A stretch of 64,000 nt of DNA, taken from positions 1 through 64,000 of the IMG/VR virus record IMGVR_UViG_3300044629_000431; one strand, written 5' to 3'. Both the position numbers and the translations under genes were made by a program. This document shows positions 1-64,000 of the stretch, piece after piece; the first letter of the stretch is position 1, and every line of letters starts with the position of its first letter. Below the pieces are notes generated by a model. It had not been told where the DNA came from and searched no databases. It worked only from the letters and a program-made list of their open reading frames with translations. This DNA is from a virus.

Positions 1-1295
1 TTGATTATCTTCGTTTTAACGCCATCGTCCTTGAGTAAGGAATAGGCAAAATCGTAATAAACGATTTCTTCTTTTTTCTTTGAAAGGTCTTCGAATGTTT
101 TTTGGAGATTGGTTTGAAATTCTTCTAACTTCTCATGCTCAGTATTTCTGTTTGCAAGGTTTTGGGTAATAGTTTGAATTTCAGATTCAAGGTCTCGTAT
201 TTGTCTCTGGTTGAGGGAAATCCGAGTATTGTTTTGAGAAATCTCATGGTTGAGTTTCGTAATCTCCTTAGATAGAACTGTGAATTGACGCTCTCGTTCC
301 TGTTCTAACTTTATAGTCTCCTCAAGTTCCTGAAAACCTTTCTGGAGTTCCTTTGCCTTATTTTGAGCGTCTGCTATTCTATTTAACCGAAACTCTTCTT
401 CTATAGTTTGAGTACAGGTAGGGCATACCGTATTTTCTGTGAAAAACTTATGTTCTTTCGTAATCACAGATACTTTCTGAGAAATCTTACCCTTTAGATT
501 GTTAAGCTTTACTAACTTATCATCAGCACCAATGACTTCTTCCTGTTCCTTAGTGTAAGCAAAAATCTGCTCTTCGGTCTTAGAGTTTTCAGTCATATAA
601 ATGCCAACTTCGGCATCTAAATTGGCAATCTTTTCTTTATTGACATTAATATTGGCATTACCACGATTCTCAAGTTCCTCAATAAACTCCTGCTGCATCT
701 TCATCTTATCCTTAAGAGTTTCTTTCTTAAGTTCAAGAGATTTAATCTGATCCTTTTTCTCACGAATCTTATCCTTAATGAGATTATTCATCGCAGAGAA
801 AATACGAATATCCAGAAGGTCCTCAATCACTTCCCGACGATTCGCAGTGGTCAATTGCATAAAGGGTACAAAAGTGCTAGAACCCAGAATCACAATCTGA
901 GTAAAAGACTTGTAATTAACCTTGAGGATATTTTCTTCTAAAATACGTTGATTTGCTCTATCATCTGCTTCTTTATGCAGAGAAACGCCATTCACTTCAA
1001 TGTCAAAAATATTTGGTTTGATGCCACGACGGACAAGATAGTCCCTACTATTCACAGAGAACTCAATCTCGACAAGACAATCTTTCTCATTCGTAGTATT
1101 AACCAATTGAGGTTTGTTGATCTTACGAAATGGTTTATTAAAAAGTGCAAACGTTAGAGCATCAAGAACTGTCGATTTACCAGCACCATTTGTACCAATA
1201 ATCAAATTAGTATGATTTTTCTGAAAATCAATTTCGCTCCAATGATTTCCAGTGCTTAAAAAGTTTTTCCAACGAATTTTTTTAAAAGTTATCAT
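1..1295 (-). CDS. 46: gp46 recombination endonuclease subunit (SbcC/Rad50-like), partial
   Basis: This is the N-terminal part (about 431 codons) of the ATPase subunit of the phage Mre11/Rad50-type complex. With gp47 it resects DNA ends for recombination-dependent replication and host DNA breakdown. The ATG is at 1293-1295 and the frame stays open to base 1. Walker A (GTNGAGKST) lies at residues 34-42. After it come long charged coiled-coil stretches and a CPTC zinc hook near residues 291-294, the usual dimerisation point of Rad50/SbcC. The C-terminal ATPase half lies beyond the window edge. Its start overlaps the stop of the small gene upstream (ATGA), so the two are translationally coupled. 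Confidence 0.95.
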   Translation of the reverse strand, partial: MITFKKIRWKNFLSTGNHWSEIDFQKNHTNLIIGTNGAGKSTVLDALTFALFNKPFRKINKPQLVNTTNEKDCLVEIEFSVNSRDYLVRRGIKPNIFDIEVNGVSLHKEADDRANQRILEENILKVNYKSFTQIVILGSSTFVPFMQLTTANRREVIEDLLDIRIFSAMNNLIKDKIREKKDQIKSLELKKETLKDKMKMQQEFIEELENRGNANINVNKEKIANLDAEVGIYMTENSKTEEQIFAYTKEQEEVIGADDKLVKLNNLKGKISQKVSVITKEHKFFTENTVCPTCTQTIEEEFRLNRIADAQNKAKELQKGFQELEETIKLEQERERQFTVLSKEITKLNHEISQNNTRISLNQRQIRDLESEIQTITQNLANRNTEHEKLEEFQTNLQKTFEDLSKKKEEIVYYDFAYSLLKDDGVKTKII

Positions 1296-1561
1296 GATTT
1301 AGGAATAGGAGGAATAACAATGTCATTAGATGTAATCACAGCATATTTGTAATTATGCATTTTACAAGTCTTTATTGCAATATCATCATCAACTTCAACG
1401 ACTTCCATTTCTTTAGAATAATTGGCATCGTCTTCTAACATTAAGGCGTATCTTACTGCATCATCTTCTTCTTCAAACATAAAAAGAACTTTTTCTCCAT
1501 ACTTGTCATGGACTGCATAGGCACCATCATCCTTTCTATCTTTAAGAGTTAGAAGATACAT
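1292..1561 (-). CDS. DUF3110-like small protein
   Basis: An 89-residue acidic protein between gp47 and gp46. I take the ATG at 1559-1561, which overlaps the gp47 stop (TAATG), rather than the longer upstream frame. The pattern of a short beta strand, a MFEEEDDAVRYALMLE-type helix, then an acidic strand and a C-terminal CKMHNYKYAVIT segment matches my memory of the cyanobacterial DUF3110 family. That family has no known biochemical role. Both ends overlap recombination genes (TAATG and ATGA), so it is co-translated with gp46/gp47. A role in that complex is inference only. Confidence 0.75.
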   Translation of the reverse strand: MYLLTLKDRKDDGAYAVHDKYGEKVLFMFEEEDDAVRYALMLEDDANYSKEMEVVEVDDDIAIKTCKMHNYKYAVITSNDIVIPPIPKS

Positions 1562-2598
1562 TACTCGACTTCGCAAGCTTGCTTATACAAATCTTGAAAT
1601 ATTCCTTTGATAATGTTTTTATCAAAATCAAATTCTGCCTCATCAATATAGCGGTTCAGAATTGAAATGGTACTCTCTTCTTCATCAATGTCAAACTCTT
1701 CATTTTCTTGAATCTCAAAGTTCTCAACAATCTTGAGTTCTTGAATTCCAGCAGTATAGAGTTTATCAATAAACTTTTCAAAGTCTTTTGGTTTTGTCTT
1801 TTTACGAACAATCACCTTGACAATTTTATTCTCATATTCAGAAGCATCGAACAACTGATACGGAGTATCCTCATAATAAACATTATAAAACAATTTATAA
1901 GGATTATTAATTGGAGTGTGAGTGAGGGTTTCCGTATCAAAGATATGAAATCCGCGAGTATCATTCACATCTGTCCAGTACATTTCATAAGGATTACCGA
2001 GATAGAAAATGCGTCCATTATCAGAACGAGTGTGGTAATGCCCAGAAAATACTTTTGTGAAGTTCTTAAAAATATCTGCTTCCAGTCCATGCTCCTCCAT
2101 AATCAAATTTCGATTCACACGAAAACCTTGAAGTTCCAAATGACCCATAGCAACTTTTGCTTTGGTCTTCTTGATCTGAACTAAAGACTCTTCATAATTC
2201 TCACTGCAAATCCATGGCAGCATCATGATATCAAGATTTCCAACTTTAGCAGTTTGAGGAGAACTATAAGTACGAATATTAGGATAAGTCTGAAGTAGAA
2301 GGTTTGGAGAATTTACACTATTGGTATTCTTGTAATAACAATCATGATTACCAATAATCATATGGACTTCATACTTACGCATGGGTTCAAATACAACACG
2401 CTTTGCCCACTCTAAACTTTGATAATCGATTGACTTACGACTATCAAAAGCATCTCCCATATGGATGACTGCTTCTACCCCATGCTCCTCAAGGGCAGGG
2501 AAGAAGACATTCTTATAGAAGAGTTCAAAGTGATCATGAAGATACTTAGAACCCTTCCTTGCCCCATAATGCGTATCTGTAATGATGGCAACCTTCAT
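1561..2598 (-). CDS. 47: gp47 recombination endonuclease subunit (SbcD/Mre11-like)
   Basis: A calcineurin-type metallophosphoesterase of 345 residues, the nuclease partner of gp46. The metal-binding motifs are in the expected order: D8-x-H10, GDAFD (around D49), GNHD (83-86) and GHYH (186-189). Length is normal for the T4 family (T4 gp47 is 339 aa). Start (ATG, 2596-2598) and stop overlap the flanking genes by a few bases, forming a tight gp55-gp47-DUF3110-gp46 operon. The only good promoter seen upstream is the sigma70-type one in front of gp55, which suggests early or middle expression by host polymerase. Confidence 0.95.
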   Translation of the reverse strand: MKVAIITDTHYGARKGSKYLHDHFELFYKNVFFPALEEHGVEAVIHMGDAFDSRKSIDYQSLEWAKRVVFEPMRKYEVHMIIGNHDCYYKNTNSVNSPNLLLQTYPNIRTYSSPQTAKVGNLDIMMLPWICSENYEESLVQIKKTKAKVAMGHLELQGFRVNRNLIMEEHGLEADIFKNFTKVFSGHYHTRSDNGRIFYLGNPYEMYWTDVNDTRGFHIFDTETLTHTPINNPYKLFYNVYYEDTPYQLFDASEYENKIVKVIVRKKTKPKDFEKFIDKLYTAGIQELKIVENFEIQENEEFDIDEEESTISILNRYIDEAEFDFDKNIIKGIFQDLYKQACEVE

Positions 2599-3068
2599 CG
2601 GTTCCTGTATGTAATGTTATCTTTAATGGTATTATAGTCGCTACTGTGCCCAGAAAGCAAGCTATCATCAACCATCATAACCTCATCAAACCCTGTTCTC
2701 TCAATAATTTTAGATTTGATATCGAGTTGCTTCTTCTCTTTCTGGATCCTACGGAGAAAAGCGTAGTGAATGATTTGAGTAAAATATGCAAAAGGATTTT
2801 GAGATTTCTCTGGATTAAAATTGTGAATATACTGAACACAGTTTTCTATGCCATCAGAAATCATATCATCCCGAAACATATAATTCACAAAATTTGGTTT
2901 GTATGACAAATGAGTTGCAATCTTTAGAAAGCATTCGCCCAGATAGTTTGTAATGCGAGGTTTGGGTAATCCCTTTTCCTTGGCATCGGCAACTTTGTTC
3001 CTATAGACGATAAGTGCTTCTAATAACTCTTTGTTATTCACATAATGTTCTGATTTCTTCTTTGGCAT
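2595..3068 (-). CDS. 55: gp55 late-transcription sigma factor
   Basis: A 157-residue T4 gp55-type sigma factor that redirects host RNA polymerase to phage late promoters. The core contains a sigma-region-2-like helix (MISDGIENCVQYIHNFNPEK, then NPFAYFTQIIHYAFLRRIQK) typical of the family. Its presence fits the TATAAATA-type late promoters found at several points in this window. It starts an operon with gp47 and gp46; its stop overlaps the gp47 start (ATGA). A consensus-like host promoter lies directly upstream, as expected for a gene needed before late transcription. Confidence 0.93.
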   Translation of the reverse strand: MPKKKSEHYVNNKELLEALIVYRNKVADAKEKGLPKPRITNYLGECFLKIATHLSYKPNFVNYMFRDDMISDGIENCVQYIHNFNPEKSQNPFAYFTQIIHYAFLRRIQKEKKQLDIKSKIIERTGFDEVMMVDDSLLSGHSSDYNTIKDNITYRNR

Positions 3069-3103
3069 TGCTTGTCATCTTTATCCTAATATTAATTTTC
3101 TTA

Positions 3104-3132
3104 ATTATAGCACAAACACAGAGTCTTGACAA
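3104..3132 (-). promoter_or_regulatory. sigma70-type promoter for gp55-gp47-gp46
   Basis: On the minus strand TTGTCA (3127-3132), a 17-nt spacer and TATAAT (3104-3109) form a near-consensus host promoter 36 nt upstream of the gp55 ATG. No late motif is present in this gap. Confidence 0.75.
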
Positions 3133-3182
3133 ATTAGAAAAATATGACTAGACTACGTTTGTTAAGGTTGAAGATAATAATA

Positions 3183-3596
3183 TTAAAGATCTTTAGATTC
3201 CTTATTTTGATTAAAGAGTTTTTCAAGTTTCTTACGGGCTTCATCGACAGTAGAGACATATCCCATGTCTGTTGATACTCCTACTTGACCAGAAGGTTTA
3301 TAGACATCAATACTATCATCATCAATATAATCATTATAGATATCTATCATCTTTTTATCTCTTGTTTCAGTCATTGTAATGACCTTATCATATTTGATTA
3401 GAAATACATCATCATCTGTCAATTCCATCCATGGTTTAACTTTGATAAATGAACCATGGGGACTATGAACGATTTTAAAACTTAGTGGATTTTGTGCGAC
3501 TATGATGGGATCTCCATCGTTTTCATCAATGGAAATTAGTGAAAGAATTTCTTCTCCAGAAACTAATTTAATAACACAATAAAACTCTTCTCCCAT
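3183..3596 (-). CDS. conserved cyanophage hypothetical protein, possibly Sm-like N-terminus
   Basis: A 137-residue acidic protein of unknown function between uvsW and gp55. The start (3594-3596) overlaps the uvsW stop as TAATG, so it is coupled to uvsW. The N-terminal 60 residues look like a small beta barrel: a KLVSGEEILSLI-type strand followed by PIIVAQNPLSF resembles Sm/LSm-like sequences of phages. The C-terminal third is charged and predicted helical. T4 gp33 would be a positional alternative because it works with gp55, but I see no sequence support for it. Confidence 0.6.
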   Translation of the reverse strand: MGEEFYCVIKLVSGEEILSLISIDENDGDPIIVAQNPLSFKIVHSPHGSFIKVKPWMELTDDDVFLIKYDKVITMTETRDKKMIDIYNDYIDDDSIDVYKPSGQVGVSTDMGYVSTVDEARKKLEKLFNQNKESKDL

Positions 3597-5059
3597 TAGT
3601 TTTTAAGCGGTATGTTTACAATATCATAATTAAAGTTTTCTTCGTTATAAACTTTGATTCTTTCTATTAGATGATTGAGTGTATAATTTTTTCTTGACTT
3701 GTAACTAATATCATCGGCAATGTCATATAGAGTTGCCTTTGTTTTATTGTCACCTTTTCTTAGGACTCTTCCGATTGATTGGAGGTTTCTGATTCTTGAT
3801 TTACTAGGGGAAGCAAAGATGACATTATGTAGATTTCTTATGTTAATACCAGTAGAAAAAGTCCCGTAAGAAGCAACTATTATTGCATTGTTTTCTTTTT
3901 CAGTAATTTCTCTGACTTTTTCTCGGTCCTCAGTATCTACACCGCCATGAACAAAGAAGACATGACGTTCTTCAACTGTGCTACTATTTATGAGTTCGTA
4001 CAAAGGTTGTCCATGACCCTCTACTCTTGAAAATAGAATTAAAGTATTACCTTTAAGATCAATGGCAAGGTTTCTTATAAACTTATTGCGCTTTTCATGG
4101 TTGATAATATACTGAACTTCTTCTTCAAAGTTTTCAAACTTATTTGGTGGATGTTTCAATAGAAGAATATTAATATCCAGTTTGGCAACGTGACCCTTCT
4201 GCATCAGTTCCTCTGTTCTGATGATTTTGTATGAAGGACCAAATAAACCTTCTAAAACCCACTTATGTGTTTGTGTGCCGTCTAGGGTTCCTGTAAAACC
4301 GTAACGATATTTTGCATCTGAAAGTTTTGTCATTATAGATACTAATGACTTTGATTTAAACTGGTGTGCTTCATCTCCAACGACCACATTAAATCTTGAG
4401 AAATATTGTCGGGGAAGTTTGTAGATGGACTGCCAGGTCGTAATGATTACCTGAGAGTCTGTTTCTCTTTCTTTTCCAGCATATATCTTGTGGCAAAATG
4501 AACCCACGTCCCACCCATAATCTGCAAAGTCTTTATACATCTGTTCTACAAGGGATGTCGTCGGAACGACTATCAGAGTATTTTGTCCTTTCTCAACGTA
4601 ATATCTCACAATCGAATATATCATCAGGGACTTTCCAGAAGCAGTTGGAGATATCAACAACTTTCGATTATGTTTTAAAGCGTCGTATACTCCCTCAACT
4701 TGGTACTCACGGGGAGCATACTTGCAAATAGAAGTCATATAGTCTTTCACACCTTCTTTTGAAATCATTTCATTGACTTCAAAAGGAAGACCATAAAACT
4801 TATTGTTTACAAACTCATAAGTATAGTCGTGATTTTCACAGAAACGAGTGACTTTATCTAATAGACCAATATAAATTTCACCAGTCTGTGTATTGAATAA
4901 ACGTATCTTTCCGTCCCAGTGTCTGTTGCGAAACTGGGGCATAAACTTAGCACCTGGTACGTCAAATGTGAACTGATCCGCAAGTTCGTAATAGACGTGT
5001 GGTTCTGCCTTTACCTGAAGATATACCTCATTCTTTTTCGATATAACCAAATGTGACAT
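3596..5059 (-). CDS. uvsW: UvsW RNA-DNA/DNA helicase
   Basis: A 487-residue superfamily 2 helicase that in T4 unwinds R-loops and recombination intermediates and shuts off origin replication late. An N-terminal substrate-binding domain (about 1-100; RHWDGKIRLF) precedes the helicase core: Walker A SPTASGKS (137-144), DEAH (229-232), GFTGTL motif III and the SIGRVLRKG motif VI. Length is normal for T4 UvsW. It lies downstream of uvsY, separated by a terminator and a late-type promoter, which fits the late expression known in T4. Confidence 0.95.
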   Translation of the reverse strand: MSHLVISKKNEVYLQVKAEPHVYYELADQFTFDVPGAKFMPQFRNRHWDGKIRLFNTQTGEIYIGLLDKVTRFCENHDYTYEFVNNKFYGLPFEVNEMISKEGVKDYMTSICKYAPREYQVEGVYDALKHNRKLLISPTASGKSLMIYSIVRYYVEKGQNTLIVVPTTSLVEQMYKDFADYGWDVGSFCHKIYAGKERETDSQVIITTWQSIYKLPRQYFSRFNVVVGDEAHQFKSKSLVSIMTKLSDAKYRYGFTGTLDGTQTHKWVLEGLFGPSYKIIRTEELMQKGHVAKLDINILLLKHPPNKFENFEEEVQYIINHEKRNKFIRNLAIDLKGNTLILFSRVEGHGQPLYELINSSTVEERHVFFVHGGVDTEDREKVREITEKENNAIIVASYGTFSTGINIRNLHNVIFASPSKSRIRNLQSIGRVLRKGDNKTKATLYDIADDISYKSRKNYTLNHLIERIKVYNEENFNYDIVNIPLKN

Positions 5060-5080
5060 ACGTTCATATCAATACAAAAA

Positions 5081-5088
5081 TATTTATT
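5081..5088 (-). promoter_or_regulatory. T4-type late promoter for uvsW
   Basis: The reverse complement reads AATAAATA, a one-base variant of the T4 late motif TATAAATA. It lies 22 nt upstream of the uvsW ATG and after the uvsY terminator. Confidence 0.55.
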
Positions 5089-5094
5089 GACAAT

Positions 5095-5119
5095 AAAAAA
5101 CGGGGTCAATTGAACCCCG
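5095..5119 (-). terminator. rho-independent terminator after uvsY
   Basis: On the minus strand a hairpin (CGGGGT/ACCCCG arms, 5101-5119) is followed by six T residues (5095-5100). It overlaps the last codons and stop of uvsY. Confidence 0.8.
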
Positions 5120-5537
5120 CTTGGAACCGATGCCATTCAATAGCATTTTTGATTTGAAATGTTCTATTGGAAATAGTTTTAATCACTTCTTCCAAGAACT
5201 TTAACATAATATCGTAATATCGTATCTTCAGTTCTATCTTACTTAACTTCTCATCCCCATCCATATGCCTCTGTAATGCCTCTTTGTCCCGAACTTTATA
5301 AGGGAACGGTTCTTCTTCGTAGACCTCTATAGGCGCCTTTCCAGTGTAGTAATTGTAGCGTTCAAGTTTAACTCTATTAAAAGTTTCTCTTGCCTTTTCG
5401 CGCAACAAAGTAATCGTATTATAGATTGTATAATACTTTGAATGAAGTTGAGGAATTTTTAAAGACTCATCGTGTAAATTATCAGGATCAATGACAGAAT
5501 CTCTCTGCCACATCTCCTGAATTTCGTCAAGGTTCAT
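5106..5537 (-). CDS. uvsY: UvsY recombination mediator
   Basis: A 143-residue helical, charged protein in the T4 UvsY position next to uvsW. In T4, UvsY loads the UvsX recombinase onto gp32-covered single-stranded DNA. The opening MNLDEIQEMWQRDSVID and the repeated long helices match the cyanophage and T4 UvsY family, and the length is almost the same as T4 (137 aa). Its start overlaps the stop of the upstream gene (ATGA). Its 3' end forms the terminator hairpin. Confidence 0.9.
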   Translation of the reverse strand: MNLDEIQEMWQRDSVIDPDNLHDESLKIPQLHSKYYTIYNTITLLREKARETFNRVKLERYNYYTGKAPIEVYEEEPFPYKVRDKEALQRHMDGDEKLSKIELKIRYYDIMLKFLEEVIKTISNRTFQIKNAIEWHRFQAGFN

Positions 5538-6088
5538 AAACGAGTTCTTCCGTCAGTATCGTAGATATTGTAGATAGTATACTTGAAAGATGCCTCTGCT
5601 GTAAAGTACTGAACATCAGTGATCGTGGCATCAAAGTCAAGTGAGGTTAATGAATATGGAAACAGGTCCTTAAACTTAACTATAGCAGCATTTCTATAAC
5701 TTGAGTTTAATATTGATAACGACCCGTCGCTAAATGCTTCTTTTGGATCTTGTATTCCTTTATCATTGGTAATAAGATCAGCATATTCTGCAGTCGTTTC
5801 AGGAAAACCAAGACCAGTTATCCAGTTATGAACTGCCATATAGTTTTCAAGATTTTCATCCACCAAAAAACGAATTGTCAAATCACCATAAGTAATTTTT
5901 TCTCCAGGAATATCAATATCTTTTAGATATGATGGTTGCATTGCAAGAGCCAGATTAATTTCTGGTATTCTTACACTGTTACAAAAGAAGGAAACTTTTG
6001 GTTCTTTAGCAAGAGTAAACTTAAACCCTGCTGGTGATAAAAAGTTTCTATTTGTAATTTGACCTGGAAAATTGCAAGCAGTTGCCAT
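5534..6088 (-). CDS. gp19-family tail-tube-like protein
   Basis: A 184-residue protein with the signature of T4 gp19-type tube proteins: an N-terminal beta strand, KFTLAKEPKVSFFCNSVRIP, then LVDENLENYMAVHNWITGLGFP, which is shared by tube and tube-initiator families. It is not the main tube protein, because a separate gp19 is encoded at 12.2-12.8 kb. It may instead be a baseplate tube initiator or tail completion protein. Which one cannot be decided from sequence alone. It is coupled to uvsY by an ATGA overlap. Confidence 0.75.
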   Translation of the reverse strand: MATACNFPGQITNRNFLSPAGFKFTLAKEPKVSFFCNSVRIPEINLALAMQPSYLKDIDIPGEKITYGDLTIRFLVDENLENYMAVHNWITGLGFPETTAEYADLITNDKGIQDPKEAFSDGSLSILNSSYRNAAIVKFKDLFPYSLTSLDFDATITDVQYFTAEASFKYTIYNIYDTDGRTRL

Positions 6089-6092
6089 TATT

Positions 6093-6293
6093 TTATTGTG
6101 GAGAAAGTAAAGTATTTCTGATCATTCTTCCAACAAATTTACCAACACGATCTACTGGTTTTGTTGGTTTTGGTGGTGCTTGAATCATTGCATTTCTAAG
6201 ATTCCTTTGAACCTCAGGGTCATTTAGACTGATAACTTGTGCTGGTTTAATTGGATCACCAGCTGCTTCCAAAAACTGTCTAAAAGTTTTCAC
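6093..6293 (-). CDS. small protein with T4-like capsid-targeting N-terminus
   Basis: A 66-residue basic protein starting at a GTG codon (6291-6293). The first ten residues, MKTFRQFLEA, closely match the T4 capsid-targeting sequence MKTYQEFIAE that directs internal proteins IPI-IPIII into the prohead, where gp21 removes it. The rest is Pro- and Arg-rich, plausible for a DNA-contacting capsid protein. Packaging is inference. The gene lies 5 nt before the gp19-like gene, close to the capsid block. Confidence 0.65.
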   Translation of the reverse strand: MKTFRQFLEAAGDPIKPAQVISLNDPEVQRNLRNAMIQAPPKPTKPVDRVGKFVGRMIRNTLLSPQ

Positions 6294-6296
6294 GTA

Positions 6297-6455
6297 TCAG
6301 TCTGCAATGATAAGATTGAACCACGCTTCACTCATACCTGAAATAATATTATCAGCAGACTCTTTATCATCTGCATAACCTTCATTGATCAGATGCTCAA
6401 CAACCTTTTCGTAGTTCTTATGAATTTCTTGTGATTGTTTTGGAGATGGTTTCAT
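6297..6455 (-). CDS. small conserved cyanophage protein
   Basis: A 52-residue acidic helical protein (MKPSPKQSQEIHKNYEKVVE... ending WFNLIIAD). I recognise no domain; similar short proteins occur next to gp23 in cyanophages. The ATG is at 6453-6455 and the gene lies just beyond the gp23 terminator. It has the coding pattern of its neighbours and a stop 3 nt from the next gene. Confidence 0.6.
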   Translation of the reverse strand: MKPSPKQSQEIHKNYEKVVEHLINEGYADDKESADNIISGMSEAWFNLIIAD

Positions 6456-6484
6456 TGTTACTACTAGTTTTATTTTTATTTAGA

Positions 6485-6511
6485 TAAAAAAAGACCCCCT
6501 TTCGGGGGTCT
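6485..6511 (-). terminator. rho-independent terminator after gp23
   Basis: A stem of AGACCCCC (6492-6499) paired with GGGGGTCT (6504-6511), followed on the minus strand by seven T residues. It is a strong stop for the highly expressed major capsid transcript. Confidence 0.9.
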
Positions 6512-6531
6512 GACAGATATGTGAATCGAGA

Positions 6532-7932
6532 TCACATAAGGTTGGTAACCTTGACTCTTCTGTAGTAACGGTTTGCGTTACGATCAAGACCAGCACCGCT
6601 GATTGCGCTAGTACCCTGCGAGAATGGGTTAGCAACAATGCCATAACGGGTCTTGAAGCCGATCTTAGGCTGGAAGGTGTCCTGACCAACGGCACGTACC
6701 ATCTGGAGAGGTACATATGGGCAGTAGAACAGACCAGCATCATAAGGGGAAGAACCCTTATAACCTACGACGTAGTACTGGTTAGCAGATACGTTAGCAG
6801 CATAAGGATCGATATAAACACGATACTTACCTTGCAGAACACCTGCGAAGGTGTTACCAGTGTCATCAACGTTCAGGTTAGCGTTGAGTGCAGGGGTGTA
6901 ATCAAGAACACCTGCCATGGTGAGTGCCGAAGCAACGTCAGCAGAGCAGAGGATCATGTTACCCTTGCCACGACGAGTTCTTTGGGCGATAGCGTTTGCG
7001 TCACGCTCGATCTGGAAGATCAGACCCTTGAACTTCTCAACCGACCAACGACCGTTGGAGTCAACGTCGAGGTCAAAAGTACCAGCGGTTGCAACGTTTG
7101 CTTGAGCACCAGACTCAGCAACGTTGTAGATGGTACGGATAACTTCGCGGTTGATTTCAGCGAGAATCTCAGTGCTAAGGATGTTAGCAAGCTCAGCTTC
7201 TGCATTCAGACCGTGAATTGCCTTCAGGTCTTGTGCGAGTTCGAGCGAGTACTCAGCTTTCAGAGCACGTGACTTAGCGGTAACGGTGACTTTCTCGATC
7301 GAGAATGCCATCTCGTTGAAGTGGTCGCCAGTGCCTTGTCCAAGATTTTCTGCGTCATCGGTACGCATACCCTGACCTACGTTGTAGGTTTGGGCATCGC
7401 CAGTTGCAGGATAGGTTGCATCCAGAAGACCAGGGTTGGTTCCACGCTGGGTGGTAGTACCCATACCAACGCTACCAGCGGTGAAACCGTTGGTGAGGTT
7501 GAATCCGTTATCTTGACCGGAGAATGCGGTGTCCGCTTCGTTGAACAGAGCTTCAGTTCCGTTCATGTTAGCGTACTTAGAACGCATTGCGAAGATGAGT
7601 CCAGTAGGACCGTTCATTGGTTGAACGCCAGCGAGGTCATAAGCGACCAGGTTAGGCATTGAACGTCTGATCAGGGAGATCAGAACAGGGTCGAAACCAG
7701 CAACAGGTGAACTTGCGCTAGCAGAGAAACCTGGGTTTCCAGTGCTTGAGAAAGTGTTAACTGTTGGTGCTTCGGAAAGGAAAGAACGCTCTTCACGGAG
7801 TTCTCTCTCTTGGTTTTCAAGCAGGATTGCGGTTACCGCTCTACGATGTGAATCTTTGATTGGATCAAGACCATCATAGTCGAGGATTGGTGCCCACTTC
7901 TCCTGCAGATGCTCGGCATTGAACATTTGCAT
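6532..7932 (-). CDS. 23: gp23 major capsid protein
   Basis: A 466-residue HK97-fold major head protein. The N-terminal about 53 residues form the delta domain removed by the gp21 protease; a cleavage-type site FLSE|A is visible at residues 50-54. The body has family hallmarks such as DPVLISLIRRSMPNLVAYDL followed by PMNGPTGLIFAMRSKY. A GAGGT ribosome site lies 9 nt before the first ATG. Codon use is the most GC-rich and regular of the virion block, as expected for the most abundant protein. No gp24 paralogue is present in the window. Confidence 0.97.
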   Translation of the reverse strand: MQMFNAEHLQEKWAPILDYDGLDPIKDSHRRAVTAILLENQERELREERSFLSEAPTVNTFSSTGNPGFSASASSPVAGFDPVLISLIRRSMPNLVAYDLAGVQPMNGPTGLIFAMRSKYANMNGTEALFNEADTAFSGQDNGFNLTNGFTAGSVGMGTTTQRGTNPGLLDATYPATGDAQTYNVGQGMRTDDAENLGQGTGDHFNEMAFSIEKVTVTAKSRALKAEYSLELAQDLKAIHGLNAEAELANILSTEILAEINREVIRTIYNVAESGAQANVATAGTFDLDVDSNGRWSVEKFKGLIFQIERDANAIAQRTRRGKGNMILCSADVASALTMAGVLDYTPALNANLNVDDTGNTFAGVLQGKYRVYIDPYAANVSANQYYVVGYKGSSPYDAGLFYCPYVPLQMVRAVGQDTFQPKIGFKTRYGIVANPFSQGTSAISGAGLDRNANRYYRRVKVTNLM

Positions 7933-7984
7933 TTGATTTTTACCTCTTTTAAAAAAGTGTTGTTGTTTGTTTATAATCTAAAAA

Positions 7985-9070
7985 TCACTTTTTAGATGCT
8001 CTAGCAAGAGTCTCTAAGTAAGCAGCCATAACTGGCGAAACTGACTCATTAAGAGCTTGCTTCTCGGTTGTGGTTACTTCTTCAGAGAAATTCTCACTTG
8101 TGCTTCTTTGAGTACCAGTGTTTGATGGGAAATACGATTCCCTCAGTGTTACTAGTTTCTCACGATAGTCTGCTTCACTTCCAAACTCAACATTTTCGGC
8201 AAGAGAAGCGAGTTTGTCCTTCTGAGAAAGTGCAAGACCCTCAGTGACTTCTGCAAAGATTACATCAGCAACCGACTCGGCTAATCTTCTATTCAGAGCA
8301 ACGTTTCTTTCGATTTGCTCGTTGAGTTTTGTTTCCATTTCATCAAGTTTATCTACCATGCTCTCGATTACATCATATCTATCTTCAGGGATTGAAACAT
8401 AATGATCTTCAAAAAGTTGCTTCATGCCTGAGAGGAAGCTCTCAGTCATTTCGGTCTTAAGACCATGCTCAACTGCGAGAGCGTTCTCTTGGATCCACTC
8501 ATCGGCAACATACTCAAGGTATGCGTCGAGTCTTTCGGTCAGACCAACTTTAATAGTTTCGATTTCTTCTACGAGTGCTTGCTCGTATGCGGTTTGGAGT
8601 TGCTCTTTGATCTCTCCAACCTTAGTCTTGATAGCAGTTTCGAAGATGGTACGTGCTTTCTCTTGGAATTCCTCAGAAAGCTCTTCACCTGCAAGAAGTG
8701 CATTAACATCTTCTTCGATGTCAAACTCTTGTACTTCTTCTTCTACAACCTCTTCTTCAGCGGAATCCTCTTCCACTTCTTCACCGCCCTCAACCTCTTC
8801 GGTTTCGTCTTCGGTTTCCTCTTCGATGACTTCTTCCTCTACTTCGGTCTCTTCTGCCTTCATTGCTTTCGCATTGACAACATCTTTGACCTGAGCAAGA
8901 GTTGCACCGGGAGTTTTGAGTGCAGCTGAATCGTCATCGGGACGATAGTTTTCTGGAGTAGGACCGCCAAGATCCTCATAAGGTGCGCCGCCGCTATGCA
9001 TTGGTTCAGCAGGTGCAGCTCCTTTGGTTACTACGTTTTCCATTTCTTGTAAATTGCTACCAACGGACAT
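7985..9070 (-). CDS. 22: gp22 prohead core scaffold
   Basis: A 361-residue, very acidic, mostly helical scaffolding protein lying between gp21 and gp23 as in T4. The N-terminal third contains long Glu/Val/Asp runs (about residues 70-125). The middle is coiled-coil-like, and the C-terminus ends AAYLETLARASKK. In T4 it forms the prohead core and is digested by gp21. Transcription probably starts at the exact TATAAATA just upstream and runs on through gp23. Confidence 0.93.
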   Translation of the reverse strand: MSVGSNLQEMENVVTKGAAPAEPMHSGGAPYEDLGGPTPENYRPDDDSAALKTPGATLAQVKDVVNAKAMKAEETEVEEEVIEEETEDETEEVEGGEEVEEDSAEEEVVEEEVQEFDIEEDVNALLAGEELSEEFQEKARTIFETAIKTKVGEIKEQLQTAYEQALVEEIETIKVGLTERLDAYLEYVADEWIQENALAVEHGLKTEMTESFLSGMKQLFEDHYVSIPEDRYDVIESMVDKLDEMETKLNEQIERNVALNRRLAESVADVIFAEVTEGLALSQKDKLASLAENVEFGSEADYREKLVTLRESYFPSNTGTQRSTSENFSEEVTTTEKQALNESVSPVMAAYLETLARASKK

Positions 9071-9100
9071 TTTTGTTTAGATTCTGTGATAATCTATATT

Positions 9101-9108
9101 TATTTATA
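9101..9108 (-). promoter_or_regulatory. T4-type late promoter for gp22-gp23
   Basis: The reverse complement is an exact TATAAATA, 31 nt upstream of the gp22 ATG and just past the gp21 stop. Confidence 0.8.
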
Positions 9109-9110
9109 AA

Positions 9111-9761
9111 TTAAAGATTTGATAGGAAATCGTTGAAAAGATTCAACTTATGCTCTTCAAGTCTTTTTTGATCAACAAGAGTATTAATTCTCTTTTGAGT
9201 TTGCTCGGCAAGTCTTTCACGAAGAATACCACCTTCCCAAACCCATTCTTTTCCTTCCATAATTCCCTGAACAAAAGCATCAGGAGCAGAAGGATCGGCA
9301 ACGATATCTGCAGCGGTTGCTAACATAAAATCTTCACCGACAATTTTATGACCCTCATTGGTCATCTTGAGTGAACCTACACCACGAGAAGAAACGCCAA
9401 GCATAACGCCTTCATCAATTAGTGACTTGGCAATTTTACCCATTGGTGTCTCAAGAAGTTGAGCTTTACCGATGAAGTTATTGCCATCCTTGTAAAGTTC
9501 ACAAATTTTATGTGAAACTCTATCAAGGTTTACAGTTGGACCATCAGGATGACCAAGTTCACCAAGAGCACGACCTTTCTGAACAAAGTTTTCATTATAA
9601 CGGGTTACCTCTCTTTCCATAATGGCAAGAGGATACATTCTTCCGTTACGATTAACTTGTTCTGCCTGTAAGAAAATACCTTTGATATAGGACTTTTTAG
9701 AAGATCCTTTACCTTCAGTAATAAATTCTACTTTTGAAATTTCTTCTGTAATGAGTTTCAT
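9111..9761 (-). CDS. 21: gp21 prohead maturation protease
   Basis: A 216-residue serine protease of the herpes-assemblin/T4 gp21 type. It cleaves scaffold, major capsid and internal proteins after (L/I)-x-E. The likely catalytic pair is visible as ELGHP (H71) and GVSSRG (S124/S125). The surrounding NRNGRMYP and AQLLETPMGKI segments are typical of the family. Its length equals T4 gp21 (212 aa). It lies directly downstream of a small structural gene and upstream of gp22. Confidence 0.95.
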   Translation of the reverse strand: MKLITEEISKVEFITEGKGSSKKSYIKGIFLQAEQVNRNGRMYPLAIMEREVTRYNENFVQKGRALGELGHPDGPTVNLDRVSHKICELYKDGNNFIGKAQLLETPMGKIAKSLIDEGVMLGVSSRGVGSLKMTNEGHKIVGEDFMLATAADIVADPSAPDAFVQGIMEGKEWVWEGGILRERLAEQTQKRINTLVDQKRLEEHKLNLFNDFLSNL

Positions 9762-9763
9762 TT

Positions 9764-10291
9764 TTATTCGGAAACTAATTGGGTTACTTCTATGATGCTT
9801 ACATCTGTTCCACTGCTTGCGGCAAGTGCTCCAACCTTTACACTTCTAGAAACTGTTGCATTAGATGCGGTTACTACACCAACAGTTGATGATGTATTTG
9901 CCGAAAGTGTAATTGAAGAATCTGTTATTGCCGTAACTTCTTGATGTACAGTGTTAAGACCAACTGGTTGAGCATTTTCAATTGTTGCATAATCACCCAC
10001 TAAAAATGGGTGTCCAGCATTTTCTGGGAAAGTAATTACTGTTGTTGCTCCAGTTGTAATGCCAGCAATTCTTTGCTTAGCAATTCTTTCTTTTATAACT
10101 TCAGCACTAAATGGTGGAATATGGAAAGAGTTTGTAGTTGGCGTTGGATTTGATCCAATGTCAATATAAACTCCTGTAGCCCCAGTGGAAACTCTAATGT
10201 ACCCACTTTTCAATGCAATAGGATTACTAGTTGCAGCTACTGATACTGTTGGAGAAATACGATTTACACTTTGAACTATTTTTGTAGCCAT
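9764..10291 (-). CDS. putative virion protein of unknown function
   Basis: A 175-residue Ser/Thr/Val-rich protein with predicted beta structure and no charge clusters, lying between the gp67-like gene and gp21. I recognise no named family; position and composition suggest a head decoration or other capsid-associated protein. Its start overlaps the upstream stop (TAATG), and its own stop is 2 nt from the gp21 start. Confidence 0.65.
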   Translation of the reverse strand: MATKIVQSVNRISPTVSVAATSNPIALKSGYIRVSTGATGVYIDIGSNPTPTTNSFHIPPFSAEVIKERIAKQRIAGITTGATTVITFPENAGHPFLVGDYATIENAQPVGLNTVHQEVTAITDSSITLSANTSSTVGVVTASNATVSRSVKVGALAASSGTDVSIIEVTQLVSE

Positions 10292-10467
10292 TATTCTTCC
10301 CCAGTTTCTTCTTCGGTGTCTTCAGTTTCACCAAACATTGATGTAGCCACAATGGGTTTTGCAACTTCAATTCTTTCAGCAGCTTTTGAGAACAAAAGTG
10401 ACTTAATTTTGTCACTAATATCCGAAGGAGATGCGTCAGTTGCAATCAAATCGATAACTTCTTCCAT
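10291..10467 (-). CDS. 67: gp67-like prohead core protein
   Basis: A 58-residue helical protein with an acidic tail (EDTEEETGEE), immediately downstream of the portal gene. T4 has the small core proteins gp67 and gp68 in the same place. The sequence (MEEVIDLIATDASPSD..., AAERIEVAKPIVATSMFG) resembles cyanophage gp67 entries; identity rests on size, acidity and position. The ATG is at 10465-10467, preceded by a late promoter. Confidence 0.65.
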   Translation of the reverse strand: MEEVIDLIATDASPSDISDKIKSLLFSKAAERIEVAKPIVATSMFGETEDTEEETGEE

Positions 10468-10492
10468 AAATTTAAGTTATTAAGTATAACTT

Positions 10493-10500
10493 TATTTATA
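10493..10500 (-). promoter_or_regulatory. T4-type late promoter for gp67-like gene
   Basis: Exact TATAAATA on the minus strand, overlapping the gp20 stop codon region, 25 nt upstream of the small core gene's ATG. Confidence 0.75.
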
Positions 10501-12196
10501 TCTCAGCCTTCTTAGCATCTTTTTGCATTTGAGCATCTGTTGCTGCTCCTTGTGCTTCCAGATCTGGTTCTGCTGGAACTTGACCCATACCCATTACATC
10601 TTGACCCATTCCTGCCATACCACTACCCTCTCCTGGTTGAGGTAATGGTTCTCCAGTAATTGGATCTACCTGAGATGGATCTGGAATAATTCCTTTGCTA
10701 ATTTCATCTTCAATCTGCTCATCAATTTCAATTATCTCAGAGTCAGTTTGTCTCAGAATTCTCTTGCGAACATATTCAGTGGAATAATATTTCCCAATGT
10801 ATGGTTCAATAGTTGCCAAAGTTGCAAGTCTATTGTTGATAAGTTCGGATTCTTTGAGTTCTGCAAACTGGTTATCATAAAGGAAATCATATTGAATATG
10901 ATCGCTCATTGTTTCCCAGTCTTCTGGTGTTACGATATTCTTCAGAATAAGTTGCGTGCGAAGCATATCATTGAACATATTCGCAAAACGCTTTCTCAGT
11001 CTTCCGACAAATTTTGCAAACTTAAGTTCGTCTCTTAAAATTTCAGATGAACGACCAAGATTAAAACCACCATCAGAAGCAATTCTTGACTCTGGAACCC
11101 CAAGTGCTCTGTAGAGTTTCTTTTGGAAATACTCAACATCAGTGAGTTCTCCAAGATTCTGTCCACCAGGAAGAGTTGTGATTTCAGTTCCTCTACCACC
11201 CTCTCTTCTTGGTAACCAGAAGTCCTCAAGCATACTCATGAACTTGCGGTCATCACGAACTTCACCAGTCGATGCATCATAGACAAGTTTATTTCTGTAG
11301 CGAGACATTACCTCTTTAAGATACTGTTCTGCTTTTACTTTTGGAAGATTACCAACATCAATATAAAAAATACGACGCTCTGGTGCTCTTGATAATCTAT
11401 AAATGACCAAAGAGTCCTCAATCATACGAAGTTGATTGAGTGCTTTGATTGCTTTATGCAGATATGAAAGAACCGTACCCTTGTTTCTATCTACAAGACC
11501 TGAGGTGCAATATGTAATTGAGTCTTTGGCAATTTTTACAGCACCTTTCTGGTTATTACTTCCAGAGAACATTCCTGTTGGATAATTTGGCGTAGGCGTA
11601 TAGAGAAAATACTCTTCAATCTCTGGAGTTATAACTTTTGTTTCATCTACTTTACTAACAGAAATATAATCTCTCTTGCTTGTCTTTTTTTCTTGACGAA
11701 CAAATCTCATTTTCATTGGATCAATGAATCTGAGATCTTGAATTCCTTGATCTGGTCTTTTTACATCAATAACTTTTAAATAATAAATTCTTCCATCAAT
11801 GTACCAGTTTCTAAAAATTTCGTGAGACTTTTTATCAAAGTCTAATATTTCTTTGAGATATTTAAATTCGTCTCTAATTATTTTTTTAAGTTTATCACTT
11901 GCATTCAAATTAGAAAGTTCTATTTCTACCGGTGAATCATAAAGATCACTCACAATTGCTTCATTCACAACATCTTCAATGGCAGCATCACACTCTGGGT
12001 GAAGTGCCATTTCACGATATCTTTTAATTAGATCGTGTTCTGAACGATAAACACCTTCAATATCAATGTACTGACCATAAAAACCACTAGCAATATAATT
12101 ATCAACCCCGTCCTCATTGGTTTGAGGAACGGGGGATACTACTGAAGGTGACTTTGGATTTGAATCCTCAATAGAAAAACCAAAAAGTTTTGCCAT
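10496..12196 (-). CDS. 20: gp20 portal vertex protein
   Basis: A 566-residue portal protein that forms the dodecameric DNA entry ring and nucleates head assembly. Family hallmarks include HPECDAAIEDVVNEAIV, YYLKVIDVKRPDQGIQDLRFIDP, RAPERRIFYIDVGNLPK and LPGGQNLGELTDVEYFQKKL. The C-terminal 60 residues are Pro/Gly/Gln/Met-rich and low complexity. This gene is the standard marker for cyanomyovirus diversity. No SD sequence is evident in the 33-nt leader. Confidence 0.97.
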   Translation of the reverse strand: MAKLFGFSIEDSNPKSPSVVSPVPQTNEDGVDNYIASGFYGQYIDIEGVYRSEHDLIKRYREMALHPECDAAIEDVVNEAIVSDLYDSPVEIELSNLNASDKLKKIIRDEFKYLKEILDFDKKSHEIFRNWYIDGRIYYLKVIDVKRPDQGIQDLRFIDPMKMRFVRQEKKTSKRDYISVSKVDETKVITPEIEEYFLYTPTPNYPTGMFSGSNNQKGAVKIAKDSITYCTSGLVDRNKGTVLSYLHKAIKALNQLRMIEDSLVIYRLSRAPERRIFYIDVGNLPKVKAEQYLKEVMSRYRNKLVYDASTGEVRDDRKFMSMLEDFWLPRREGGRGTEITTLPGGQNLGELTDVEYFQKKLYRALGVPESRIASDGGFNLGRSSEILRDELKFAKFVGRLRKRFANMFNDMLRTQLILKNIVTPEDWETMSDHIQYDFLYDNQFAELKESELINNRLATLATIEPYIGKYYSTEYVRKRILRQTDSEIIEIDEQIEDEISKGIIPDPSQVDPITGEPLPQPGEGSGMAGMGQDVMGMGQVPAEPDLEAQGAATDAQMQKDAKKAEI

Positions 12197-12226
12197 ATTA
12201 TAAAGTTTAAACTCTTATTATTCTAC

Positions 12227-12233
12227 TATTTAG
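12227..12233 (-). promoter_or_regulatory. cyanophage-type late promoter for gp20
   Basis: CTAAATA on the minus strand, about 30 nt upstream of the gp20 ATG and overlapping the gp19 stop. It is a variant of the T4 late motif. Confidence 0.5.
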
Positions 12234-12820
12234 TTGATGTCTTCTCCGCCTGCTGCATCGGCATTACCCTTAACAGCTTCCCACCATTGAACCTGAAGTT
12301 CAACTTGGAATTCTTCAATTCCTTGTGCATCGTATGAAAGTTCAATAGGAGTTACTTGAGTTGGGAAAACATCATAGAAGTGATACTGTCTGAGAGTACC
12401 GCCATTTCTATCTAACTGATAAACAAAAGCGTCAGACTGATAATCTGCTGGGTTTGTGAGACCAGTGTTATCAGAAACTCTGTTCATCTTATTCATCCAG
12501 TTTTCAAACGCTGAACGAATAGAGAAGTCAGTGTCGTTGATAACTGTAATAGTCCAGGTATCAAAGGTTCTATCTCCAGCAATCTTAAGAACTCTTCCTC
12601 TAAAAGGAACTTCAATATTTGCTACGTTTGATGCTGGAAGGTTTGCTGCTTTTGCTAAAAATCTAATTTTATCAAGAACAACAGATCCTGGTTGAGCAGC
12701 ATCTGGGAAAGACATTACGACTTCAAATAGATTGGCGCGAGCGCCGCCACCAGTTAGCTTACTTTTGAAGTCAGTAATCTTTCTTAGTGGGGGTGGATTT
12801 AGTTGATTTCTGGTTGCCAT
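12230..12820 (-). CDS. 19: gp19 tail tube protein
   Basis: A 196-residue tail tube monomer between the sheath (gp18) and portal (gp20) genes, as in T4. Typical features are the N-terminal FKSKLTGGGARANLFEVVM, the loop VPFRGRVLKIAGDRTFDTWTI and the C-terminal FPTQVTPIELSYD segment. It polymerises as hexameric rings inside the sheath. A GAGGT ribosome site precedes the ATG. Confidence 0.95.
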   Translation of the reverse strand: MATRNQLNPPPLRKITDFKSKLTGGGARANLFEVVMSFPDAAQPGSVVLDKIRFLAKAANLPASNVANIEVPFRGRVLKIAGDRTFDTWTITVINDTDFSIRSAFENWMNKMNRVSDNTGLTNPADYQSDAFVYQLDRNGGTLRQYHFYDVFPTQVTPIELSYDAQGIEEFQVELQVQWWEAVKGNADAAGGEDIN

Positions 12821-12842
12821 TTTTAAGTACCTCTAAGTTTGA

Positions 12843-14990
12843 TTAAACGTTACCGATGACTTCTTCAAAAGATACGCCAGTTCTAGTGGCAACAAAGGTC
12901 AGACCAATGAAGTTGATACTTCTTGTTGGTTTGATGTAGATATCAGCAACAAATTCATTATTATCAATAATAGCAGCGGTATTATTGGTCTCATCACAAA
13001 TAACAACATAGTCAAAGATTCCTCTCTTGGACTGAACATCACGAAGGAATGGTTCAATGATATTTACAAAGTTAGTTCTGGTAATCTCATCGTTGAACTC
13101 AAAGAGTTGATCTTTGGCAGCTGCTGCGATAGCATCTTCAAGATAGATGAACAGACGACGAACGTTGATTCTATCAAATGCCGACGACTTACCATAACCA
13201 GTCTTATCACCAAATAGAACGATTCCATCTCCAGGCGAGAAGATGACTGGGTTGATTCTATTTGAGTACAGTTTGTCTCTTTGAACTTTACTTGGATTGT
13301 ATGAAAGTTTTACTGCGTTTAGAATTGCACCTCTAGAAGTTCCTGCTGGTGAGAACCATGGGAAGTTGTTGATGTCATTTCTTGCACAGGTTCCAGCAAT
13401 GTCTCCATTCAGAGGAACATATCTGAATACATCATTGAATCTATCATACATGTACTTGTATCCACTATCAAATACTCCATAAGTTGTGGAAGTAACTGGT
13501 GCATAGAAACTAATTACGTTATCTGTAATAGTCTCATCACTATTAACAGTTACTGTGCCTACGGAAGAATCATTCAAGAAAGCTTGTCTGTATGGTGAAA
13601 TAAATGCCAAGGCATCTTTTCTTGTTTCTGCAACTGCAATACACTTATTAGCAAGTGCTTGTGCAGTTTCTTTTGGATAGTTTGCAGAACCCATCAGAAT
13701 GAAGTCAACTTCATAGTTTTCGGTATTTTCAAATAATGTGTAACCACTGATGATATCATTTAAACCAGGAGTAAGAGCACCAGTTGATGTGATACCAGTT
13801 GTTCCACCGTAGTTTTTACCGCTTGCAAGCGTTAAAACATTTGAACCAGTAACTTTAAAGATAGCTCCATCTGCATCTTGATCCCAAGCACTATCTGTGG
13901 CAACGGTATAACCATCTGCGGAGAAACCACTCGAAACTGTTCCTGCTGGTTCGGAACCACCAAAGACATACTGTGAGTTTGTTGCAAGATACTTTCTCCA
14001 ATATGATGGAGAACCAAGTGAGAACTCAGCATCTTTTGCCTTAGAAAGACTTAAGTGCTTCTCAAGAATTGTTCCTGCATTTCCAGTTACAGTTCCTAGA
14101 TCATCAAATACAACAACGTGAACTTCGTCAAATCTTGCTCCTCTTGCAGCAGCATATGCTGAAGTTGATGGTCTTGGTGCAAGAGTTTCCCACTCAATAG
14201 TGCTGTTTGAAAGTGCTATTGACTGGTTGCCAAACCAATCAACTTGAGATGAAACTGCAATAGTAGCAACTCCAATGTTGGAGTTATTTCTTACTGTGAG
14301 ATTTCCTGTAGTACCAAAATAATATACACCATTTGGTTGGTAATCTACAGCAGTTTCAGTTCCACCAGTTGCAGTGTAACTTAAAACCTTTACATCAATG
14401 GTGCTTGCGCCGATTCCAGTGATAATTCCTTTAAGTTGACCATTAAGAACTGAAGTTGTTCCTGCTCCGGGTAAAACTGAAGTAATTGATTGAGTTACTC
14501 CGTAACCAACTACAAGACCAGTTGTAACAATTCCTAGAGTTTGGTCTGCTTTAGCGTCTAGAAGAGCAACCTTAATACCATTTGCCCAAGTTCCAGGATT
14601 CTTGGCAACTACCGTGTAACCTGTAATGGTATTTTCATCATACCCGAGTTGGTTATAATGCTCTTCACTTTTAATTTTAATGTCGGATGAAGTTCCTGCA
14701 CAAGCATTCTTAAGACCAGAATCATCTGCTCTTACAACTCTTAGAGTTCCACCATACGCTAAGTATGATGAAGCAACCATCCAATGCTCATAATGCTTAT
14801 CAGTGCTGTATGGTTGACCGAAAGTTTGTAACAGGTCATTCTCATTTTCAACTACTGCGGGAAACCCAACAGGACCTTTAGCAAATGGTCCAACAACTGC
14901 CCCAACAGAATCTGAAGTAGGATCGACTCTTCCTACTGTTAAATCAACTTCTCTTACTACAATTCCAGGAGATGCTAAGTTTAGCGGCAT
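12843..14990 (-). CDS. 18: gp18 contractile tail sheath protein
   Basis: A 715-residue sheath subunit, near the T4 length (659 aa). The start MPLNLASPGIVVREVDLTVG and the C-terminal region (VVICDETNNTAAIIDNNEFVA, then IKPTRSINFIGLTFVATRTG) are characteristic of the sheath family, whose terminal arms link subunits during contraction. The middle is a variable Gly/Thr-rich beta region. It is preceded by a late-type promoter and followed by gp19 after a 22-nt gap. Confidence 0.96.
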   Translation of the reverse strand: MPLNLASPGIVVREVDLTVGRVDPTSDSVGAVVGPFAKGPVGFPAVVENENDLLQTFGQPYSTDKHYEHWMVASSYLAYGGTLRVVRADDSGLKNACAGTSSDIKIKSEEHYNQLGYDENTITGYTVVAKNPGTWANGIKVALLDAKADQTLGIVTTGLVVGYGVTQSITSVLPGAGTTSVLNGQLKGIITGIGASTIDVKVLSYTATGGTETAVDYQPNGVYYFGTTGNLTVRNNSNIGVATIAVSSQVDWFGNQSIALSNSTIEWETLAPRPSTSAYAAARGARFDEVHVVVFDDLGTVTGNAGTILEKHLSLSKAKDAEFSLGSPSYWRKYLATNSQYVFGGSEPAGTVSSGFSADGYTVATDSAWDQDADGAIFKVTGSNVLTLASGKNYGGTTGITSTGALTPGLNDIISGYTLFENTENYEVDFILMGSANYPKETAQALANKCIAVAETRKDALAFISPYRQAFLNDSSVGTVTVNSDETITDNVISFYAPVTSTTYGVFDSGYKYMYDRFNDVFRYVPLNGDIAGTCARNDINNFPWFSPAGTSRGAILNAVKLSYNPSKVQRDKLYSNRINPVIFSPGDGIVLFGDKTGYGKSSAFDRINVRRLFIYLEDAIAAAAKDQLFEFNDEITRTNFVNIIEPFLRDVQSKRGIFDYVVICDETNNTAAIIDNNEFVADIYIKPTRSINFIGLTFVATRTGVSFEEVIGNV

Positions 14991-15026
14991 CTTTATTCTC
15001 CGTGTTATCCAGAATTAATCTGAAAT

Positions 15027-15034
15027 TATTTATT
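15027..15034 (-). promoter_or_regulatory. T4-type late promoter for gp18
   Basis: AATAAATA on the minus strand, 36 nt upstream of the gp18 ATG. Confidence 0.6.
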
Positions 15035-15074
15035 AAAAAGCCTACTTTGAATGGGGAATCTGTACGTGAACAAC

Positions 15075-15305
15075 CTACCAGTCAGGATATTCCCACTCAA
15101 CTCTACAATTTTTATTTTTTCTCTTAGATATAATTCTTGTCTTAGTGCATTCTTTACACTCATATGAATATGAAGATGGGAAAGAACCTCTACCTTTACG
15201 TGTCAGATAAAAATCATCTAATAAGTTTTTAACTTTACCACAAATACGACATTTTCTGTCAAAGAATAATATATGCTCTAGTTCAATTTGATCATCTAAG
15301 TCCAT
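15075..15305 (-). CDS. small zinc-ribbon protein downstream of terminase
   Basis: A 76-residue basic protein with paired cysteines C19/C22 (CRIC) and C50/C53 (CKEC), probably binding one zinc ion. It resembles short HNH/Vsr-like zinc-ribbon proteins found next to terminases in cyanophages, but I see no nuclease His-Asn-His motif. I take the ATG at 15303-15305, which overlaps the gp17 stop (TAATG), so it is translated with the terminase. A packaging role is inference. Confidence 0.75.
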   Translation of the reverse strand: MDLDDQIELEHILFFDRKCRICGKVKNLLDDFYLTRKGRGSFPSSYSYECKECTKTRIISKRKNKNCRVEWEYPDW

Positions 15306-16948
15306 TAAAGATAATCCCACATAAATGAGCGATCACCATACTCATCTAAATGCCATCTATCACCATCTTTATCAATGAAAGTTTCACTATCGAAACCATC
15401 AGATATAAAACCAAATGGTGCCATGTCTTGTTCTATCTGATTCTTTTGTTCCTCATAGATTCTTTTACGAACATCATTGTCCGTCATCTCTTTAAAGTAG
15501 TCTTGAGCAACTAACCAAGAGAAAATTACAAGGCACATTGCTAGGTCATCATTACAACCCTCTTCTGCTTCAAAAGAGTTATGACGTTGAGCAAAAGTTG
15601 TAAGTTCTGAAATGATATCATAGTCAACTGTAAGTAACTTATCATCCTCCAATAAAGTCTTGAGGTTGGAACATCCAAGTTTTTTAACAGCAGCGGTCAT
15701 TCTCACACCAAGTTGAGACTTCTTTCCACTAAAACCAGAACCAACAATCTGACCAGCACGACCTCTCATTGCACACATCAGAACATTATCATACTCAAGA
15801 TCAAAATGAAGAATATTTGCTACTTGATCTCCAATATCGTTGACTTCAACCAATAACCAAGCATTATTGTATCCTCTTGCAACTTCATTGATAACACTGG
15901 GGAACAACATTGGTTTGATTTCATTGTTTCTATATTTTGCTACTACTTTATATGGAAACTCAGTAATATCAAAAACAATAAATGCCGAATAGTCATTACC
16001 TAAACCACGAGCAACGTCAACCGTCATTAAATAGTTATGCTCTTCTTTTGGATGTTCATAAACATCTAAACCAGCATTTCTTTTGATGGGATCTTCATAT
16101 ACAAGATTTCTAAGTTTTGCTGGATTAATAAGTGTATTGACCGAACCTAAGAACTCACACTCAAACTCAACTTTGAACTGTTGTTCAGAAGTGTTGGCAA
16201 TTGTTTGTTCTTTCCAAACTTGATCTCTGCCAGGCACTTCTGACCAATGAACATCTGTAGGTACATATTCATTCTTATTTCTCTCAGCATCGTGCCACAT
16301 ACGGTAGAAGTGATTCATACCGCGTGGCGTGGATACGATGATTACCTTCGTGCTCTGTCCAGAAGAAATAGTAGGATAAACAGAGGCAAAGAAGTCATCA
16401 GCAATGTGATTCGGGATGAAAGCGAACTCGTCAAGAAAGATGACATTATAGGATCCGCCTCGGACAGCAGATGAAGAAGTAGAGTTAGATGAAATCTTGG
16501 AGCCATTTTCTAATTCTAAACTACCTTTGTTCCAGGATATAATGCCCTGCTGCATCCACTTCGGTAAGTTCTCATAAGCAAGTTGCAATCTTCCAAGAAG
16601 GTCTCTGGCAGTGGATGCTTTGTTTGCTAGAATTGCTATATTCACATTATCGTTAAATACCGCATAATGTAACAAATATGAAACACAAGTTGTAGATTTA
16701 CCCGTCTGACGGGGCATCTTACAAATGTTAAATCTATTCTTATGGAAATTATGAATTAATTTCTCTTGAAATGGATACATCTCAAAAGGAACCAGACCGT
16801 GATCCAGAGAAACAATTTTAATATAATTTCTAGCAAAATAAACGGGATCCTCTTTACACTTTAAAAACTCAATAATTTGTTCTTCTGTAAATTCAATCTG
16901 AGTATTTGCTTTTTTTAAATTCGGATTACCAAGATAAACTTCACTCAT
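15305..16948 (-). CDS. 17: gp17 large terminase subunit
   Basis: A 547-residue DNA packaging motor. N-terminal ATPase: Walker A MPRQTGKST (78-86) and Walker B VIFLDEFAF (168-176). C-terminal RNase-H-like nuclease: acidic residues in TVDVARG, LVEVNDIG and CNDDLAMCL. It docks on the portal and cuts concatemers at headfuls. The small subunit gp16 is at 20.5 kb, separated by three structural or internal genes, a cyanophage rearrangement of the T4 order in which 16 and 17 are adjacent. Confidence 0.97.
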   Translation of the reverse strand: MSEVYLGNPNLKKANTQIEFTEEQIIEFLKCKEDPVYFARNYIKIVSLDHGLVPFEMYPFQEKLIHNFHKNRFNICKMPRQTGKSTTCVSYLLHYAVFNDNVNIAILANKASTARDLLGRLQLAYENLPKWMQQGIISWNKGSLELENGSKISSNSTSSSAVRGGSYNVIFLDEFAFIPNHIADDFFASVYPTISSGQSTKVIIVSTPRGMNHFYRMWHDAERNKNEYVPTDVHWSEVPGRDQVWKEQTIANTSEQQFKVEFECEFLGSVNTLINPAKLRNLVYEDPIKRNAGLDVYEHPKEEHNYLMTVDVARGLGNDYSAFIVFDITEFPYKVVAKYRNNEIKPMLFPSVINEVARGYNNAWLLVEVNDIGDQVANILHFDLEYDNVLMCAMRGRAGQIVGSGFSGKKSQLGVRMTAAVKKLGCSNLKTLLEDDKLLTVDYDIISELTTFAQRHNSFEAEEGCNDDLAMCLVIFSWLVAQDYFKEMTDNDVRKRIYEEQKNQIEQDMAPFGFISDGFDSETFIDKDGDRWHLDEYGDRSFMWDYL

Positions 16949-16951
16949 AAT

Positions 16952-18382
16952 TTAGTAAATTTCCCTCCATTGAAGAGCAGCAGCAACGTTAGCAACAGCA
17001 TTACCTGTAGTAGTAATGGTTCTTACAACAAGAACATAAATTTCAGAACTTGTTGAGTCTATATTTTGAACAATAATATTTTTCTTTGCGGCACTTAATG
17101 TTCCAGAAGCAACTGGTGAAAGTGAGTTTTGAGACGCACCAGAAGGAACATACCCTGATGCAAACTCGTCACCATCACTATAAGTTGTAGCATCCACACA
17201 AACTTCAACTCCACTATTAGCAGAAGCAGAGGTCCAAGTTAGAGTTCCAGCATTGCTCAAATAAGCAGAACTTGGAAGTTTAATAACTCTATAAATGATA
17301 CTATTTGTTTCACAATGTATTGAAAGGTTATTCAACCTTACTGATATTCTATTTGGATAATTTTGAAAACTATTTTTGAGGCGAATCGCAACCAATGGAA
17401 GTTCTGTTCCTGCCGGTGTTGGTGTTGTTCTTGATGTGGTCATTGTGTAGGCAAAATCAATACCACTTTCAATATATCCACCTTCCGACATTACAGAAGA
17501 ACAGATTTGATCAAATGATGCTCCAATACCTACACCAGTATTTCTGAGTTCACAACGAACTGGTAGATTTGGATTAGCAATATAAACTGTGCTCAAATAA
17601 TTGGAATGGTTAAATTCATGAGCAGTAATAAGTTGTCCATTATGAGCAAAACCACAACGGACTCTACCGACACCTAACCACTGGAAATCTATAAATGCAA
17701 GTTGAGTTTTTGTAATATCCAAATTAAATCCAGAAATACCTGTTCCATCGCATTTGTCTTTATTCCATTGTGACTGTGGAATTCTAGTTTCTGTTGCAAT
17801 ACCACTTGTAAAGGTTCTGATTACCCAGTTGTTTGTTCCAATACCAGCGTTTATTCCGTCAGAAGTGCTTAATCCAACTTGTTCAAAATAAATTCCATCT
17901 CTATCATCAAAATATCCAGTTCTTTTCGTTGCGTTTTGTTGAGGAGCATAAAAGTTAAAAGAACTAAAAATTAATTGCCCCTTTCCTGGTTGATAATGAT
18001 GATAAAATTTTGTTTGGTGAATGCAAGATGCTGTAGAACCAATTCCAGTTTGCAATCTTGCACACGCTTGGTTTTGAAAGAAAGTTACTGATGATCCTGC
18101 ACCAGAAACACTATCTAAAAAGTTTGGGTCAATTGCGTAAACGTGCTTATAGTCACCAAGAGTAAATAATTCAGAAACTCTTGCTCTACCAAATGCATCA
18201 ACAGCATTTGTATCTGGATTAATCGTTACAACAGTCTCTGATGATATTCCAACAGTTCCGGTGACTGGAAATGGGTTATCAAGTGTAACAACCTCGCCAT
18301 TTTTATTGGCGACCATATTTACTTCAAAAAGAGTTCTCTCTTGATTTAAAAAATCTTGAGTACTTTTATTAAATTGTGCCAT
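16952..18382 (-). CDS. virion structural protein (cyanophage-conserved)
   Basis: A 476-residue protein rich in Ser, Thr and Asn and beta-predicted, upstream of gp17. The opening FNKSTQDFLNQERTLFEVNM and the body segment VDAFGRARVSELFTLGDYKHVY recur in cyanophage structural proteins of unknown role. No T4 equivalent is known at this position. It may be a head fibre or decoration protein; that is inference from composition and location. Confidence 0.7.
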   Translation of the reverse strand: MAQFNKSTQDFLNQERTLFEVNMVANKNGEVVTLDNPFPVTGTVGISSETVVTINPDTNAVDAFGRARVSELFTLGDYKHVYAIDPNFLDSVSGAGSSVTFFQNQACARLQTGIGSTASCIHQTKFYHHYQPGKGQLIFSSFNFYAPQQNATKRTGYFDDRDGIYFEQVGLSTSDGINAGIGTNNWVIRTFTSGIATETRIPQSQWNKDKCDGTGISGFNLDITKTQLAFIDFQWLGVGRVRCGFAHNGQLITAHEFNHSNYLSTVYIANPNLPVRCELRNTGVGIGASFDQICSSVMSEGGYIESGIDFAYTMTTSRTTPTPAGTELPLVAIRLKNSFQNYPNRISVRLNNLSIHCETNSIIYRVIKLPSSAYLSNAGTLTWTSASANSGVEVCVDATTYSDGDEFASGYVPSGASQNSLSPVASGTLSAAKKNIIVQNIDSTSSEIYVLVVRTITTTGNAVANVAAALQWREIY

Positions 18383-18385
18383 AAT

Positions 18386-18694
18386 TTATTCACCCCAAGA
18401 TAATCTTTCTGGTTGATATCTTTGTGCGTTTTTAATTCTTGAAGTATTTAACTGAGCAGGATAGATGTTATGAACGATTGCTCCAGGATATTCTCCTTGA
18501 ATTTGTTCTGCAAGTTCGTTTTTAGAAAGCATTTTACCTTCTACTTCTAAACGATACATCTTTCCTTCCCAAACCACATCGGCAAAAAAAGATTCACTTG
18601 CCTGTTCTGGTTGAGAAGAACCCACATTTAGAGTTCCGTTAAAGTCACCGTTGATAGTGATACTTTCTGAAATAAATTGTTGAAAAGATTTCAT
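18386..18694 (-). CDS. probable internal capsid protein with capsid-targeting N-terminus
   Basis: A 102-residue protein that opens MKSFQQFISES, matching the T4 capsid-targeting peptide MKTYQEFIAE, with a gp21-type (L/I)-x-E cleavage position (ISE|S). The mature part would be about 92 residues with several basic stretches. It lies in the virion block next to a large Lys-rich protein. Packaging and processing are inferred from the targeting motif. Confidence 0.7.
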   Translation of the reverse strand: MKSFQQFISESITINGDFNGTLNVGSSQPEQASESFFADVVWEGKMYRLEVEGKMLSKNELAEQIQGEYPGAIVHNIYPAQLNTSRIKNAQRYQPERLSWGE

Positions 18695-18695
18695 T

Positions 18696-20486
18696 TTAGT
18701 TACAGTTCCAACGACGAAGTGCTTTGTTGATTCTTGAATCTGGATCTCTTGCAGTTTTTGCAGAAGTTAGTTTTGACTTCATCCCTTTCATACGACGACA
18801 GAAGTTGGCACGGCGCTTTGCTCTTTTTCCTTTTGGATTTTTTTCAGTTACTGCAGTTTGAAGTTTTGAACCTGGATTTTCACGACGATAAGCATCTACT
18901 GCTGCTTGACTCAATCCATCAGTTTTATCCTGACGATTAACTTTCTGCCAGTCTTCTCCGAGGTCATTTCTCCAGTTTGAAGATTCAACTAGTTCATACT
19001 CCATATCATAAGAATTCATTTGAAGACCTGCTTGTTTTAATTTTTCTTCTCTATTTTTTTTAATTTGTTGTGCAGCATTATAGGCTTGTTGGGCAAGATA
19101 AGCACCACCTGCAGCAATTCCCAAAGCAGCACCAGCAGCTATTGGATTTTCGTCAAGTTGTTTTAATTCTTCTCGCCAGTTAGATAAAGTTTCCTCCCTG
19201 ACGGAAAGTTTACTTCCCAATCCTTTAGAAGGTTGTAATGGTTCTGGTTTAATGACATCAATAAACTCAACATAATCATTACCAGTAGAATCTTGGACTA
19301 TAACAGACTCATCAACGTTATGCTCACCACTCTCTAAGTAATCTGCTGCAGTATCAATGTAATCTGCTGCTTTGGTAATTTTTGACTGAACCCAAGCTTC
19401 AATACTACCCTCACCCTTCATTTTTTTCTTCAGTCTTTTTGCTGCTGAAATGATGGTAGAAAGTTCTGAGCGAGCCATTGAATACTCATGATCCTTTTCT
19501 TCATTTGCAGGATGAGGTCTGTTTGGATCATACTTTATCTGATTTGAAGTCAATGCGGGAGGTCTTGAAAACATTTCCCAAAACTTTGGACCATACTTAC
19601 ATTCGTTTCTAGTTTCATCTTTTTGGCATTTTGGACAGTATCTAATCATCTCTACTGCTTCTGATTTCGTTCCCCAATTTGCAGCACCAACTTTACGGCA
19701 TTTGACAAGTGCTCCCGATGCATATGCACTTGGCCAAACGTCATATCTTGACTTAACTTTATGGTAGCAAGCATCTTTTTTACCGCTACCTTTACCTGGT
19801 TTGTCTTTTACTTCTTGGAGATCCATTTCTTCAGTTCTTACATTTGTTGGTTTAGCACCACCAGTTTTTTCTGGTTGATTTGGGTCTTGTCTATTTTTTC
19901 TTCTTCTTGCTTTCTCTTCTTCTTCAGGTGAAAGATTTGCTGACATTTTGGAACTTCCACATTTTGGTGTTGAAGTTTGTCCTGGTTGACGAGCACAGGG
20001 TTTTCCTGCCCACTTTCCGCCAAGTTGAACCCAACCTGATTTTCCATCAGAAGACTTTGATTTGTTAAACCAATCGTGAAGACCTTCATCTCCAGATTTG
20101 GTTTCTTCTTTTACATCTTTAAATTTTTTGTGATGCTTTTTAGCATCCGATTCCATCTTTTTTAAACGAGTATAATAATCAGGAATTTCGTCAAGATGCT
20201 GAAGAGCAATATCAGTTGCTAAATCCTTATCTCTTGTATGTTCATGCTCAATAGGAATTCCCATCTCTAGTTGCTTCTGAATGAAAGAAACTTCAAGACG
20301 ATGTTTCTTTGCAATCTGCTCAACTGTTTTATGGGACTTTACTTCGTGCATTTCATTGAATGGAGATCTGGACTTTGTTTTCTCACCTTTTTGTCTTTTT
20401 TTGCGAGCAGCACAATGAGCTTTTTGTGAGAATCCTTGTGGATTATCACAATCGATTGATCTTTTGTATTTGTCAGACCAACTCAT
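18696..20486 (-). CDS. large basic multidomain virion-associated protein
   Basis: A 596-residue Lys/Arg-rich protein built of small modules: an N-terminal cysteine-containing segment (about 1-35), a helical VEQIAKKHRLEVSFIQKQLE module (about 55-120), a GLHDWFNKSKSSDGKSGWV module with cysteines (about 135-180), a KDACYHKVKSRYDVWPSAY module (about 237-275), a CPKC site (about 284) and a helical WVQSKITKAADYIDTAADYL module (about 364-384). Such modules recur in virion proteins of T4-like marine phages and some giant viruses. High basicity suggests DNA contact inside the head, but no function is established. Confidence 0.7.
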   Translation of the reverse strand: MSWSDKYKRSIDCDNPQGFSQKAHCAARKKRQKGEKTKSRSPFNEMHEVKSHKTVEQIAKKHRLEVSFIQKQLEMGIPIEHEHTRDKDLATDIALQHLDEIPDYYTRLKKMESDAKKHHKKFKDVKEETKSGDEGLHDWFNKSKSSDGKSGWVQLGGKWAGKPCARQPGQTSTPKCGSSKMSANLSPEEEEKARRRKNRQDPNQPEKTGGAKPTNVRTEEMDLQEVKDKPGKGSGKKDACYHKVKSRYDVWPSAYASGALVKCRKVGAANWGTKSEAVEMIRYCPKCQKDETRNECKYGPKFWEMFSRPPALTSNQIKYDPNRPHPANEEKDHEYSMARSELSTIISAAKRLKKKMKGEGSIEAWVQSKITKAADYIDTAADYLESGEHNVDESVIVQDSTGNDYVEFIDVIKPEPLQPSKGLGSKLSVREETLSNWREELKQLDENPIAAGAALGIAAGGAYLAQQAYNAAQQIKKNREEKLKQAGLQMNSYDMEYELVESSNWRNDLGEDWQKVNRQDKTDGLSQAAVDAYRRENPGSKLQTAVTEKNPKGKRAKRRANFCRRMKGMKSKLTSAKTARDPDSRINKALRRWNCN

Positions 20487-20498
20487 TAAAATATTAAT

Positions 20499-20921
20499 TT
20501 ACTCTTTATTATTTAGAAAACCTTGTTTGAGCAGTTTTGATAGTTCTGATGTTGAACCGACAAATACTGCATTGTTGGTAACATTATTTGTTGTTTTTAC
20601 AGTATCTTCCTCAACATCTTTAAGTTTCTTTTGCAAATCAATTAATTTATCCGTTACATCACCAACACTTTTAATTAACTGCCCAGCAACCTCATATGCT
20701 CTTGGAGAATCTGATTCTCCAGCGAGTTCCATAATTCCATTAATTGCTTCTTGACCTTTTTCTATAAGAGAATATAAGTTTGCGCGAGTGTATTCATAAT
20801 CTTTTTTAATATCATTTTGATTGGAATTTGTTGATTGAATTATTTCAGAGTTAGTAGGTTCGACTTGAACAATACTACTCTCAACGTTTAGAGCTTTATC
20901 AATGCTATCAAAGTTTGGCAT
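20499..20921 (-). CDS. 16: gp16 small terminase subunit
   Basis: A 140-residue helical protein that recognises DNA and stimulates gp17. A central coiled coil with DSPRAYEVAGQLIKS matches the T4 gp16 segment NADSPRHMEVFATLM, and NNAVFVGSTSELSKLL matches T4 NATVFMGSPTELMDEI. Length is similar to T4 (164 aa). It lies just downstream of gp15. Confidence 0.9.
   Translation of the reverse strand: MPNFDSIDKALNVESSIVQVEPTNSEIIQSTNSNQNDIKKDYEYTRANLYSLIEKGQEAINGIMELAGESDSPRAYEVAGQLIKSVGDVTDKLIDLQKKLKDVEEDTVKTTNNVTNNAVFVGSTSELSKLLKQGFLNNKE
20510..20516 (-). promoter_or_regulatory. cyanophage-type late promoter
   Basis: CTAAATA on the minus strand inside the 3' end of gp16, 24 nt before the ATG of the large basic protein. 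Confidence 0.45.
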
Positions 20922-20931
20922 AACTTAAAAA

Positions 20932-21978
20932 TTAAATGTCTAGTTTTCTTGTTGGACTATATTCTTTAGAGTCTCCCAGATATGTCCAACTTTCGTTGAA
21001 ACCAAAATCATCGTCCGCTTCAACTAAAGCATCATCCACAGCAGTCAAACGATTAACGATTGCACCCGTTAAATGGGATGCTGAGTTTGTATTATTATAT
21101 CCTCTTTGAACATTTAGTGTATCTGCATCAACAATTCCAGTCACCAACATGATTTCACTGCCAACGATAATTCTATCGTTTACACTGAATGATGAAGTAT
21201 TGCTAACTTGTAATATCAGAGATGCACTATTTACATCATCATTCAAGTATGCAGAATTATCATTATTATAATCTTGCTTCGCTTGAGGTGTAACTACATA
21301 TCTCATCTCACGTCTTGCATTTCTAACATCAGTATTACTGAAAAGATCAACTTGAACTTTCTTAATGAGACCTTCGCTGCTTTCTGCAATAGGACCAAAC
21401 ATATAAGTCTTTGCTGTAAATTGCAAAGTATAAATTAATGCTCTTCTAGTTGAAAAGTCTCCTTCGTAATCATCTTGGAAGTTGATACTATCAAGAGTAA
21501 TAGGAATATCTCGCTTTTCACCAATAGCATCTACAAGATCAATAGTGATATTGAATGCTGGTTGAAAATATGGTAAAATCTGCTCTACAATCTGTAAAGC
21601 ATCATCATTTAACTTGCAAAGAATGCTCAGTTCGAATCCAATATTATATGGAACTGGCATAAAAACTTTTTTTACAGTTCCGTTATCACATGCTTTGAAG
21701 GTTTGAGTAATACTTGTTTTTCTTGTTGGGTCATATGAAATTGAAACCATTTCAAAAGACATTCTTGGCAATGTAATTTGAATTGGTTTATTAAGTTCGG
21801 ATTGTTGCCTTAACCTTGCTAAAAACTTTTGTGCAGGTCCATATGCCAAAGGAACTCTCATATCACTGATACTATTACCAGACTCATCTTTGTGGCGAAT
21901 ATGAATCTGATTAAAAATTGTACCAAAAGATATAATTGTCTTTCGTATTATTTCGTGATAATAATAAGTTCCTAACAT
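20932..21978 (-). CDS. 15: gp15 tail terminator/sheath stabiliser
   Basis: A 348-residue protein that caps the tail tube and sheath and joins the tail to the neck. The N-terminus (MLGTYYYHEIIRKTIISFGTIF..., then MRVPLAYGPAQKFLARL and LPRMSFEMVSISYDP) follows T4 gp15 closely. The region around residues 225-300 is an insertion compared with T4 gp15 (272 aa). The start overlaps the gp14 stop by one base. Confidence 0.92.
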   Translation of the reverse strand: MLGTYYYHEIIRKTIISFGTIFNQIHIRHKDESGNSISDMRVPLAYGPAQKFLARLRQQSELNKPIQITLPRMSFEMVSISYDPTRKTSITQTFKACDNGTVKKVFMPVPYNIGFELSILCKLNDDALQIVEQILPYFQPAFNITIDLVDAIGEKRDIPITLDSINFQDDYEGDFSTRRALIYTLQFTAKTYMFGPIAESSEGLIKKVQVDLFSNTDVRNARREMRYVVTPQAKQDYNNDNSAYLNDDVNSASLILQVSNTSSFSVNDRIIVGSEIMLVTGIVDADTLNVQRGYNNTNSASHLTGAIVNRLTAVDDALVEADDDFGFNESWTYLGDSKEYSPTRKLDI

Positions 21979-23405
21979 TAAAACGTACCAAATGGATTTG
22001 ATTCTGAGAAATCAACAATAAGATCTGCTTCTTCTTCGATTTCGTCATTTTGACTATATTTATCATATAGATCCATTCTGTCATATGACTGAACAGAATA
22101 CAACGCTCCTGACTCAGTTCCAATAATTATTTCTCCAGGATAGAATACGGGTGTTGTGTTACCAATTCCAGCATTTGAAATTTTAAGTATCTTTGTATCC
22201 TTGTCCCAACTCTTAACTCTGGCTCGGGTTTGAGAGCGTGATCCTCTAACAACCTCATTGAACGCATATGTTCCAAATCCAGTAATAGTTTCTGGATTTG
22301 AAATAGTTACCGTTGGGTTTTGAGTATATCCAATTCCTGGATTGGATACATAAATGAATCTTACTTGAGAATCTGAACCAACTAGTCCAATAGAAGAAAT
22401 TCCTACTGCTGTTTGTCCTATGCCTATAACACCAGGGGCAGAGACTGTCACTGTCGGAGCAGTTCCATATCCAATTCCACCATCAGTTACAACAAATCTA
22501 ATTATTCCATTATAGTTTGTTTCAACAGAACACGTTGCTGCCGCTCCAGTTCCACCTCCACCAGAAATTGTTATAATAGGCGGAACAGTATATCCGATTC
22601 CAGCGTGAGTTAAAAGAATACTTTCAACTGAATATACACCAGCTCTATTTGTTGTAATTGCAACTGCCTTAGCATCATTATTTGGATTAAGTGTAGGAGA
22701 TGATGAAATTGCAACTACGGGGGTAGATGTATATCCACTTCCATCATTGTTTAAAAATATTTGTCTAATATATCCAGTATCTACGAGAGCAGTTGCAGTT
22801 GCAGTTTCTCCAACTCCAACCAAACGTAAAGTTGTAATATAACCCTCTTCTTCAACTTGTCTGTCAACCTCATCAATAGAAGTATCCAGAATTTCATCTT
22901 CATACTCAAAGAGTTCACACTTTAGTTCATAAACATATGTTTTACCTAATTGATAAAATGGTTGCTCATGCTCTACAAATTTTACTTCAAAAATTCTTTG
23001 ACCTAGTGGAAAATATACAAGATCTCCTTCTCTTGGGCGTGTTGACACTTCAATAGGAGAAGTTTCTGTTCCAGTGTCTAATGCACCCAAAAATGGTGCG
23101 ATAAAGTCTTCAAATCTTTCTTTTGAGATTGTAATTAATAACTCATCTCTAAGACTCATTCCAAACTTTGTTAAAATATCTCCAGCGCCAGAGTATCCAT
23201 CATAAGTGTTTACATATGCTTCAATTGCAAAGTTATCATCAAAAGCAGATGACTGAATTTCTTGAATGATAGTTTGCTTTCTTACAAATTTTCTTGGTAT
23301 GTAAATAACTTCCACACCATACATTCTCATCTGTTCGTTTACTAAGTCTTGTAGTAAACGTTGTTCGCTTGCAGTTCCTTGTAAGAAAAAAGGATTAAGT
23401 GCCAT
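21978..23405 (-). CDS. 14: gp14 neck protein with inserted beta-repeat domain
   Basis: A 475-residue neck protein; T4 gp14 is only 256 aa. The N-terminal about 190 residues (MALNPFFLQGTASEQRLLQD..., YGVEVIYIPRKFVRK) are gp14-like. Residues about 205-385 are an insertion of at least five tandem units with the pattern N-x-G-x-GY-x3-P-x-V-x-I (for example NPGIGYTQNPTVTI, DGGIGYGTAPTVTV). The C-terminal gp14 end (RMDLYDKYSQNDEIEEEADLI) follows. Related units are found in three other virion proteins of this phage. Confidence 0.92.
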   Translation of the reverse strand: MALNPFFLQGTASEQRLLQDLVNEQMRMYGVEVIYIPRKFVRKQTIIQEIQSSAFDDNFAIEAYVNTYDGYSGAGDILTKFGMSLRDELLITISKERFEDFIAPFLGALDTGTETSPIEVSTRPREGDLVYFPLGQRIFEVKFVEHEQPFYQLGKTYVYELKCELFEYEDEILDTSIDEVDRQVEEEGYITTLRLVGVGETATATALVDTGYIRQIFLNNDGSGYTSTPVVAISSSPTLNPNNDAKAVAITTNRAGVYSVESILLTHAGIGYTVPPIITISGGGGTGAAATCSVETNYNGIIRFVVTDGGIGYGTAPTVTVSAPGVIGIGQTAVGISSIGLVGSDSQVRFIYVSNPGIGYTQNPTVTISNPETITGFGTYAFNEVVRGSRSQTRARVKSWDKDTKILKISNAGIGNTTPVFYPGEIIIGTESGALYSVQSYDRMDLYDKYSQNDEIEEEADLIVDFSESNPFGTF

Positions 23406-24271
23406 TATCCAATAAAGTCGTATGGTGGGAGCTCGTATTCCAGAGCCATATCTCTCTTAATTTGTTCTAGTTCTCTTTCAGCATCTTCATATATTTCTCT
23501 ACCATTAAACTCAATTCCACCAGGAAGTTTTACTCCCCTAAACTTAATTAAATTCTGACCCCATTGGCGTTTGATAAGTGCTGTTAAATATTTTTTGACA
23601 AAACTGTCATTGTAAATTTTACTAAAATCTTGTGGGTCTAGTGCTCTATAACAATCTATAACTATAAAGTTACCAGCGGATTGCGCTCCCCATTCAATGT
23701 CCAAATACAGTCTATTTTGTCTCTTATTAAAACGAACTTGTTTATCTGTAGTTAATAAAAAGTCAATATCTGCTAGATATGATTTAACCATTGAATATTG
23801 TAAAAGTTCAACGGAGTTAAAATAATATAAGTCGTTTAAAAATAACTGATATTTGATACTAAACATTCCTCCAGAAATAGAACTAGTATCAAATTTAAAA
23901 ACGTTTTCAATACCTATTACCGAATCTGGTACTTGTATAAAGTTTGATGTTTCGTAAAAGGTTGAAGTTACTACGCCACTGCCACTATTGGTAGAAGTTC
24001 CTCTAGTTGTTACAATACCAACTCCCGTGGTTGAAACACCCACAGATCCTACTGATGTAAGACCTCTACCTCTAGCAATATCATCCTGAGTAATTTTGTA
24101 CTTCAGATACATTCTTTCAACACCATCGTAGTGGCGTTCATTGAAGTACTGAATGGCATCATCAACTAAATCATCTATTTGGTCATCATCAACGTTAATC
24201 TCCAATACAGGAGCTCCTAGGCGTCTTAGACAGTAATCAATGAGTTCTTGTCTAGTTGATGGTTTTGCCAT
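23405..24271 (-). CDS. 13: gp13 neck protein
   Basis: A 288-residue head-completion/neck protein, close to T4 (309 aa). The start TRQELIDYCLRRLGAPVLEINV and acidic DDDQIDDLVDDAIQYFNERHYDG are diagnostic of cyanophage gp13. It overlaps the gp14 start by one base and lies in T4 order with gp14 and gp15. Confidence 0.94.
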   Translation of the reverse strand: MAKPSTRQELIDYCLRRLGAPVLEINVDDDQIDDLVDDAIQYFNERHYDGVERMYLKYKITQDDIARGRGLTSVGSVGVSTTGVGIVTTRGTSTNSGSGVVTSTFYETSNFIQVPDSVIGIENVFKFDTSSISGGMFSIKYQLFLNDLYYFNSVELLQYSMVKSYLADIDFLLTTDKQVRFNKRQNRLYLDIEWGAQSAGNFIVIDCYRALDPQDFSKIYNDSFVKKYLTALIKRQWGQNLIKFRGVKLPGGIEFNGREIYEDAERELEQIKRDMALEYELPPYDFIG

Positions 24272-24277
24272 TTCTTT

Positions 24278-24490
24278 TTACTCTTCAGACTTTTTTGACT
24301 TTTTCAATTCATCATATTTATTTTGTAGTTCAAGATTTGCTGCCAAAAGTTCATTTTTTTCTTGAGCAAAATCATCAACCAAAGTCTGCAATTTTGCTTC
24401 TAATAAAACATTTTGATTTGTAAGTGTTGCTAATTTTTGATTATATAAACGCATTAAAACATTTACATCAACTTCACTGTCTCTAGTCAT
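24278..24490 (-). CDS. short coiled-coil protein
   Basis: A 70-residue protein that is almost entirely a predicted coiled coil (about residues 5-65, heptad Leu/Ile) with a charged Lys/Glu tail. It lies 3 nt after the fibre-position gene and 6 nt before gp13. No family recognised; similar short coiled-coil proteins occupy this place in other cyanophages. It might be a fibre or whisker assembly helper, which is inference. Confidence 0.65.
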   Translation of the reverse strand: MTRDSEVDVNVLMRLYNQKLATLTNQNVLLEAKLQTLVDDFAQEKNELLAANLELQNKYDELKKSKKSEE

Positions 24491-24493
24491 ATT

Positions 24494-26191
24494 TTAAAAA
24501 GTTCCTCCATCTAAGGTTGAAGTCCAGTGTGGTAAATTAGTATGTATACCAACTACAGAAGTTGGAATTATTAATAGATCTTGAATGGAACCATTATTTC
24601 CTTCTCTTCTTAAGTTGTAGGTATTTGTGAAGGTTCCTTCAACACCAGTCAAAATAAGAGTGGAAACTGTTCCACCAACTTTAACTACACCATAAGCATT
24701 TGAACTATCTTGTTTGATAATATCACCAACCGAAACAGTAACTGAACTACCTAAAAGTAGGTTAACTTCACTAACTGCAGTCAAAATCTGCTTAGATGTA
24801 ATTGTTGGAGAGTTTGGATTATTTGTAGAAGTTTGTAATCCATTCTCATCGAAGTATACAACTCCGTGAGTATTGAAATCTCCAGTTTGATAGAAGATAC
24901 CCTTGATATCAAGGAAACCTCTGGTTCCAGTAACTACACTATTTGTGATAGTTGCATCTGGAATGTAAGTCCAGGATCTTATTGAAGCGGCACTTCCTAC
25001 ATTGGTTCCATCAATATAACCGAAGAAACCAGTTTTGTTGTTTGCAGTTCCAGTGCTTGTATTGTAGTTAAAACCAACACCACGATCTGTATTTGTATCA
25101 AATGCGTGAGTAATTGTTAATTGTGATGTTGTTGAAATACCACCAATAACTGCATTAGTTAATGTGATAATTTTATTTGTTGTGTCATACGCAGTAACGG
25201 TATTGACACCAGATAGTGACAGAGAAGCATTACCACTAACAACATCACCAGTGTTGATGCCAACAACAGAATCTAATCTGATTGTGCTTACACCAGTAAC
25301 AACCGTGGTCATTACCGTTCTTACACTTGTTACATCACCAAGAATAATGATAGGATCATTAAGATCAACAGTTGTAGAATTTACAGATGTTGTAGTACCA
25401 TCAACTTGAAGATTTCCTTTAACAACAACTGTACCTTCATTGCTCAGTCCACCGGGGAATGGATCAATATAGAGAGTATCTGAAGAAATTGTGGATATTA
25501 CATTATTCTCTATTCTAATATCATCAAATAATGCATTTCCACCTATTACAACGTTTCCACCAACGTTTAAATTCTTTTCAATACCAACTCCACCTTCTAC
25601 TACCAGAGCACCAGTATCTTTGTTGGTTGATTCTGTAACATCGCCAATTTTAATTGCTACGCCATTTTCAAAGTACCAGTCGGCACCTTCAATTTCAAAT
25701 CTATCATCAGTTGCTTCATCGTAGCGCATTGCTACGTCTCTATCATCACCAAAACTTAGATAAGTATTGTCTGGTATACGAACACTACCAATACCAGTTG
25801 GGTCAATAATAATATCACCATCAGTATTTGTTGATGATAAAGTATTGGCGTCTAATCTAAGATTATCTACGTTCCACTGATCTACTTTTAATGAACTAGA
25901 ACTATCGCTTGTGTTGGTTGCTGGAGCCAGAACCGCAACTACACCATTGTCACTATTTCTTGTGTTGGATACGCCAGCAATAGTTCCTGGCTGGTGCTCC
26001 ATCATAGATGTGTAATAGTAACCACCAACTGGATTTACGTTACTACCATCGTCACCAACAAAGATTCTATCTTTATATTGATTGATACCACCGTAACTTC
26101 CAATACCTGTTACGTATGCTAATTCACCCCAGTTTAGACTAGAAGGTTTGTTAGTACCTGAGGATCTTTTGATCCTGATAATACTTGCCAT
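24494..26191 (-). CDS. fibre/whisker-position structural protein
   Basis: A 565-residue Thr/Val/Gly/Asn-rich protein. The start (SIIRIKRSSGTNKPSSLNWGELAYV) is the short tail-fibre type N-terminus seen in many phage adsorption or fibre proteins. Further along are NVGGNVVIGGNALFDDI-type beta-helix repeats (about residues 205-260), common in fibres. It sits between gp13 and the gp10-position gene, where T4 has gp11, gp12 and wac. Host-contact function is inferred. Confidence 0.75.
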   Translation of the reverse strand: MASIIRIKRSSGTNKPSSLNWGELAYVTGIGSYGGINQYKDRIFVGDDGSNVNPVGGYYYTSMMEHQPGTIAGVSNTRNSDNGVVAVLAPATNTSDSSSSLKVDQWNVDNLRLDANTLSSTNTDGDIIIDPTGIGSVRIPDNTYLSFGDDRDVAMRYDEATDDRFEIEGADWYFENGVAIKIGDVTESTNKDTGALVVEGGVGIEKNLNVGGNVVIGGNALFDDIRIENNVISTISSDTLYIDPFPGGLSNEGTVVVKGNLQVDGTTTSVNSTTVDLNDPIIILGDVTSVRTVMTTVVTGVSTIRLDSVVGINTGDVVSGNASLSLSGVNTVTAYDTTNKIITLTNAVIGGISTTSQLTITHAFDTNTDRGVGFNYNTSTGTANNKTGFFGYIDGTNVGSAASIRSWTYIPDATITNSVVTGTRGFLDIKGIFYQTGDFNTHGVVYFDENGLQTSTNNPNSPTITSKQILTAVSEVNLLLGSSVTVSVGDIIKQDSSNAYGVVKVGGTVSTLILTGVEGTFTNTYNLRREGNNGSIQDLLIIPTSVVGIHTNLPHWTSTLDGGTF

Positions 26192-26192
26192 T

Positions 26193-26420
26193 TTAGAAAT
26201 TTCCCCCGTTGATGTCTAAATTCTGTGTTGCCCCTGGAGTTAGGGTTAATGTTGCATCCCATTTTTTAGTTGAGCCATTATATACCAACACCATACCATC
26301 TAATAAGTTAGTGGCATTAACATCAATAAGTTCAGACAAAGACAGACCTTGAGCACCAGCGAGTGAAGATATTACTTTTACCGCAGGTTGTTGCCCTACT
26401 CTGACCTTAATTTCTGCCAT
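26193..26420 (-). CDS. small virion protein
   Basis: A 75-residue protein beginning AEIKVRVGQQPAVKVISS, with a DGMVLVYNGSTKKWDATLTL segment seen in many phage fibre and collar proteins. It lies 1 nt upstream of the fibre-like gene and right behind an exact late promoter. It may be a short fibre attachment subunit; inference only. Confidence 0.65.
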   Translation of the reverse strand: MAEIKVRVGQQPAVKVISSLAGAQGLSLSELIDVNATNLLDGMVLVYNGSTKKWDATLTLTPGATQNLDINGGNF

Positions 26421-26446
26421 TTATAAACAGTTCAGGATCTAAAATA

Positions 26447-26454
26447 TATTTATA
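26447..26454 (-). promoter_or_regulatory. T4-type late promoter
   Basis: Exact TATAAATA on the minus strand, 26 nt before the start of the 75-residue virion protein gene. Confidence 0.75.
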
Positions 26455-26455
26455 C

Positions 26456-26638
26456 TTACTCAATCCCAATGTTTCCCAATGAACTAATAACCTCTTGTTG
26501 TTTCAAATAGAGTTTATAATAAGATTTAGCAATATTTTTTAATTCGTCAATATCAGTGATCGAATCAATTTCAGATGCATACTTAAAGTATTCAAATGAC
26601 TTACTCAAGTTTTCTAAATTAATTTTGTCTGGATCCAT
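26456..26638 (-). CDS. small conserved cyanophage protein
   Basis: A 60-residue helical protein (core KYASEIDSITDIDELKNIAK, then SYYKLYLKQQEVI). The ATG at 26636-26638 is preferred over the TTG one codon earlier. It overlaps the 3' end of the upstream gene by 20 nt in another frame. The KSYYKLYLKQQEVI helix is common in short proteins of cyanophage tail blocks; the function is unknown. Confidence 0.6.
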   Translation of the reverse strand: MDPDKINLENLSKSFEYFKYASEIDSITDIDELKNIAKSYYKLYLKQQEVISSLGNIGIE

Positions 26639-26825
26639 CAATAAGCTCCCTCAATAAATTTTTAATTTCAGAGATATCTTCTTTAATCTTTTCAATCTCT
26701 TCACGTTGCTTCTTTTTTTCACCTTTCATTTTAAGATATTGTGAATATCCGAAGGTATCGCAATTTACAATTGCACCACTATTTTCATCTCTGTAAAGAT
26801 TTTTTTCTCCTTCTACGGGTATCAT
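26619..26825 (-). CDS. short protein with C-terminal coiled coil
   Basis: A 68-residue protein: the N-terminal YRDENSGAIVNCDTFGYSQY segment is a pattern I have seen in small baseplate-region proteins, followed by a Lys/Glu/Ile coiled coil (about residues 33-64). It starts 1 nt after the gp10-position gene ends. Function unknown. Confidence 0.6.
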   Translation of the reverse strand: MIPVEGEKNLYRDENSGAIVNCDTFGYSQYLKMKGEKKKQREEIEKIKEDISEIKNLLRELIDGSRQN

Positions 26826-26826
26826 A

Positions 26827-29800
26827 TTATGCTAAGGCAATAACTCTGAGATCTTTAAACTCTGGAGCATTTGATTCGTTAGTAGAACTCATAACAATTT
26901 TAATAGCAAATCCTGTAAATGGATCCAAGTTATCAACACTAAATTGATATTCTAAGAATTCTCCAGCATTGCTTGCTCTTACAAATGCATCAGGTCTACC
27001 ACTATTTCTTGAAGGATCGATGATAACATCACCAAATCCATCACCATCAGTATCTCTAAGATTGTCATAACCAGGGAAAAGAACGAATGATTGCTCAATG
27101 CCACTAGAATCTGGTCTGAACAATTGATAGAGAACTCTAAAGTCTGATCCAGATGGTCTATAAGCACCAACTAAAACTTTAAGTGAAGATGCTGCTTGCT
27201 GCAAATCAACTCTGTTAGAAATATAAACGGAACTGTGAGGATCTCCAGTAATATTATTGGACCTTCCATCAAGTGCATAATCGCTAACAGGATTGTTAAC
27301 TCTATTGCGTCCCAGAATCATATATGCATTTTGTATGTCAAGGACTGGCGAAAGATTTTGATCTTCCGTGCTCATATTTACTCTCAGAGTAAATGACTTA
27401 TTCTTTGGTAAAGATGTAAGTCTTGTCGTTTCATTTTGCTGGGAACAAACAAGTCTTGGATCTGATAAGAAGTTCATCTTATTAAGTTGAACACTTTCAT
27501 ATCCCTTATCTGCAAATGAAACTTCAGTTCCACCAGAACTTGTTCCAGTTACTGTTCTTATTTGAGCATTGACTGTAGTATTTTTTCCAGGAGTAATTGC
27601 GTTGATATATGGTTCAACAGTATTAAACTGATAATTTTGGGATGCTGATACTACTTTTCCACCAACGACTTTCTCATCGGTAAAGCTTACTTGAGAGTTT
27701 CCAGTTTCTCTCTGACCACGACCAATTTGTAAGTGATAAGTATCCAATCCTCTTAGAGATTTTAATGTGCTGTTTGAAGGTAAGGTATGAGTTGTGTTGA
27801 TATTAGTTAAAGAAATACCATTTAATTCATACTTATAAACAACATCTCCAGAGACGTGATTTGTAATAGAAGTTCCATCAACTCCTCTTGTAGAAATTCC
27901 AAGAGAACCAGCACCACCAGAACCAGCAGTGATGGAAGTATAATACATTATTTCATTATTAACTTTGAGATATCCTCTAGAAGTGCTAATACCTTCAAAC
28001 TGAGCAAATACACTTGTATTTGCGATTGATATTGAAGTTGAGTTGATATCAACATTTGCAGTTAGTTGTACAGGTATTGTGTCTGGAGCAACATTTTTAA
28101 TCTGAACAACGTTGTTGTCAGAATGCATTCCATGGTTAAACTGTTTTACCTGAAGTATGTTTCCAGAATAAAGAGGACTAATTTCTGATGAAGATCCTCT
28201 AATAGTTGTACTTGCAGTTGCAACGGCAGTTGTTCCATCATAATAAATGAGTGGTTGACCGTTGGTAAATGATTCACCTTGAACGTTAGTTAGATACAGA
28301 GTATCAATACCATTGATTGAGGAAACTGAAATTCTTGCTCCAGTTCCTTTTACTACACTACTTGTGGTAATTCCAAGAACATCTCCAACTGCATATCCAT
28401 TACCAATATTTGTAATACTTACAGAACTTACAGATCCAGAACTTGTAATGTTAACAGTTCCAGTTGCTCCAGATCCAGATCCTGTAATGTTGTAGAATGG
28501 AACATTACTATAAGTTCCACCAGACGAACCACCAGAATATCCAATACCAGTGTTGGCAACAGATACTGAAACAATGCTTCCACCTGTGCTTTCAACATAA
28601 CCATATGAACCTGGAGAAGAAACAGAGCCATTGCTTACTTTTTTACCAGATGTTAAAATGGAATTCATTGTTGTAGTTGTTACAATTCCAACTTTTAACT
28701 TTCTTGGATAAGTTACGATAGAGTTGTCGCCCAGATAAGGTATCGCTGATGATTCTGGAACTAAAGGTGGATTGTAGAAGACTGCTGTTCCTTGATTAGA
28801 AGTGAACTTTGCCTTATAAAGTTTGAATTTCAAGTCTTCAAACTGGCTTGCTGTCCAAATAGTTCCATTCTGAGACTTAAATAGACTTCCACCACCATAC
28901 TGTTTGGTTACGACAACACTTTCAGCGGATGGTAACGTTGCAGTTCCAACTGTCTTTTGACCCATTTGGGCAATCCACATTTTATACTTATCTGTAGTTG
29001 GTGCTAAGAATACCAACGCATATTCAGTATTTGGTTGGAGATAAACTGGCGATGGGAATGTAATATTTGTTTTTACAGATGCATCAGATGAAACATTAAT
29101 TTGACTTGGTTCTAATGCAACTCTTGCATAATCTGCAACAATTTGACTTGTTGGGGTGCCAAGTTCTACAGTTCTAAGTTCAACAAATAATCTTTCATTT
29201 GGATCTTTTTCAGCAAAATAAACATCAACAGAAGTTAAGAATGCTCCGGTTTCATCAACTGTAAATGACTGTGCAAGTGGATCCTTTCCGCCTCCTCTAG
29301 CTGGAGGTGGTGGTGGCGGTGGGGGTGGATTTCTAACTTGAATAATATTTGTAATTTGTGTTTGAATTATGCCAGTTCCACTGTATGTTGTCTGTGCAGA
29401 TGAGATAGATGCACTGTCACCTGGCAGCGGTCTAACGTTCTCAGCATTTTGGTTAAGTTTAAACAGTCTATCACCAGTTTTAATTCTAACTAAAGGAACT
29501 GGAGAAGCATTTGGATCTCTTATGAAGAAGCAACCAATCAAATCACCAAAAGTATCAGTTACTAATCTGATATTGGATATAGTTGCTACAGCACCGCTTG
29601 AAGTTCCAACAAGTCTTGCTCCAACTTGAACATAACCACCAAAACGAGTTATTGATTCATCTGCTAAAGAGAATGTATCAATGTTTAATACTGTAGAAGA
29701 TGCTGAATATGCTGCTGGTAAAGATTGATCTCTATTATATGGGTTTGCATTATATTCATTAGTTGGATTATTGTAAGGACCTGCCTTATGAGTTGGTTTT

Positions 29801-32800
29801 GCAGTTCTGAAAGAGATAATTCTTTGAGAACCAACATATGCCTCAACAGTTTCACCGATGCTAAAGGAACCAGAAACCATTGAAATTTCCAGTAACTTTG
29901 GTATAATATCAACAGAACTTATATCATCAATAAAACTATAGTGAGTAGTTAAAGGACGTAATGCTAAAGCTCTAAACTCAACGTTCCTAGATCTCATAAA
30001 TGGATCTGGTTCGCTACTAATTCTTACACTTTCAACATAATCATAACTTCTACCATCTTGTTGACCATCACTTATTGTTCTTCTGTTTTCAATATAAATG
30101 TTTCTTACCCAGTTGTCTGCAGAAGGATTGAGTGTTACGCCACCAACATATTCGACAATATTGAAGGGGTTTACATTTTCAACTTGTGAAGCAAATGGTT
30201 GCTCTAACCATCCAGTTTCTTCATAGTTAAGAGTAATTAAGTCTCCAGTTTTTCTTACGTTACTATCTAAAAGTTGAACGTTTGTGGAAAAATCAACCGT
30301 GGTTGTATCAATGCTTTCTGCAAGAGCTGGTTCAAGTTTTAGTGACCAGAAATCTACAGATGGAATTAGTTTTTTCTCATCTACGTTAACATCACACTTA
30401 ACATCTGGATTTTGCTTTTCGATAAAATCATTATTTTTAAAATCGTCAACAAAGAAACCAGATTTAAATCTTGATAAACCATCTGCATCTTGAATTTGTA
30501 AAGTTTTTGTATTGACTTCAAGAAGAGATAATGATGTTGTAAGTTCAAGATTTTCAATTCTATCTTCAAGAGATCCAATATCTCTCATCGTATATCTTCT
30601 ATTATCTACTAGAGTGATAACAGCATCATCTGGGTTGTATAAGTAAGCTGGTAGGCTTATTGTTGCAATATCCATTGCCTCTTCAACATTGAGAGAGGGT
30701 TTTGGTGATAATGCAGAAATACCTTTAATAACTGAAAACTGTCCCAACTTATCTAATACAATTCTATCAATTCTTGGGAGATAGAATGAATAACCAAGTA
30801 GAGAACTTTCATTTGGTGTAACAGCAGAAAACGCTGTTAGTGTTGTAAATGAACGAGTAGAATAGTCAAAAGGTGATGCCGAAACCGAAGTAAACTCTGA
30901 TACTCTTGGTCTGAAATCAAGAATATTAGATGCTCTTGTTCCACTCGAAAGTGTTGGAATATCATTTAAATATCTTTCTTCATCATAAGAATTGACTGTA
31001 AACAAGTCACCATTATCGTTAGTTGAAACTGTATAATAGTTAAAAATAACTAAAAGTTGTCTTGAAGGTGCAGAAGTATTTTCTATTCTTACGAGTTTTG
31101 AATAGTCGTAGAACTGTTCTTTTTGACCTTTATCTAAGGTGAACTGACTTGTTATATCTAAGTAACTTCCAAGAGTAATTGACTGAATAGATGTTGTAAT
31201 ATTTGATTCTTCAAATGTTACAGATTCTCCTGCTGCAAATTTAGCACTATTTAAATATACAAATTCTGCAACATTTCCTGCTCCAGGTAAAGTTATAACC
31301 TGAGCAACTGCTCCACTTGTATTTCCAATAATTCTCTCACCAACAATAGCGTCTGTATTAAGCGAAAGACCAGATATAAACGTTAGTTTATCTAAAATTG
31401 GTGTTGCCGTGTCTAAAGACTCATAGACACATACAACATTAACTACATCAGGAACATTTAATGAAATTTCAGTATCTTCAATTCTTGTTCCATAAAATTG
31501 ACTGGTTGTTAAACCACTAATTGCTGCAGTTGAAGCACTGTTTGTTTTAGTAATGCTTAACTGTCTACTTCTTGTGAATATTTTATTTTTATTTTGTAGT
31601 ATCTGTTTTCTCAGCGTTGTATTTACAGTTACGTTTGAACTTTGACTTGCTTTCAAACCACTTAAAGTAATTTGAGTTCCATCATTATTCAATGCAAACT
31701 GGTCAGATGATAATTGCTCAACTTCGCCATTGGAATAAAATACCGAGTATCTTTCTACATCAAATGCTTCAAAATATGCACTGGAAATACCGGTGTTTGC
31801 AACGGTAACTACTGCAACACCGCTAGAGTTAGTTGAAACTTCTCTTACTTGAGAAGTAACAACAAGATTAGAACCAGAAAGATTTACTGATGATACGTTA
31901 TCTGAGTTTAATTTTGAATATAGACCAGATTTTTCTGTATTTTTAAAATCTGGAATACCTAACGTAAATGTTGTAGTCTCTGATGTGGATGGAAGAGTTC
32001 CATCGCAAACTCCACTTACAGATGGAACACTTGTAAGTGTCATTGAGAAACCATCTGCAGAAACAGAAACAACTTTGTTGAACGTTGCAACGTTTGTAGA
32101 AACACCTGCTTTTTGATATCTGATGATGGAATCAGATCTAATTCCTAAGAAAGACTTTCCAGGGCAAGTTACAATACCTGCTGAAGTAATTGTAATTCTA
32201 TCGGTAGCATTAAACCCTGCAGGAATTTTCCTAAACAGAGAAGCATCAGCAGAAAATGCTGTTTTAAGTGCTGGAGTAATGCCTACGGCATTTTGATAAA
32301 TTGATTTGATATCATCAGTTGAATAAGATCTTAATGATTTTACTGAACGAGCATTCAAGAGTGAATCATTAATTTTGAGTTGTTCGCCAACAATAAATGC
32401 ACCAGAAGTCTGTGTTAAAGTAAGACTAGTGCCTGTAGGTGCGGTTGAAACGTATCCAGAGGCACCACTGCTTATACCCTTAACAAAAGAACCTGCAGGG
32501 CATTGTGATGAGTTAAGAGACTCATTTAAAACCAATTCGGTATAAGTTTGAATATCATACAGATATAAGTCCCACTCTGTCGAAGAACCTGTATATGGCG
32601 CATCACTTACATTGAGTGTATAAACTCTAGCATCTCCAATGTAGGTAGTTCCTGAACCAGTTGCACCCTTTCTCTGGTTAAAGAGTTTTACAGTATTTCC
32701 ACTTGTATGTACACCTACAAATGGAGTTCCTACAACGTTATTAACTCTAAGAAGATTCCCCATTTCAAAGGGAACAAGTGCGCTATCGATTGTTTGTGTA

Positions 32801-33939
32801 TCTCTTGGTTTATCTACATCTAAAATGGTTGATGATGGGATATCAATATCATATCCACGAACATAGGCGGTTCCTGGAGATACCTTATAGCATAAGAGAT
32901 CATCTGATGGTTGATTTCCTTGCTCAGTCTTTTGAGTTGATAGGTAAATACCATCATTACCAACTCTATTGTTTAATGAGTTTAATGCGTCTACTGTAAA
33001 GTTTTTAAGAGCATAATTTCCAGACTCATCAAAAGTTCTCTTCGCAAAATAATCCTTTATAATAGAATATACTGATTTGTCTTGAAGTTTTTTAATCTGA
33101 CCATTATCAATTCTTATCAGTTCAACGAAATTTTTATCATCAAAGTCATCAATATCTTTTTTAGATAATACTGTACTTATTTTAAATCTATCGGCACCAG
33201 GTGCTGCATAATTTGAAAACCCTCTTGCATTATCATTTAACGATTCATCATCACTTGAGGTTATAATTTCTTCTAGAATGTTTAAACCAACTCTATATGT
33301 TGGAGTATTTGAATATGGTTCCAGAATAACTAACGAGTTCTGAACATTTACAAACGTTCCACGTATGAAGTAAACACCTGCACTAAGACCAACTGCAGAA
33401 CCAGTCGCGGTAGCAGCAAAATCTACCAGAGTAGCAACTGTATCTCCAGAATTGATGGATGTATTTCCATAGGTCAAACTATCTAAAAGGATTAATAACT
33501 CACCATCTTCAAATACGTTTGTCTCAAAATCAGATCCACTTCTTACATACTTAACATATAAAGTTACATCTTCTACATTTTCACTTGGTGGTAAACTATA
33601 GTTTTTAACTACAGCAGTTACTCCCGAATTTTGACCTTCTACTCTCTTACCAATAAGTTGATTTAGATATAAAGAAACATCAATACCTAAGTGCTCGGCA
33701 TTAATTTTTACTGAGTAATACTTATCATCAAATGTAATGGATCCAGGAATAACCATAGATCCTTCTTTGAAAATATGACTACCAAACGACTCAATTTGAT
33801 TTTGTAGTATTGACTGTAGAGTCGTTAATTCTCTTGCCTGTATTGGATATCCTGGTTTAAACAAAACCCGATAAAAATTATTATCGACATCAAAATCGTC
33901 GAAATATGGGTTAATGTTGAGATTAGTTTTCTGTGGCAT
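26827..33939 (-). CDS. giant DUF4815-type baseplate protein (gp10 position)
   Basis: A 2,370-residue virion protein. The N-terminus (NPYFDDFDVDNNFYRVLFKP, then YPIQARELTTLQSILQNQIE and FGSHIFKEGSMVIPG) is the DUF4815 signature found in tail/baseplate proteins of cyanophages. The body is Ser/Thr/Val-rich beta structure. A run of nine prolines (PPPPPPPPP followed by ARGGG) near residue 1540 divides it into two parts. The second half has a lectin-like ALVFLAPTTDKYKMWIAQM region and Gly-Tyr repeats (NTGIGYSGG, NIGNGYAVGD). It lies where T4 has gp9-gp10, but at about four times the T4 length. Confidence 0.85.
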   Translation of the reverse strand: MPQKTNLNINPYFDDFDVDNNFYRVLFKPGYPIQARELTTLQSILQNQIESFGSHIFKEGSMVIPGSITFDDKYYSVKINAEHLGIDVSLYLNQLIGKRVEGQNSGVTAVVKNYSLPPSENVEDVTLYVKYVRSGSDFETNVFEDGELLILLDSLTYGNTSINSGDTVATLVDFAATATGSAVGLSAGVYFIRGTFVNVQNSLVILEPYSNTPTYRVGLNILEEIITSSDDESLNDNARGFSNYAAPGADRFKISTVLSKKDIDDFDDKNFVELIRIDNGQIKKLQDKSVYSIIKDYFAKRTFDESGNYALKNFTVDALNSLNNRVGNDGIYLSTQKTEQGNQPSDDLLCYKVSPGTAYVRGYDIDIPSSTILDVDKPRDTQTIDSALVPFEMGNLLRVNNVVGTPFVGVHTSGNTVKLFNQRKGATGSGTTYIGDARVYTLNVSDAPYTGSSTEWDLYLYDIQTYTELVLNESLNSSQCPAGSFVKGISSGASGYVSTAPTGTSLTLTQTSGAFIVGEQLKINDSLLNARSVKSLRSYSTDDIKSIYQNAVGITPALKTAFSADASLFRKIPAGFNATDRITITSAGIVTCPGKSFLGIRSDSIIRYQKAGVSTNVATFNKVVSVSADGFSMTLTSVPSVSGVCDGTLPSTSETTTFTLGIPDFKNTEKSGLYSKLNSDNVSSVNLSGSNLVVTSQVREVSTNSSGVAVVTVANTGISSAYFEAFDVERYSVFYSNGEVEQLSSDQFALNNDGTQITLSGLKASQSSNVTVNTTLRKQILQNKNKIFTRSRQLSITKTNSASTAAISGLTTSQFYGTRIEDTEISLNVPDVVNVVCVYESLDTATPILDKLTFISGLSLNTDAIVGERIIGNTSGAVAQVITLPGAGNVAEFVYLNSAKFAAGESVTFEESNITTSIQSITLGSYLDITSQFTLDKGQKEQFYDYSKLVRIENTSAPSRQLLVIFNYYTVSTNDNGDLFTVNSYDEERYLNDIPTLSSGTRASNILDFRPRVSEFTSVSASPFDYSTRSFTTLTAFSAVTPNESSLLGYSFYLPRIDRIVLDKLGQFSVIKGISALSPKPSLNVEEAMDIATISLPAYLYNPDDAVITLVDNRRYTMRDIGSLEDRIENLELTTSLSLLEVNTKTLQIQDADGLSRFKSGFFVDDFKNNDFIEKQNPDVKCDVNVDEKKLIPSVDFWSLKLEPALAESIDTTTVDFSTNVQLLDSNVRKTGDLITLNYEETGWLEQPFASQVENVNPFNIVEYVGGVTLNPSADNWVRNIYIENRRTISDGQQDGRSYDYVESVRISSEPDPFMRSRNVEFRALALRPLTTHYSFIDDISSVDIIPKLLEISMVSGSFSIGETVEAYVGSQRIISFRTAKPTHKAGPYNNPTNEYNANPYNRDQSLPAAYSASSTVLNIDTFSLADESITRFGGYVQVGARLVGTSSGAVATISNIRLVTDTFGDLIGCFFIRDPNASPVPLVRIKTGDRLFKLNQNAENVRPLPGDSASISSAQTTYSGTGIIQTQITNIIQVRNPPPPPPPPPARGGGKDPLAQSFTVDETGAFLTSVDVYFAEKDPNERLFVELRTVELGTPTSQIVADYARVALEPSQINVSSDASVKTNITFPSPVYLQPNTEYALVFLAPTTDKYKMWIAQMGQKTVGTATLPSAESVVVTKQYGGGSLFKSQNGTIWTASQFEDLKFKLYKAKFTSNQGTAVFYNPPLVPESSAIPYLGDNSIVTYPRKLKVGIVTTTTMNSILTSGKKVSNGSVSSPGSYGYVESTGGSIVSVSVANTGIGYSGGSSGGTYSNVPFYNITGSGSGATGTVNITSSGSVSSVSITNIGNGYAVGDVLGITTSSVVKGTGARISVSSINGIDTLYLTNVQGESFTNGQPLIYYDGTTAVATASTTIRGSSSEISPLYSGNILQVKQFNHGMHSDNNVVQIKNVAPDTIPVQLTANVDINSTSISIANTSVFAQFEGISTSRGYLKVNNEIMYYTSITAGSGGAGSLGISTRGVDGTSITNHVSGDVVYKYELNGISLTNINTTHTLPSNSTLKSLRGLDTYHLQIGRGQRETGNSQVSFTDEKVVGGKVVSASQNYQFNTVEPYINAITPGKNTTVNAQIRTVTGTSSGGTEVSFADKGYESVQLNKMNFLSDPRLVCSQQNETTRLTSLPKNKSFTLRVNMSTEDQNLSPVLDIQNAYMILGRNRVNNPVSDYALDGRSNNITGDPHSSVYISNRVDLQQAASSLKVLVGAYRPSGSDFRVLYQLFRPDSSGIEQSFVLFPGYDNLRDTDGDGFGDVIIDPSRNSGRPDAFVRASNAGEFLEYQFSVDNLDPFTGFAIKIVMSSTNESNAPEFKDLRVIALA

Positions 33940-33942
33940 TTT

Positions 33943-35493
33943 TTAAAATTCCAGGATAATTTTAATATCTTCTTTTTGGCGAGTATTCCTAGAGATCAGA
34001 GGTCTGTTATCTAAGTAAATAATTTCCCCTGAGCCTTTATTTATCTCTGGAGAAGCAAGACCATTTGCAAAATTAACTCCTAAGTTAATAACTTTGCTTC
34101 CGGTTGGATTGGTTGAAATTCCTGTAAACGTTTGATCAATTGAACCAGAGAACCCACTAGGGGCAGTTACTGCATTAGAGGAGGACTCGAAAGATAAAAC
34201 TCTAGAACCAGTAGAAACACCGACATAATCGGTTTGATCTAAAGCACTTTGGTTGTAGTATAGTGATCGATCTTGAATATATTTAAGAACTTTTGTCTCA
34301 GTATCATATGATGCAACATACCCAACTGCCTTTCCATTAGTTACAGTTTGAGTTATTTTTTCACCTATAGTTGGAACCCCATTTGCAGAATTAAACTTCA
34401 GTGCATATAATGAAGAAAATTGACTTTGCGTATATGTTGAGGTTGAACCAATAGATGTTGGGTTTTTAACTATACCAACTTGAGCAAATCTAGTATCTAC
34501 TGGAAAATCTTTCGTGGAGTCATCAAATCTTGCATACAATAAAACTTTATCAGTTCCTAACTCTTTATAAAGATTGTATCCATGACCTCTTGATGGTGGA
34601 ATAATTGGAATTAAACGAGCAGGAGAACTAGTCGCATTGCTATTGATAGAACCTAAGTCAACTACACCATAACTATAACCTTTACCACCAGCAGAAACTG
34701 TTGTATTTGTAATTTTTCCACCAACTACATCAACAATAACTTTTGCACCACTACCGTCACCAAGTATATTAAACTCCTGTCCTAATCCATTAGAATAGTT
34801 ACCACCTTGACTGTCTATGTAAACTTTTTTAATTTGGTTATCATTTACAGTTGAATCGCCATTTTCTCTAACTGCTTGTATTTGAGCATCAGTAGAAGAA
34901 CTCCAATCATTTGGAACTGTTATATATTCTGTAGAGTCAAACTTTACAATGTCACTGGGCGATACACTAAAAAGATATTTCCAAATATAACCATCACCAC
35001 TTGACCCAGCTTTAGATGGTTCTAGATCTGTAAATGTTGGTTCATCCTGAGAAGCATTTCCTGTTGTATTGATTCCAGAAGAACCATTATCTATGCAAAT
35101 ATAAACTTTATAATCAGAATTCAATACATAGTAGTTCGCATCATAAAGTCTACTTGCTTGAGTAATCGGAGATGGATTGTTTACACTATAGTCATGACGG
35201 TACATTTCATATTTTGTACCTTTTGTCCAGTCAATTCTTCTGACAATTCTTTTAATATTTGCAGACGTTACCTTTTTACCAAAAAGCATAGTATCATAAG
35301 TATGCGATTGGTAACTAAAATTATCAGTAGGGTTTGGAACATTTGTATTCCAAGTCGTAGATCTACCAAACCCAACCTGAGTCGGATTTGGTAGACTTAG
35401 AAAAATATAATATGAATTGGAATCACTCCCAGCAGAATCAATAAAGTTATCAGTATTTAAAATTCTAAATTGATCTGTTACAATTGCAGACAT
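33943..35493 (-). CDS. 8: gp8 baseplate wedge subunit
   Basis: A 516-residue homologue of T4 gp8 (334 aa). SGDGYIWKYLFSVSPSDIV and EYITVPNDW match T4 PGDGYVWEYLFEIPPDVSI and EYIVVPWPE, and the N-terminal AIVTDQFR matches T4 AIVTSKFR. The extra length is mainly after residue 230: a Gly-rich segment (GGNYSNGLGQEFNILG, GGKGYSYGVVDL) related to the beta repeats in gp14 and the giant proteins. It is preceded by an exact late promoter. Confidence 0.9.
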   Translation of the reverse strand: MSAIVTDQFRILNTDNFIDSAGSDSNSYYIFLSLPNPTQVGFGRSTTWNTNVPNPTDNFSYQSHTYDTMLFGKKVTSANIKRIVRRIDWTKGTKYEMYRHDYSVNNPSPITQASRLYDANYYVLNSDYKVYICIDNGSSGINTTGNASQDEPTFTDLEPSKAGSSGDGYIWKYLFSVSPSDIVKFDSTEYITVPNDWSSSTDAQIQAVRENGDSTVNDNQIKKVYIDSQGGNYSNGLGQEFNILGDGSGAKVIVDVVGGKITNTTVSAGGKGYSYGVVDLGSINSNATSSPARLIPIIPPSRGHGYNLYKELGTDKVLLYARFDDSTKDFPVDTRFAQVGIVKNPTSIGSTSTYTQSQFSSLYALKFNSANGVPTIGEKITQTVTNGKAVGYVASYDTETKVLKYIQDRSLYYNQSALDQTDYVGVSTGSRVLSFESSSNAVTAPSGFSGSIDQTFTGISTNPTGSKVINLGVNFANGLASPEINKGSGEIIYLDNRPLISRNTRQKEDIKIILEF

Positions 35494-35511
35494 ATTATTA
35501 GCTTTTTTCTA

Positions 35512-35519
35512 TATTTATA
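35512..35519 (-). promoter_or_regulatory. T4-type late promoter for gp8 and downstream baseplate genes
   Basis: Exact TATAAATA on the minus strand, just beyond the stop of the giant gene and 18 nt before the gp8 ATG. Confidence 0.75.
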
Positions 35520-38500
35520 CTACACATTAGATTGCTTTCGCAGTGCTCCAGTATCTCTTAAACCAAATCCTCTTCTTTGAATGGTTGGGAATGTACTCAA
35601 ACCAGAATCAACAGTTAGACCAGATACTCCAATTGCAACTGGTGATGAAGCTCTAGACAACCCAGACAGTTTGCCCCAAGAATATTCTCCACAAGTAGAA
35701 ATTCCAGAAGTTTGTATTCCAGTTATATTAGTATCAGACTTAACATTTACAGTAATTACTGCATTTGTCCCAGAAACAACTAGATTTGATACAAAGTAAA
35801 TATTGTCAAGATAAGACGTGCTAATTGCAACTACTGCGCTGTTAGAATCATAAAGTGAAGTTACTCCATTACCAACTAAAGTGTTCTTAATAAGGAGAGG
35901 ATAACCAGTATTCAAACCTGTAAATGCGCTTGGTCCCTGAACAAAGAAGTTAAGTGCCAATGGATTTCCAGAAGTACCAGTGGTAGTACTAATGCCAGTA
36001 ATAATTCCAGAAAAACCTTCAACAGTAGTAATATTAGTAACTTGCTCAACTTGTATATCAGGATAAGAAACAATTACTTGTGGTGGATTTGTGGTTGTAT
36101 ATCCAAAACCAGGACTTGTGATGTTTGTTGAAGATATTGAACCACCAACAATAGAAACTGTAGCAGTTGCAGTCGATCCAACTCCAACTCCTATTGCTTT
36201 TGGAGCTGCTATTTTAACAGTAGCAGTTCCAGTGTATCCACTACCAGCATTAGTGATGGTTAAAGCAGAAATTGTTCCAGCAGCAGATACTGTCGCTGTG
36301 ATAGCGGCAGAAACTGGATCATTTGCTTGAACGATAATACCATCAACATCAGTTATTGTTATTGCATAGTTATTTTCTTCGTAGTTAAAGAACTGAGCAT
36401 TATCAACGAATATTTCAGTATCAGTAGATTTAATATCTTTAATAATTTTTGATGTTGGATAAATTTGAGTTTCTAATGAATCTCTTGACTTGGATACAAC
36501 ATCACCATTTATAACCTTATCTACTTTTTGCTTAATCCAAGTTAGTGGTTTGAAGAATGTTTCATCAATTCCAGCACCCGTATAAATGTTTGTTTCAATC
36601 TTATCAGATCCAACAATATTTGTTATATCTCTAATTTCTTGAGTAACAGTTGATGGATATTCATTATTTCTGAATATTTGAACAGAATCACCTATTTTAA
36701 GAGTTTCGTTGATGTTGACGGTGAACGAATCTGTTCCTCTAGTTCCTCTATAGAAGAATACGGCAACATTATCTTCAGATCTTGGGGGATCTGCGAAGAC
36801 AAAAGATGTTCCACCTTCAAATACATATGAAGTTCCTGGTTCTTGTGCAACACCATTAATGAATATGAGAAGAACAGCGTTCAAATCAATATTAACAGAT
36901 GATGTGTCACTTGGATCAATTTCAAAACTTAGCAACTGACCATTATAGTAAAGTGGGAATCTCTTTCTTACACCATTTTGAAGATTTTTGATAGAATCGA
37001 TATAATCAAGTTCACCAAACTGCCAGAATGAGAATGAATCTGTAAAGACATCTAATACTGTCAATTCAAAATCCTGTAATGGAGCACTTAAACCTCTGGC
37101 AGTTACAAGACCAACAGGTTTAAACTTGTCGCCAATTCTAAATCCATATCCAGGTCTTGCAATTTTGAAAGAAGAAACTTCAAATAATGTTGAACCAATA
37201 CCTGTAGTTGAAATTGCTCCAACATCTAAAGTTAGTAGTAAGTTGGAACCAGTTACTGTAGTTGAACCAATTCCAGCTCTGTATGTACCAACAACTGATA
37301 AGTTTTCATAAGATGGTTGAGGAACATTAATTTTAACCGTAGATGTATTATATCCAGTTCCACCGCTGTTTACCACAAAACTTAGAGTTCCACCAGCACC
37401 AACAACCGCAGTAATGCTTGCTGCGGTTCCTGTGTGACTTGAATCAGTAATTGCGATAGAAACGGGAGATCTATAACCAGAACCAAATACGTCTAAAGTT
37501 CCAAGTCCAACCGAAACAATGCTTCCACCAGCACCAACAACAGCGGTTACTGCTGCACCAACTAAAGGCGCAAACCCAGCGCCAGAAGTTGAACCAAGAG
37601 AAACTATTACGCCACCTCTTGGTAGTTGATTTTGATTAACATCTGACGAAATAACAATTTGTCCATTTGTAGAAGTTATTCCACTAAATGTTACGCTTGA
37701 AATTCCAGTCCCAAATCCACCAAGAGAGAAATTATTTCCAGCATTATTATCTGTAGTTGGAGTTTGGAAGATATCATTCAAGAATAGAACGCCATTTCCA
37801 GTTTCAATACCAGTTGTGTTAATTCCTCTTACAGTTAATGTGTAAGTTTGTCCAATACCAGTGAAACGATCTGAAATGTCATCATATATTGTATTTGTTG
37901 CATAATCATTTCTAAGATATACTCTTCCAGTAAATGTTGTTTTTGGATATAAAATATTTGATCTATCTCTGATCTGTCTTGGATTTCCTTTTGGTGCTTC
38001 GGTAAACCAAATTTTATTTTTGGTAATATTATAAGCACCTCTATAGATTTCAACAGGACTACCATCGTTATGAGTTGTAGCAGAACTACCAACAAATCCA
38101 CGATTAACTTGAACCAGAGGGAATGTACCTAGTCCAGTTATTGGTCCAGAACTTGTAGTTCCAAATCCAACTTCAACAACATTACAATATTCACTGCTGA
38201 TCTTAAGAACATCTTTTGGTTTGATGGAAGAAATTCCAGAAAGTGCAAAATAAGTTGTAGCAGTGCTAACTTGACCAAAGTTATTGGCAACATTATAAGA
38301 AATTGGGACGAAGGATAGTGGTTTTTGTACCACGCCGTTCAATGAAATAAGACTCTTCTCTAATTTCTTAGACATTTCAAGAGTATGAACGTTACCACTA
38401 CCAACTGCTGTCGTAAACGTTACATAAATTCCAGCATTTGCATACTGCTTTTTAGTTGAAAGTCTGAACTGACTATCATTAATTTTTAAAGCATACACAA

Positions 38501-41500
38501 CTGGGGGTAAAATATTTGTAGTAACCCCAAGATAACTTTCAGTTAAACCTATTCCTATTCCTGTGCCTGCAACTCCAACAAATGAAGAACCTGGTTCATA
38601 ATACAATTCTTCTCCAGTGCTGAAGAAATGATTTGGAATGGTAAATATCCCAGTTTCTGGATTTAATATACTTGTTGTAAATGGATTAAATGTTTTGACA
38701 AAAATTGGAGTTCCACTATATCTTACATCAAAATCTAATCTGTTTGCTCTGTTTCCATTGATTGCATCATATGCTGACAACTGAACTAATGAACTTGCAG
38801 TTCCATAATCCAACTGTTCTGGAGTATTGTCATAATCATTTGTATCATAAAGAACTTCACTAAAACTTTGTACCTCAACATTTGCACCGATAGATGCATC
38901 TGGATAAAACTTAAGATATGCTTTTGAGCCTAGTATTTCTCCACCAAATGTTCCAATTCCAGAAGTGCTTCCAATTGATAAGAATGGATATTGGACTGTA
39001 TAAACATTTGTCTCATCTTGAAGCATCAATACTTGATGAACTGCACTGGTGTTTCCGTATGAAACTCTAACTATTGATTTTAGAGCAGAAACATTTTCCG
39101 TTGATACTCCAATTACACTTGTGGAACCAGAAGAAACTGTATAGTTAGACTCATATCTGGCACTACTTTCAGATCCTTCTGGCTGACCATCTGCTAAAAA
39201 TCTGTATGTTCCAACGCCAACTGCAGTTGTACCAAAACCAACAATATTTGATCTAACTAAAATTTGGTTACTTTCGGTATTATAGTATGTTACGGTTAGA
39301 ATACCTGATTGAATAGAGGAATCAAAGACTCCCATGTAATTTGACGAATTTCCTTCTGTACCAGTACTATCAAAGTAAAAATCAGATTGATATGTGTTTG
39401 TTCCGTCGTGATCTAAGAACAACTCAACATAATTCATTTTGTTGGTAACTGTATTTAAAATTTCAATATTTGCATAAAAACTATCAAAGTTATTTGTACG
39501 GTAAGATACTAATTTTACAGTAGTGCCAACTCCAACTACAGTATTGATACCTGTTAGATTTACAAATCCAACACTTTGAGTACCTATTCCATTGACTATA
39601 GAATTAAATTTATTTTTGATAATTTTGATATCATAATCAGTATCATATGGATCTGCTGGAGTAAATCTTAAAGTTTGCGATTCGCTATCACTTTTTCCAC
39701 TTAACGTTCCTAAAGGAATATCAGTGTTTGTTAAAAATGCTTTTTCTAAAACATAAGCATTTGTATCATCTTTTAAAGCAACAATTTCACTAACTTGTCT
39801 TTCCGATGATGCTGGGTCTAAAATTTGAATCAAATACTTAGAGTAAGTATCATCAAAAGTATCAATATCAACAAAAGGTTCTATTCCAGTTTCTTTATTT
39901 GAGAATCTGGAACTAATATTGTCCATTACCAAAACTCTATTGCTAACACACTTAATATAATCTGTTAATTTTTTGTTTTGGAATTTGATAAACTTAGATT
40001 TAGTTTGATTTGTCGAAGTGTCAACATCTACCGTCAAATCTATGTTATTAATAGCATCGACTCTTTTTTCTTCAGTAACATCTAGAACAATAGTATCATT
40101 GGTCGTTGATGCGTATGAGACGACACTATCAGATTCTGAGACAACTTGAGTGTCTGAGAAATTTTTCAATCCAGAAGTATGGAGAAGTCTGTTAACAGGG
40201 TTTACTAAATCTTGATATTGAATTTTGCTTCTTACGGAGTAAGATAAATTCTGATAATAGTCATTATCTGAAGTTACTTGATAAGTTTCGTCAAGTTTTC
40301 CAGTGTCTGTTGTCCACCCATAATCTTGTCTTGATGCATAAGAAACTTCAAAATAACCAGCATTGTTATCCAAACTTTGAACAGTTGCTTTAACACCAGA
40401 ATTTTTTCCTTTTAGTCTCTCTCCGACTTCTAAAATGTACGAACCAGATATTTTAATATAATTTCTTGTGCTATCAGTAACTGATAAATCTCTTTCAATA
40501 TATCCAGTTCCAGTATCAGTCAATAGTTTTTCATTTTTTTCAAACAATGCAAACTCTTGAGTTGTGTCAAATGTTGGATAGTTTCTCTTGGCGATAATAG
40601 TCGCATATCCTTGATTTGTTTTTGCCAAACCTGCATTAGTTGCTATTCCTGCAAGGTTAAACTCAACAACTGCTGGGTTTGTGTTGTAATATGCGCTAAC
40701 TGTAAAGAAGCGATATCCATAATCTGCAGAATTAAATCCTTGACCACTAGGATTGTCTTTTTCAATCCCTTCTACAAAAATTTCTTCTCCAGCAGAGAAC
40801 ACATTAGTGGTAAATCCTAGAATTGGTGTTGAAATAACACAAGTTACAATACCTGCTGGAGATGAAGTGATTGAACTAATAGAAACTCCGTTATCGTTAT
40901 CAACAGCGACAATTCTTTGTTTTGATGAGTTTAATCCATATGGTTGAGAAATGATATTAACAGAACTAATTGCGCTACCAAATAATGAACAAGAAAGAGA
41001 GTTGGAATCGATCAGTGTTCCAGTATCAGGATCAACAATAACTAAGTTTGGTGCAGAAGAGTAATTTTTTCCACCATATAGTACATCAATATCACTAATT
41101 GTGTTTGAATTTTGAATATAAACAATTGGAGATACTGCTGCTTCAGGTTTTAAAGTCTTATCGGATGAGTATTCGAAACCATAATTTAAAATTCTGGTCT
41201 TGTTAATATTTCCTACTTCTGTTGACTTAGCAACAAGGTTAGCGTTTTCACCACTACTGGATGAGAATCCAACAAACTTTGGAAGTTTTTTGTAGTTATA
41301 TCCACCAAAAATAGTTTTTAACTTGCTTACCCCACCAGAAGCAGTTGGTGAAGATGTTGAATATTTTAAAGTATCACATTGAGATTGTGTAAGTGTGTAT
41401 TTTTCTGGAGTTTTTCTTAGCGCAATATTAAATGTTGTGTTTCCTACACCAGTTACAACATAATTTCCATTGTAAGCACTATCAACAAAAGAGATTTCCG

Positions 41501-44500
41501 AATTAAATTTAACTTCTTTATCTGAAGTGCTGATGTATCCAGAGTTTTCTAAACTATAATACAGTTTAGAAGGAATACCACTAGAATATTTGAGAGTAAA
41601 TGTTGCGGTTGAGGTAATTCCAACAGTTCCTACACCTATGGTGTTGAATGTGTTGGTATTTCCTACCGCAATAAATTCATTATTAAAGTTTTGGTCATAA
41701 AATATCTTTAATTTTTTACCTTGCAGAGAAGAGTGTGAAACATTAAATACTAGATCGGAATTTTTAACTACTGGTATTTGTGGGTTAATTAAACTGAGAC
41801 TATGTTGTGATCCACCAGCACCCACAATACTGACCGTATTCGGATATGCAAGAGTAGTATCCAAATAAGTATCAGTTAATTTAATAGTATTGTCATCAAT
41901 TTTGTAAACAAAATATGTTCCAGTTTCTAATCCAGATGCAATTGAATCACTTGAGTCATAAAATACTTTATCTCCAGTTTTTAAGTTTGATGCGTCTAAT
42001 GTAATTCTTGAACTGGATGTATTAATTCCAGTTGAGTTAAATCCAATTGGATTGACTAAAATTTTATCATACTCTTGGTTATACCTTAGTATAACTGAAC
42101 CAGATGTTCCTATTCCAGTTGTAACATTTGGTTCAACATTAAGTGATATTGTATCACCAATTTTTAATCCATGAGAAGTTGAAACGGAAACTCTAGAATT
42201 AATTTTTTGAACTTTTCCAGTTACTTGTGTCGAAAGACCGGAAATATTATATTCATAATTATCTGAACCATTTGTTAAGAATGAAAGACCCTCAGTATTT
42301 GTAGTAAGACCTACAAGAGTTGCAATTCCAATATAATCTTTTGATTTGTTAATGATATAAACAGTTTGGGAATTTGAAGACGCTGGTAAGTTTACAGTAG
42401 TAGCACCTTGATCTGCTGAGCATATTAATGCAGATGCGCCAGACTGTTTAGCGAAAGAAACTTGCTGACCTGTCTTGAATGGGTGATTTGGAATGTAAAT
42501 GCTCTGATTGGGTACAGAAACATTTTTAGATACACCACCAACAGTGTTTGACACATTCGAAGACAATCCTAATGTTGTTCCAACACCTACACTTTGCCTC
42601 GAATTAAAGTATATAACGTCTCTAACTTTTGAATCAAAGTAAGATGCCTTTACTGGTATTTCTATTTTGTTTGGAAGAACATTGATTGGAGTTGATGATG
42701 TATGTGCTACTCCAGTATCAGATCTTCTTACCCTTAAGATAGATCCTTCATTATAAACATTCAGTACTTTAACAGTCTCAGATCCACCAATTCCTATAGT
42801 GAGAGTGCTTCCTACAGAAACTGATGCTGGAATAGTTGAGACAAAAATGTCCTCAACTGTTCCTGGAGAAACAACAGCACTTATATTCTTAAGTAATACT
42901 AGTGTATTAGTAGTAACACCAACTTTATGAGTTCCTGTAAGTTTGTATATTGTTGTAGATAAACCAGAAACGGTAACATATTCATTATCACTTACGGTAT
43001 GATATGGTGTAATGTATGCTTCGATTGTTTCTTTATCTTTCCAAACAAATATTGAATTTGAATAGGTCTCTACTTCTGTAGAAATTTCTACAATTGGTTT
43101 ACCTTCTACTTCAGATATTTCAAGACTTAAACCACTTCCATTTGTTCCGGAATCATCAAAGACAGTATTTTCTCCAACACGATATCCATCACCCGAATTT
43201 AAGATTGAGACGGATGTTACAGAACCTTTAGTTACAGATTCTATTTTTGTTTGTTGGTTAACTATTTCATTTGATTCTATGAAGAAGTCATTATCGGCAT
43301 ATTTTTCGCCAGCCTTATATGGGAAGGTATTTCTTACTAACCCAGAATTATTGAAGTCAAAAGTTTGATTTAAAATAAAGTTGTCAGTATTGACATTTGA
43401 TCTGTATGAATCTCCCACAAAGTAGGGATATGCTGGTGTTAATGTGCTTGTCGCAGGGTTTGTTGTGACTCCAACAAAGTAGGCATAAGTTCCATTAGGA
43501 AATTCTGGAGTTTTGCAGAATCTTCCATTATGAACATCTAAGTTGCCAGAATTTGTAAATCTATAATCATCGACAAAAAATCCGCTACCAAAAACTGATG
43601 GTCTGTTTACAACATTTGATGTATCTAATACATATCCACTTTGAATTAAACTGATAGGTGAAGATGTATTTTGTGGGTCTGAGTATCCAAAAGGTCCATA
43701 TATTGGGTTTCCATCATATGCCCAACCAATAATTGGAGAGTGGTTTACACCATTATCATTAAACTCAGTTCCTAAAACACTTGTGGAATATCCAACAACT
43801 GAATATTGTAAATTGTTTAGTGTTTCAATTAGTGTATCTTCGGTGTTTCTATACTGTTCATTTAACGTTAAACTTCTTACTGAAGATGTTAGTACTGCTC
43901 CAGAACCAGATGGGATTACATTAATTGTTGTAGTTGCTTGATTATAGTTTACACCAGAATTAATAACAACAACATCAACCAGTTTTTGATTTGAAATTAC
44001 AGGTCTCAGTATAGCACCATACCCATCCCCTATAATTCTTAAATTGGGAACCGAGTAATATTCAGAACCACCAGATAAAACTTGAACATCTATAATTCTA
44101 CCGTTTTTAATGATTGGTGCAACTTCAGCATTTTTGCCAGTTTTAATGGTAATGTTTGGATTTTTACTAAAGTTGATAATATCTGAACCATAACCAGTTC
44201 CCTGTTCATACAGATATGCATCAACTATTTGACCTTTAATTACTGGTGTTGCAGTAATTACTCCAACTACGCTGCTGCCAAATGAAACATTGACTGTTAC
44301 TTCAATATTTGGATATTTGAAAATATGGTATCCAGAACCAGTAGAGGAAAGTTTTACATAGTTTCTTCTCTCATAATTTGATGAGATAGATGCCCCGATA
44401 CCAGCATTTGCAAGTTTAAATGAATTATTGTCTGTCTTTAAAATATAATAAGAATTTGCAGTAGATAAACCAGATATTGGAGTACCAGTTGTTTCATATC

Positions 44501-47429
44501 TGATTACATCACCATCATTAAAATTATGATCATTGAAAATAACAGAGTCAGTTTCGGTAGAAATTCCTGAAGATTTTACATATAAGTTTCTATTCTGATA
44601 TCCACTTCCTGGTTCAATTACTTTGATATCTCTTAATGTATTTTTCTCAAGTGTTCTAAATTTATGAATTCCAGCAGTATTCTCTGTTGTAAATCCAACA
44701 GTATTCAAACCAACATAAAAGTCGTTGACAGTTTGGTATAACTTAATGGTGCTTGGGTTTACAACCTGAACATAATATTCAGAACCACTTACTAAAGTCT
44801 TATTTTGTATTTTATTAAAAACATTATCTGGTGGACCAAACGTTCCTATTCCTAAACTTGAATTGCCATTATTATTATAGATTATTGTTTGACCATTTGT
44901 AAAATTATGATTTGCTAAGAAAGTAATGGTCTCATTTGTGGCATCAATTCCACCACCATAAAGGTTTTCTCTAGCATCAAATTCAACTTCTCTATATCTT
45001 TTTGAAAGGATGGGTTTTAATATAGCACCATTACCATTTCCGCCAGTTATTGTGGCAGATACTACGGTCTCAACATCAAAGTCTTGAGGATCGACCAAAA
45101 CAGATTCTACAGATCCACTAACGACTGGTTTGACGAGTGCTGTAGTAAATCCAGAAGATGGCGAATCAACTACAATCTGAGGTGGATTTAGGACATCATA
45201 TCCTGAACCAGAGTTTACAACTTTTACGCTGGATAGTGGTCCATAATAAACCTTATCGTTTGTTTTTGGACTTAGAATCTCTACACCATTGATTAGAAGA
45301 CCAACTCCTCCAGGAATTGTTTTTTCAGCACTTCCAAGAGATAGGTTTCTTTCGAGAGGAAACTTTCTAAGTATTTTTTGAGGACTAATGAGGAATTTTT
45401 TATGTCTTGACAATACAAACTGGTGATATCCTGTTCCTGCTGCTAATTCACCAAATTCCAAATACTCTGAGGTTCCAACAAAAGATCTAGAAGCGTATAG
45501 TCTAATTTGGTTTGCTGAACTTAAAACCTGAACATAATAAGTATTTCCAGAAATTAAACCAGGCATTGCCGTTTTTTCTGGGAAATAAACAACCTCATCT
45601 CCAGTTATGAATGGTACGTTTGTTGAGAATGATATGATAGAGTAAAGTAACGTAGTTACGTTTAAGTCTTGTAAACGAGAACCATTCGCCTCACTAATTG
45701 TAGACTGAGAAATATTTTTAGAAATAGTATATTTCGGTAAGCAGTTAGAAGCTACGTATGAATATTGGTTATCAGTGTATAAGTTTTGAATATCACTTAT
45801 GAGTTTATTATTTCCATACTGAAGTGCTGCACCAGAACTAGAAGCCTTTTTAATATTTCTTCTAATATCATAACTTAATGAAGATGATGGTGAAAAAGAT
45901 CCCAACCCGTTAAGAATAACCTGTTTTGTTGTGGTATTGATGACAGAAACCGTTGCATTTGCTGCGGCAACAGTTTGAGAACCTCTTACGAGTACATCTA
46001 CAGAGTCCCCTACTTTTAAACTTGATTTATCAATAGGACTCAATACTGTAAATGTAGATCCAGAAATTGATTCAACTTGATATCTTGAACTTGTGTTGTA
46101 AATCCAAGAATTAGCGAAAATTTCTTTAAATGTTTTATTCTCTGATGGGTTTTTAATTGACTGACCAAGATTTCTGACACCAACATACTGACCCTCATCT
46201 ACCAAAGATATTGTTCCTGTCGGAACAAACTCTGAAAGAACACCAGTAAGTCTTAGTTCAACCTTTTTAGTTGTATCTCCACCCTCATAACCAAAGGCAA
46301 TTTCATCAGAACGAATATTTGAAGCAATAGAAATTGCACTTGTGACACCAGAGCAACCAAGAAATTGGTTTACACTTTTATCTGAATAAGATATTTTATT
46401 AGAACCACTTATAAGCGTTCCAGTTTGCCCAAAACCAATTGTAGAGTCTACCGAAATAATTGATGCACCAACAGATACATTTTCTAGTGCTTTTGTATTA
46501 CCCGTAATATTGAAGTTACCCTCTCCACGATCTTGCTCATCATATCCAATGAAGAGAGATAGTTTATAATATGTTTTATTATTTCTTGAAATAATTTCAA
46601 CTTCAGAAACGGAACCTTGTGTTCTTTGATCCGTAGATTTTCTAATAGTCTGTCCAACTAACTTAAGAGGATCGCCAGACAATGCCTCTGCAACTATAAC
46701 TTCTCTTCTGGAAAACTTGGCAGAAGATGGTTTTGAAAGATAGTTTTCAAGATCTATTACACTAACGTTTTCATTATATAAAACTCTAAACAGGATCTTA
46801 AAGGACTCTTCTGTTCCTTTTGACTGATAAAGACTTCTTGCTTCTTTGATGAAGTTACTTACATCAAGGTTTGGAGTAAATGCAACATTCTCTAAACCAG
46901 GAACGAAAGTGTATTTAATTTTATTGTAAAACTCTTGTAAAAAGAGTGAGCTTAGGTTTTTAACTTCTACGCCACTGGTATGGATTCCTGCCTTTGAAGT
47001 TGAGAATTCTAACTCTTCTGGGTTGTTAACCTGACTATAAGTTGTAATTCCACTAAAACCACGAATACAACCAGTAAAACTGTTTGTAGTAATACCTGTG
47101 TAGGTAATGATCTCATTATCAATTTTTAAGAGACCATACTGATCTGGAAATCCTTTTGTAGAACCAACTACAATGGTATCAGATGTTGTTGTGAGAGTGT
47201 TCTGTAGTGTGGTCTTTCCACTTATTACATTTGTAGTTAGATTATCAACCTTTAAATATTGATCTAAGTTCTCAGCAATATCTACAGGACCACCTTGATA
47301 CTCCTGTGAGATGTAGTATTGCTTTAAAAAATCTACTGCTTTTGGAGACTCCGAGAGTAAAAATTCTGGTAGTTGATTTTGTACAATTTGTTGAATCTTT
47401 ACCCTTCTATCAAAACCAGTTTCGATCAT
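35520..47429 (-). CDS. giant baseplate protein at the gp7 position, with YHYH-type domain
   Basis: A 3,969-residue protein (11.9 kb, nearly a fifth of the window) between gp6 and gp8, where T4 has gp7 (1,032 aa). The N-terminus (RRVKIQQIVQNQLPEFLLSE, PKAVDFLKQYYISQEYQGGP) is typical of cyanophage gp7-position proteins. A YHYH-type domain lies at about 1220-1330 (IIGWAYDGNPIYGPFGY, then HNGRFCKTPEFPNGTYAYF). Many Gly-Tyr beta units follow to the C-terminus (NAGSGYTGTATVKI, SGGTGYNTSTVKINV). It probably forms part of the baseplate wedge and projecting fibres. The frame is intact. Confidence 0.85.
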   Translation of the reverse strand: MIETGFDRRVKIQQIVQNQLPEFLLSESPKAVDFLKQYYISQEYQGGPVDIAENLDQYLKVDNLTTNVISGKTTLQNTLTTTSDTIVVGSTKGFPDQYGLLKIDNEIITYTGITTNSFTGCIRGFSGITTYSQVNNPEELEFSTSKAGIHTSGVEVKNLSSLFLQEFYNKIKYTFVPGLENVAFTPNLDVSNFIKEARSLYQSKGTEESFKILFRVLYNENVSVIDLENYLSKPSSAKFSRREVIVAEALSGDPLKLVGQTIRKSTDQRTQGSVSEVEIISRNNKTYYKLSLFIGYDEQDRGEGNFNITGNTKALENVSVGASIISVDSTIGFGQTGTLISGSNKISYSDKSVNQFLGCSGVTSAISIASNIRSDEIAFGYEGGDTTKKVELRLTGVLSEFVPTGTISLVDEGQYVGVRNLGQSIKNPSENKTFKEIFANSWIYNTSSRYQVESISGSTFTVLSPIDKSSLKVGDSVDVLVRGSQTVAAANATVSVINTTTKQVILNGLGSFSPSSSLSYDIRRNIKKASSSGAALQYGNNKLISDIQNLYTDNQYSYVASNCLPKYTISKNISQSTISEANGSRLQDLNVTTLLYSIISFSTNVPFITGDEVVYFPEKTAMPGLISGNTYYVQVLSSANQIRLYASRSFVGTSEYLEFGELAAGTGYHQFVLSRHKKFLISPQKILRKFPLERNLSLGSAEKTIPGGVGLLINGVEILSPKTNDKVYYGPLSSVKVVNSGSGYDVLNPPQIVVDSPSSGFTTALVKPVVSGSVESVLVDPQDFDVETVVSATITGGNGNGAILKPILSKRYREVEFDARENLYGGGIDATNETITFLANHNFTNGQTIIYNNNGNSSLGIGTFGPPDNVFNKIQNKTLVSGSEYYVQVVNPSTIKLYQTVNDFYVGLNTVGFTTENTAGIHKFRTLEKNTLRDIKVIEPGSGYQNRNLYVKSSGISTETDSVIFNDHNFNDGDVIRYETTGTPISGLSTANSYYILKTDNNSFKLANAGIGASISSNYERRNYVKLSSTGSGYHIFKYPNIEVTVNVSFGSSVVGVITATPVIKGQIVDAYLYEQGTGYGSDIINFSKNPNITIKTGKNAEVAPIIKNGRIIDVQVLSGGSEYYSVPNLRIIGDGYGAILRPVISNQKLVDVVVINSGVNYNQATTTINVIPSGSGAVLTSSVRSLTLNEQYRNTEDTLIETLNNLQYSVVGYSTSVLGTEFNDNGVNHSPIIGWAYDGNPIYGPFGYSDPQNTSSPISLIQSGYVLDTSNVVNRPSVFGSGFFVDDYRFTNSGNLDVHNGRFCKTPEFPNGTYAYFVGVTTNPATSTLTPAYPYFVGDSYRSNVNTDNFILNQTFDFNNSGLVRNTFPYKAGEKYADNDFFIESNEIVNQQTKIESVTKGSVTSVSILNSGDGYRVGENTVFDDSGTNGSGLSLEISEVEGKPIVEISTEVETYSNSIFVWKDKETIEAYITPYHTVSDNEYVTVSGLSTTIYKLTGTHKVGVTTNTLVLLKNISAVVSPGTVEDIFVSTIPASVSVGSTLTIGIGGSETVKVLNVYNEGSILRVRRSDTGVAHTSSTPINVLPNKIEIPVKASYFDSKVRDVIYFNSRQSVGVGTTLGLSSNVSNTVGGVSKNVSVPNQSIYIPNHPFKTGQQVSFAKQSGASALICSADQGATTVNLPASSNSQTVYIINKSKDYIGIATLVGLTTNTEGLSFLTNGSDNYEYNISGLSTQVTGKVQKINSRVSVSTSHGLKIGDTISLNVEPNVTTGIGTSGSVILRYNQEYDKILVNPIGFNSTGINTSSSRITLDASNLKTGDKVFYDSSDSIASGLETGTYFVYKIDDNTIKLTDTYLDTTLAYPNTVSIVGAGGSQHSLSLINPQIPVVKNSDLVFNVSHSSLQGKKLKIFYDQNFNNEFIAVGNTNTFNTIGVGTVGITSTATFTLKYSSGIPSKLYYSLENSGYISTSDKEVKFNSEISFVDSAYNGNYVVTGVGNTTFNIALRKTPEKYTLTQSQCDTLKYSTSSPTASGGVSKLKTIFGGYNYKKLPKFVGFSSSSGENANLVAKSTEVGNINKTRILNYGFEYSSDKTLKPEAAVSPIVYIQNSNTISDIDVLYGGKNYSSAPNLVIVDPDTGTLIDSNSLSCSLFGSAISSVNIISQPYGLNSSKQRIVAVDNDNGVSISSITSSPAGIVTCVISTPILGFTTNVFSAGEEIFVEGIEKDNPSGQGFNSADYGYRFFTVSAYYNTNPAVVEFNLAGIATNAGLAKTNQGYATIIAKRNYPTFDTTQEFALFEKNEKLLTDTGTGYIERDLSVTDSTRNYIKISGSYILEVGERLKGKNSGVKATVQSLDNNAGYFEVSYASRQDYGWTTDTGKLDETYQVTSDNDYYQNLSYSVRSKIQYQDLVNPVNRLLHTSGLKNFSDTQVVSESDSVVSYASTTNDTIVLDVTEEKRVDAINNIDLTVDVDTSTNQTKSKFIKFQNKKLTDYIKCVSNRVLVMDNISSRFSNKETGIEPFVDIDTFDDTYSKYLIQILDPASSERQVSEIVALKDDTNAYVLEKAFLTNTDIPLGTLSGKSDSESQTLRFTPADPYDTDYDIKIIKNKFNSIVNGIGTQSVGFVNLTGINTVVGVGTTVKLVSYRTNNFDSFYANIEILNTVTNKMNYVELFLDHDGTNTYQSDFYFDSTGTEGNSSNYMGVFDSSIQSGILTVTYYNTESNQILVRSNIVGFGTTAVGVGTYRFLADGQPEGSESSARYESNYTVSSGSTSVIGVSTENVSALKSIVRVSYGNTSAVHQVLMLQDETNVYTVQYPFLSIGSTSGIGTFGGEILGSKAYLKFYPDASIGANVEVQSFSEVLYDTNDYDNTPEQLDYGTASSLVQLSAYDAINGNRANRLDFDVRYSGTPIFVKTFNPFTTSILNPETGIFTIPNHFFSTGEELYYEPGSSFVGVAGTGIGIGLTESYLGVTTNILPPVVYALKINDSQFRLSTKKQYANAGIYVTFTTAVGSGNVHTLEMSKKLEKSLISLNGVVQKPLSFVPISYNVANNFGQVSTATTYFALSGISSIKPKDVLKISSEYCNVVEVGFGTTSSGPITGLGTFPLVQVNRGFVGSSATTHNDGSPVEIYRGAYNITKNKIWFTEAPKGNPRQIRDRSNILYPKTTFTGRVYLRNDYATNTIYDDISDRFTGIGQTYTLTVRGINTTGIETGNGVLFLNDIFQTPTTDNNAGNNFSLGGFGTGISSVTFSGITSTNGQIVISSDVNQNQLPRGGVIVSLGSTSGAGFAPLVGAAVTAVVGAGGSIVSVGLGTLDVFGSGYRSPVSIAITDSSHTGTAASITAVVGAGGTLSFVVNSGGTGYNTSTVKINVPQPSYENLSVVGTYRAGIGSTTVTGSNLLLTLDVGAISTTGIGSTLFEVSSFKIARPGYGFRIGDKFKPVGLVTARGLSAPLQDFELTVLDVFTDSFSFWQFGELDYIDSIKNLQNGVRKRFPLYYNGQLLSFEIDPSDTSSVNIDLNAVLLIFINGVAQEPGTSYVFEGGTSFVFADPPRSEDNVAVFFYRGTRGTDSFTVNINETLKIGDSVQIFRNNEYPSTVTQEIRDITNIVGSDKIETNIYTGAGIDETFFKPLTWIKQKVDKVINGDVVSKSRDSLETQIYPTSKIIKDIKSTDTEIFVDNAQFFNYEENNYAITITDVDGIIVQANDPVSAAITATVSAAGTISALTITNAGSGYTGTATVKIAAPKAIGVGVGSTATATVSIVGGSISSTNITSPGFGYTTTNPPQVIVSYPDIQVEQVTNITTVEGFSGIITGISTTTGTSGNPLALNFFVQGPSAFTGLNTGYPLLIKNTLVGNGVTSLYDSNSAVVAISTSYLDNIYFVSNLVVSGTNAVITVNVKSDTNITGIQTSGISTCGEYSWGKLSGLSRASSPVAIGVSGLTVDSGLSTFPTIQRRGFGLRDTGALRKQSNV

Positions 47430-47432
47430 ATT

Positions 47433-49361
47433 TTATTTCCTCTCTAGTTCTCCGTTAGAGTAGCTTGATGTATAGTAATCTCTTGTAAAAGTAACCCCAG
47501 AGATATCCTCTCCAGAAGAAATGACATCCTTAACCATATTTATGGTGCTATCTGAAATACTAAAACTTAAATATAGGTCACTTAAACCAACAACATCATT
47601 TGATTCTGGATATGCTTGAACCTCAATAATATTATTTTCTTTTTCTGTTGATATGATATTAATTGTGTTTATGGTAATTTCACCTTTGGTATAATCAATA
47701 ACCCCAGCAGAAGAAACTAAAACTCGATAACTTCCATCTGCATTTCTTTTAACGACAGATAGAACTCCTTTTCCACTACCATCTAACTCACCAGTTCCTG
47801 GAATTGTGTTTGGTGTATCAGTGAAATGAACCATATCTGGTTCATTGCTAATATAAAAACCAGTACTCTTAATATTATATCCGTCACAATTGATGTGAAA
47901 CTTATTACCAAAGCACAACTCATACTGTGCAAACTGATTTAATAATGCTTTCAGATTTCTACGTACTCTTACCTTCGTGATATTTGAAGTAATTGATCTA
48001 TCTGCATTATCAATAACTTGAAGTATTTTACTATATTTGAATCTTCCACCAAACTTATTCAAGTCAATGGAAGAAGCATAAGTATTCAATGCATTTGTAA
48101 CTGTGGTCTTTAAGTTATCTACGCTTGAAACTTGAGGTGCATTGTAGTAAATTGAGGAGTCAATCTCAACATACAATACTTTCAGATCGACAATTTCTTG
48201 GTTGATACCACTCAAAGAGTATTGCTTGAGTTTTGTTAGTATATTTCCCTTATCAAAGTCTGATAGATAGTCTCCATTTTTTGGTTTGATACTAATCAGA
48301 ACTTTTCCAAACTGTGGTGGATCTAACTCTTCTCCACCGACAACAGAGACAGACTCGGTGTTTGGATATATTTGCTGAATAATTGCCTCATAGTCTCTAG
48401 CAGTTACTGCTCTGTACTGAGCAGAATAGAGTCTTGGTGCAAAATATTTGACAGATGATACAGGTTCAATGTCACCACCATTCATTGCCTTCTGAATAGT
48501 AGTCATTGTTACTGAACTAGAAGGAATCGCAACGTTATTACTTGCGTCTCTTAATGAACCAGAGAAACTAAACTCAGATGGTCCATTACCTTCTTTTCCA
48601 TCAGTCACAATATAAGTGACAGTAACAACAGAACTGTTCTCTAACTTTTTACCAAACAGTCCGTCACCAAATAGAATTTCATACTTTTCGTCCTGAACTT
48701 CCTGAAGAAGATAAATTTCAGAAGTTCTTTCAACTCCAATGATATTATCGACTTTTGAGTATTCTCTTCCAAGACCACTATCGGAAGGTCCCTTTACATA
48801 AACAACAATGGTTGAAGTATCAATGAATGAGTTATCAAGAATAAAACGTTGATCCAGAGAACCATCTACAACAAATTGCTTTGTCAAGAACGTTCCCTGA
48901 TACACTTCAATTGGTGCATCTGTCGTACCAAATGTGGCAACTCCACCACTGATAGTGGTAGAGACGTTTTCTGGTATTGAGAAGGTATATGTGCTCTGTT
49001 CTGCCGTTCCAACACACACCAGACCCGCCTGCAAGGTCAATGTGGGACTTGTTGAGGTAGTTGGTACGTTAATAGTTACGTGCGCTCTTGCCGCTGTTCT
49101 AGAGCGTGGTGTGTAACCAATATTTCTTGCCAGTGAAACAACATTTTCTCTGAGAGTTGCAGAGTCCAGAAAGGACTCATTCACAATCATATTTGAGTTA
49201 AATGCTGTAATATATGTGTTATATGCTAACGTATCGATCAGAACAGAAAAGTTTGAACCCTCAAAGTCAAAGTCTGTAAAGTTGGAGTTCGCACGAAGAT
49301 AATCCTTGATGGATGTCTTGATCTGATCAAAATCGAGGTTGGTAAATTTAGTGAAAGGCAT
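47433..49361 (-). CDS. 6: gp6 baseplate wedge subunit
   Basis: A 642-residue baseplate-J type wedge protein, near T4 length (660 aa). The N-terminal half has FDQIKTSIKDYLRANSNFTD and FEGSNFSVLIDTLAYNTYIT, a diagnostic pair. The middle has AVTARDYEAIIQQIYPNTES. In T4 gp6 dimers form the ring that drives baseplate rearrangement. The gene lies between gp25 and the giant protein with 1-3 nt gaps. Confidence 0.95.
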   Translation of the reverse strand: MPFTKFTNLDFDQIKTSIKDYLRANSNFTDFDFEGSNFSVLIDTLAYNTYITAFNSNMIVNESFLDSATLRENVVSLARNIGYTPRSRTAARAHVTINVPTTSTSPTLTLQAGLVCVGTAEQSTYTFSIPENVSTTISGGVATFGTTDAPIEVYQGTFLTKQFVVDGSLDQRFILDNSFIDTSTIVVYVKGPSDSGLGREYSKVDNIIGVERTSEIYLLQEVQDEKYEILFGDGLFGKKLENSSVVTVTYIVTDGKEGNGPSEFSFSGSLRDASNNVAIPSSSVTMTTIQKAMNGGDIEPVSSVKYFAPRLYSAQYRAVTARDYEAIIQQIYPNTESVSVVGGEELDPPQFGKVLISIKPKNGDYLSDFDKGNILTKLKQYSLSGINQEIVDLKVLYVEIDSSIYYNAPQVSSVDNLKTTVTNALNTYASSIDLNKFGGRFKYSKILQVIDNADRSITSNITKVRVRRNLKALLNQFAQYELCFGNKFHINCDGYNIKSTGFYISNEPDMVHFTDTPNTIPGTGELDGSGKGVLSVVKRNADGSYRVLVSSAGVIDYTKGEITINTINIISTEKENNIIEVQAYPESNDVVGLSDLYLSFSISDSTINMVKDVISSGEDISGVTFTRDYYTSSYSNGELERK

Positions 49362-49362
49362 T

Positions 49363-49764
49363 TTATCTTGTTGCCTCTAATATGAATGTAAACGCTTGTG
49401 TCGGAACATCTTGTCCAATAATATCAAATATTACGGTTACATTGAATGTATTCTCATCGGGTGATGGTTCAACATCCACTCGTGTATTTGTAACACGTGG
49501 TTCAAAGTTTCGAATCGTTGTAAGAATCTGGTCCTCAATAATTGCCGCAGTACCATAGTCAACAAATTCAAACAGACTTGAGCGTACTTCAGAACCCAAC
49601 AGGGAGTTAAAGAATCTCTCTGTTGGGATTGTTTCGACTAAATTTCTGACGGAACGACGAATTGCATTCTCATTCTTAAGAATTGGCAGATCCTTTGTAA
49701 CAGGATGAGGATCGAAGGACAAACTAATGTCCTTGAAGGCTCTTGATACTCTGGTAACTGCCAT
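49363..49764 (-). CDS. 25: gp25 baseplate wedge protein
   Basis: A 133-residue gp25/TssE-family protein that starts sheath assembly at the baseplate. The typical core is present: NLVETIPTERFFNSLLGSEV and the EPR motif (NFEPRVTNTRVDVEP). It begins the long virion transcript, with a late promoter just upstream, and its stop is 1 nt before the gp6 start. Confidence 0.95.
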   Translation of the reverse strand: MAVTRVSRAFKDISLSFDPHPVTKDLPILKNENAIRRSVRNLVETIPTERFFNSLLGSEVRSSLFEFVDYGTAAIIEDQILTTIRNFEPRVTNTRVDVEPSPDENTFNVTVIFDIIGQDVPTQAFTFILEATR

Positions 49765-49786
49765 TTGGACGTGGATTTTCTCTCAT

Positions 49787-49794
49787 TATTTATG
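49787..49794 (-). promoter_or_regulatory. T4-type late promoter for gp25-gp6
   Basis: CATAAATA on the minus strand, 22 nt upstream of the gp25 ATG. Confidence 0.65.
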
Positions 49795-49796
49795 AG

Positions 49797-50039
49797 TTAT
49801 TTCCAAGGAATCCCATAAGATGGTTCAGTCCCATAGTTCCAATCATCGTAATCTTCATCATTACGAATTTTTTCATGCAACTCTTCTTGTTTTTTCAGAT
49901 CATGGCGTGGTGCAACATCGTGCATGACTTCTTGAATCACTCTTTTTGGTTTAATATCACCATAATCAGTGATTAAATGAGATGTTCCCCACATCTCTCT
50001 CATGTAATTACTGTCTCTATCGACGGGTAAGTTCGACAT
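49797..50039 (-). CDS. small hypothetical cyanophage protein
   Basis: An 80-residue charged protein (REMWGTSHLITDYGDIKPKRV, acidic NDEDYDDWNYG near the C-terminus). An AGGAG ribosome site 8 nt before the ATG supports this start. No family recognised. It lies between speD and gp25. Confidence 0.6.
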   Translation of the reverse strand: MSNLPVDRDSNYMREMWGTSHLITDYGDIKPKRVIQEVMHDVAPRHDLKKQEELHEKIRNDEDYDDWNYGTEPSYGIPWK

Positions 50040-50078
50040 TTTAGCTCCTGTTTTAATGAATAAAACAGAACTTTTATA

Positions 50079-50098
50079 AAGGAGGTTGCTATCTCCTT
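50079..50098 (-). terminator. possible hairpin terminator after speD
   Basis: A 6-bp stem (AAGGAG/CTCCTT) with an 8-nt loop lies 9 nt beyond the speD stop. The T run on the minus strand is short, so this is a weak candidate. Confidence 0.3.
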
Positions 50099-50106
50099 AT
50101 TTCTAT

Positions 50107-50448
50107 TTAACGTTCGACTTCACGAAGCGAATATGAGTCAGAATTGAGGTATTTGAGTATTTCTAAGGCAATTAAACGTGGGTTTCCTTCACCACAAGTG
50201 TACACATCGACTGCCAAACACCCATTTTCTGGCCAAGTATGACAAGAAACATGACTTTCTGCCAGTGCAATGACGACTGTGCATCCTTGTGGTAGAAAAC
50301 AATGCGAAAATGTGTTCAAAATTGTCATTTTCGCACGCTCTATGCCCCTAATCATGACGTTCTGTAGAGATTCTACGTCATTAATCAGATCAAACTGAAC
50401 ATCATACACCTCTAAGAGGAGGTGTTTACCCATCGAAAACTGTTCCAA
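50107..50448 (-). CDS. speD: S-adenosylmethionine decarboxylase proenzyme
   Basis: A 113-residue bacterial-type SpeD. The proenzyme cuts itself between E64 and S65 (ALAESHVSCHTWPENG) to make the pyruvoyl cofactor; H70 and C85 (VYTCGEGNP) are the usual catalytic partners. It decarboxylates SAM for spermidine synthesis. This is a known auxiliary metabolic gene in cyanophages. The true start may be M6 (MGKHLLLEVYD), which aligns better with bacterial enzymes. A late-type promoter precedes it, placing it in the late, virion-linked programme rather than with early metabolic genes. Confidence 0.95.
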   Translation of the reverse strand: MEQFSMGKHLLLEVYDVQFDLINDVESLQNVMIRGIERAKMTILNTFSHCFLPQGCTVVIALAESHVSCHTWPENGCLAVDVYTCGEGNPRLIALEILKYLNSDSYSLREVER

Positions 50449-50469
50449 CTCAATTTTTATGAAAAAATT

Positions 50470-50477
50470 TATTTATT
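50470..50477 (-). promoter_or_regulatory. T4-type late promoter for speD
   Basis: AATAAATA on the minus strand, overlapping the stop of the upstream gene and 21 nt before the speD ATG. Confidence 0.55.
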
Positions 50478-51156
50478 CTACCTCTTCAACGTAAAATCCA
50501 CGCCGAACATCACTTAAATGACCATTTGCAGAGTAATAACGGAGATCAGATTCGTGATTTGGAGAAAATTTTAAGTGTTTTTTTGCATTTATCCCATCTT
50601 CATCCCATATTGGATACACTTTTGACCCCATAGGAAGATTCCATATCTGATCATTACCAGTTCGAAGATGAATTTCAAACGGTTTTCCACCTTTTGACTC
50701 AACATTCAAGTACTCTACATCAATTTCTTCAATAAAATTGGGTAGTTTAAACTCTGGTATCGCAACTTTTGTCCAAACTTCAAAACGAGTTAGATTATTT
50801 TCTGTTTCATGAGTGCCAATCATCGCACTAAATGGAATCCAACATCCATTTTCACGTTTATAGTCAATACTAAAATGATCTCCCTCTAGATATTCACACC
50901 AGAAATATCCAGGGGAGACGTATTGATGAAGAATCATTTCTTCGGTATGTAATTTTGGATCAAGGAATTGTTTTTTAGCACCAATTCCTTGACCAAATAA
51001 ATTGTAGATTGGTCTTATAATATAAAAACCTTTCTTTTGAATCGGAACACAAGCAGGACCTGCATCATAACCACATCGTAGAGCAATGTCTAATTTATTG
51101 AATACCCAACGATATTGAGGATAAGATCTCCAAGCTTGCACATCGTCATCAATCAT
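50473..51156 (-). CDS. conserved cyanophage hypothetical protein
   Basis: A 227-residue protein next to speD; I recall similar cyanophage proteins of the type YPQYRWVFNKLDIALRCGYD and RPIYNLFGQGIGAKKQFL. Aromatic residues are abundant (W and Y in YFWCEYLEGDHFSIDYKREN). No fold is recognised with confidence. The ATG (51154-51156) overlaps the stop of a basic 52-residue protein, so both are co-translated. Confidence 0.7.
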   Translation of the reverse strand: MIDDDVQAWRSYPQYRWVFNKLDIALRCGYDAGPACVPIQKKGFYIIRPIYNLFGQGIGAKKQFLDPKLHTEEMILHQYVSPGYFWCEYLEGDHFSIDYKRENGCWIPFSAMIGTHETENNLTRFEVWTKVAIPEFKLPNFIEEIDVEYLNVESKGGKPFEIHLRTGNDQIWNLPMGSKVYPIWDEDGINAKKHLKFSPNHESDLRYYSANGHLSDVRRGFYVEEVE

Positions 51157-51311
51157 CCTTTACCTTGACCCCTATACTTCTTTCGTGCTCCATTGCGAGA
51201 AGACGCGGCATATTTGGTTCCGTTCCCAGTGCCTTGGCGAGATTTCTTAGGAGGTCCAGGAATATAAGACGTGCGCTTATTCAGTCCGCCAGTTTTTGCT
51301 TTTGCAGCCAT
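51153..51311 (-). CDS. small very basic protein
   Basis: A 52-residue protein (MAAKAKTGGLNKRTSYIPGP..., ending ARKKYRGQGKG) with about 13 Lys/Arg and almost no acids, and no hydrophobic segment. It probably binds nucleic acid. It overlaps the genes on both sides (ATGA at its 3' end, 31 nt at its 5' end). Similar short basic proteins occur here in other cyanophages. Function unknown. Confidence 0.65.
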   Translation of the reverse strand: MAAKAKTGGLNKRTSYIPGPPKKSRQGTGNGTKYAASSRNGARKKYRGQGKG

Positions 51312-51478
51312 TGATTATTCTCCAATAAAATTTCAGTTTCAAGATCTTCAGGTCGTGGAGAACCTGTCTGATAAAACTCTATCGACAGATCCTCCATGGT
51401 ATCGAAATATTCTTCCTCTGAAAGCGCAGTATAAATGCGCTTTCCTTTGCACAAAATGTTATAGCGTTCGTTAGCCAT
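51281..51478 (-). CDS. small acidic cyanophage protein
   Basis: A 65-residue protein starting MANERYNILCKGKRIYTALS at the ATG 51476-51478; the longer open frame upstream only overlaps the glycosyltransferase gene and is not credible. The C-terminal half is acidic (EEEYFDTMEDLSIEFYQTGS). Function unknown. Confidence 0.6.
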   Translation of the reverse strand: MANERYNILCKGKRIYTALSEEEYFDTMEDLSIEFYQTGSPRPEDLETEILLENNQWLQKQKLAD

Positions 51479-51479
51479 C

Positions 51480-52235
51480 TCAAATGATTCTTGTTTTTTC
51501 GTGACCAACGCGAACGCGAGGATCACACCAGATTTCAAAGCCTGCTTCCTTTGCATCCAAACAGAACGATACGTCTTCTCCACACATGTCCTGTACTTCA
51601 CCAGACTCAAAGACTTGCATCTTCGGTGCAAACCAAGGATACTTCATCTCAGGATGCTCAAAGACTCCTTTCTTAATCAGCAACCATCCAAAACCTGCAT
51701 AGTCAACAGTAAATGGCTTCCGACGCTTTTGAATCGTTTCTACGGTTTCATGATTCATCACACCACCATTGTTACGGAAGTCTTCCTCTTCCATCCAATG
51801 AGCAACAGATGTCGTGACACCATCTTCGGTTGCATACCAACCAGAAGCAATGTCTTGATCCATCAGAACCAGTTGCCAGAACTTTTCAGTATTGAATACA
51901 ATATCACTATCAATCCAAAGTTGCCAGTCATAGTTCAGTTTCCCATCCCAGGGAACCTGATCAGGACCACGCAGAACATTTGCACCCAGACACTTACAAC
52001 GTGCAAAGTTCACCATCGAACTGTAGTCTTGAGAGATCTGAATGCTTGCACCTGCCTGAACAAGATCAAAGCAGAGTTGTACAAAGTTCTTCAGATACGT
52101 GTAAGAAACACCTCTTCCAGGAAGACAGAATACAACTGACTTTCCTCTGACCATTTCTTTTGCCAAGTTGTAGTCCCATTCCTGTTCTTTTGCTACAACT
52201 GGAGTTTTTGCTTTTACGGTAAATCCTTTAGCCAT
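51480..52235 (-). CDS. family A-type glycosyltransferase-like protein
   Basis: A 251-residue protein with a nucleotide-sugar binding pattern: CLPGRGVSYTYLKNFVQLCF near residues 37-56, a DSD metal motif at 109-111 (WQLWIDSDIVF) and an acceptor-like region GFGWLLIKKGVFEHPEMKYP. The C-terminal GEDVSFCLDAKEAGFEIWCD and VGHEKT resemble GT-A glycosyltransferases found in cyanophages. It might modify lipopolysaccharide, phage DNA or virion glycans; the acceptor is unknown. Confidence 0.75.
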   Translation of the reverse strand: MAKGFTVKAKTPVVAKEQEWDYNLAKEMVRGKSVVFCLPGRGVSYTYLKNFVQLCFDLVQAGASIQISQDYSSMVNFARCKCLGANVLRGPDQVPWDGKLNYDWQLWIDSDIVFNTEKFWQLVLMDQDIASGWYATEDGVTTSVAHWMEEEDFRNNGGVMNHETVETIQKRRKPFTVDYAGFGWLLIKKGVFEHPEMKYPWFAPKMQVFESGEVQDMCGEDVSFCLDAKEAGFEIWCDPRVRVGHEKTRII

Positions 52236-52283
52236 AGAGTTGATAAATTTACATTCATATCATACAGTATTATCTATGTAAAG

Positions 52284-52445
52284 TCAAGCAGAGAGTTCTT
52301 GAAAACTTAAGTCTTCTTTGCGGTAGTTTCCAATCAATTCTACAACGTGATTTAACATATCCCAGGTTTGATGAAAGTCTGTTTCAGTAAGATCTTCATA
52401 GATGCATTTCTCTTGAACGTAAATGCAGTAATGCTTTTCATTCAT
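52284..52445 (-). CDS. small conserved cyanophage protein
   Basis: A 53-residue acidic protein (MNEKHYCIYVQEKCIYEDLT, ending SFQELSA). The ATG at 52443-52445 overlaps the end of the AbrB-like gene by 8 nt. Proteins of this shape with an ETDFHQTWDML-type helix are frequent in cyanophages. No function known. Confidence 0.6.
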   Translation of the reverse strand: MNEKHYCIYVQEKCIYEDLTETDFHQTWDMLNHVVELIGNYRKEDLSFQELSA

Positions 52446-52611
52446 CACGTTCACTTAGAACAACCTCATCACCTTCTATTTTAACACATATCTCAGTATC
52501 TTCATACCATGAGAGTTCATTGATGATTGCTTCTGGTATATTAATAAAGTACTCACCAGTAATTGGATCGACTTGTAGGGGTTGAAAAAATTCTCCGGAG
52601 TTTTTCTTCAT
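52438..52611 (-). CDS. AbrB/SpoVT-like small protein
   Basis: A 57-residue protein with the start at the internal ATG 52609-52611 (MKKNSGEFFQPLQVDPITGE). The longer frame would read into GC-rich noncoding DNA. The pattern QVDPITGEYFINIPEAIINE followed by LSWYEDTEICVKIEGDEVVL resembles swapped-hairpin AbrB-type DNA-binding or antitoxin proteins. A TATAAT-like box 9-14 nt upstream may be its promoter. A regulatory role is inference. Confidence 0.6.
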   Translation of the reverse strand: MKKNSGEFFQPLQVDPITGEYFINIPEAIINELSWYEDTEICVKIEGDEVVLSERDE

Positions 52612-52750
52612 TGAATGTATTATATGATTCGATTTTGTTTTTTTATATAGTACTTTTATACCTTTGATTATATCTCCGGGAAATTTTGAATTCGATGAAT
52701 ATTGATCGCTCGTTTTGGGTCGTTTATAGCTTACAGGGACCCAGAGGATT

Positions 52751-52788
52751 ATAAAACGCCCCCACGCGCCCCGCGCCACGGGGACGCG
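52751..52788 (-). terminator. GC-rich hairpin at the boundary of the GC island
   Basis: A 9-bp stem of CGCG plus CCCCG (52765-52773) against CGGGG plus CGCG (52779-52788) with one bulge, then on the minus strand GGGGGCG and a short T run. Probably the terminator of the first GC-island gene. The stretch 52612-52831 has no credible gene and marks an abrupt change from AT-rich to GC-rich sequence. Confidence 0.6.
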
Positions 52789-52831
52789 GCGGGCGGGGGA
52801 ACTGCTGCCCCCCGCACGAACGCACAAGGCG

Positions 52832-53023
52832 TCACCAGGACGGCAGCGCCTCCTGTGCCTCCTGGGCGTGGGTCTCTGAATACTGGGCGGCGATGGCGGT
52901 AGCGGGCAACCCCCAGTGAATGTAGGCGGAGGGGCGGGAACCGTTCTTCAGCTGGTCAGCACGGGAGACCCACTTGATCTGACGGGTCTGGAGGTCAGAG
53001 CACATGCAGAGGGGGAAGCGCAT
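52832..53023 (-). CDS. hypothetical small protein, GC island gene a
   Basis: A 63-residue protein (MRFPLCMCSDLQTRQIKWVS..., ending EAQEALPSW) starting at ATG 53021-53023. Codon use is strongly GC-rich. It has its own -10 element upstream. No family recognised. Confidence 0.55.
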   Translation of the reverse strand: MRFPLCMCSDLQTRQIKWVSRADQLKNGSRPSAYIHWGLPATAIAAQYSETHAQEAQEALPSW

Positions 53024-53046
53024 CGGGTGTCGGTTGAACTGAGAGT

Positions 53047-53052
53047 ATCCTA
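53047..53052 (-). promoter_or_regulatory. cassette promoter -10 (gene a)
   Basis: TAGGAT followed by ACT, 24 nt before the ATG. It is a variant of the island consensus TACAATACT, with the shared leader TCAGTTCAACCG. Confidence 0.5.
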
Positions 53053-53064
53053 CAGGGTCAGGGG

Positions 53065-53436
53065 TCAGATGGCAAGGGCATCATCGATCCGATCCATCAG
53101 GCGGTCACGGGCAGCGGCGCGACGGTCGGCAGCATACTGGGCAGCAGCGGCGGCAGCGTTGGCATCCTTATCCCCGACCCACTGGCGACCCAGAGAGTTG
53201 ACGGGGTTGAGCGTCCCCATGCGACCAGCACCGATAGCAATGTCACCCGACCCGACGTAAGAACCCTTACCAGCGTCGTGAGTCCCCAGAGCAGAGCGAC
53301 CCGAAGAATTGGTTTTGGTCAGAGCAGAGCGGCGGGTCTTACGGGCGGCAGACTTGAGCACCTTCACCTTAGGGGTCAGACCGTTGGCAGCGAGGTCAGC
53401 AGCGATGGCGGTCAGGTTGGCGGTCGAGCGGGTCAT
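53065..53436 (-). CDS. Ala/Arg-rich basic protein, GC island gene b
   Basis: A 123-residue basic protein; the ATG 53434-53436 in the conserved leader context ACGACCCATG is preferred to upstream codons. It opens MTRSTANLTAIAADLAANGL, has a basic middle (VLKSAARKTRRSALTK) and an Ala-rich helix (AAAAAAQYAADRRAAARDRL, about 93-112). It may bind nucleic acid; no family recognised. Confidence 0.6.
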   Translation of the reverse strand: MTRSTANLTAIAADLAANGLTPKVKVLKSAARKTRRSALTKTNSSGRSALGTHDAGKGSYVGSGDIAIGAGRMGTLNPVNSLGRQWVGDKDANAAAAAAQYAADRRAAARDRLMDRIDDALAI

Positions 53437-53460
53437 GGGTCGTTTGTTTGAACTGAAAGT

Positions 53461-53466
53461 ATTGTA
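53461..53466 (-). promoter_or_regulatory. cassette promoter -10 (gene b)
   Basis: TGC-TACAAT-ACT, an extended -10 element 24 nt upstream of the ATG of gene b. No -35 is evident. Confidence 0.7.
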
Positions 53467-53480
53467 GCAGGGGGGTCGGG

Positions 53481-53660
53481 TCAGTCGCGGTCGCTGATGT
53501 GCCAGATGCCCCACTGTCCATCCTGCTGGTTGCGAACCCTGATCGCTTCCTGCCGTTGCTGCCAATCATAGGTCTGCCATGCGTCAACCGTAGCGGCAAC
53601 GTCCGAAGGGTCGGAACCGTAGCAGGCATTCCAGATCAGGTTCGCTTCGTCAAGGGTCAT
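53481..53660 (-). CDS. small Trp/Gln-rich protein, GC island gene c
   Basis: A 59-residue protein (MTLDEANLIWNACYGSDPSD..., DWQQRQEAIRVRNQQDGQWG) starting at ATG 53658-53660 in the same ACGACCCATG context as gene b. Preceded by an extended -10. Function unknown. Confidence 0.6.
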   Translation of the reverse strand: MTLDEANLIWNACYGSDPSDVAATVDAWQTYDWQQRQEAIRVRNQQDGQWGIWHISDRD

Positions 53661-53680
53661 GGGTCGTTTGCTTTGGGAGT

Positions 53681-53686
53681 ATTGTA
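53681..53686 (-). promoter_or_regulatory. cassette promoter -10 (gene c)
   Basis: TGC-TACAAT-ACT, identical in core to the gene b promoter, 20 nt upstream of the gene c ATG. Confidence 0.7.
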
Positions 53687-53691
53687 GCAGA

Positions 53692-53865
53692 TCAGAGGGC
53701 ATTCAGTTGGGAGGCGATCCGTTCCGCTTCGGCAGGGGTAGCGCAGTGGGCGGCATCATACCAGACCCCAGGCATCAGGCGGCGGCGGATTCGGGCGCCG
53801 TCCGTTCTATAGGTGCCAGGCGCCTTAAGGATCTTATCCAGCAGGGGGAGGCGGGGCAGGAGCAT
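53692..53865 (-). CDS. small basic protein, GC island gene d
   Basis: A 57-residue protein read directly from sequence: MLLPRLPLLDKILKAPGTYR, then DGARIRRRLMPGVWYDAAHC and ATPAEAERIASQLNAL. The C-terminal AEAERI helix resembles the EAERMV helix of gene k. GC-rich codons; CCTCCG lies before the ATG. Function unknown. Confidence 0.6.
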   Translation of the reverse strand: MLLPRLPLLDKILKAPGTYRTDGARIRRRLMPGVWYDAAHCATPAEAERIASQLNAL

Positions 53866-53888
53866 CGGAGGTCGTCTGAACTGGAATC

Positions 53889-53897
53889 AGTATAGAA
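53889..53897 (-). promoter_or_regulatory. cassette promoter -10 (gene d)
   Basis: TTCTATACT on the minus strand, aligned with TACAATACT, with a CAGTTCAGACGACC leader to the gene d start. Confidence 0.5.
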
Positions 53898-53935
53898 GCA
53901 AAAGGGAGGGGGGATGCCCCTCCGTTGTGCCACTA

Positions 53936-54103
53936 TCAGAATTGGATGGGTTCGGCAGTCGGTGCGCTGATGGCAGCATAGTGGGCGGCGGCATCAGCGA
54001 TGTTTGCGTCTGCCACGTCGTCAGCGATGGAGTCCAGCACCTGCAGGAGTTCGGCACCGTTGGCGGCGCGGTTCAGAAGAGCGGTAGCAAGGTCAGCGGT
54101 CAT
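53936..54103 (-). CDS. small Ala/Asp-rich helical protein, GC island gene e
   Basis: A 55-residue acidic helical protein (MTADLATALLNRAANGAELL, DSIADDVADANIADAAAHYA). The ATG 54101-54103 is preferred over an in-frame ATG 24 nt upstream. The promoter is less clear than for its neighbours. Function unknown. Confidence 0.55.
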   Translation of the reverse strand: MTADLATALLNRAANGAELLQVLDSIADDVADANIADAAAHYAAISAPTAEPIQF

Positions 54104-54140
54104 GATGGAAGGAAGGTAAAGGGTCAAAGGGTAGGAAGGG

Positions 54141-54317
54141 TCAGGCAGCGATCAGCAGGTCATTCTCCCAGCGGGCAGCGGTCAGGATCTCATCGTAGAT
54201 CCGATCGGCAACCTGGTCAACGTAGCGGCGCTCATCCGCTTTCAGGATGGCAGCGCGGCACTGAGCGGCGATCTCATCAATGTTCAGAGCGCGGTCGGTG
54301 CGGGGGTTGTAGCGCAT
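54141..54317 (-). CDS. small helical protein, GC island gene f
   Basis: A 58-residue protein (MRYNPRTDRALNIDEIAAQC, RRYVDQVADRIYDEILTAAR) in the same ACGACCCATG start context. GC-rich codons. No family recognised. Confidence 0.6.
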   Translation of the reverse strand: MRYNPRTDRALNIDEIAAQCRAAILKADERRYVDQVADRIYDEILTAARWENDLLIAA

Positions 54318-54341
54318 GGGTCGTTTGCGGTTGACTTGTTA

Positions 54342-54347
54342 AGTGTA
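54342..54347 (-). promoter_or_regulatory. cassette promoter -10 (gene f)
   Basis: TACACT on the minus strand 24 nt before the gene f ATG; the leader AAGTCAACCGCAAACGACCC shares the island pattern. Confidence 0.55.
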
Positions 54348-54358
54348 AGGGGTCAGGT

Positions 54359-54376
54359 GGGGGGTTGGTGCCCCCC
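54359..54376 (-). terminator. GC hairpin between genes g and f
   Basis: A perfect 6-bp G:C stem (GGGGGG/CCCCCC) with a 6-nt loop between the gene g stop and the gene f promoter. It lacks a T tract. Confidence 0.5.
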
Positions 54377-54389
54377 TTGTGCCAGTTGA

Positions 54390-54566
54390 TCAATCGGCAT
54401 AGAGGCGCTGGAAGTCGTCCACAAACTCCCGTGCCTCATCGCCTGACATACGGGAGATCATCTCAGTGGCGATGGTCTCCCAGGAGTAGAGGTCTGCCAG
54501 ATCATAGATGGCGGACCGTGCCTGAGAGGCGGTCAGTTCGGAGGCGGTGATCTGAGCGTAGGTCAT
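54390..54566 (-). CDS. small acidic helical protein, GC island gene g
   Basis: A 58-residue protein (MTYAQITASELTASQARSAI, SGDEAREFVDDFQRLYAD). The stop lies in an imperfect dyad (TGCC-N12-GGCA). GC-rich codons. Function unknown. Confidence 0.6.
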   Translation of the reverse strand: MTYAQITASELTASQARSAIYDLADLYSWETIATEMISRMSGDEAREFVDDFQRLYAD

Positions 54567-54589
54567 GGGGTTTCGGTTGAACTGAAAGT

Positions 54590-54595
54590 ATTGTA
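54590..54595 (-). promoter_or_regulatory. cassette promoter -10 (gene g)
   Basis: TACAATACT with the leader TTCAGTTCAACCGAAACCCC, 23 nt to the ATG of gene g. Confidence 0.7.
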
Positions 54596-54608
54596 AGGGG
54601 TCAGGGGG

Positions 54609-54809
54609 TCAGGCGGCGGTGCTTTGTGCCACTTCCTCATCTGGCACACCGTGAAGAATGTCGATCATCTGCTGGTGGTAAGCATCAGCTTTGACCACTA
54701 CATTGTGAGACTCAGTTACATCCTCAATGTCATACTTTGTGAGTTCCAAAGTATTAATCACAGTGGAGAGGAGATCAGTCAGTGCCTCAATCTTTTGAGC
54801 GTCAGTCAT
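54609..54809 (-). CDS. small helical protein, gene h
   Basis: A 66-residue protein (MTDAQKIEALTDLLSTVINT, KADAYHQQMIDILHGVPDEE). Codon use is AT-rich, unlike the genes on both sides, which suggests that it has a different origin from the rest of the island. Function unknown. Confidence 0.6.
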   Translation of the reverse strand: MTDAQKIEALTDLLSTVINTLELTKYDIEDVTESHNVVVKADAYHQQMIDILHGVPDEEVAQSTAA

Positions 54810-54832
54810 CAGATCCCTTTGCGGTTGATCCT

Positions 54833-54838
54833 ATTGTA
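54833..54838 (-). promoter_or_regulatory. cassette promoter -10 (gene h)
   Basis: TACAAT followed by AGG, 23 nt before the gene h ATG. The leader AAAGGGATCTGATG is shared with the 119-residue zinc protein at 56.9 kb. Confidence 0.65.
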
Positions 54839-54841
54839 GGG

Positions 54842-54865
54842 GGTGGCGCCCCTCAGAACGCCACC
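54842..54865 (-). terminator. hairpin overlapping the gene i stop
   Basis: A 7-bp perfect stem (GGTGGCG/CGCCACC) with a 10-nt loop that contains the stop codon of gene i. Confidence 0.55.
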
Positions 54866-55104
54866 AACTGATCCAGATCCCATTGTGGCACACGGGCGAC
54901 CTCATCGATCACGTAGTTGCCGCGATGCTTGCGAATCCAGGCGTTAACGTGCTTCGTGGTGGTGGCGCTCCACTGGTAAGCGGTGCGGATCCAACCCTTG
55001 CCAGGGACGATGGCGGCGACGGGTTGATCATAGGAGAACAGGATGCAGGTCCCGTCTGCCAGGGTCACCTCGGTTTGGTTGCTGCCGACTTGCTGGACTT
55101 TCAT
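54853..55104 (-). CDS. small beta-rich protein, gene i
   Basis: An 83-residue protein starting MKVQQVGSNQTEVTLADGTC at ATG 55102-55104. The pattern FSYDQPVAAIVPGKGWIRTA and SATTTKHVNAWI resembles a small domain (FSY...PVA...TT.KH.N) present in many phage early proteins. No known activity. It has its own promoter. Confidence 0.65.
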   Translation of the reverse strand: MKVQQVGSNQTEVTLADGTCILFSYDQPVAAIVPGKGWIRTAYQWSATTTKHVNAWIRKHRGNYVIDEVARVPQWDLDQLVAF

Positions 55105-55128
55105 GTGGTTCGCTTGTGAACTGAGAGT

Positions 55129-55134
55129 ATTGTA
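55129..55134 (-). promoter_or_regulatory. cassette promoter -10 (gene i)
   Basis: TACAATACT with the leader CTCAGTTCACAAGCGAACCAC before the gene i ATG. Confidence 0.7.
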
Positions 55135-55139
55135 AGGGG

Positions 55140-55307
55140 TCAGCGGGCGATCAGGTCGCCTGCAGTGTACAGTGCCTGAGCTGTCACATGGCGGACGGGG
55201 CGAATCGGTTCCCAGAGCAACCACAGCAGCAGAGCACCAACGGTCAGGCGGAGCATGGTAGCACGGTGGAAGTCTGCGGAGCGGGAACGGGTCAGGGCTT
55301 TGATCAT
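55140..55307 (-). CDS. small membrane protein, gene j
   Basis: A 55-residue protein with a basic N-terminus (MIKALTRSRSADFHR) and one hydrophobic segment (LRLTVGALLLWLLWEPI, about residues 19-35), so a likely inner-membrane peptide. The ATG overlaps the stop of gene k (ATGA), so the two share a promoter. Function unknown. Confidence 0.6.
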   Translation of the reverse strand: MIKALTRSRSADFHRATMLRLTVGALLLWLLWEPIRPVRHVTAQALYTAGDLIAR

Positions 55308-55450
55308 GGTGCCAGGTGAGCGGGGGAACCACAGGAGCGGTAGAATTCTACCATGCGTTCCGCTTCGTCAAGGGTGGGGAACCATTGCGACCGCCACTCA
55401 CAATTGTTGTAGGGGACCTGGTAGCGGACTTCGTAGCGGGTCAGTGCCAT
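55304..55450 (-). CDS. small hypothetical protein, gene k
   Basis: A 48-residue protein (MALTRYEVRYQVPYNNCEWR, TLDEAERMVEFYRSCGSPAH) starting in the context CGACCCATG. Its DEAERM helix resembles gene d. It forms a two-gene unit with gene j. No TACAAT box was found close upstream. Confidence 0.55.
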   Translation of the reverse strand: MALTRYEVRYQVPYNNCEWRSQWFPTLDEAERMVEFYRSCGSPAHLAP

Positions 55451-55565
55451 GGGTCGATTGAAATGCTTTGGGGTGGGCAGTCCTCACCTCTGCCCTTGGG
55501 GGGTCCTCTTTCCTCCCCCCTGGTGAACATAGTATGGCACGGGCTGGGGGTCAGATCAACGGGGT

Positions 55566-55591
55566 CTGTGCCAGTTCAAAAAGTGGCACAG
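55566..55591 (-). repeat. 24-bp-type dyad 1 (TGTGCCA-N10-TGGCACA)
   Basis: Perfect 8-bp arms (CTGTGCCA/TGGCACAG) around a 10-nt spacer, first of a family of nine. It follows copy A of the duplicated element on the minus strand. The interval 55451-55726 has no credible gene. Confidence 0.75.
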
Positions 55592-55633
55592 GGTGGCTGG
55601 TCAGGGGGTGCTGGGGCTCTATGATAAGGTCAC

Positions 55634-55695
55634 AAGCGAAGGAGGGGCGGGGTATCCCTGAGGATGAAAAAGGTCGCCACGGGAGCAGCCTTAAA
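55634..55695 (-). ncRNA. duplicated element, copy A (candidate small RNA or degenerate ORF)
   Basis: About 55 nt sharing GAGGGG, GGTATCCCTG, GAAAA and TCGCCAC with a second copy near 58.7 kb, in the same orientation and at the same distance (about 50 nt) from a TGTGCCA dyad. In one minus frame both copies could encode FSSxGIPxPS, but no proper start is seen. Whether it is RNA or a peptide gene is open. Confidence 0.4.
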
Positions 55696-55726
55696 TTATA
55701 AAAAGCATCGCAAAAAAGGGAGGGCG

Positions 55727-55903
55727 TCACCGCCACCCCAGAAAGGTGGCAGGGTTGCCATAGTCTGCGATCACAATCCCATTGCAACGGATCTCACAGT
55801 AACCGTAATCCTCAGACAGACTGTAGCACAGATCGTAGGCGCGATCCTCATCAGTGGTCGTGTTCTCCCAGGGAGCGGAGGGGCAGATCACATCGTAACG
55901 CAT
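55727..55903 (-). CDS. small Cys/Tyr-rich protein, gene m
   Basis: A 58-residue protein starting MRYDVICPSAPWENTTTDED at ATG 55901-55903 and continuing DLCYSLSEDYGYCEIRCNGI. Four cysteines could bind metal. It is the last gene of the GC-rich stretch. Function unknown. Confidence 0.55.
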   Translation of the reverse strand: MRYDVICPSAPWENTTTDEDRAYDLCYSLSEDYGYCEIRCNGIVIADYGNPATFLGWR

Positions 55904-55930
55904 TCGGTTTGGTTCGTTTGGTATGAAACC

Positions 55931-55936
55931 AGTATA
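55931..55936 (-). promoter_or_regulatory. cassette promoter -10 (gene m)
   Basis: TATACT on the minus strand, 27 nt before the gene m ATG. Confidence 0.5.
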
Positions 55937-55964
55937 AGGGGTCAGGCGGCAGGATCGGGGGTGG

Positions 55965-55994
55965 CAGTGTGCCACCTATTCAACTGGCACACTG
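55965..55994 (-). repeat. dyad 2 overlapping the ligase-like gene stop
   Basis: Perfect 10-bp arms (CAGTGTGCCA/TGGCACACTG) with a 10-nt loop that contains the stop codon of the 298-residue gene. Confidence 0.85.
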
Positions 55995-56876
55995 AAAGCG
56001 TCCGCTGTTGAAGTTATGATAAGCGAAGACCTCACGATTGACCAGTTTGAACATACCAAACTCATTGGTCATGACATAACCTTCGGCATCAATTCGGTTG
56101 CCGTTAATGTAAGCGGCAGGACCATCATTGCGGCAGAGGAACAAACAATCATCTTTGATAGACTTCACCAATGCCCACAGACGCAGCAGGTTAATGTCAC
56201 AATCAAAGTCTTTGGGGTTGACTTCTTCACCAGCACGAATGCAGGCATTGATCTGTTGTTTGATCTTTGTCGCTTCCTTATCACTCACAAAGGTGGCAGT
56301 GGTTGCCATTTGACGGGCAAAGTTGCAGACCTCTTCAACATCAGCGAACGACTCCTGATTGTGCAGGATGTATGCATTCGGTTTCACGAACTTCACGTGC
56401 TCAGTATCATTCCAGATAGCACGGTCAGGGAATGCAACAGCGTCACGAAGATCGCTCTCAGCATAATAGCAAGTGTGCGGAGCGATGATGATGCTTTGCG
56501 TTACAATGTCACCGAACTGATAGGTAATGGTGTTGGAAGTGTACTCATTCAGTCCACCAAACCCGATGAAGTCTGCCTGATAGATTGTCTCAGTACGGGG
56601 CAGACTATCAAAGCAACAGTGCAGAATCTGTGCAACGTTGCCATCATAAAATGCATCTACCTCTTCGTGAGAGTGAGCAATACGAATCTTTTTCTTGTTA
56701 AAGACTGCTTTGGTGCCCACGAAAAATGTACCCGTGGCAGGGTCAATACCCCACACGATAGCAGGAGCACCATCAATCTTCACAGAAAGATGACCCTTTG
56801 CAGTGAACCAATCAAGAACCGAAAGGTCACCCGTCAGGATGGTATCTTCGGGGTGTTCGAGGTGTGTGTTTTTCAT
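55980..56876 (-). CDS. ligase-like nucleotidyltransferase
   Basis: A 298-residue protein with the order of covalent nucleotidyltransferase motifs: motif I K33-I-D-G36 (SVKIDGAPAIVWG), a middle VGTKAVFNKK and YQADFIGFGG region, motif IV E265-G-Y-V268 and motif V FKLV (K277). This fits a divergent ATP-dependent DNA or RNA ligase, or a degenerate relative; cyanophages carry a DUF family of this kind. K33 would be the AMP-accepting lysine. The insertion at about 170-255 is unusual. It has its own promoter and lies in the cassette array. Substrate and activity are unproved. Confidence 0.65.
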   Translation of the reverse strand: MKNTHLEHPEDTILTGDLSVLDWFTAKGHLSVKIDGAPAIVWGIDPATGTFFVGTKAVFNKKKIRIAHSHEEVDAFYDGNVAQILHCCFDSLPRTETIYQADFIGFGGLNEYTSNTITYQFGDIVTQSIIIAPHTCYYAESDLRDAVAFPDRAIWNDTEHVKFVKPNAYILHNQESFADVEEVCNFARQMATTATFVSDKEATKIKQQINACIRAGEEVNPKDFDCDINLLRLWALVKSIKDDCLFLCRNDGPAAYINGNRIDAEGYVMTNEFGMFKLVNREVFAYHNFNSGRFQCAS

Positions 56877-56885
56877 ACTGTTAGT

Positions 56886-56891
56886 ATTGCA
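56886..56891 (-). promoter_or_regulatory. cassette promoter -10 (ligase-like gene)
   Basis: TGCAATACT preceded by CG, only about 10 nt from the ATG, giving a very short or no leader. Confidence 0.55.
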
Positions 56892-56918
56892 CGAAAAAAG
56901 GAGGTCTGCAAGGGGGTG

Positions 56919-56942
56919 TGTGACAGTTCCTCAACTGTCACA
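56919..56942 (-). repeat. dyad 3 overlapping the zinc-protein stop
   Basis: Perfect 10-bp arms (TGTGACAGTT/AACTGTCACA) with a 4-nt loop (CCTC). The stop codon of the 119-residue gene is in the right arm. The arm has A for C in the TGTGCCA core, with the compensating change opposite. Confidence 0.85.
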
Positions 56943-57297
56943 AGTCATCCAGATTTACATTTTCCCAACCACTAAAATCAGGTTCTACATCACCCAGAAG
57001 TTGCTGAGCATAATATAACGTGCCACGTTCAAAGTTTCTATCACGAAAATCATCAGTTTGCCCACGATGCTTATACCAACTGAGAACACCGTGACCAACA
57101 TCAGAACGACTCACAATCGCCATATAATGATCATCACACCACACTTCATTCTCTTCTGCCATCTCACGCAATGCGGTGAGAGTTGCACAACACCAGTTGC
57201 GTTCTAGAAAGTTACCATTCTCATCAAAACCACATTTAGGATCATCACCTTCCCAATCTTTCACGAATGTGGAACAACGGGGGCATTTGTAAGTCAT
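56938..57297 (-). CDS. zinc-ribbon protein
   Basis: A 119-residue protein with an N-terminal CPRC (C5/C8), C22 and C36/C37, probably one zinc site, followed by an acidic helical part (TALREMAEENEVWCDDHYMA). The C-terminus ends in acidic WENVNLDDL. No named family recognised. It has its own -10 box and a leader ending ATCTGATG, like gene h. Confidence 0.65.
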   Translation of the reverse strand: MTYKCPRCSTFVKDWEGDDPKCGFDENGNFLERNWCCATLTALREMAEENEVWCDDHYMAIVSRSDVGHGVLSWYKHRGQTDDFRDRNFERGTLYYAQQLLGDVEPDFSGWENVNLDDL

Positions 57298-57323
57298 CAG
57301 ATCCCTTTGTTTGTGATCTTAGT

Positions 57324-57329
57324 ATTGCA
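57324..57329 (-). promoter_or_regulatory. cassette promoter -10 (zinc-ribbon gene)
   Basis: TGCAATACT immediately behind the T run of the preceding terminator, 26 nt before the ATG. Confidence 0.6.
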
Positions 57330-57331
57330 CG

Positions 57332-57357
57332 AAAAAAGGGGGGACGCAACCCCCCTT
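57332..57357 (-). terminator. rho-independent terminator of the 71-residue gene
   Basis: An 8-bp stem (AAGGGGGG/CCCCCCTT) with a 6-nt loop, followed on the minus strand by six T residues. The next promoter starts at once, so terminator and promoter are fused. Confidence 0.85.
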
Positions 57358-57380
57358 GTGCCACTTATTCAACTGTCACA
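57358..57380 (-). repeat. dyad 4 overlapping the 71-residue gene stop
   Basis: TGTGCCA-N10-TGTCACA with one mismatch between arms and the stop codon in the spacer. Confidence 0.65.
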
Positions 57381-57580
57381 CTCTCAATCAGTTCTTGAAT
57401 CACATCTTCATCATACACATACGAAATCTCAGTGAGAACATCCTCCTCAGATTTACCTGCGAAGTTCTCAACAATCGTATCATACGCAAACTGAATCAAA
57501 CACTTAACGTCCATCTCATCAACAATACGCTCAGCGTAGTTTTCAATGAGTTGGTCAAGTTGTTGGGAAGTGAGAGTCAT
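57365..57580 (-). CDS. small acidic helical cyanophage protein
   Basis: A 71-residue protein (MTLTSQQLDQLIENYAERIV, VENFAGKSEEDVLTEISYVY). Similar proteins with an ENY.ERIV.MD...LIQFAYDTI pattern are common in cyanophages. Its last codons and stop are part of a dyad. Function unknown. Confidence 0.65.
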   Translation of the reverse strand: MTLTSQQLDQLIENYAERIVDEMDVKCLIQFAYDTIVENFAGKSEEDVLTEISYVYDEDVIQELIESVTVE

Positions 57581-57589
57581 GAGTTTGTA

Positions 57590-57769
57590 TCAGTTAGAAG
57601 GAAAGTTACGGCAGACAGCATCACATAGCGTCTTCACCAGTTCCTGTTGTTCTTCATTGTATTCATCACCCCAAGTGTCATAAAAAAAACTTTCGATGAT
57701 ACAATCAATGTCCTCCATGAGTTGTTCACGAGCAGACAACATTTCCAGTTTAGGATTCAATTCAGGCAT
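57590..57769 (-). CDS. small acidic cyanophage protein
   Basis: A 59-residue protein read from sequence (MPELNPKLEMLSAREQLMED, DIDCIIESFFYDTWGDEYNE). The ATG overlaps the stop of the upstream 41-residue gene (TGATG). The NPKLEMLS.REQL...ID opening recurs in cyanophages. Function unknown. Confidence 0.65.
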   Translation of the reverse strand: MPELNPKLEMLSAREQLMEDIDCIIESFFYDTWGDEYNEEQQELVKTLCDAVCRNFPSN

Positions 57770-57894
57770 CAGTAATCGTAGTTAGCGTTCAGGTACTCAT
57801 TGACATCGAACTTCTCATCACGAAGTTCAGGAATGTCAAGGTCAAAAATCTCACCGGGCATGTCTTGGATTTCAGACCAGAGTTCATCAAACAT
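57769..57894 (-). CDS. very small acidic protein
   Basis: A 41-residue protein (MFDELWSEIQDMPGEIFDLD, NEYLNANYDY) with a TGATG overlap to the next gene. Strongly acidic. No family recognised. Confidence 0.55.
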   Translation of the reverse strand: MFDELWSEIQDMPGEIFDLDIPELRDEKFDVNEYLNANYDY

Positions 57895-57918
57895 GGTTTG
57901 TCTCTCAGGGACGAATGT

Positions 57919-57924
57919 AATGTA
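57919..57924 (-). promoter_or_regulatory. cassette promoter -10 (41-residue gene)
   Basis: GA-TACATT on the minus strand, 24 nt before the ATG; a weaker member of the promoter family. Confidence 0.45.
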
Positions 57925-57933
57925 TCAGGGTCT

Positions 57934-57953
57934 GGGGGGCATTGCAACCCCCC
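57934..57953 (-). terminator. GC hairpin behind the 97-residue gene
   Basis: A 6-bp G:C stem (GGGGGG/CCCCCC) with loop CATTGCAA. No T run. The same TTGCAA-type loop recurs in other gaps of the array. Confidence 0.5.
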
Positions 57954-57954
57954 T

Positions 57955-57978
57955 TGTGCCACTTGTCAGACTGTCACA
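57955..57978 (-). repeat. dyad 5 overlapping the 97-residue gene stop
   Basis: TGTGCCA-N10-TGTCACA with one arm mismatch; the stop codon is in the right arm. Confidence 0.6.
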
Positions 57979-58267
57979 CCAAACAGAATGCGTGGTTTTG
58001 AACAACATTTACCATGACACATTCCTGACGAAACTGTTTCTTATACTCGTCTGCAATGATCAACACTTCATCCAACATTTCCTCAGAGATAACAGTGAGA
58101 ATACGAACCTTTTCGTATTCACCATTCCAACAACCATAACCCTCAGTGAGTGTAAACCCCGTCAGGTTTTCTTGAATGATTTCTTTCAAAAACGAAGAGA
58201 ACATTACTGCATTCACTTCACCTGCATCAGGAATGTTTGCACCGAAGTAAACAGTGGTGGTGAACAT
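57974..58267 (-). CDS. small hypothetical protein
   Basis: A 97-residue protein (MFTTTVYFGANIPDAGEVNA, VMFSSFLKEIIQENLTGFTL, YGCWNGEYEKVRILTVISEE) with a ferredoxin-like alternation of strands and helices. No family recognised. AT-type codon use like the main phage genome. Confidence 0.65.
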   Translation of the reverse strand: MFTTTVYFGANIPDAGEVNAVMFSSFLKEIIQENLTGFTLTEGYGCWNGEYEKVRILTVISEEMLDEVLIIADEYKKQFRQECVMVNVVQNHAFCLV

Positions 58268-58288
58268 TGAAGTTTCTCAACTGTGGTT

Positions 58289-58294
58289 AGAATA
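58289..58294 (-). promoter_or_regulatory. cassette promoter -10 (97-residue gene)
   Basis: TATTCT preceded by CGTG, 21 nt before the ATG. Confidence 0.45.
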
Positions 58295-58319
58295 CACGAA
58301 ACCAGGGACCTTGCAACAT

Positions 58320-58343
58320 ACCCTGTGACACTTTCTCAACTGG
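58320..58343 (-). repeat. dyad 6 overlapping the 70-residue gene stop
   Basis: TGTGACA-N10-TGGCACT, an imperfect member; the stop codon lies near the right arm. Confidence 0.5.
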
Positions 58344-58548
58344 CACTCTTCATGTAGATACGGTCCATAATGCACAATGAAAGGTCAAAACGAATGTCAT
58401 CATCAACATCACCCATCTTTGCCTGAATAGCATCAGGAATGATCTCTTGCATAAAGTCTACCCAACGTTCATCAGCAAAAATATAATCAACCACTTCAGG
58501 GGTCAAAGCATCAGCGAGTTTCTGAATAGTTTGGTTGGAGAGAGTCAT
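58336..58548 (-). CDS. small acidic helical cyanophage protein
   Basis: A 70-residue protein (MTLSNQTIQKLADALTPEVV, ending DRIYMKSAS). The ATG at 58546-58548 is preferred over the TTG before it. Its MTLS...IQKLA opening is like the MTLTSQQLDQL start of the 71-residue gene, so the two may be distant paralogues. Function unknown. Confidence 0.6.
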   Translation of the reverse strand: MTLSNQTIQKLADALTPEVVDYIFADERWVDFMQEIIPDAIQAKMGDVDDDIRFDLSLCIMDRIYMKSAS

Positions 58549-58564
58549 CAAAACCTCACGAACA

Positions 58565-58570
58565 AATGTA
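58565..58570 (-). promoter_or_regulatory. cassette promoter -10 (70-residue gene)
   Basis: TACATT preceded by GTG, 16 nt before the ATG; a weak member. Confidence 0.4.
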
Positions 58571-58603
58571 CACTAACCCATCACCTGGTAGGTTGCAACC
58601 ACC

Positions 58604-58631
58604 CTTGTGCCACTAGACAAACTGGCACAAG
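58604..58631 (-). repeat. dyad 7 following duplicated element copy B
   Basis: Perfect 9-bp arms (CTTGTGCCA/TGGCACAAG) with a 10-nt spacer. It occupies the same place relative to copy B as dyad 1 does to copy A. Confidence 0.85.
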
Positions 58632-58679
58632 ACCCCTTGATCGGGACCATCTGCCGTGATATCTTATAACAAATTCAAT

Positions 58680-58738
58680 GAGGGGAGAGGTATCCCTGTA
58701 GACGAAAATACATCGCCACCGCTCCTGCCATAAAATAT
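58680..58738 (-). ncRNA. duplicated element, copy B (candidate small RNA or tiny ORF)
   Basis: The second copy of the element at 55.63-55.70 kb (shared GAGGGG, GGTATCCCTG, GAAAA, TCGCCAC). An 18-codon ORF (MAGAVAMYFRLQGYLSPH) could be read on the minus strand but is not conserved in frame in copy A. The interval 58571-58801 holds no other gene. Confidence 0.4.
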
Positions 58739-58740
58739 TC

Positions 58741-58770
58741 ATTCTCAATAAGGCGCGCCTTATTGAGAAT
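58741..58770. repeat. perfect 30-bp palindrome
   Basis: ATTCTCAATAAGGCG followed by its exact reverse complement, centred on GGCGCGCC. It has no loop, so it can form a cruciform or serve as a dimeric protein site. Its outer arm ATTCTCAATAA returns in the hairpin at 59466-59497. Confidence 0.95.
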
Positions 58771-58776
58771 TATATC

Positions 58777-58802
58777 ATGTGCCAATATTTAAACTGGCAC
58801 AT
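58777..58802 (-). repeat. dyad 8 adjacent to the 50-residue gene stop
   Basis: Perfect 8-bp arms (ATGTGCCA/TGGCACAT) with a 10-nt spacer, touching the stop codon of the 50-residue gene. Confidence 0.8.
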
Positions 58803-58954
58803 TACTCGAACGGATCGAACTCTTGTACCCTACAATGGATATCTTCACCTGGTTCGAGTTCGAGTAAGTCACGCCAATTAATATTATCTAGATCTAGATC
58901 ATCATAACACATGATGTCTAGTGTTACCTGTATGATGCGTTTTTGTGCTAGCAT
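58802..58954 (-). CDS. small acidic cyanophage protein
   Basis: A 50-residue protein read from sequence (MLAQKRIIQVTLDIMCYDDL, NINWRDLLELEPGEDIHCRV). The VTLD.MCYDDL...NWRDLL.LE pattern is familiar from cyanophage early proteins. A clean -10 lies 35 nt upstream. Function unknown. Confidence 0.7.
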   Translation of the reverse strand: MLAQKRIIQVTLDIMCYDDLDLDNINWRDLLELEPGEDIHCRVQEFDPFE

Positions 58955-58988
58955 AGGTGTCTCGTCTAGATGTATGTGTCTAGTCTAG

Positions 58989-58994
58989 ATTGTA
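58989..58994 (-). promoter_or_regulatory. -10 element of the 50-residue gene
   Basis: GA-TACAAT-CT, overlapping the stop of the upstream ORF and 34 nt before the ATG. Confidence 0.6.
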
Positions 58995-59147
58995 TCATGC
59001 ATAATGACGATATGCAAGACTTTCGTAATCTTGCCCATCTCGTGCATAATCCTCGTCGAGATCTAGTGCATCTTGTGCATAATACTCGTCGAGATCGTAT
59101 GAATGATCGTTACAGTATGTGTAGTCGAGATCGTAGTCGTCGTACAT
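58995..59147 (-). CDS. Asp/Tyr repeat peptide
   Basis: A 50-residue, extremely acidic and Tyr-rich peptide with internal repeats (YDLDEYYAQDALDLDEDYAR). I take the ATG 59145-59147, which leaves a leader after the -10 at 59179; an in-frame ATG at 59172-59174 would nearly touch that box. The repeats follow the DNA motif ATCTCGNCGAG read in one frame, so this may be a by-product of DNA-level repeats rather than a selected protein. Confidence 0.45.
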   Translation of the reverse strand: MYDDYDLDYTYCNDHSYDLDEYYAQDALDLDEDYARDGQDYESLAYRHYA

Positions 59148-59178
59148 AAGCTCGTCGAGATCTTTGAAACGCATGTGT

Positions 59179-59184
59179 ATTGTA
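59179..59184 (-). promoter_or_regulatory. extended -10 upstream of the Asp/Tyr peptide
   Basis: TGC-TACAAT-AC, matching the GC-island promoters, inside the repeat cluster. Confidence 0.55.
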
Positions 59185-59300
59185 GCATAAAGCTCGACGA
59201 GATGCAAGATATACTAGATGTAGATCTCGACGAGATTCATAACAATATATATGTGTTCTCGTCTAGAATTGTGTGCTTCTCGACACATGTTCTCGACTAG

Positions 59301-59329
59301 ATTCTATCACGAACTCATAAGAATGTCAA
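59301..59329 (-). promoter_or_regulatory. strong sigma70-type leftward promoter
   Basis: TTGACA (59324-59329), 17-nt spacer, TAGAAT (59301-59306): nearly perfect consensus, reading toward the repeat cluster and cassette array. Confidence 0.8.
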
Positions 59330-59386
59330 GTCCTTATAAGTCTTGTGTGGGTCTCGGAGCATTTTCGCGGGGGGGCGGACTTGACA
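59324..59386. promoter_or_regulatory. inverted repeat spanning both -35 boxes of divergent promoters
   Basis: TGTCAAGTCC (59324-59333) and its reverse complement GGACTTGACA (59377-59386) are separated by 43 nt. Each contains a TTGACA -35 box, one per strand. This looks like a shared operator or the trace of a duplicated promoter. No gene lies in 59175-59636. Confidence 0.75.
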
Positions 59387-59409
59387 AACTCCGCGTCTTA
59401 TGATACGCT
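59381..59409 (+). promoter_or_regulatory. rightward sigma70-type promoter
   Basis: TTGACA (59381-59386), 17-nt spacer, TACGCT (59404-59409). The -10 is weak. It faces the GIY-YIG gene, with a hairpin (59466-59497) in between that might attenuate it. Confidence 0.5.
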
Positions 59410-59465
59410 CGCTTAGGTCACAAGACCCAGACACATTTATAAGTATTAAACACATAAGGTCTGGG

Positions 59466-59497
59466 TATTCTCAATAATATCAACTTTATTGAGAATA
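59466..59497. repeat. 12-bp stem hairpin sharing the palindrome arm
   Basis: TATTCTCAATAA (59466-59477) and TTATTGAGAATA (59486-59497) with an 8-nt loop. The arm contains the same ATTCTCAATAA as the 30-bp palindrome 700 bp away. It could act as an AT-rich terminator or a protein site. Confidence 0.9.
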
Positions 59498-59572
59498 TTA
59501 TAAAAAACACAAATATATTTCTGTTAATAATAGGTTAAATCTTCATTGTATACTATACGACACAAAATCTGT

Positions 59573-59634
59573 CATACCATACAATAAATCATATATACCA
59601 TACAATATATTATGGTGTAACACCTTACAATATA
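59573..59634 (+). promoter_or_regulatory. three TACAATA boxes upstream of the GIY-YIG gene
   Basis: TACCATACAATA occurs at about 59576 and 59597, and a variant ACCTTACAATA at about 59622, the last box ending just before the ATG. Each contains a TACAAT -10. The last one would give a leaderless mRNA. Confidence 0.5.
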
Positions 59635-59636
59635 AA

Positions 59637-60413
59637 ATGGAAAGAGGCATCATCTATCTCATTCTCAACAAGCAAACAGGTGAAAAATACGTCGGAAACA
59701 CCACACTTGCGATGAATAAAGAATGGGTACACCACATCGACCGTTCTAAAAGAATGTCATCTGAACCTTTACATAAGGCATTCAGACAATATGGTGTGCA
59801 TAACTTTATGATCAAAGAGTTAGATGAATACGATGATACCTGTTTAGAGAACAAACTCAATGAATGGATAGACAAATATAAACCTGAATACAATCTTATT
59901 GTTACTAATGTAGAAAAAACGGTAATCTCAATGCAGGAAAAGCGGGAACCCGTAGGGTTGAGCGATAGCGAGATACCTAAACCTAAAAAAGAAAGAACAT
60001 ATAAGTCATCACCACACCTTATACAATGGAATGAAGAGAATAGAGGAGATGGTAAACACTTTGGTATTAAAATAAGAGGTAAGAACTTAGATACTGGTTT
60101 ATGTACTGACTATGAAAATGCAAGAGTCGCAGCAGAACAAGTGACAGGTAATCCGCGAAACAATTCTAACATTCTACTTGCTGCCAAAACTGGTAGAACT
60201 GCATACGGATACAAATGGCAATTATTAGAAGAGAAGAAGAATAAAAGATCGGTATTTGGTGTCCATAAAAAAACGGGGTTGATTGGTCCCCGTTATGAAA
60301 GTATTAACGCTGCTGTTCGTGCCTTTGAATGTACTGATAAACACAGCATTCTCAAAAGTCTGAAGAACCCTGGTAAGTACAGTTGGAAGGGTTACTTTTG
60401 GTTCTTTGGTTGA
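59637..60413 (+). CDS. GIY-YIG endonuclease-like protein with NUMOD-type C-terminus
   Basis: A 258-residue protein, the only clear plus-strand gene. GIIY (4-7) and YVG (18-20) form the GIY-YIG signature, followed by a helix with H32/H33 and the conserved glutamate region (CLENKLNEW, about 70-78). The catalytic arginine usually found before the tryptophan (here W30) is K28-E29, so activity is doubtful. The C-terminal half has two NUMOD/IENR1-like DNA-binding repeats (ARVAAEQVTGN...YGYKWQL and SINAAVRAFECTD...WKGYFWF). It resembles free-standing homing endonucleases of T4-type phages. Its 3' end overlaps a minus-strand gene by 22 nt. Confidence 0.85.
   Translation: MERGIIYLILNKQTGEKYVGNTTLAMNKEWVHHIDRSKRMSSEPLHKAFRQYGVHNFMIKELDEYDDTCLENKLNEWIDKYKPEYNLIVTNVEKTVISMQEKREPVGLSDSEIPKPKKERTYKSSPHLIQWNEENRGDGKHFGIKIRGKNLDTGLCTDYENARVAAEQVTGNPRNNSNILLAAKTGRTAYGYKWQLLEEKKNKRSVFGVHKKTGLIGPRYESINAAVRAFECTDKHSILKSLKNPGKYSWKGYFWFFG
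60267..60294 (-). terminator. minus-strand terminator inside the GIY-YIG coding region
   Basis: A perfect 7-bp stem (AACGGGG/CCCCGTT) with a 9-nt loop, followed on the minus strand by a run of seven T residues. It would end the leftward operon from 60.4-64 kb. Confidence 0.8.
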
Positions 60414-60652
60414 ACTGTTGCCTTATACGGAACTTTACCAGTCTCGGTATACATCAGAATATCATACTTGAACTTGCATTCTAATGGACGTTCATTGCAC
60501 AACTTGAGTGTTTGATTGACCGTTGACTGATGTGTCACTGCACCAGAGAGTGAATATCCAATAAGTGTTGAAAGAATACAATAAACAGGTATCAGAAAAC
60601 TGGTACGATTTCTGAGTCTGTGTACCCTTGTTTCTTCACGTGTTGTTCCCAT
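60392..60652 (-). CDS. small membrane protein
   Basis: An 86-residue protein with a basic N-terminus (MGTTREETRVHRLRNRTS) and one membrane segment (FLIPVYCILSTLIGYSLSG, about 19-37), then a soluble tail with two cysteines (LKLCNERPLECKFKYDI). Probably anchored in the inner membrane with the tail in the periplasm. Its 3' end overlaps the GIY-YIG gene convergently. Function unknown. Confidence 0.65.
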   Translation of the reverse strand: MGTTREETRVHRLRNRTSFLIPVYCILSTLIGYSLSGAVTHQSTVNQTLKLCNERPLECKFKYDILMYTETGKVPYKATVQPKNQK

Positions 60653-60670
60653 AATGATGCATCCTCAATG

Positions 60671-60913
60671 TTATAGAAAATTGCGGTTTGTTTGGTGATT
60701 TTGTTCTTCTTCAATTTGTAGTATACAACTTGGTATTTCATTGTCATTCCAATGTCGAATTACGCCTGCAATAATAAAAAGATTAGTGAGAAGATAAGTG
60801 CCGAATATAATAGTCCGTATATGAGCAACGTGGTCTGATTCTCTGTCATTCTTTGATGCCTTTTCGCCTAATGCCTTTGCCCAGAATCTCCATAATGTTT
60901 TTCTCTTCTTCAT
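60671..60913 (-). CDS. small membrane protein, cyanophage-conserved
   Basis: An 80-residue protein: positive N-terminus (MKKRKTLWRFWAKALGEKAS), one membrane segment (IRTIIFGTYLLTNLFIIAGV, about 32-51), and RHWNDNEIP. I recall this TLWRFWAK...GVIRHWND pattern in many cyanophages. The ATG overlaps the upstream stop (ATGA). Role unknown. Confidence 0.75.
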   Translation of the reverse strand: MKKRKTLWRFWAKALGEKASKNDRESDHVAHIRTIIFGTYLLTNLFIIAGVIRHWNDNEIPSCILQIEEEQNHQTNRNFL

Positions 60914-61575
60914 GGAACTTTATAACGTTTGCCGATGTCAGGGTTGTATGGAAGTAGGTCTGCTTCAATCTTTATTTCCTTTTGCTTTTCTTTTGTGGTT
61001 CTTGTATCCAGAACATTGGTATTCATTAACTTTGGAGCAGTCATTTGTTCTGGTACATAAGAGTCTGCCAGACCAACACCAGTTGATGTTCTCATTCCTG
61101 GTCGATACTTGAGTTGAGCAGTGAGTGGAATCTTATCCTGGTTGCGGTCATAGGCAGCAGCCATTCTTGCAGATAATGTTGCTTTGACTGGTGTTGCTTT
61201 TTCTTTTGCCTGTTGAATCTTTGCTAGAAAGTCTTTGAATGTTGTTTGTGTTCCAGTTCTTAATGCTTGACCTGATGAATACCGTTCTCTTTCGGAGGCA
61301 GAAGATTCAGATGGTTTTGGTTGTGCAACTGGTTTTGCTTGTGGTGCCTGAGCAACTGGTTTTGGTGTCACACCAAACTGTGAAAGACGTGACTTTAACT
61401 CTGCCTGAAAGTTCTTGAATGATCTCCAGTCACTTGTTGTTTTTGGTGATGTGATCTGTGCTCCAGAAGAGTGCTTCCAAATGTTGTGCTTTCCCGTATC
61501 ACGCACAAGTTCAAATCCTTTCTCAAGGGCATGTTTTGCAAACGGGTCTTTTCTGCCTTCTTGTATGTCGTTCAC
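60910..61575 (-). CDS. protein with HicA-like N-terminal domain
   Basis: A 221-residue protein. Residues about 14-65 (ALEKGFELVRDTGKHNIWKH, SSGAQITSPKTTSDWRSFKN, FQAELKSRL) resemble the small dsRBD-like HicA/YcfA fold with its central histidine (H29 or H34). The rest is low-complexity Pro/Ala/Gln-rich (about 70-95) and a conserved tail with AYDRNQDKIPLTAQLKYRPG. No HicB antitoxin gene is next to it. An RNA-binding role is inference. Confidence 0.6.
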   Translation of the reverse strand: MNDIQEGRKDPFAKHALEKGFELVRDTGKHNIWKHSSGAQITSPKTTSDWRSFKNFQAELKSRLSQFGVTPKPVAQAPQAKPVAQPKPSESSASERERYSSGQALRTGTQTTFKDFLAKIQQAKEKATPVKATLSARMAAAYDRNQDKIPLTAQLKYRPGMRTSTGVGLADSYVPEQMTAPKLMNTNVLDTRTTKEKQKEIKIEADLLPYNPDIGKRYKVP

Positions 61576-61838
61576 TACTTCTCTGAAAGAATCTCTTCTG
61601 AATATTTATCAGTACGGTATCCGACATACTCTAATTGACTCCACTGTTCTTTGTAACAAAGCACAAGCACTCTGTTGTTTTTGTGCAGTGAACATGCTTG
61701 AATGTTTTGTTCATCTTTTGGAAACACATTGGTCTCAATGGTGATGTACTCCTTATCGGCAAAGTATACCCACCCCTCAACACCTTTGGTCCATGAAACA
61801 TAGTCATTCAAACTGGGTTTATACATACGCTGCTTCAA
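61575..61838 (-). CDS. small cyanophage protein
   Basis: An 87-residue beta-rich protein (YKPSLNDYVSWTKGVEGWVY, FADKEYITIETNV, LVLCYKEQWSQLEYVGYR). This YVSW.KGVEGWVYF...YITIE pattern recurs in cyanophages. It may carry an SH3-like barrel. It overlaps the genes at both ends. Function unknown. Confidence 0.75.
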   Translation of the reverse strand: MKQRMYKPSLNDYVSWTKGVEGWVYFADKEYITIETNVFPKDEQNIQACSLHKNNRVLVLCYKEQWSQLEYVGYRTDKYSEEILSEK

Positions 61839-62097
61839 GTGGAGTTTGCTTTGGAATCATTGCAGAATACGGTGTTGTGTTTCCTATATCCACCGACTGT
61901 CCAATGGTTTTGGAGTTGATGGGGGAATAATAGGTTCTTGTTTTTGTGTTGTAGAACCCCCAGATACAACGGACGGGATCACCAAGATTGTAGTCAAACC
62001 GACGCTGATAATGAATCCAGATAGCAATAACATTGCGTTTAAACTCTGTTTGCTCATAATACATTCTTTTGGGTGCCTTATGGGGAAACTCAAGCAT
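61819..62097 (-). CDS. small cyanophage protein
   Basis: A 92-residue protein. I use the ATG 62095-62097, overlapping the upstream stop by 8 nt, instead of an earlier ATG that would overlap the previous gene by 59 nt. Core: AIWIHYQRRFDYNLGDPVRC, WGFYNTKTRTYYSPINSKTI, TTPYSAMIP. It pairs with the next gene in many cyanophages. Function unknown. Confidence 0.7.
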   Translation of the reverse strand: MLEFPHKAPKRMYYEQTEFKRNVIAIWIHYQRRFDYNLGDPVRCIWGFYNTKTRTYYSPINSKTIGQSVDIGNTTPYSAMIPKQTPLEAAYV

Positions 62098-62251
62098 CGA
62101 CAACGGCACGGAGACGGTTTGGATTGTATCCTTCGGCAATGAGGTCATTTAACTTTGCACTTGCTTGTTCTTTGGTCAGTTGAACAGTATCAACATCCAC
62201 CAGTTCCCAACCGCTGGTGGTCAGTTCTTCAAGACGATAAAGTTTTTCCAT
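62090..62251 (-). CDS. small cyanophage protein
   Basis: A 53-residue protein read from sequence (MEKLYRLEELTTSGWELVDV, QLTKEQASAKLNDLIAEGYN, PNRLRAVVDA). The YRLEE.TT.GWEL...L...EGYNPN.LRAV pattern is common in cyanophages. Function unknown. Confidence 0.75.
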   Translation of the reverse strand: MEKLYRLEELTTSGWELVDVDTVQLTKEQASAKLNDLIAEGYNPNRLRAVVDA

Positions 62252-62256
62252 GGTTA

Positions 62257-62487
62257 TCAGGTCGTAAATGCATCAATGATACCAGATTCATACTCATCCA
62301 CAAGAGCAAACTTTTGTGCCTTGACAACGTTTGGCATAATCAGATTCTGATAACGTTCATCAAAACCTTCTTCTTCTGCAAGAAGTTCAAATGCTTCCGT
62401 GTCATTCTCAGCAATCAGTGAAACGACTCCACCATACTCAGAAGATGGAAACGGAACCCAGTAGTCAACAATGTAAAGAGATTTCAT
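62257..62487 (-). CDS. small cyanophage protein
   Basis: A 76-residue acidic protein (MKSLYIVDYWVPFPSSEYGG, VVSLIAENDTEAFELLAEEE). The LYIVDYWVPFPSSEYGG opening recurs in cyanophage early regions. Function unknown. Confidence 0.75.
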   Translation of the reverse strand: MKSLYIVDYWVPFPSSEYGGVVSLIAENDTEAFELLAEEEGFDERYQNLIMPNVVKAQKFALVDEYESGIIDAFTT

Positions 62488-62500
62488 TGGTATGTGTAAA

Positions 62501-62680
62501 TTACTCCTTTATTTTAGTATGACGCTCAGTGTTTGTCAAGTTTGCAAGTTGTCTTTGAATCTCAAACTTGACGGGAAACAAATGTGATGAAAAGAAACCA
62601 GCATACTGCCCATCCTTGAGAAGATTGTAAATGTTCTCAACCTGCATCTGTGCCAGAATGAGTTTTGTCTTCTGGTCCAT
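62501..62680 (-). CDS. small cyanophage protein
   Basis: A 59-residue protein (MDQKTKLILAQMQVENIYNL, QYAGFFSSHLFPVKFEIQRQ). The ATG 62678-62680 shares one base with the upstream stop (TGATG). Function unknown. Confidence 0.65.
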   Translation of the reverse strand: MDQKTKLILAQMQVENIYNLLKDGQYAGFFSSHLFPVKFEIQRQLANLTNTERHTKIKE

Positions 62681-62862
62681 CAAACAAACTCCTGAATGTA
62701 GTAGTCTACGGTGACTTCCAGTTCTGCTGCTTTTTGTTCATAAAAGTTGTCAGTGTACTGCTGGGCAGCGACCCATGCTTGATGGTTAAACTGTTCGACC
62801 TCAGCATGTTTCATAAAGTCTTCAAATGCGTTCATAAACTGTTTAATGTCCTCGTCGTTCAT
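62680..62862 (-). CDS. small acidic helical protein
   Basis: A 60-residue protein (MNDEDIKQFMNAFEDFMKHA, QKAAELEVTVDYYIQEFV), helical and acidic. Overlaps the upstream membrane peptide gene (ATGA). No family recognised. Confidence 0.65.
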   Translation of the reverse strand: MNDEDIKQFMNAFEDFMKHAEVEQFNHQAWVAAQQYTDNFYEQKAAELEVTVDYYIQEFV

Positions 62863-63008
62863 TTTGCGTAGCGGCAGTTAGGGTGAGGTGCAGGAAGTTC
62901 GGCACATGCTTTATCATATGCCTTGAACAGTTCTTGGTCACGTTTGATGAGAACACCGTTCCACATCAAAATAGCAATGAAAGCGAGAAAGATGTAAGAG
63001 GTCTTCAT
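62859..63008 (-). CDS. small membrane-anchored peptide
   Basis: A 49-residue protein (MKTSYIFLAFIAILMWNGVL, IKRDQELFKAYDKACAELPA, NCRYAK). Residues 5-21 form a membrane anchor or signal; the tail has two cysteines. It is too short for a lipoprotein and lacks a lipobox. Function unknown. Confidence 0.65.
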   Translation of the reverse strand: MKTSYIFLAFIAILMWNGVLIKRDQELFKAYDKACAELPAPHPNCRYAK

Positions 63009-63268
63009 CAGCAGGCACCGTAGAAAGGATTGCCAAGTTGAGGCAGGTTGGAGTTGTCACGGGTCTCAGTGTAACCAAGTGCCACACGCTCACGGATGTC
63101 CAGCAGCATCTCCACACGGTTCAGAAACTTCTTCGACACTTGACCGTGAGGAGCAAAGGTAACAGCACGGAGAAACCACTCTTTGCTGATGTCACCGTAG
63201 GGGGTCTTGACGGGGTAGAAGTCAACAACCATGTTACCGTCCTTGCTGGTCAGTTGAGGCGTTTGCAT
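63008..63268 (-). CDS. small basic/beta protein
   Basis: An 86-residue protein (MQTPQLTSKDGNMVVDFYPV, AVTFAPHGQVSKKFLNRVEM, ending NPFYGAC). Codon use is more GC-rich than its neighbours. It shares one base with the downstream start (TGATG). No family recognised. Confidence 0.65.
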   Translation of the reverse strand: MQTPQLTSKDGNMVVDFYPVKTPYGDISKEWFLRAVTFAPHGQVSKKFLNRVEMLLDIRERVALGYTETRDNSNLPQLGNPFYGAC

Positions 63269-63302
63269 CGGGTCTTCCCCTTGACTACCTTAGTATTATA
63301 GG

Positions 63303-63506
63303 TCAGAAGGACGGCACCACGTCGTTCCGTAGACCAGTTTGCGAAGTGTCCATCTGCTCAAACACCGTGTAAAGTTTGTTATACAGTGCTGGCACACTTC
63401 CATATTCTCTTGCGATTTGATGTTCTTCCCTGACTCCAAGTAACTGCAGTGCAGATAGAATCACACCAATTTCATGAACATTCAGTTGTACAGTTGTTTC
63501 AGTCAT
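63303..63506 (-). CDS. small helical protein
   Basis: A 67-residue protein starting MTETTVQLNVHEIGVILSAL at ATG 63504-63506, just after the upstream stop. The NVHEIGVILSALQLLG helix resembles a pattern in other phage small proteins. Function unknown. Confidence 0.65.
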   Translation of the reverse strand: MTETTVQLNVHEIGVILSALQLLGVREEHQIAREYGSVPALYNKLYTVFEQMDTSQTGLRNDVVPSF

Positions 63507-63511
63507 TGTTA

Positions 63512-63892
63512 TCAGTCCCAAGATACGTTTTGAAGTAAGAAACCAGGCATTACCATTGACCAGGCACCCTGCTCACCAGTACCACTAATTTTATATTCCC
63601 ATTTATAGGCAAACTTATTATGACTGTCCCAAGTCATAAAACCTTTCTCCTTATCAAACCAGGATTTGATGGTCAGACCAAACCGATTGGAGTAAATGTT
63701 ACGGGTTCGCAGTGCTCCACCAGTCTCACGGGTTTCTACAACCTTACAGGTATCAAACTGAGCCTGAAGACCTGCATCCAGGGCACAAGGAGTTTCATAC
63801 ACAAATGGACGATAGACTTTCGGTTTTTGTGTAGTCTGTGCCAGTGCTGGAGAAGTCAGCAACAAAGTAGCGGCAAGTGCAAGCAGTTTCAT
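63512..63892 (-). CDS. exported protein with signal peptide
   Basis: A 126-residue protein with a clear Sec signal peptide (MKLLALAATLLLTSPALAQT; cleavage expected after ALA, about residue 18). The mature part has two cysteines (C36 and C49) that could form a disulfide, and aromatic segments (IKSWFDKEKGFMTWDSHNKF, YKWEYKISG). A phage protein sent to the periplasm is uncommon and suggests envelope modification or exclusion; that is inference. The ATG overlaps the upstream stop (ATGA). Confidence 0.75.
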   Translation of the reverse strand: MKLLALAATLLLTSPALAQTTQKPKVYRPFVYETPCALDAGLQAQFDTCKVVETRETGGALRTRNIYSNRFGLTIKSWFDKEKGFMTWDSHNKFAYKWEYKISGTGEQGAWSMVMPGFLLQNVSWD

Positions 63893-64000
63893 TCAAACTC
63901 TCCAGTGCGATTATGTGGTTTAGAGTTTTTGAGTGAATAAACTTCTGTGCTCAATGTTTGAACGGCACTATACAGATTGCTTTCGACTTGATTCACTTTA
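63889..64000 (-). CDS. partial gene, C-terminal 36 residues only
   Basis: An open frame from the window edge to the stop at 63889-63891 encodes ...NQVESNLYSAVQTLSTEVYS, then LKNSKPHNRTGEFE. The ATGA overlap with the exported protein gene supports it as real. The start lies outside the window, so it cannot be identified. Confidence 0.5.
   Translation of the reverse strand, partial: KVNQVESNLYSAVQTLSTEVYSLKNSKPHNRTGEFE

Follow-up and report, generated by a model that had tools for sequence, protein, structure and literature searches.

Paired copies of a predicted small structured RNA between the genes of freshwater and marine cyanophages

The presence of the same short element at two places in a viral genome raised the question of what is encoded there: an RNA, a peptide or a DNA site. 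The window analysed here is a stretch of 64 kb out of a 146,477-bp virus record. The best relative of its DUF6267 protein was the counterpart in the freshwater Synechococcus phage S-SRM01 (67% identity), which places the virus near the Kyanoviridae, the T4-like cyanophages. An earlier note, made from the letters of the window, had described two copies with shared sequence blocks, each at a similar distance from a perfect dyad and flanked by different genes, and had favoured a small RNA ending at the dyad. The duplication proved to be real. Both copies were located on the same strand, contained the described blocks and belonged to one repeat family (D5, 81% over 32 nt), and the genes flanking copy 1 and copy 2 differed. 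The pattern GGTATCCCTGNNGANGAAAA had two exact matches in the window, compared with 0.22 expected even when three mismatches were allowed. A perfect TGTGCCA/TGGCACA dyad was found to the left of each copy, at a distance of 43 nt for copy 1 and 50 nt for copy 2, and a second dyad was present on the right of copy 2. The base composition of the window was uneven, with a block of 52-57% G+C at 52000-56000 and mostly approximately 35% G+C elsewhere, and CTCGTCGAGATCT repeats in both orientations were clustered at 58960-59300. The search for a replication origin by GC skew was abandoned, as the skew was monotonic in both genomes and therefore uninformative.

The element was not confined to a two-copy repeat. 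A BLAST search with copy 2 identified it, unannotated, in S-SRM01 (E = 2e-5), and pattern scans of viral contigs raised the number of loci to approximately 125, counting the window and S-SRM01, with the element positioned between genes. The covariance search proposed in the earlier note was performed with model R1, derived from an alignment of 77 sequences (A1), and homologous loci were recovered in other cyanophage records. According to R1, the record from which the window comes (G000), S-SRM01 and five further long records each contained exactly two copies, and one more long record contained a single copy. The contig L460 carried four RNA copies, one of which was inverted; at 6021-8230 of this contig the inverted copy was convergent with another copy, approximately 60 nt apart. 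One copy was found by a later BLAST search in the isolate DSL-LC03. Model R2 was trained on 69 copies, including diverged second copies and no marine isolate. Outside its training set, it matched the marine single-cell virus AG-345-F15 (E = 2.6e-11), P-SSM2 (2.6e-7) and S-SSM7 (4e-5), values that apply to a small search space and become 6e-6 for P-SSM2 and 9e-4 for S-SSM7 against whole genomes. Because P-SSM2 and S-SSM7 were part of the training set of model R3, the E-values that R3 gives for both are circular. The copies of the three marine viruses were diverged. The copy of P-SSM2 was located on its minus strand at 66,479-66,561, and those of S-SRM01 likewise on the minus strand at 88,576-88,680 and 90,128-90,230. 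The covariance models gave no significant match in S-CRM01, S-PM2 (R1-R3), Syn30, Syn19, P-RSM1, S-P4, S-SM2, S-SKS1, Bellamy, S-CBWM1 and ACG-2014f. A model search over 292 cyanobacterial genomes was empty, which is weak evidence under the strict filters used, and the pattern applied in a scan of bacterial genomes was too loose. Paired copies were separated by 1-4 kb, and upstream and downstream copies mostly grouped apart from each other in a tree of poor resolution. These sequence comparisons indicate that the element is carried by many freshwater and some marine cyanophages, usually as a pair.

The aligned copies shared a hairpin, P1, of five base pairs (5-6 bp) with a nearly fixed RRGGUA loop (RRGGT(A/C)), followed on its 3' side by a conserved core, GACGACAAUACAUCGCCAC..CCUGCC. 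The loop sequence was conserved and the stem sequence variable; the stems included GGGGA/TCCCT, GCGGT/ACCGT, GGCGG/CCGCT, GGTGC/GCACT, GGGGC/GCCCT, GGCAGA/TCTGCC, ACCGGC/GCCGGT, GAGGT/ACCTC and, in S-SSM7, GACCT/AGGTC. In alignment A1, 49 cells were altered on both sides of the stem, compared with 6.4 in shuffles (0/500). The corresponding numbers for A2 (69 copies) were 70 and 16.3, with four of the five pairs covarying, and all five pairs covaried once the marine copies had been added (A3, 0/500); the shuffle controls leave some relatedness in, and many different pair types were present. The signal collapsed in slid-register controls. The pairing was also strand-specific, since 344 of the 345 P1 cells of the 69 copies were intact on the plus strand, compared with 288 when read on the minus strand. 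The basal pair was G-U in 55 of the 69 copies and G-C or C-G in the remainder; G-U becomes an A.C mismatch on the minus strand, and 57 of 345 cells consequently break there versus one on the plus strand. This sole broken cell in A2 was the closing pair of copy 1 of the window, and the occurrence of the same variant in three other contigs makes a sequencing error unlikely. An inverted repeat with conserved flanks, in copies paired 1-4 kb apart, might also be expected of a DNA site for protein binding, recombination or replication. We consider such a site very improbable, because the prevalent basal G-U pair suits an RNA of one strand only, a -10 box is fixed in all copies, and the loop is conserved where the stem sequence is not. 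Free folding of single sequences often preferred structures other than P1. A second helix within the core lacked covariation support, showing only a one-sided C-G/U-G change, and was dropped, as was a hammerhead-like CUGANGA that was not conserved across copies; no tRNA was matched. The first 70 nt or so of the predicted RNA thus consist of the P1 hairpin and a conserved, mostly unpaired core, and comparative analysis identifies the two elements of the window as a pair of paralogous plus-strand genes, each encoding a small structured RNA.

Short open frames extend over single copies and would allow a small peptide to be encoded, either FSSxGIP (minus strand) or GIP..EN (plus strand). However, the distance from the loop to CGnCAC was 17, 18, 19, 20 or 21 nt among the copies, and with such shifts of 1-4 nt between conserved blocks the family has no common reading frame. 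The stem substitutions were compensatory, preserving pairing and not codons. The chance of a peptide gene is therefore close to negligible, and for the family as a whole the peptide reading, including the FSSxGIP peptide suggested earlier, is refuted. GIP.../QYIATAPA had been followed as a coding remnant, for which tblastn matched S-SRM01 only; it was dropped in the light of the stem covariation and spacing. The comparison of the copies gives strong support to a small RNA that is structured and encodes no peptide.

The dyads were the next element to be explained. TGTGCCA-type dyads occurred 11 times in the window, compared with 0.35 expected in shuffled sequence, and most were located within 54.6-58.8 kb. 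TGTGCCA-N10-TGGCACA dyads were seen between 53498 and 58801 of the window and also at position 64800 of its own genome. A common architecture was apparent, composed of the dyad, 7 nt, a -35-like TTG, 17 nt and TANNNT (the three defining positions of a -10 box), with the -10 box 29-31 nt from the dyad edge. TANNNT opened 69 of 69 aligned copies at a fixed place. In RNA-bearing contigs, 344 distinct dyads with 683 sides had TANNNT at offsets 29, 30 and 31 on 123, 151 and 72 sides, respectively (approximately 8 per offset elsewhere), and TTG at offset 7 on 136 sides (versus approximately 9), although this set includes the RNA promoters and related contigs and does not represent 344 independent events. 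The few marine stretches examined agreed, with TTG at offset 7 on 8 of 24 sides. In the own genome of the window, the pattern was found to the left of most dyads, at the start of the next leftward gene, and was clearly two-sided only at dyads 55567 and 58606, beside the RNAs. The predicted promoter of RNA copy 1 had 9/12 matches and was the sole promoter-like site of its region; that of copy 2, with 8/12, was under the threshold of the promoter scan. At the dyad right of copy 2, TACAAT was observed at approximately the -10 distance on the right side, although neither a gene nor an RNA reading rightward was recognised there.

From these motifs, each RNA is predicted to be transcribed from a promoter of the sigma-70 type, with the promoter of a leftward gene facing the opposite way on the other side of the shared 24-bp dyad, and hence to have a promoter of its own on the RNA strand, a feature expected of a phage small RNA gene. 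The matched spacing between dyad and copy reported in the earlier note was confirmed, and the fixed dyad-to-box offsets identify it as dyad-to-promoter spacing, part of an architecture common to the neighbouring genes and the RNA, which looks general in these cyanophages. The same fixed distance from the -35 and -10 boxes led us to drop a terminator role for the matched dyads. These lie upstream of the RNA promoter and the RNA reads away from them, so that of the original proposal the small structured RNA stands (on covariation, strand-specific G-U pairs, the -10 box and variable spacing), whereas its ending at the dyad is not supported. The features are listed in the table below. Model R1 matched copy 1 at 55607-55708 (62.8 bits, E = 5.9e-11) and copy 2 at 58647-58747 (95.2 bits, E = 5e-18), the window being within its training set.

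Table 1. Coordinates of the two RNA copies and associated features in the window
Feature	Position	Strand	Comment
Dyad TGTGCCAGTTCAAAAAGTGGCACA	55567..55590	.	Common upstream element of predicted divergent promoters (leftward gene and rightward RNA copy 1)
Boxes beside dyad 55567..55590: left TTGATC/CATACT, right TGGTCA/TATGAT			Standard offsets
Predicted promoter of RNA copy 1, TGGTCA-16-TATGAT	55598..55625	+	-10 at 55620-55625
RNA copy 1	55632..55700	+	Start predicted from -10; 55700 not an established 3' end
Hairpin P1, copy 1: GGGGC (GGGGTA) TCCCT	55644..55659	+	Closing C.U mismatch
Conserved core, copy 1, GATGAAAAAGGTCGCCAC	55663..55680	+	Comparison with homologues
GC-rich hairpin	55719..55741	.	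Putative terminator of leftward gene (minus-strand terminator-like 55739-55721)
Dyad TGTGCCACTAGACAAACTGGCACA	58606..58629	.	Predicted divergent promoters: TTGCAA/TAGTGT left, TTGATC/TATCTT right
Predicted promoter of RNA copy 2, TTGATC-17-TATCTT	58637..58665	+	-10 at 58660-58665
RNA copy 2	58672..58739	+	Predicted start; 58739 not an established 3' end
Hairpin P1, copy 2: GGGGA (GAGGTA) TCCCT	58682..58697	+	
Conserved core, copy 2, GACGAAAATACATCGCCAC	58701..58719	+	Comparison with homologues
Perfect 30-nt palindrome ATTCTCAATAAGGCGCGCCTTATTGAGAAT	58741..58770	.	Candidate 3' end of RNA copy 2
Dyad right of copy 2	58778..58801	.	Just beyond stop of leftward 50-aa gene

A strong plus-strand intrinsic terminator was not found after the copies when the window copies and their homologues were scanned. 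Hairpins followed many copies, with a T tract on the plus strand in few. The GC-rich hairpin at 55719..55741 is a possible end of RNA copy 1, and the palindrome at 58741..58770 a possible end of RNA copy 2. A downstream dyad was present after copy 2 (58778-58801) and in P-SSM2 and AG-345-F15, and the RNA may extend to it in these cases. The palindrome ATTCTCAATAAG..CTTATTGAGAAT was observed at 58741-58770 and 59467-59496 of the window and also after the RNA in many related contigs. In five contigs (L173, L032, L196, L103 and L172), a AAAAAAAGG..CC..TT bidirectional terminator was located directly after the upstream copy, and in some of them a ACTTTTTTT..AAAAAAAGT inverted repeat directly followed the element.

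The RNA was located between opposite-strand genes in the window, S-SRM01 and P-SSM2, and was convergent with the gene on its right in DSL-LC03; in S-SRM01 the next gene on the RNA strand was approximately 10 kb off. The neighbours encoded small proteins without known function, including DUF6267, DUF3574 and GP88 family members. The put antitermination RNAs of phage HK022 are hairpin-based and occur twice per genome at the very start of transcripts, and the present RNA resembles them in these respects. As the element forms the first 70 nt or so after the start site, is usually present twice per genome and is followed straight away by terminator-like hairpins, it might act in cis on RNA polymerase, with the hairpin and core altering downstream termination. 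Such an action is unlikely, because, unlike in HK022, there are no same-strand genes to antiterminate downstream of the terminators; in the window and S-SRM01 the downstream genes are on the opposite strand and readthrough would yield only antisense RNA. The nearly constant opposite orientation to the neighbours, whose promoters and ends adjoin the RNA, would suit an antisense regulator acting in cis on convergent or divergent genes, by interference or mRNA-end pairing, with the structure serving stability only. Nevertheless, the neighbours differ among clades while the core is kept almost letter for letter, and simple antisense has no need of an invariant loop and core, which makes this explanation doubtful.

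A promoter-driven, probably early, trans-acting small RNA with two sibling gene copies is, in our judgement, the best explanation and a fairly probable one. Its dyad-promoter architecture is that of the neighbouring small genes, which suggests that host RNA polymerase transcribes them together with the RNA, probably early in infection. Sigma-70-like promoters are typical of early genes in the T4-like cyanophage Ma-LMM01 (PMC5780444), and it is this resemblance to promoters in other phages from which the early timing is deemed probable. The RNA would be released at the hairpins downstream of it and would act in trans, with its loop and GACGACAAUACAUCGCCAC core presented to a protein or mRNA of either the phage or the host. 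Action in trans is favoured by the invariance of loop and core while the neighbours change, and the two copies would represent parallel, slightly diverged genes, as in sibling sRNAs. When trans targets were sought in the own and S-SRM01 genomes, nothing rose above chance: no complement of at least 12 nt stood out, and the few 11-nt matches were chance-like. More tentatively, the family could be a regulatory RNA class that acts early on a host RNA-binding protein, RNase or mRNA, with the divergent promoters controlled via a new dyad-binding regulator of many small genes.

Rfam gave no match at the gathering score in the window, and permissive E-value searches with the window copies and nine homologous loci returned nothing relevant. 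The best reading of these searches is that the RNA represents a new family absent from Rfam. The Rfam RNAs wcaG, manA, PhotoRC-II, glnA and abiF (PMC2864571, PMC9964418) are likewise structured, found in T4-like cyanophages and known from comparative sequence analysis. However, the first four are cis elements upstream of genes and abiF is another family, whereas no same-strand gene lies downstream here. CfrI, an antisense RNA of cyanophage S-PM2 located at psbA (PMC12197685), is similar in being transcribed opposite to genes, but the RNAs of S-SRM01 (88.6-90.2 kb) are far from psbA (207-209 kb), and S-PM2 is without a match. The intergenic repeats of halovirus HF2 carry promoters (PMC8707807), as the dyads do here as promoter parts, although HF2 is an archaeal virus with unrelated sequence and no structured RNA attached. 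Nothing similar was found in the searchable cyanophage literature; subscription papers were outside the search, and an earlier description is possible.

In T4-like cyanophages, very small genes whose purpose is unknown make up large blocks. The dyad-promoter rule provides a route to predicting the start sites of the small genes that surround the RNA. The presence of the RNA in P-SSM2, a phage that has been isolated and transcriptome-profiled, makes the predictions directly testable. Its retention from freshwater Synechococcus to marine Prochlorococcus phages, usually in two copies, points to a regulatory role overlooked by protein annotation.
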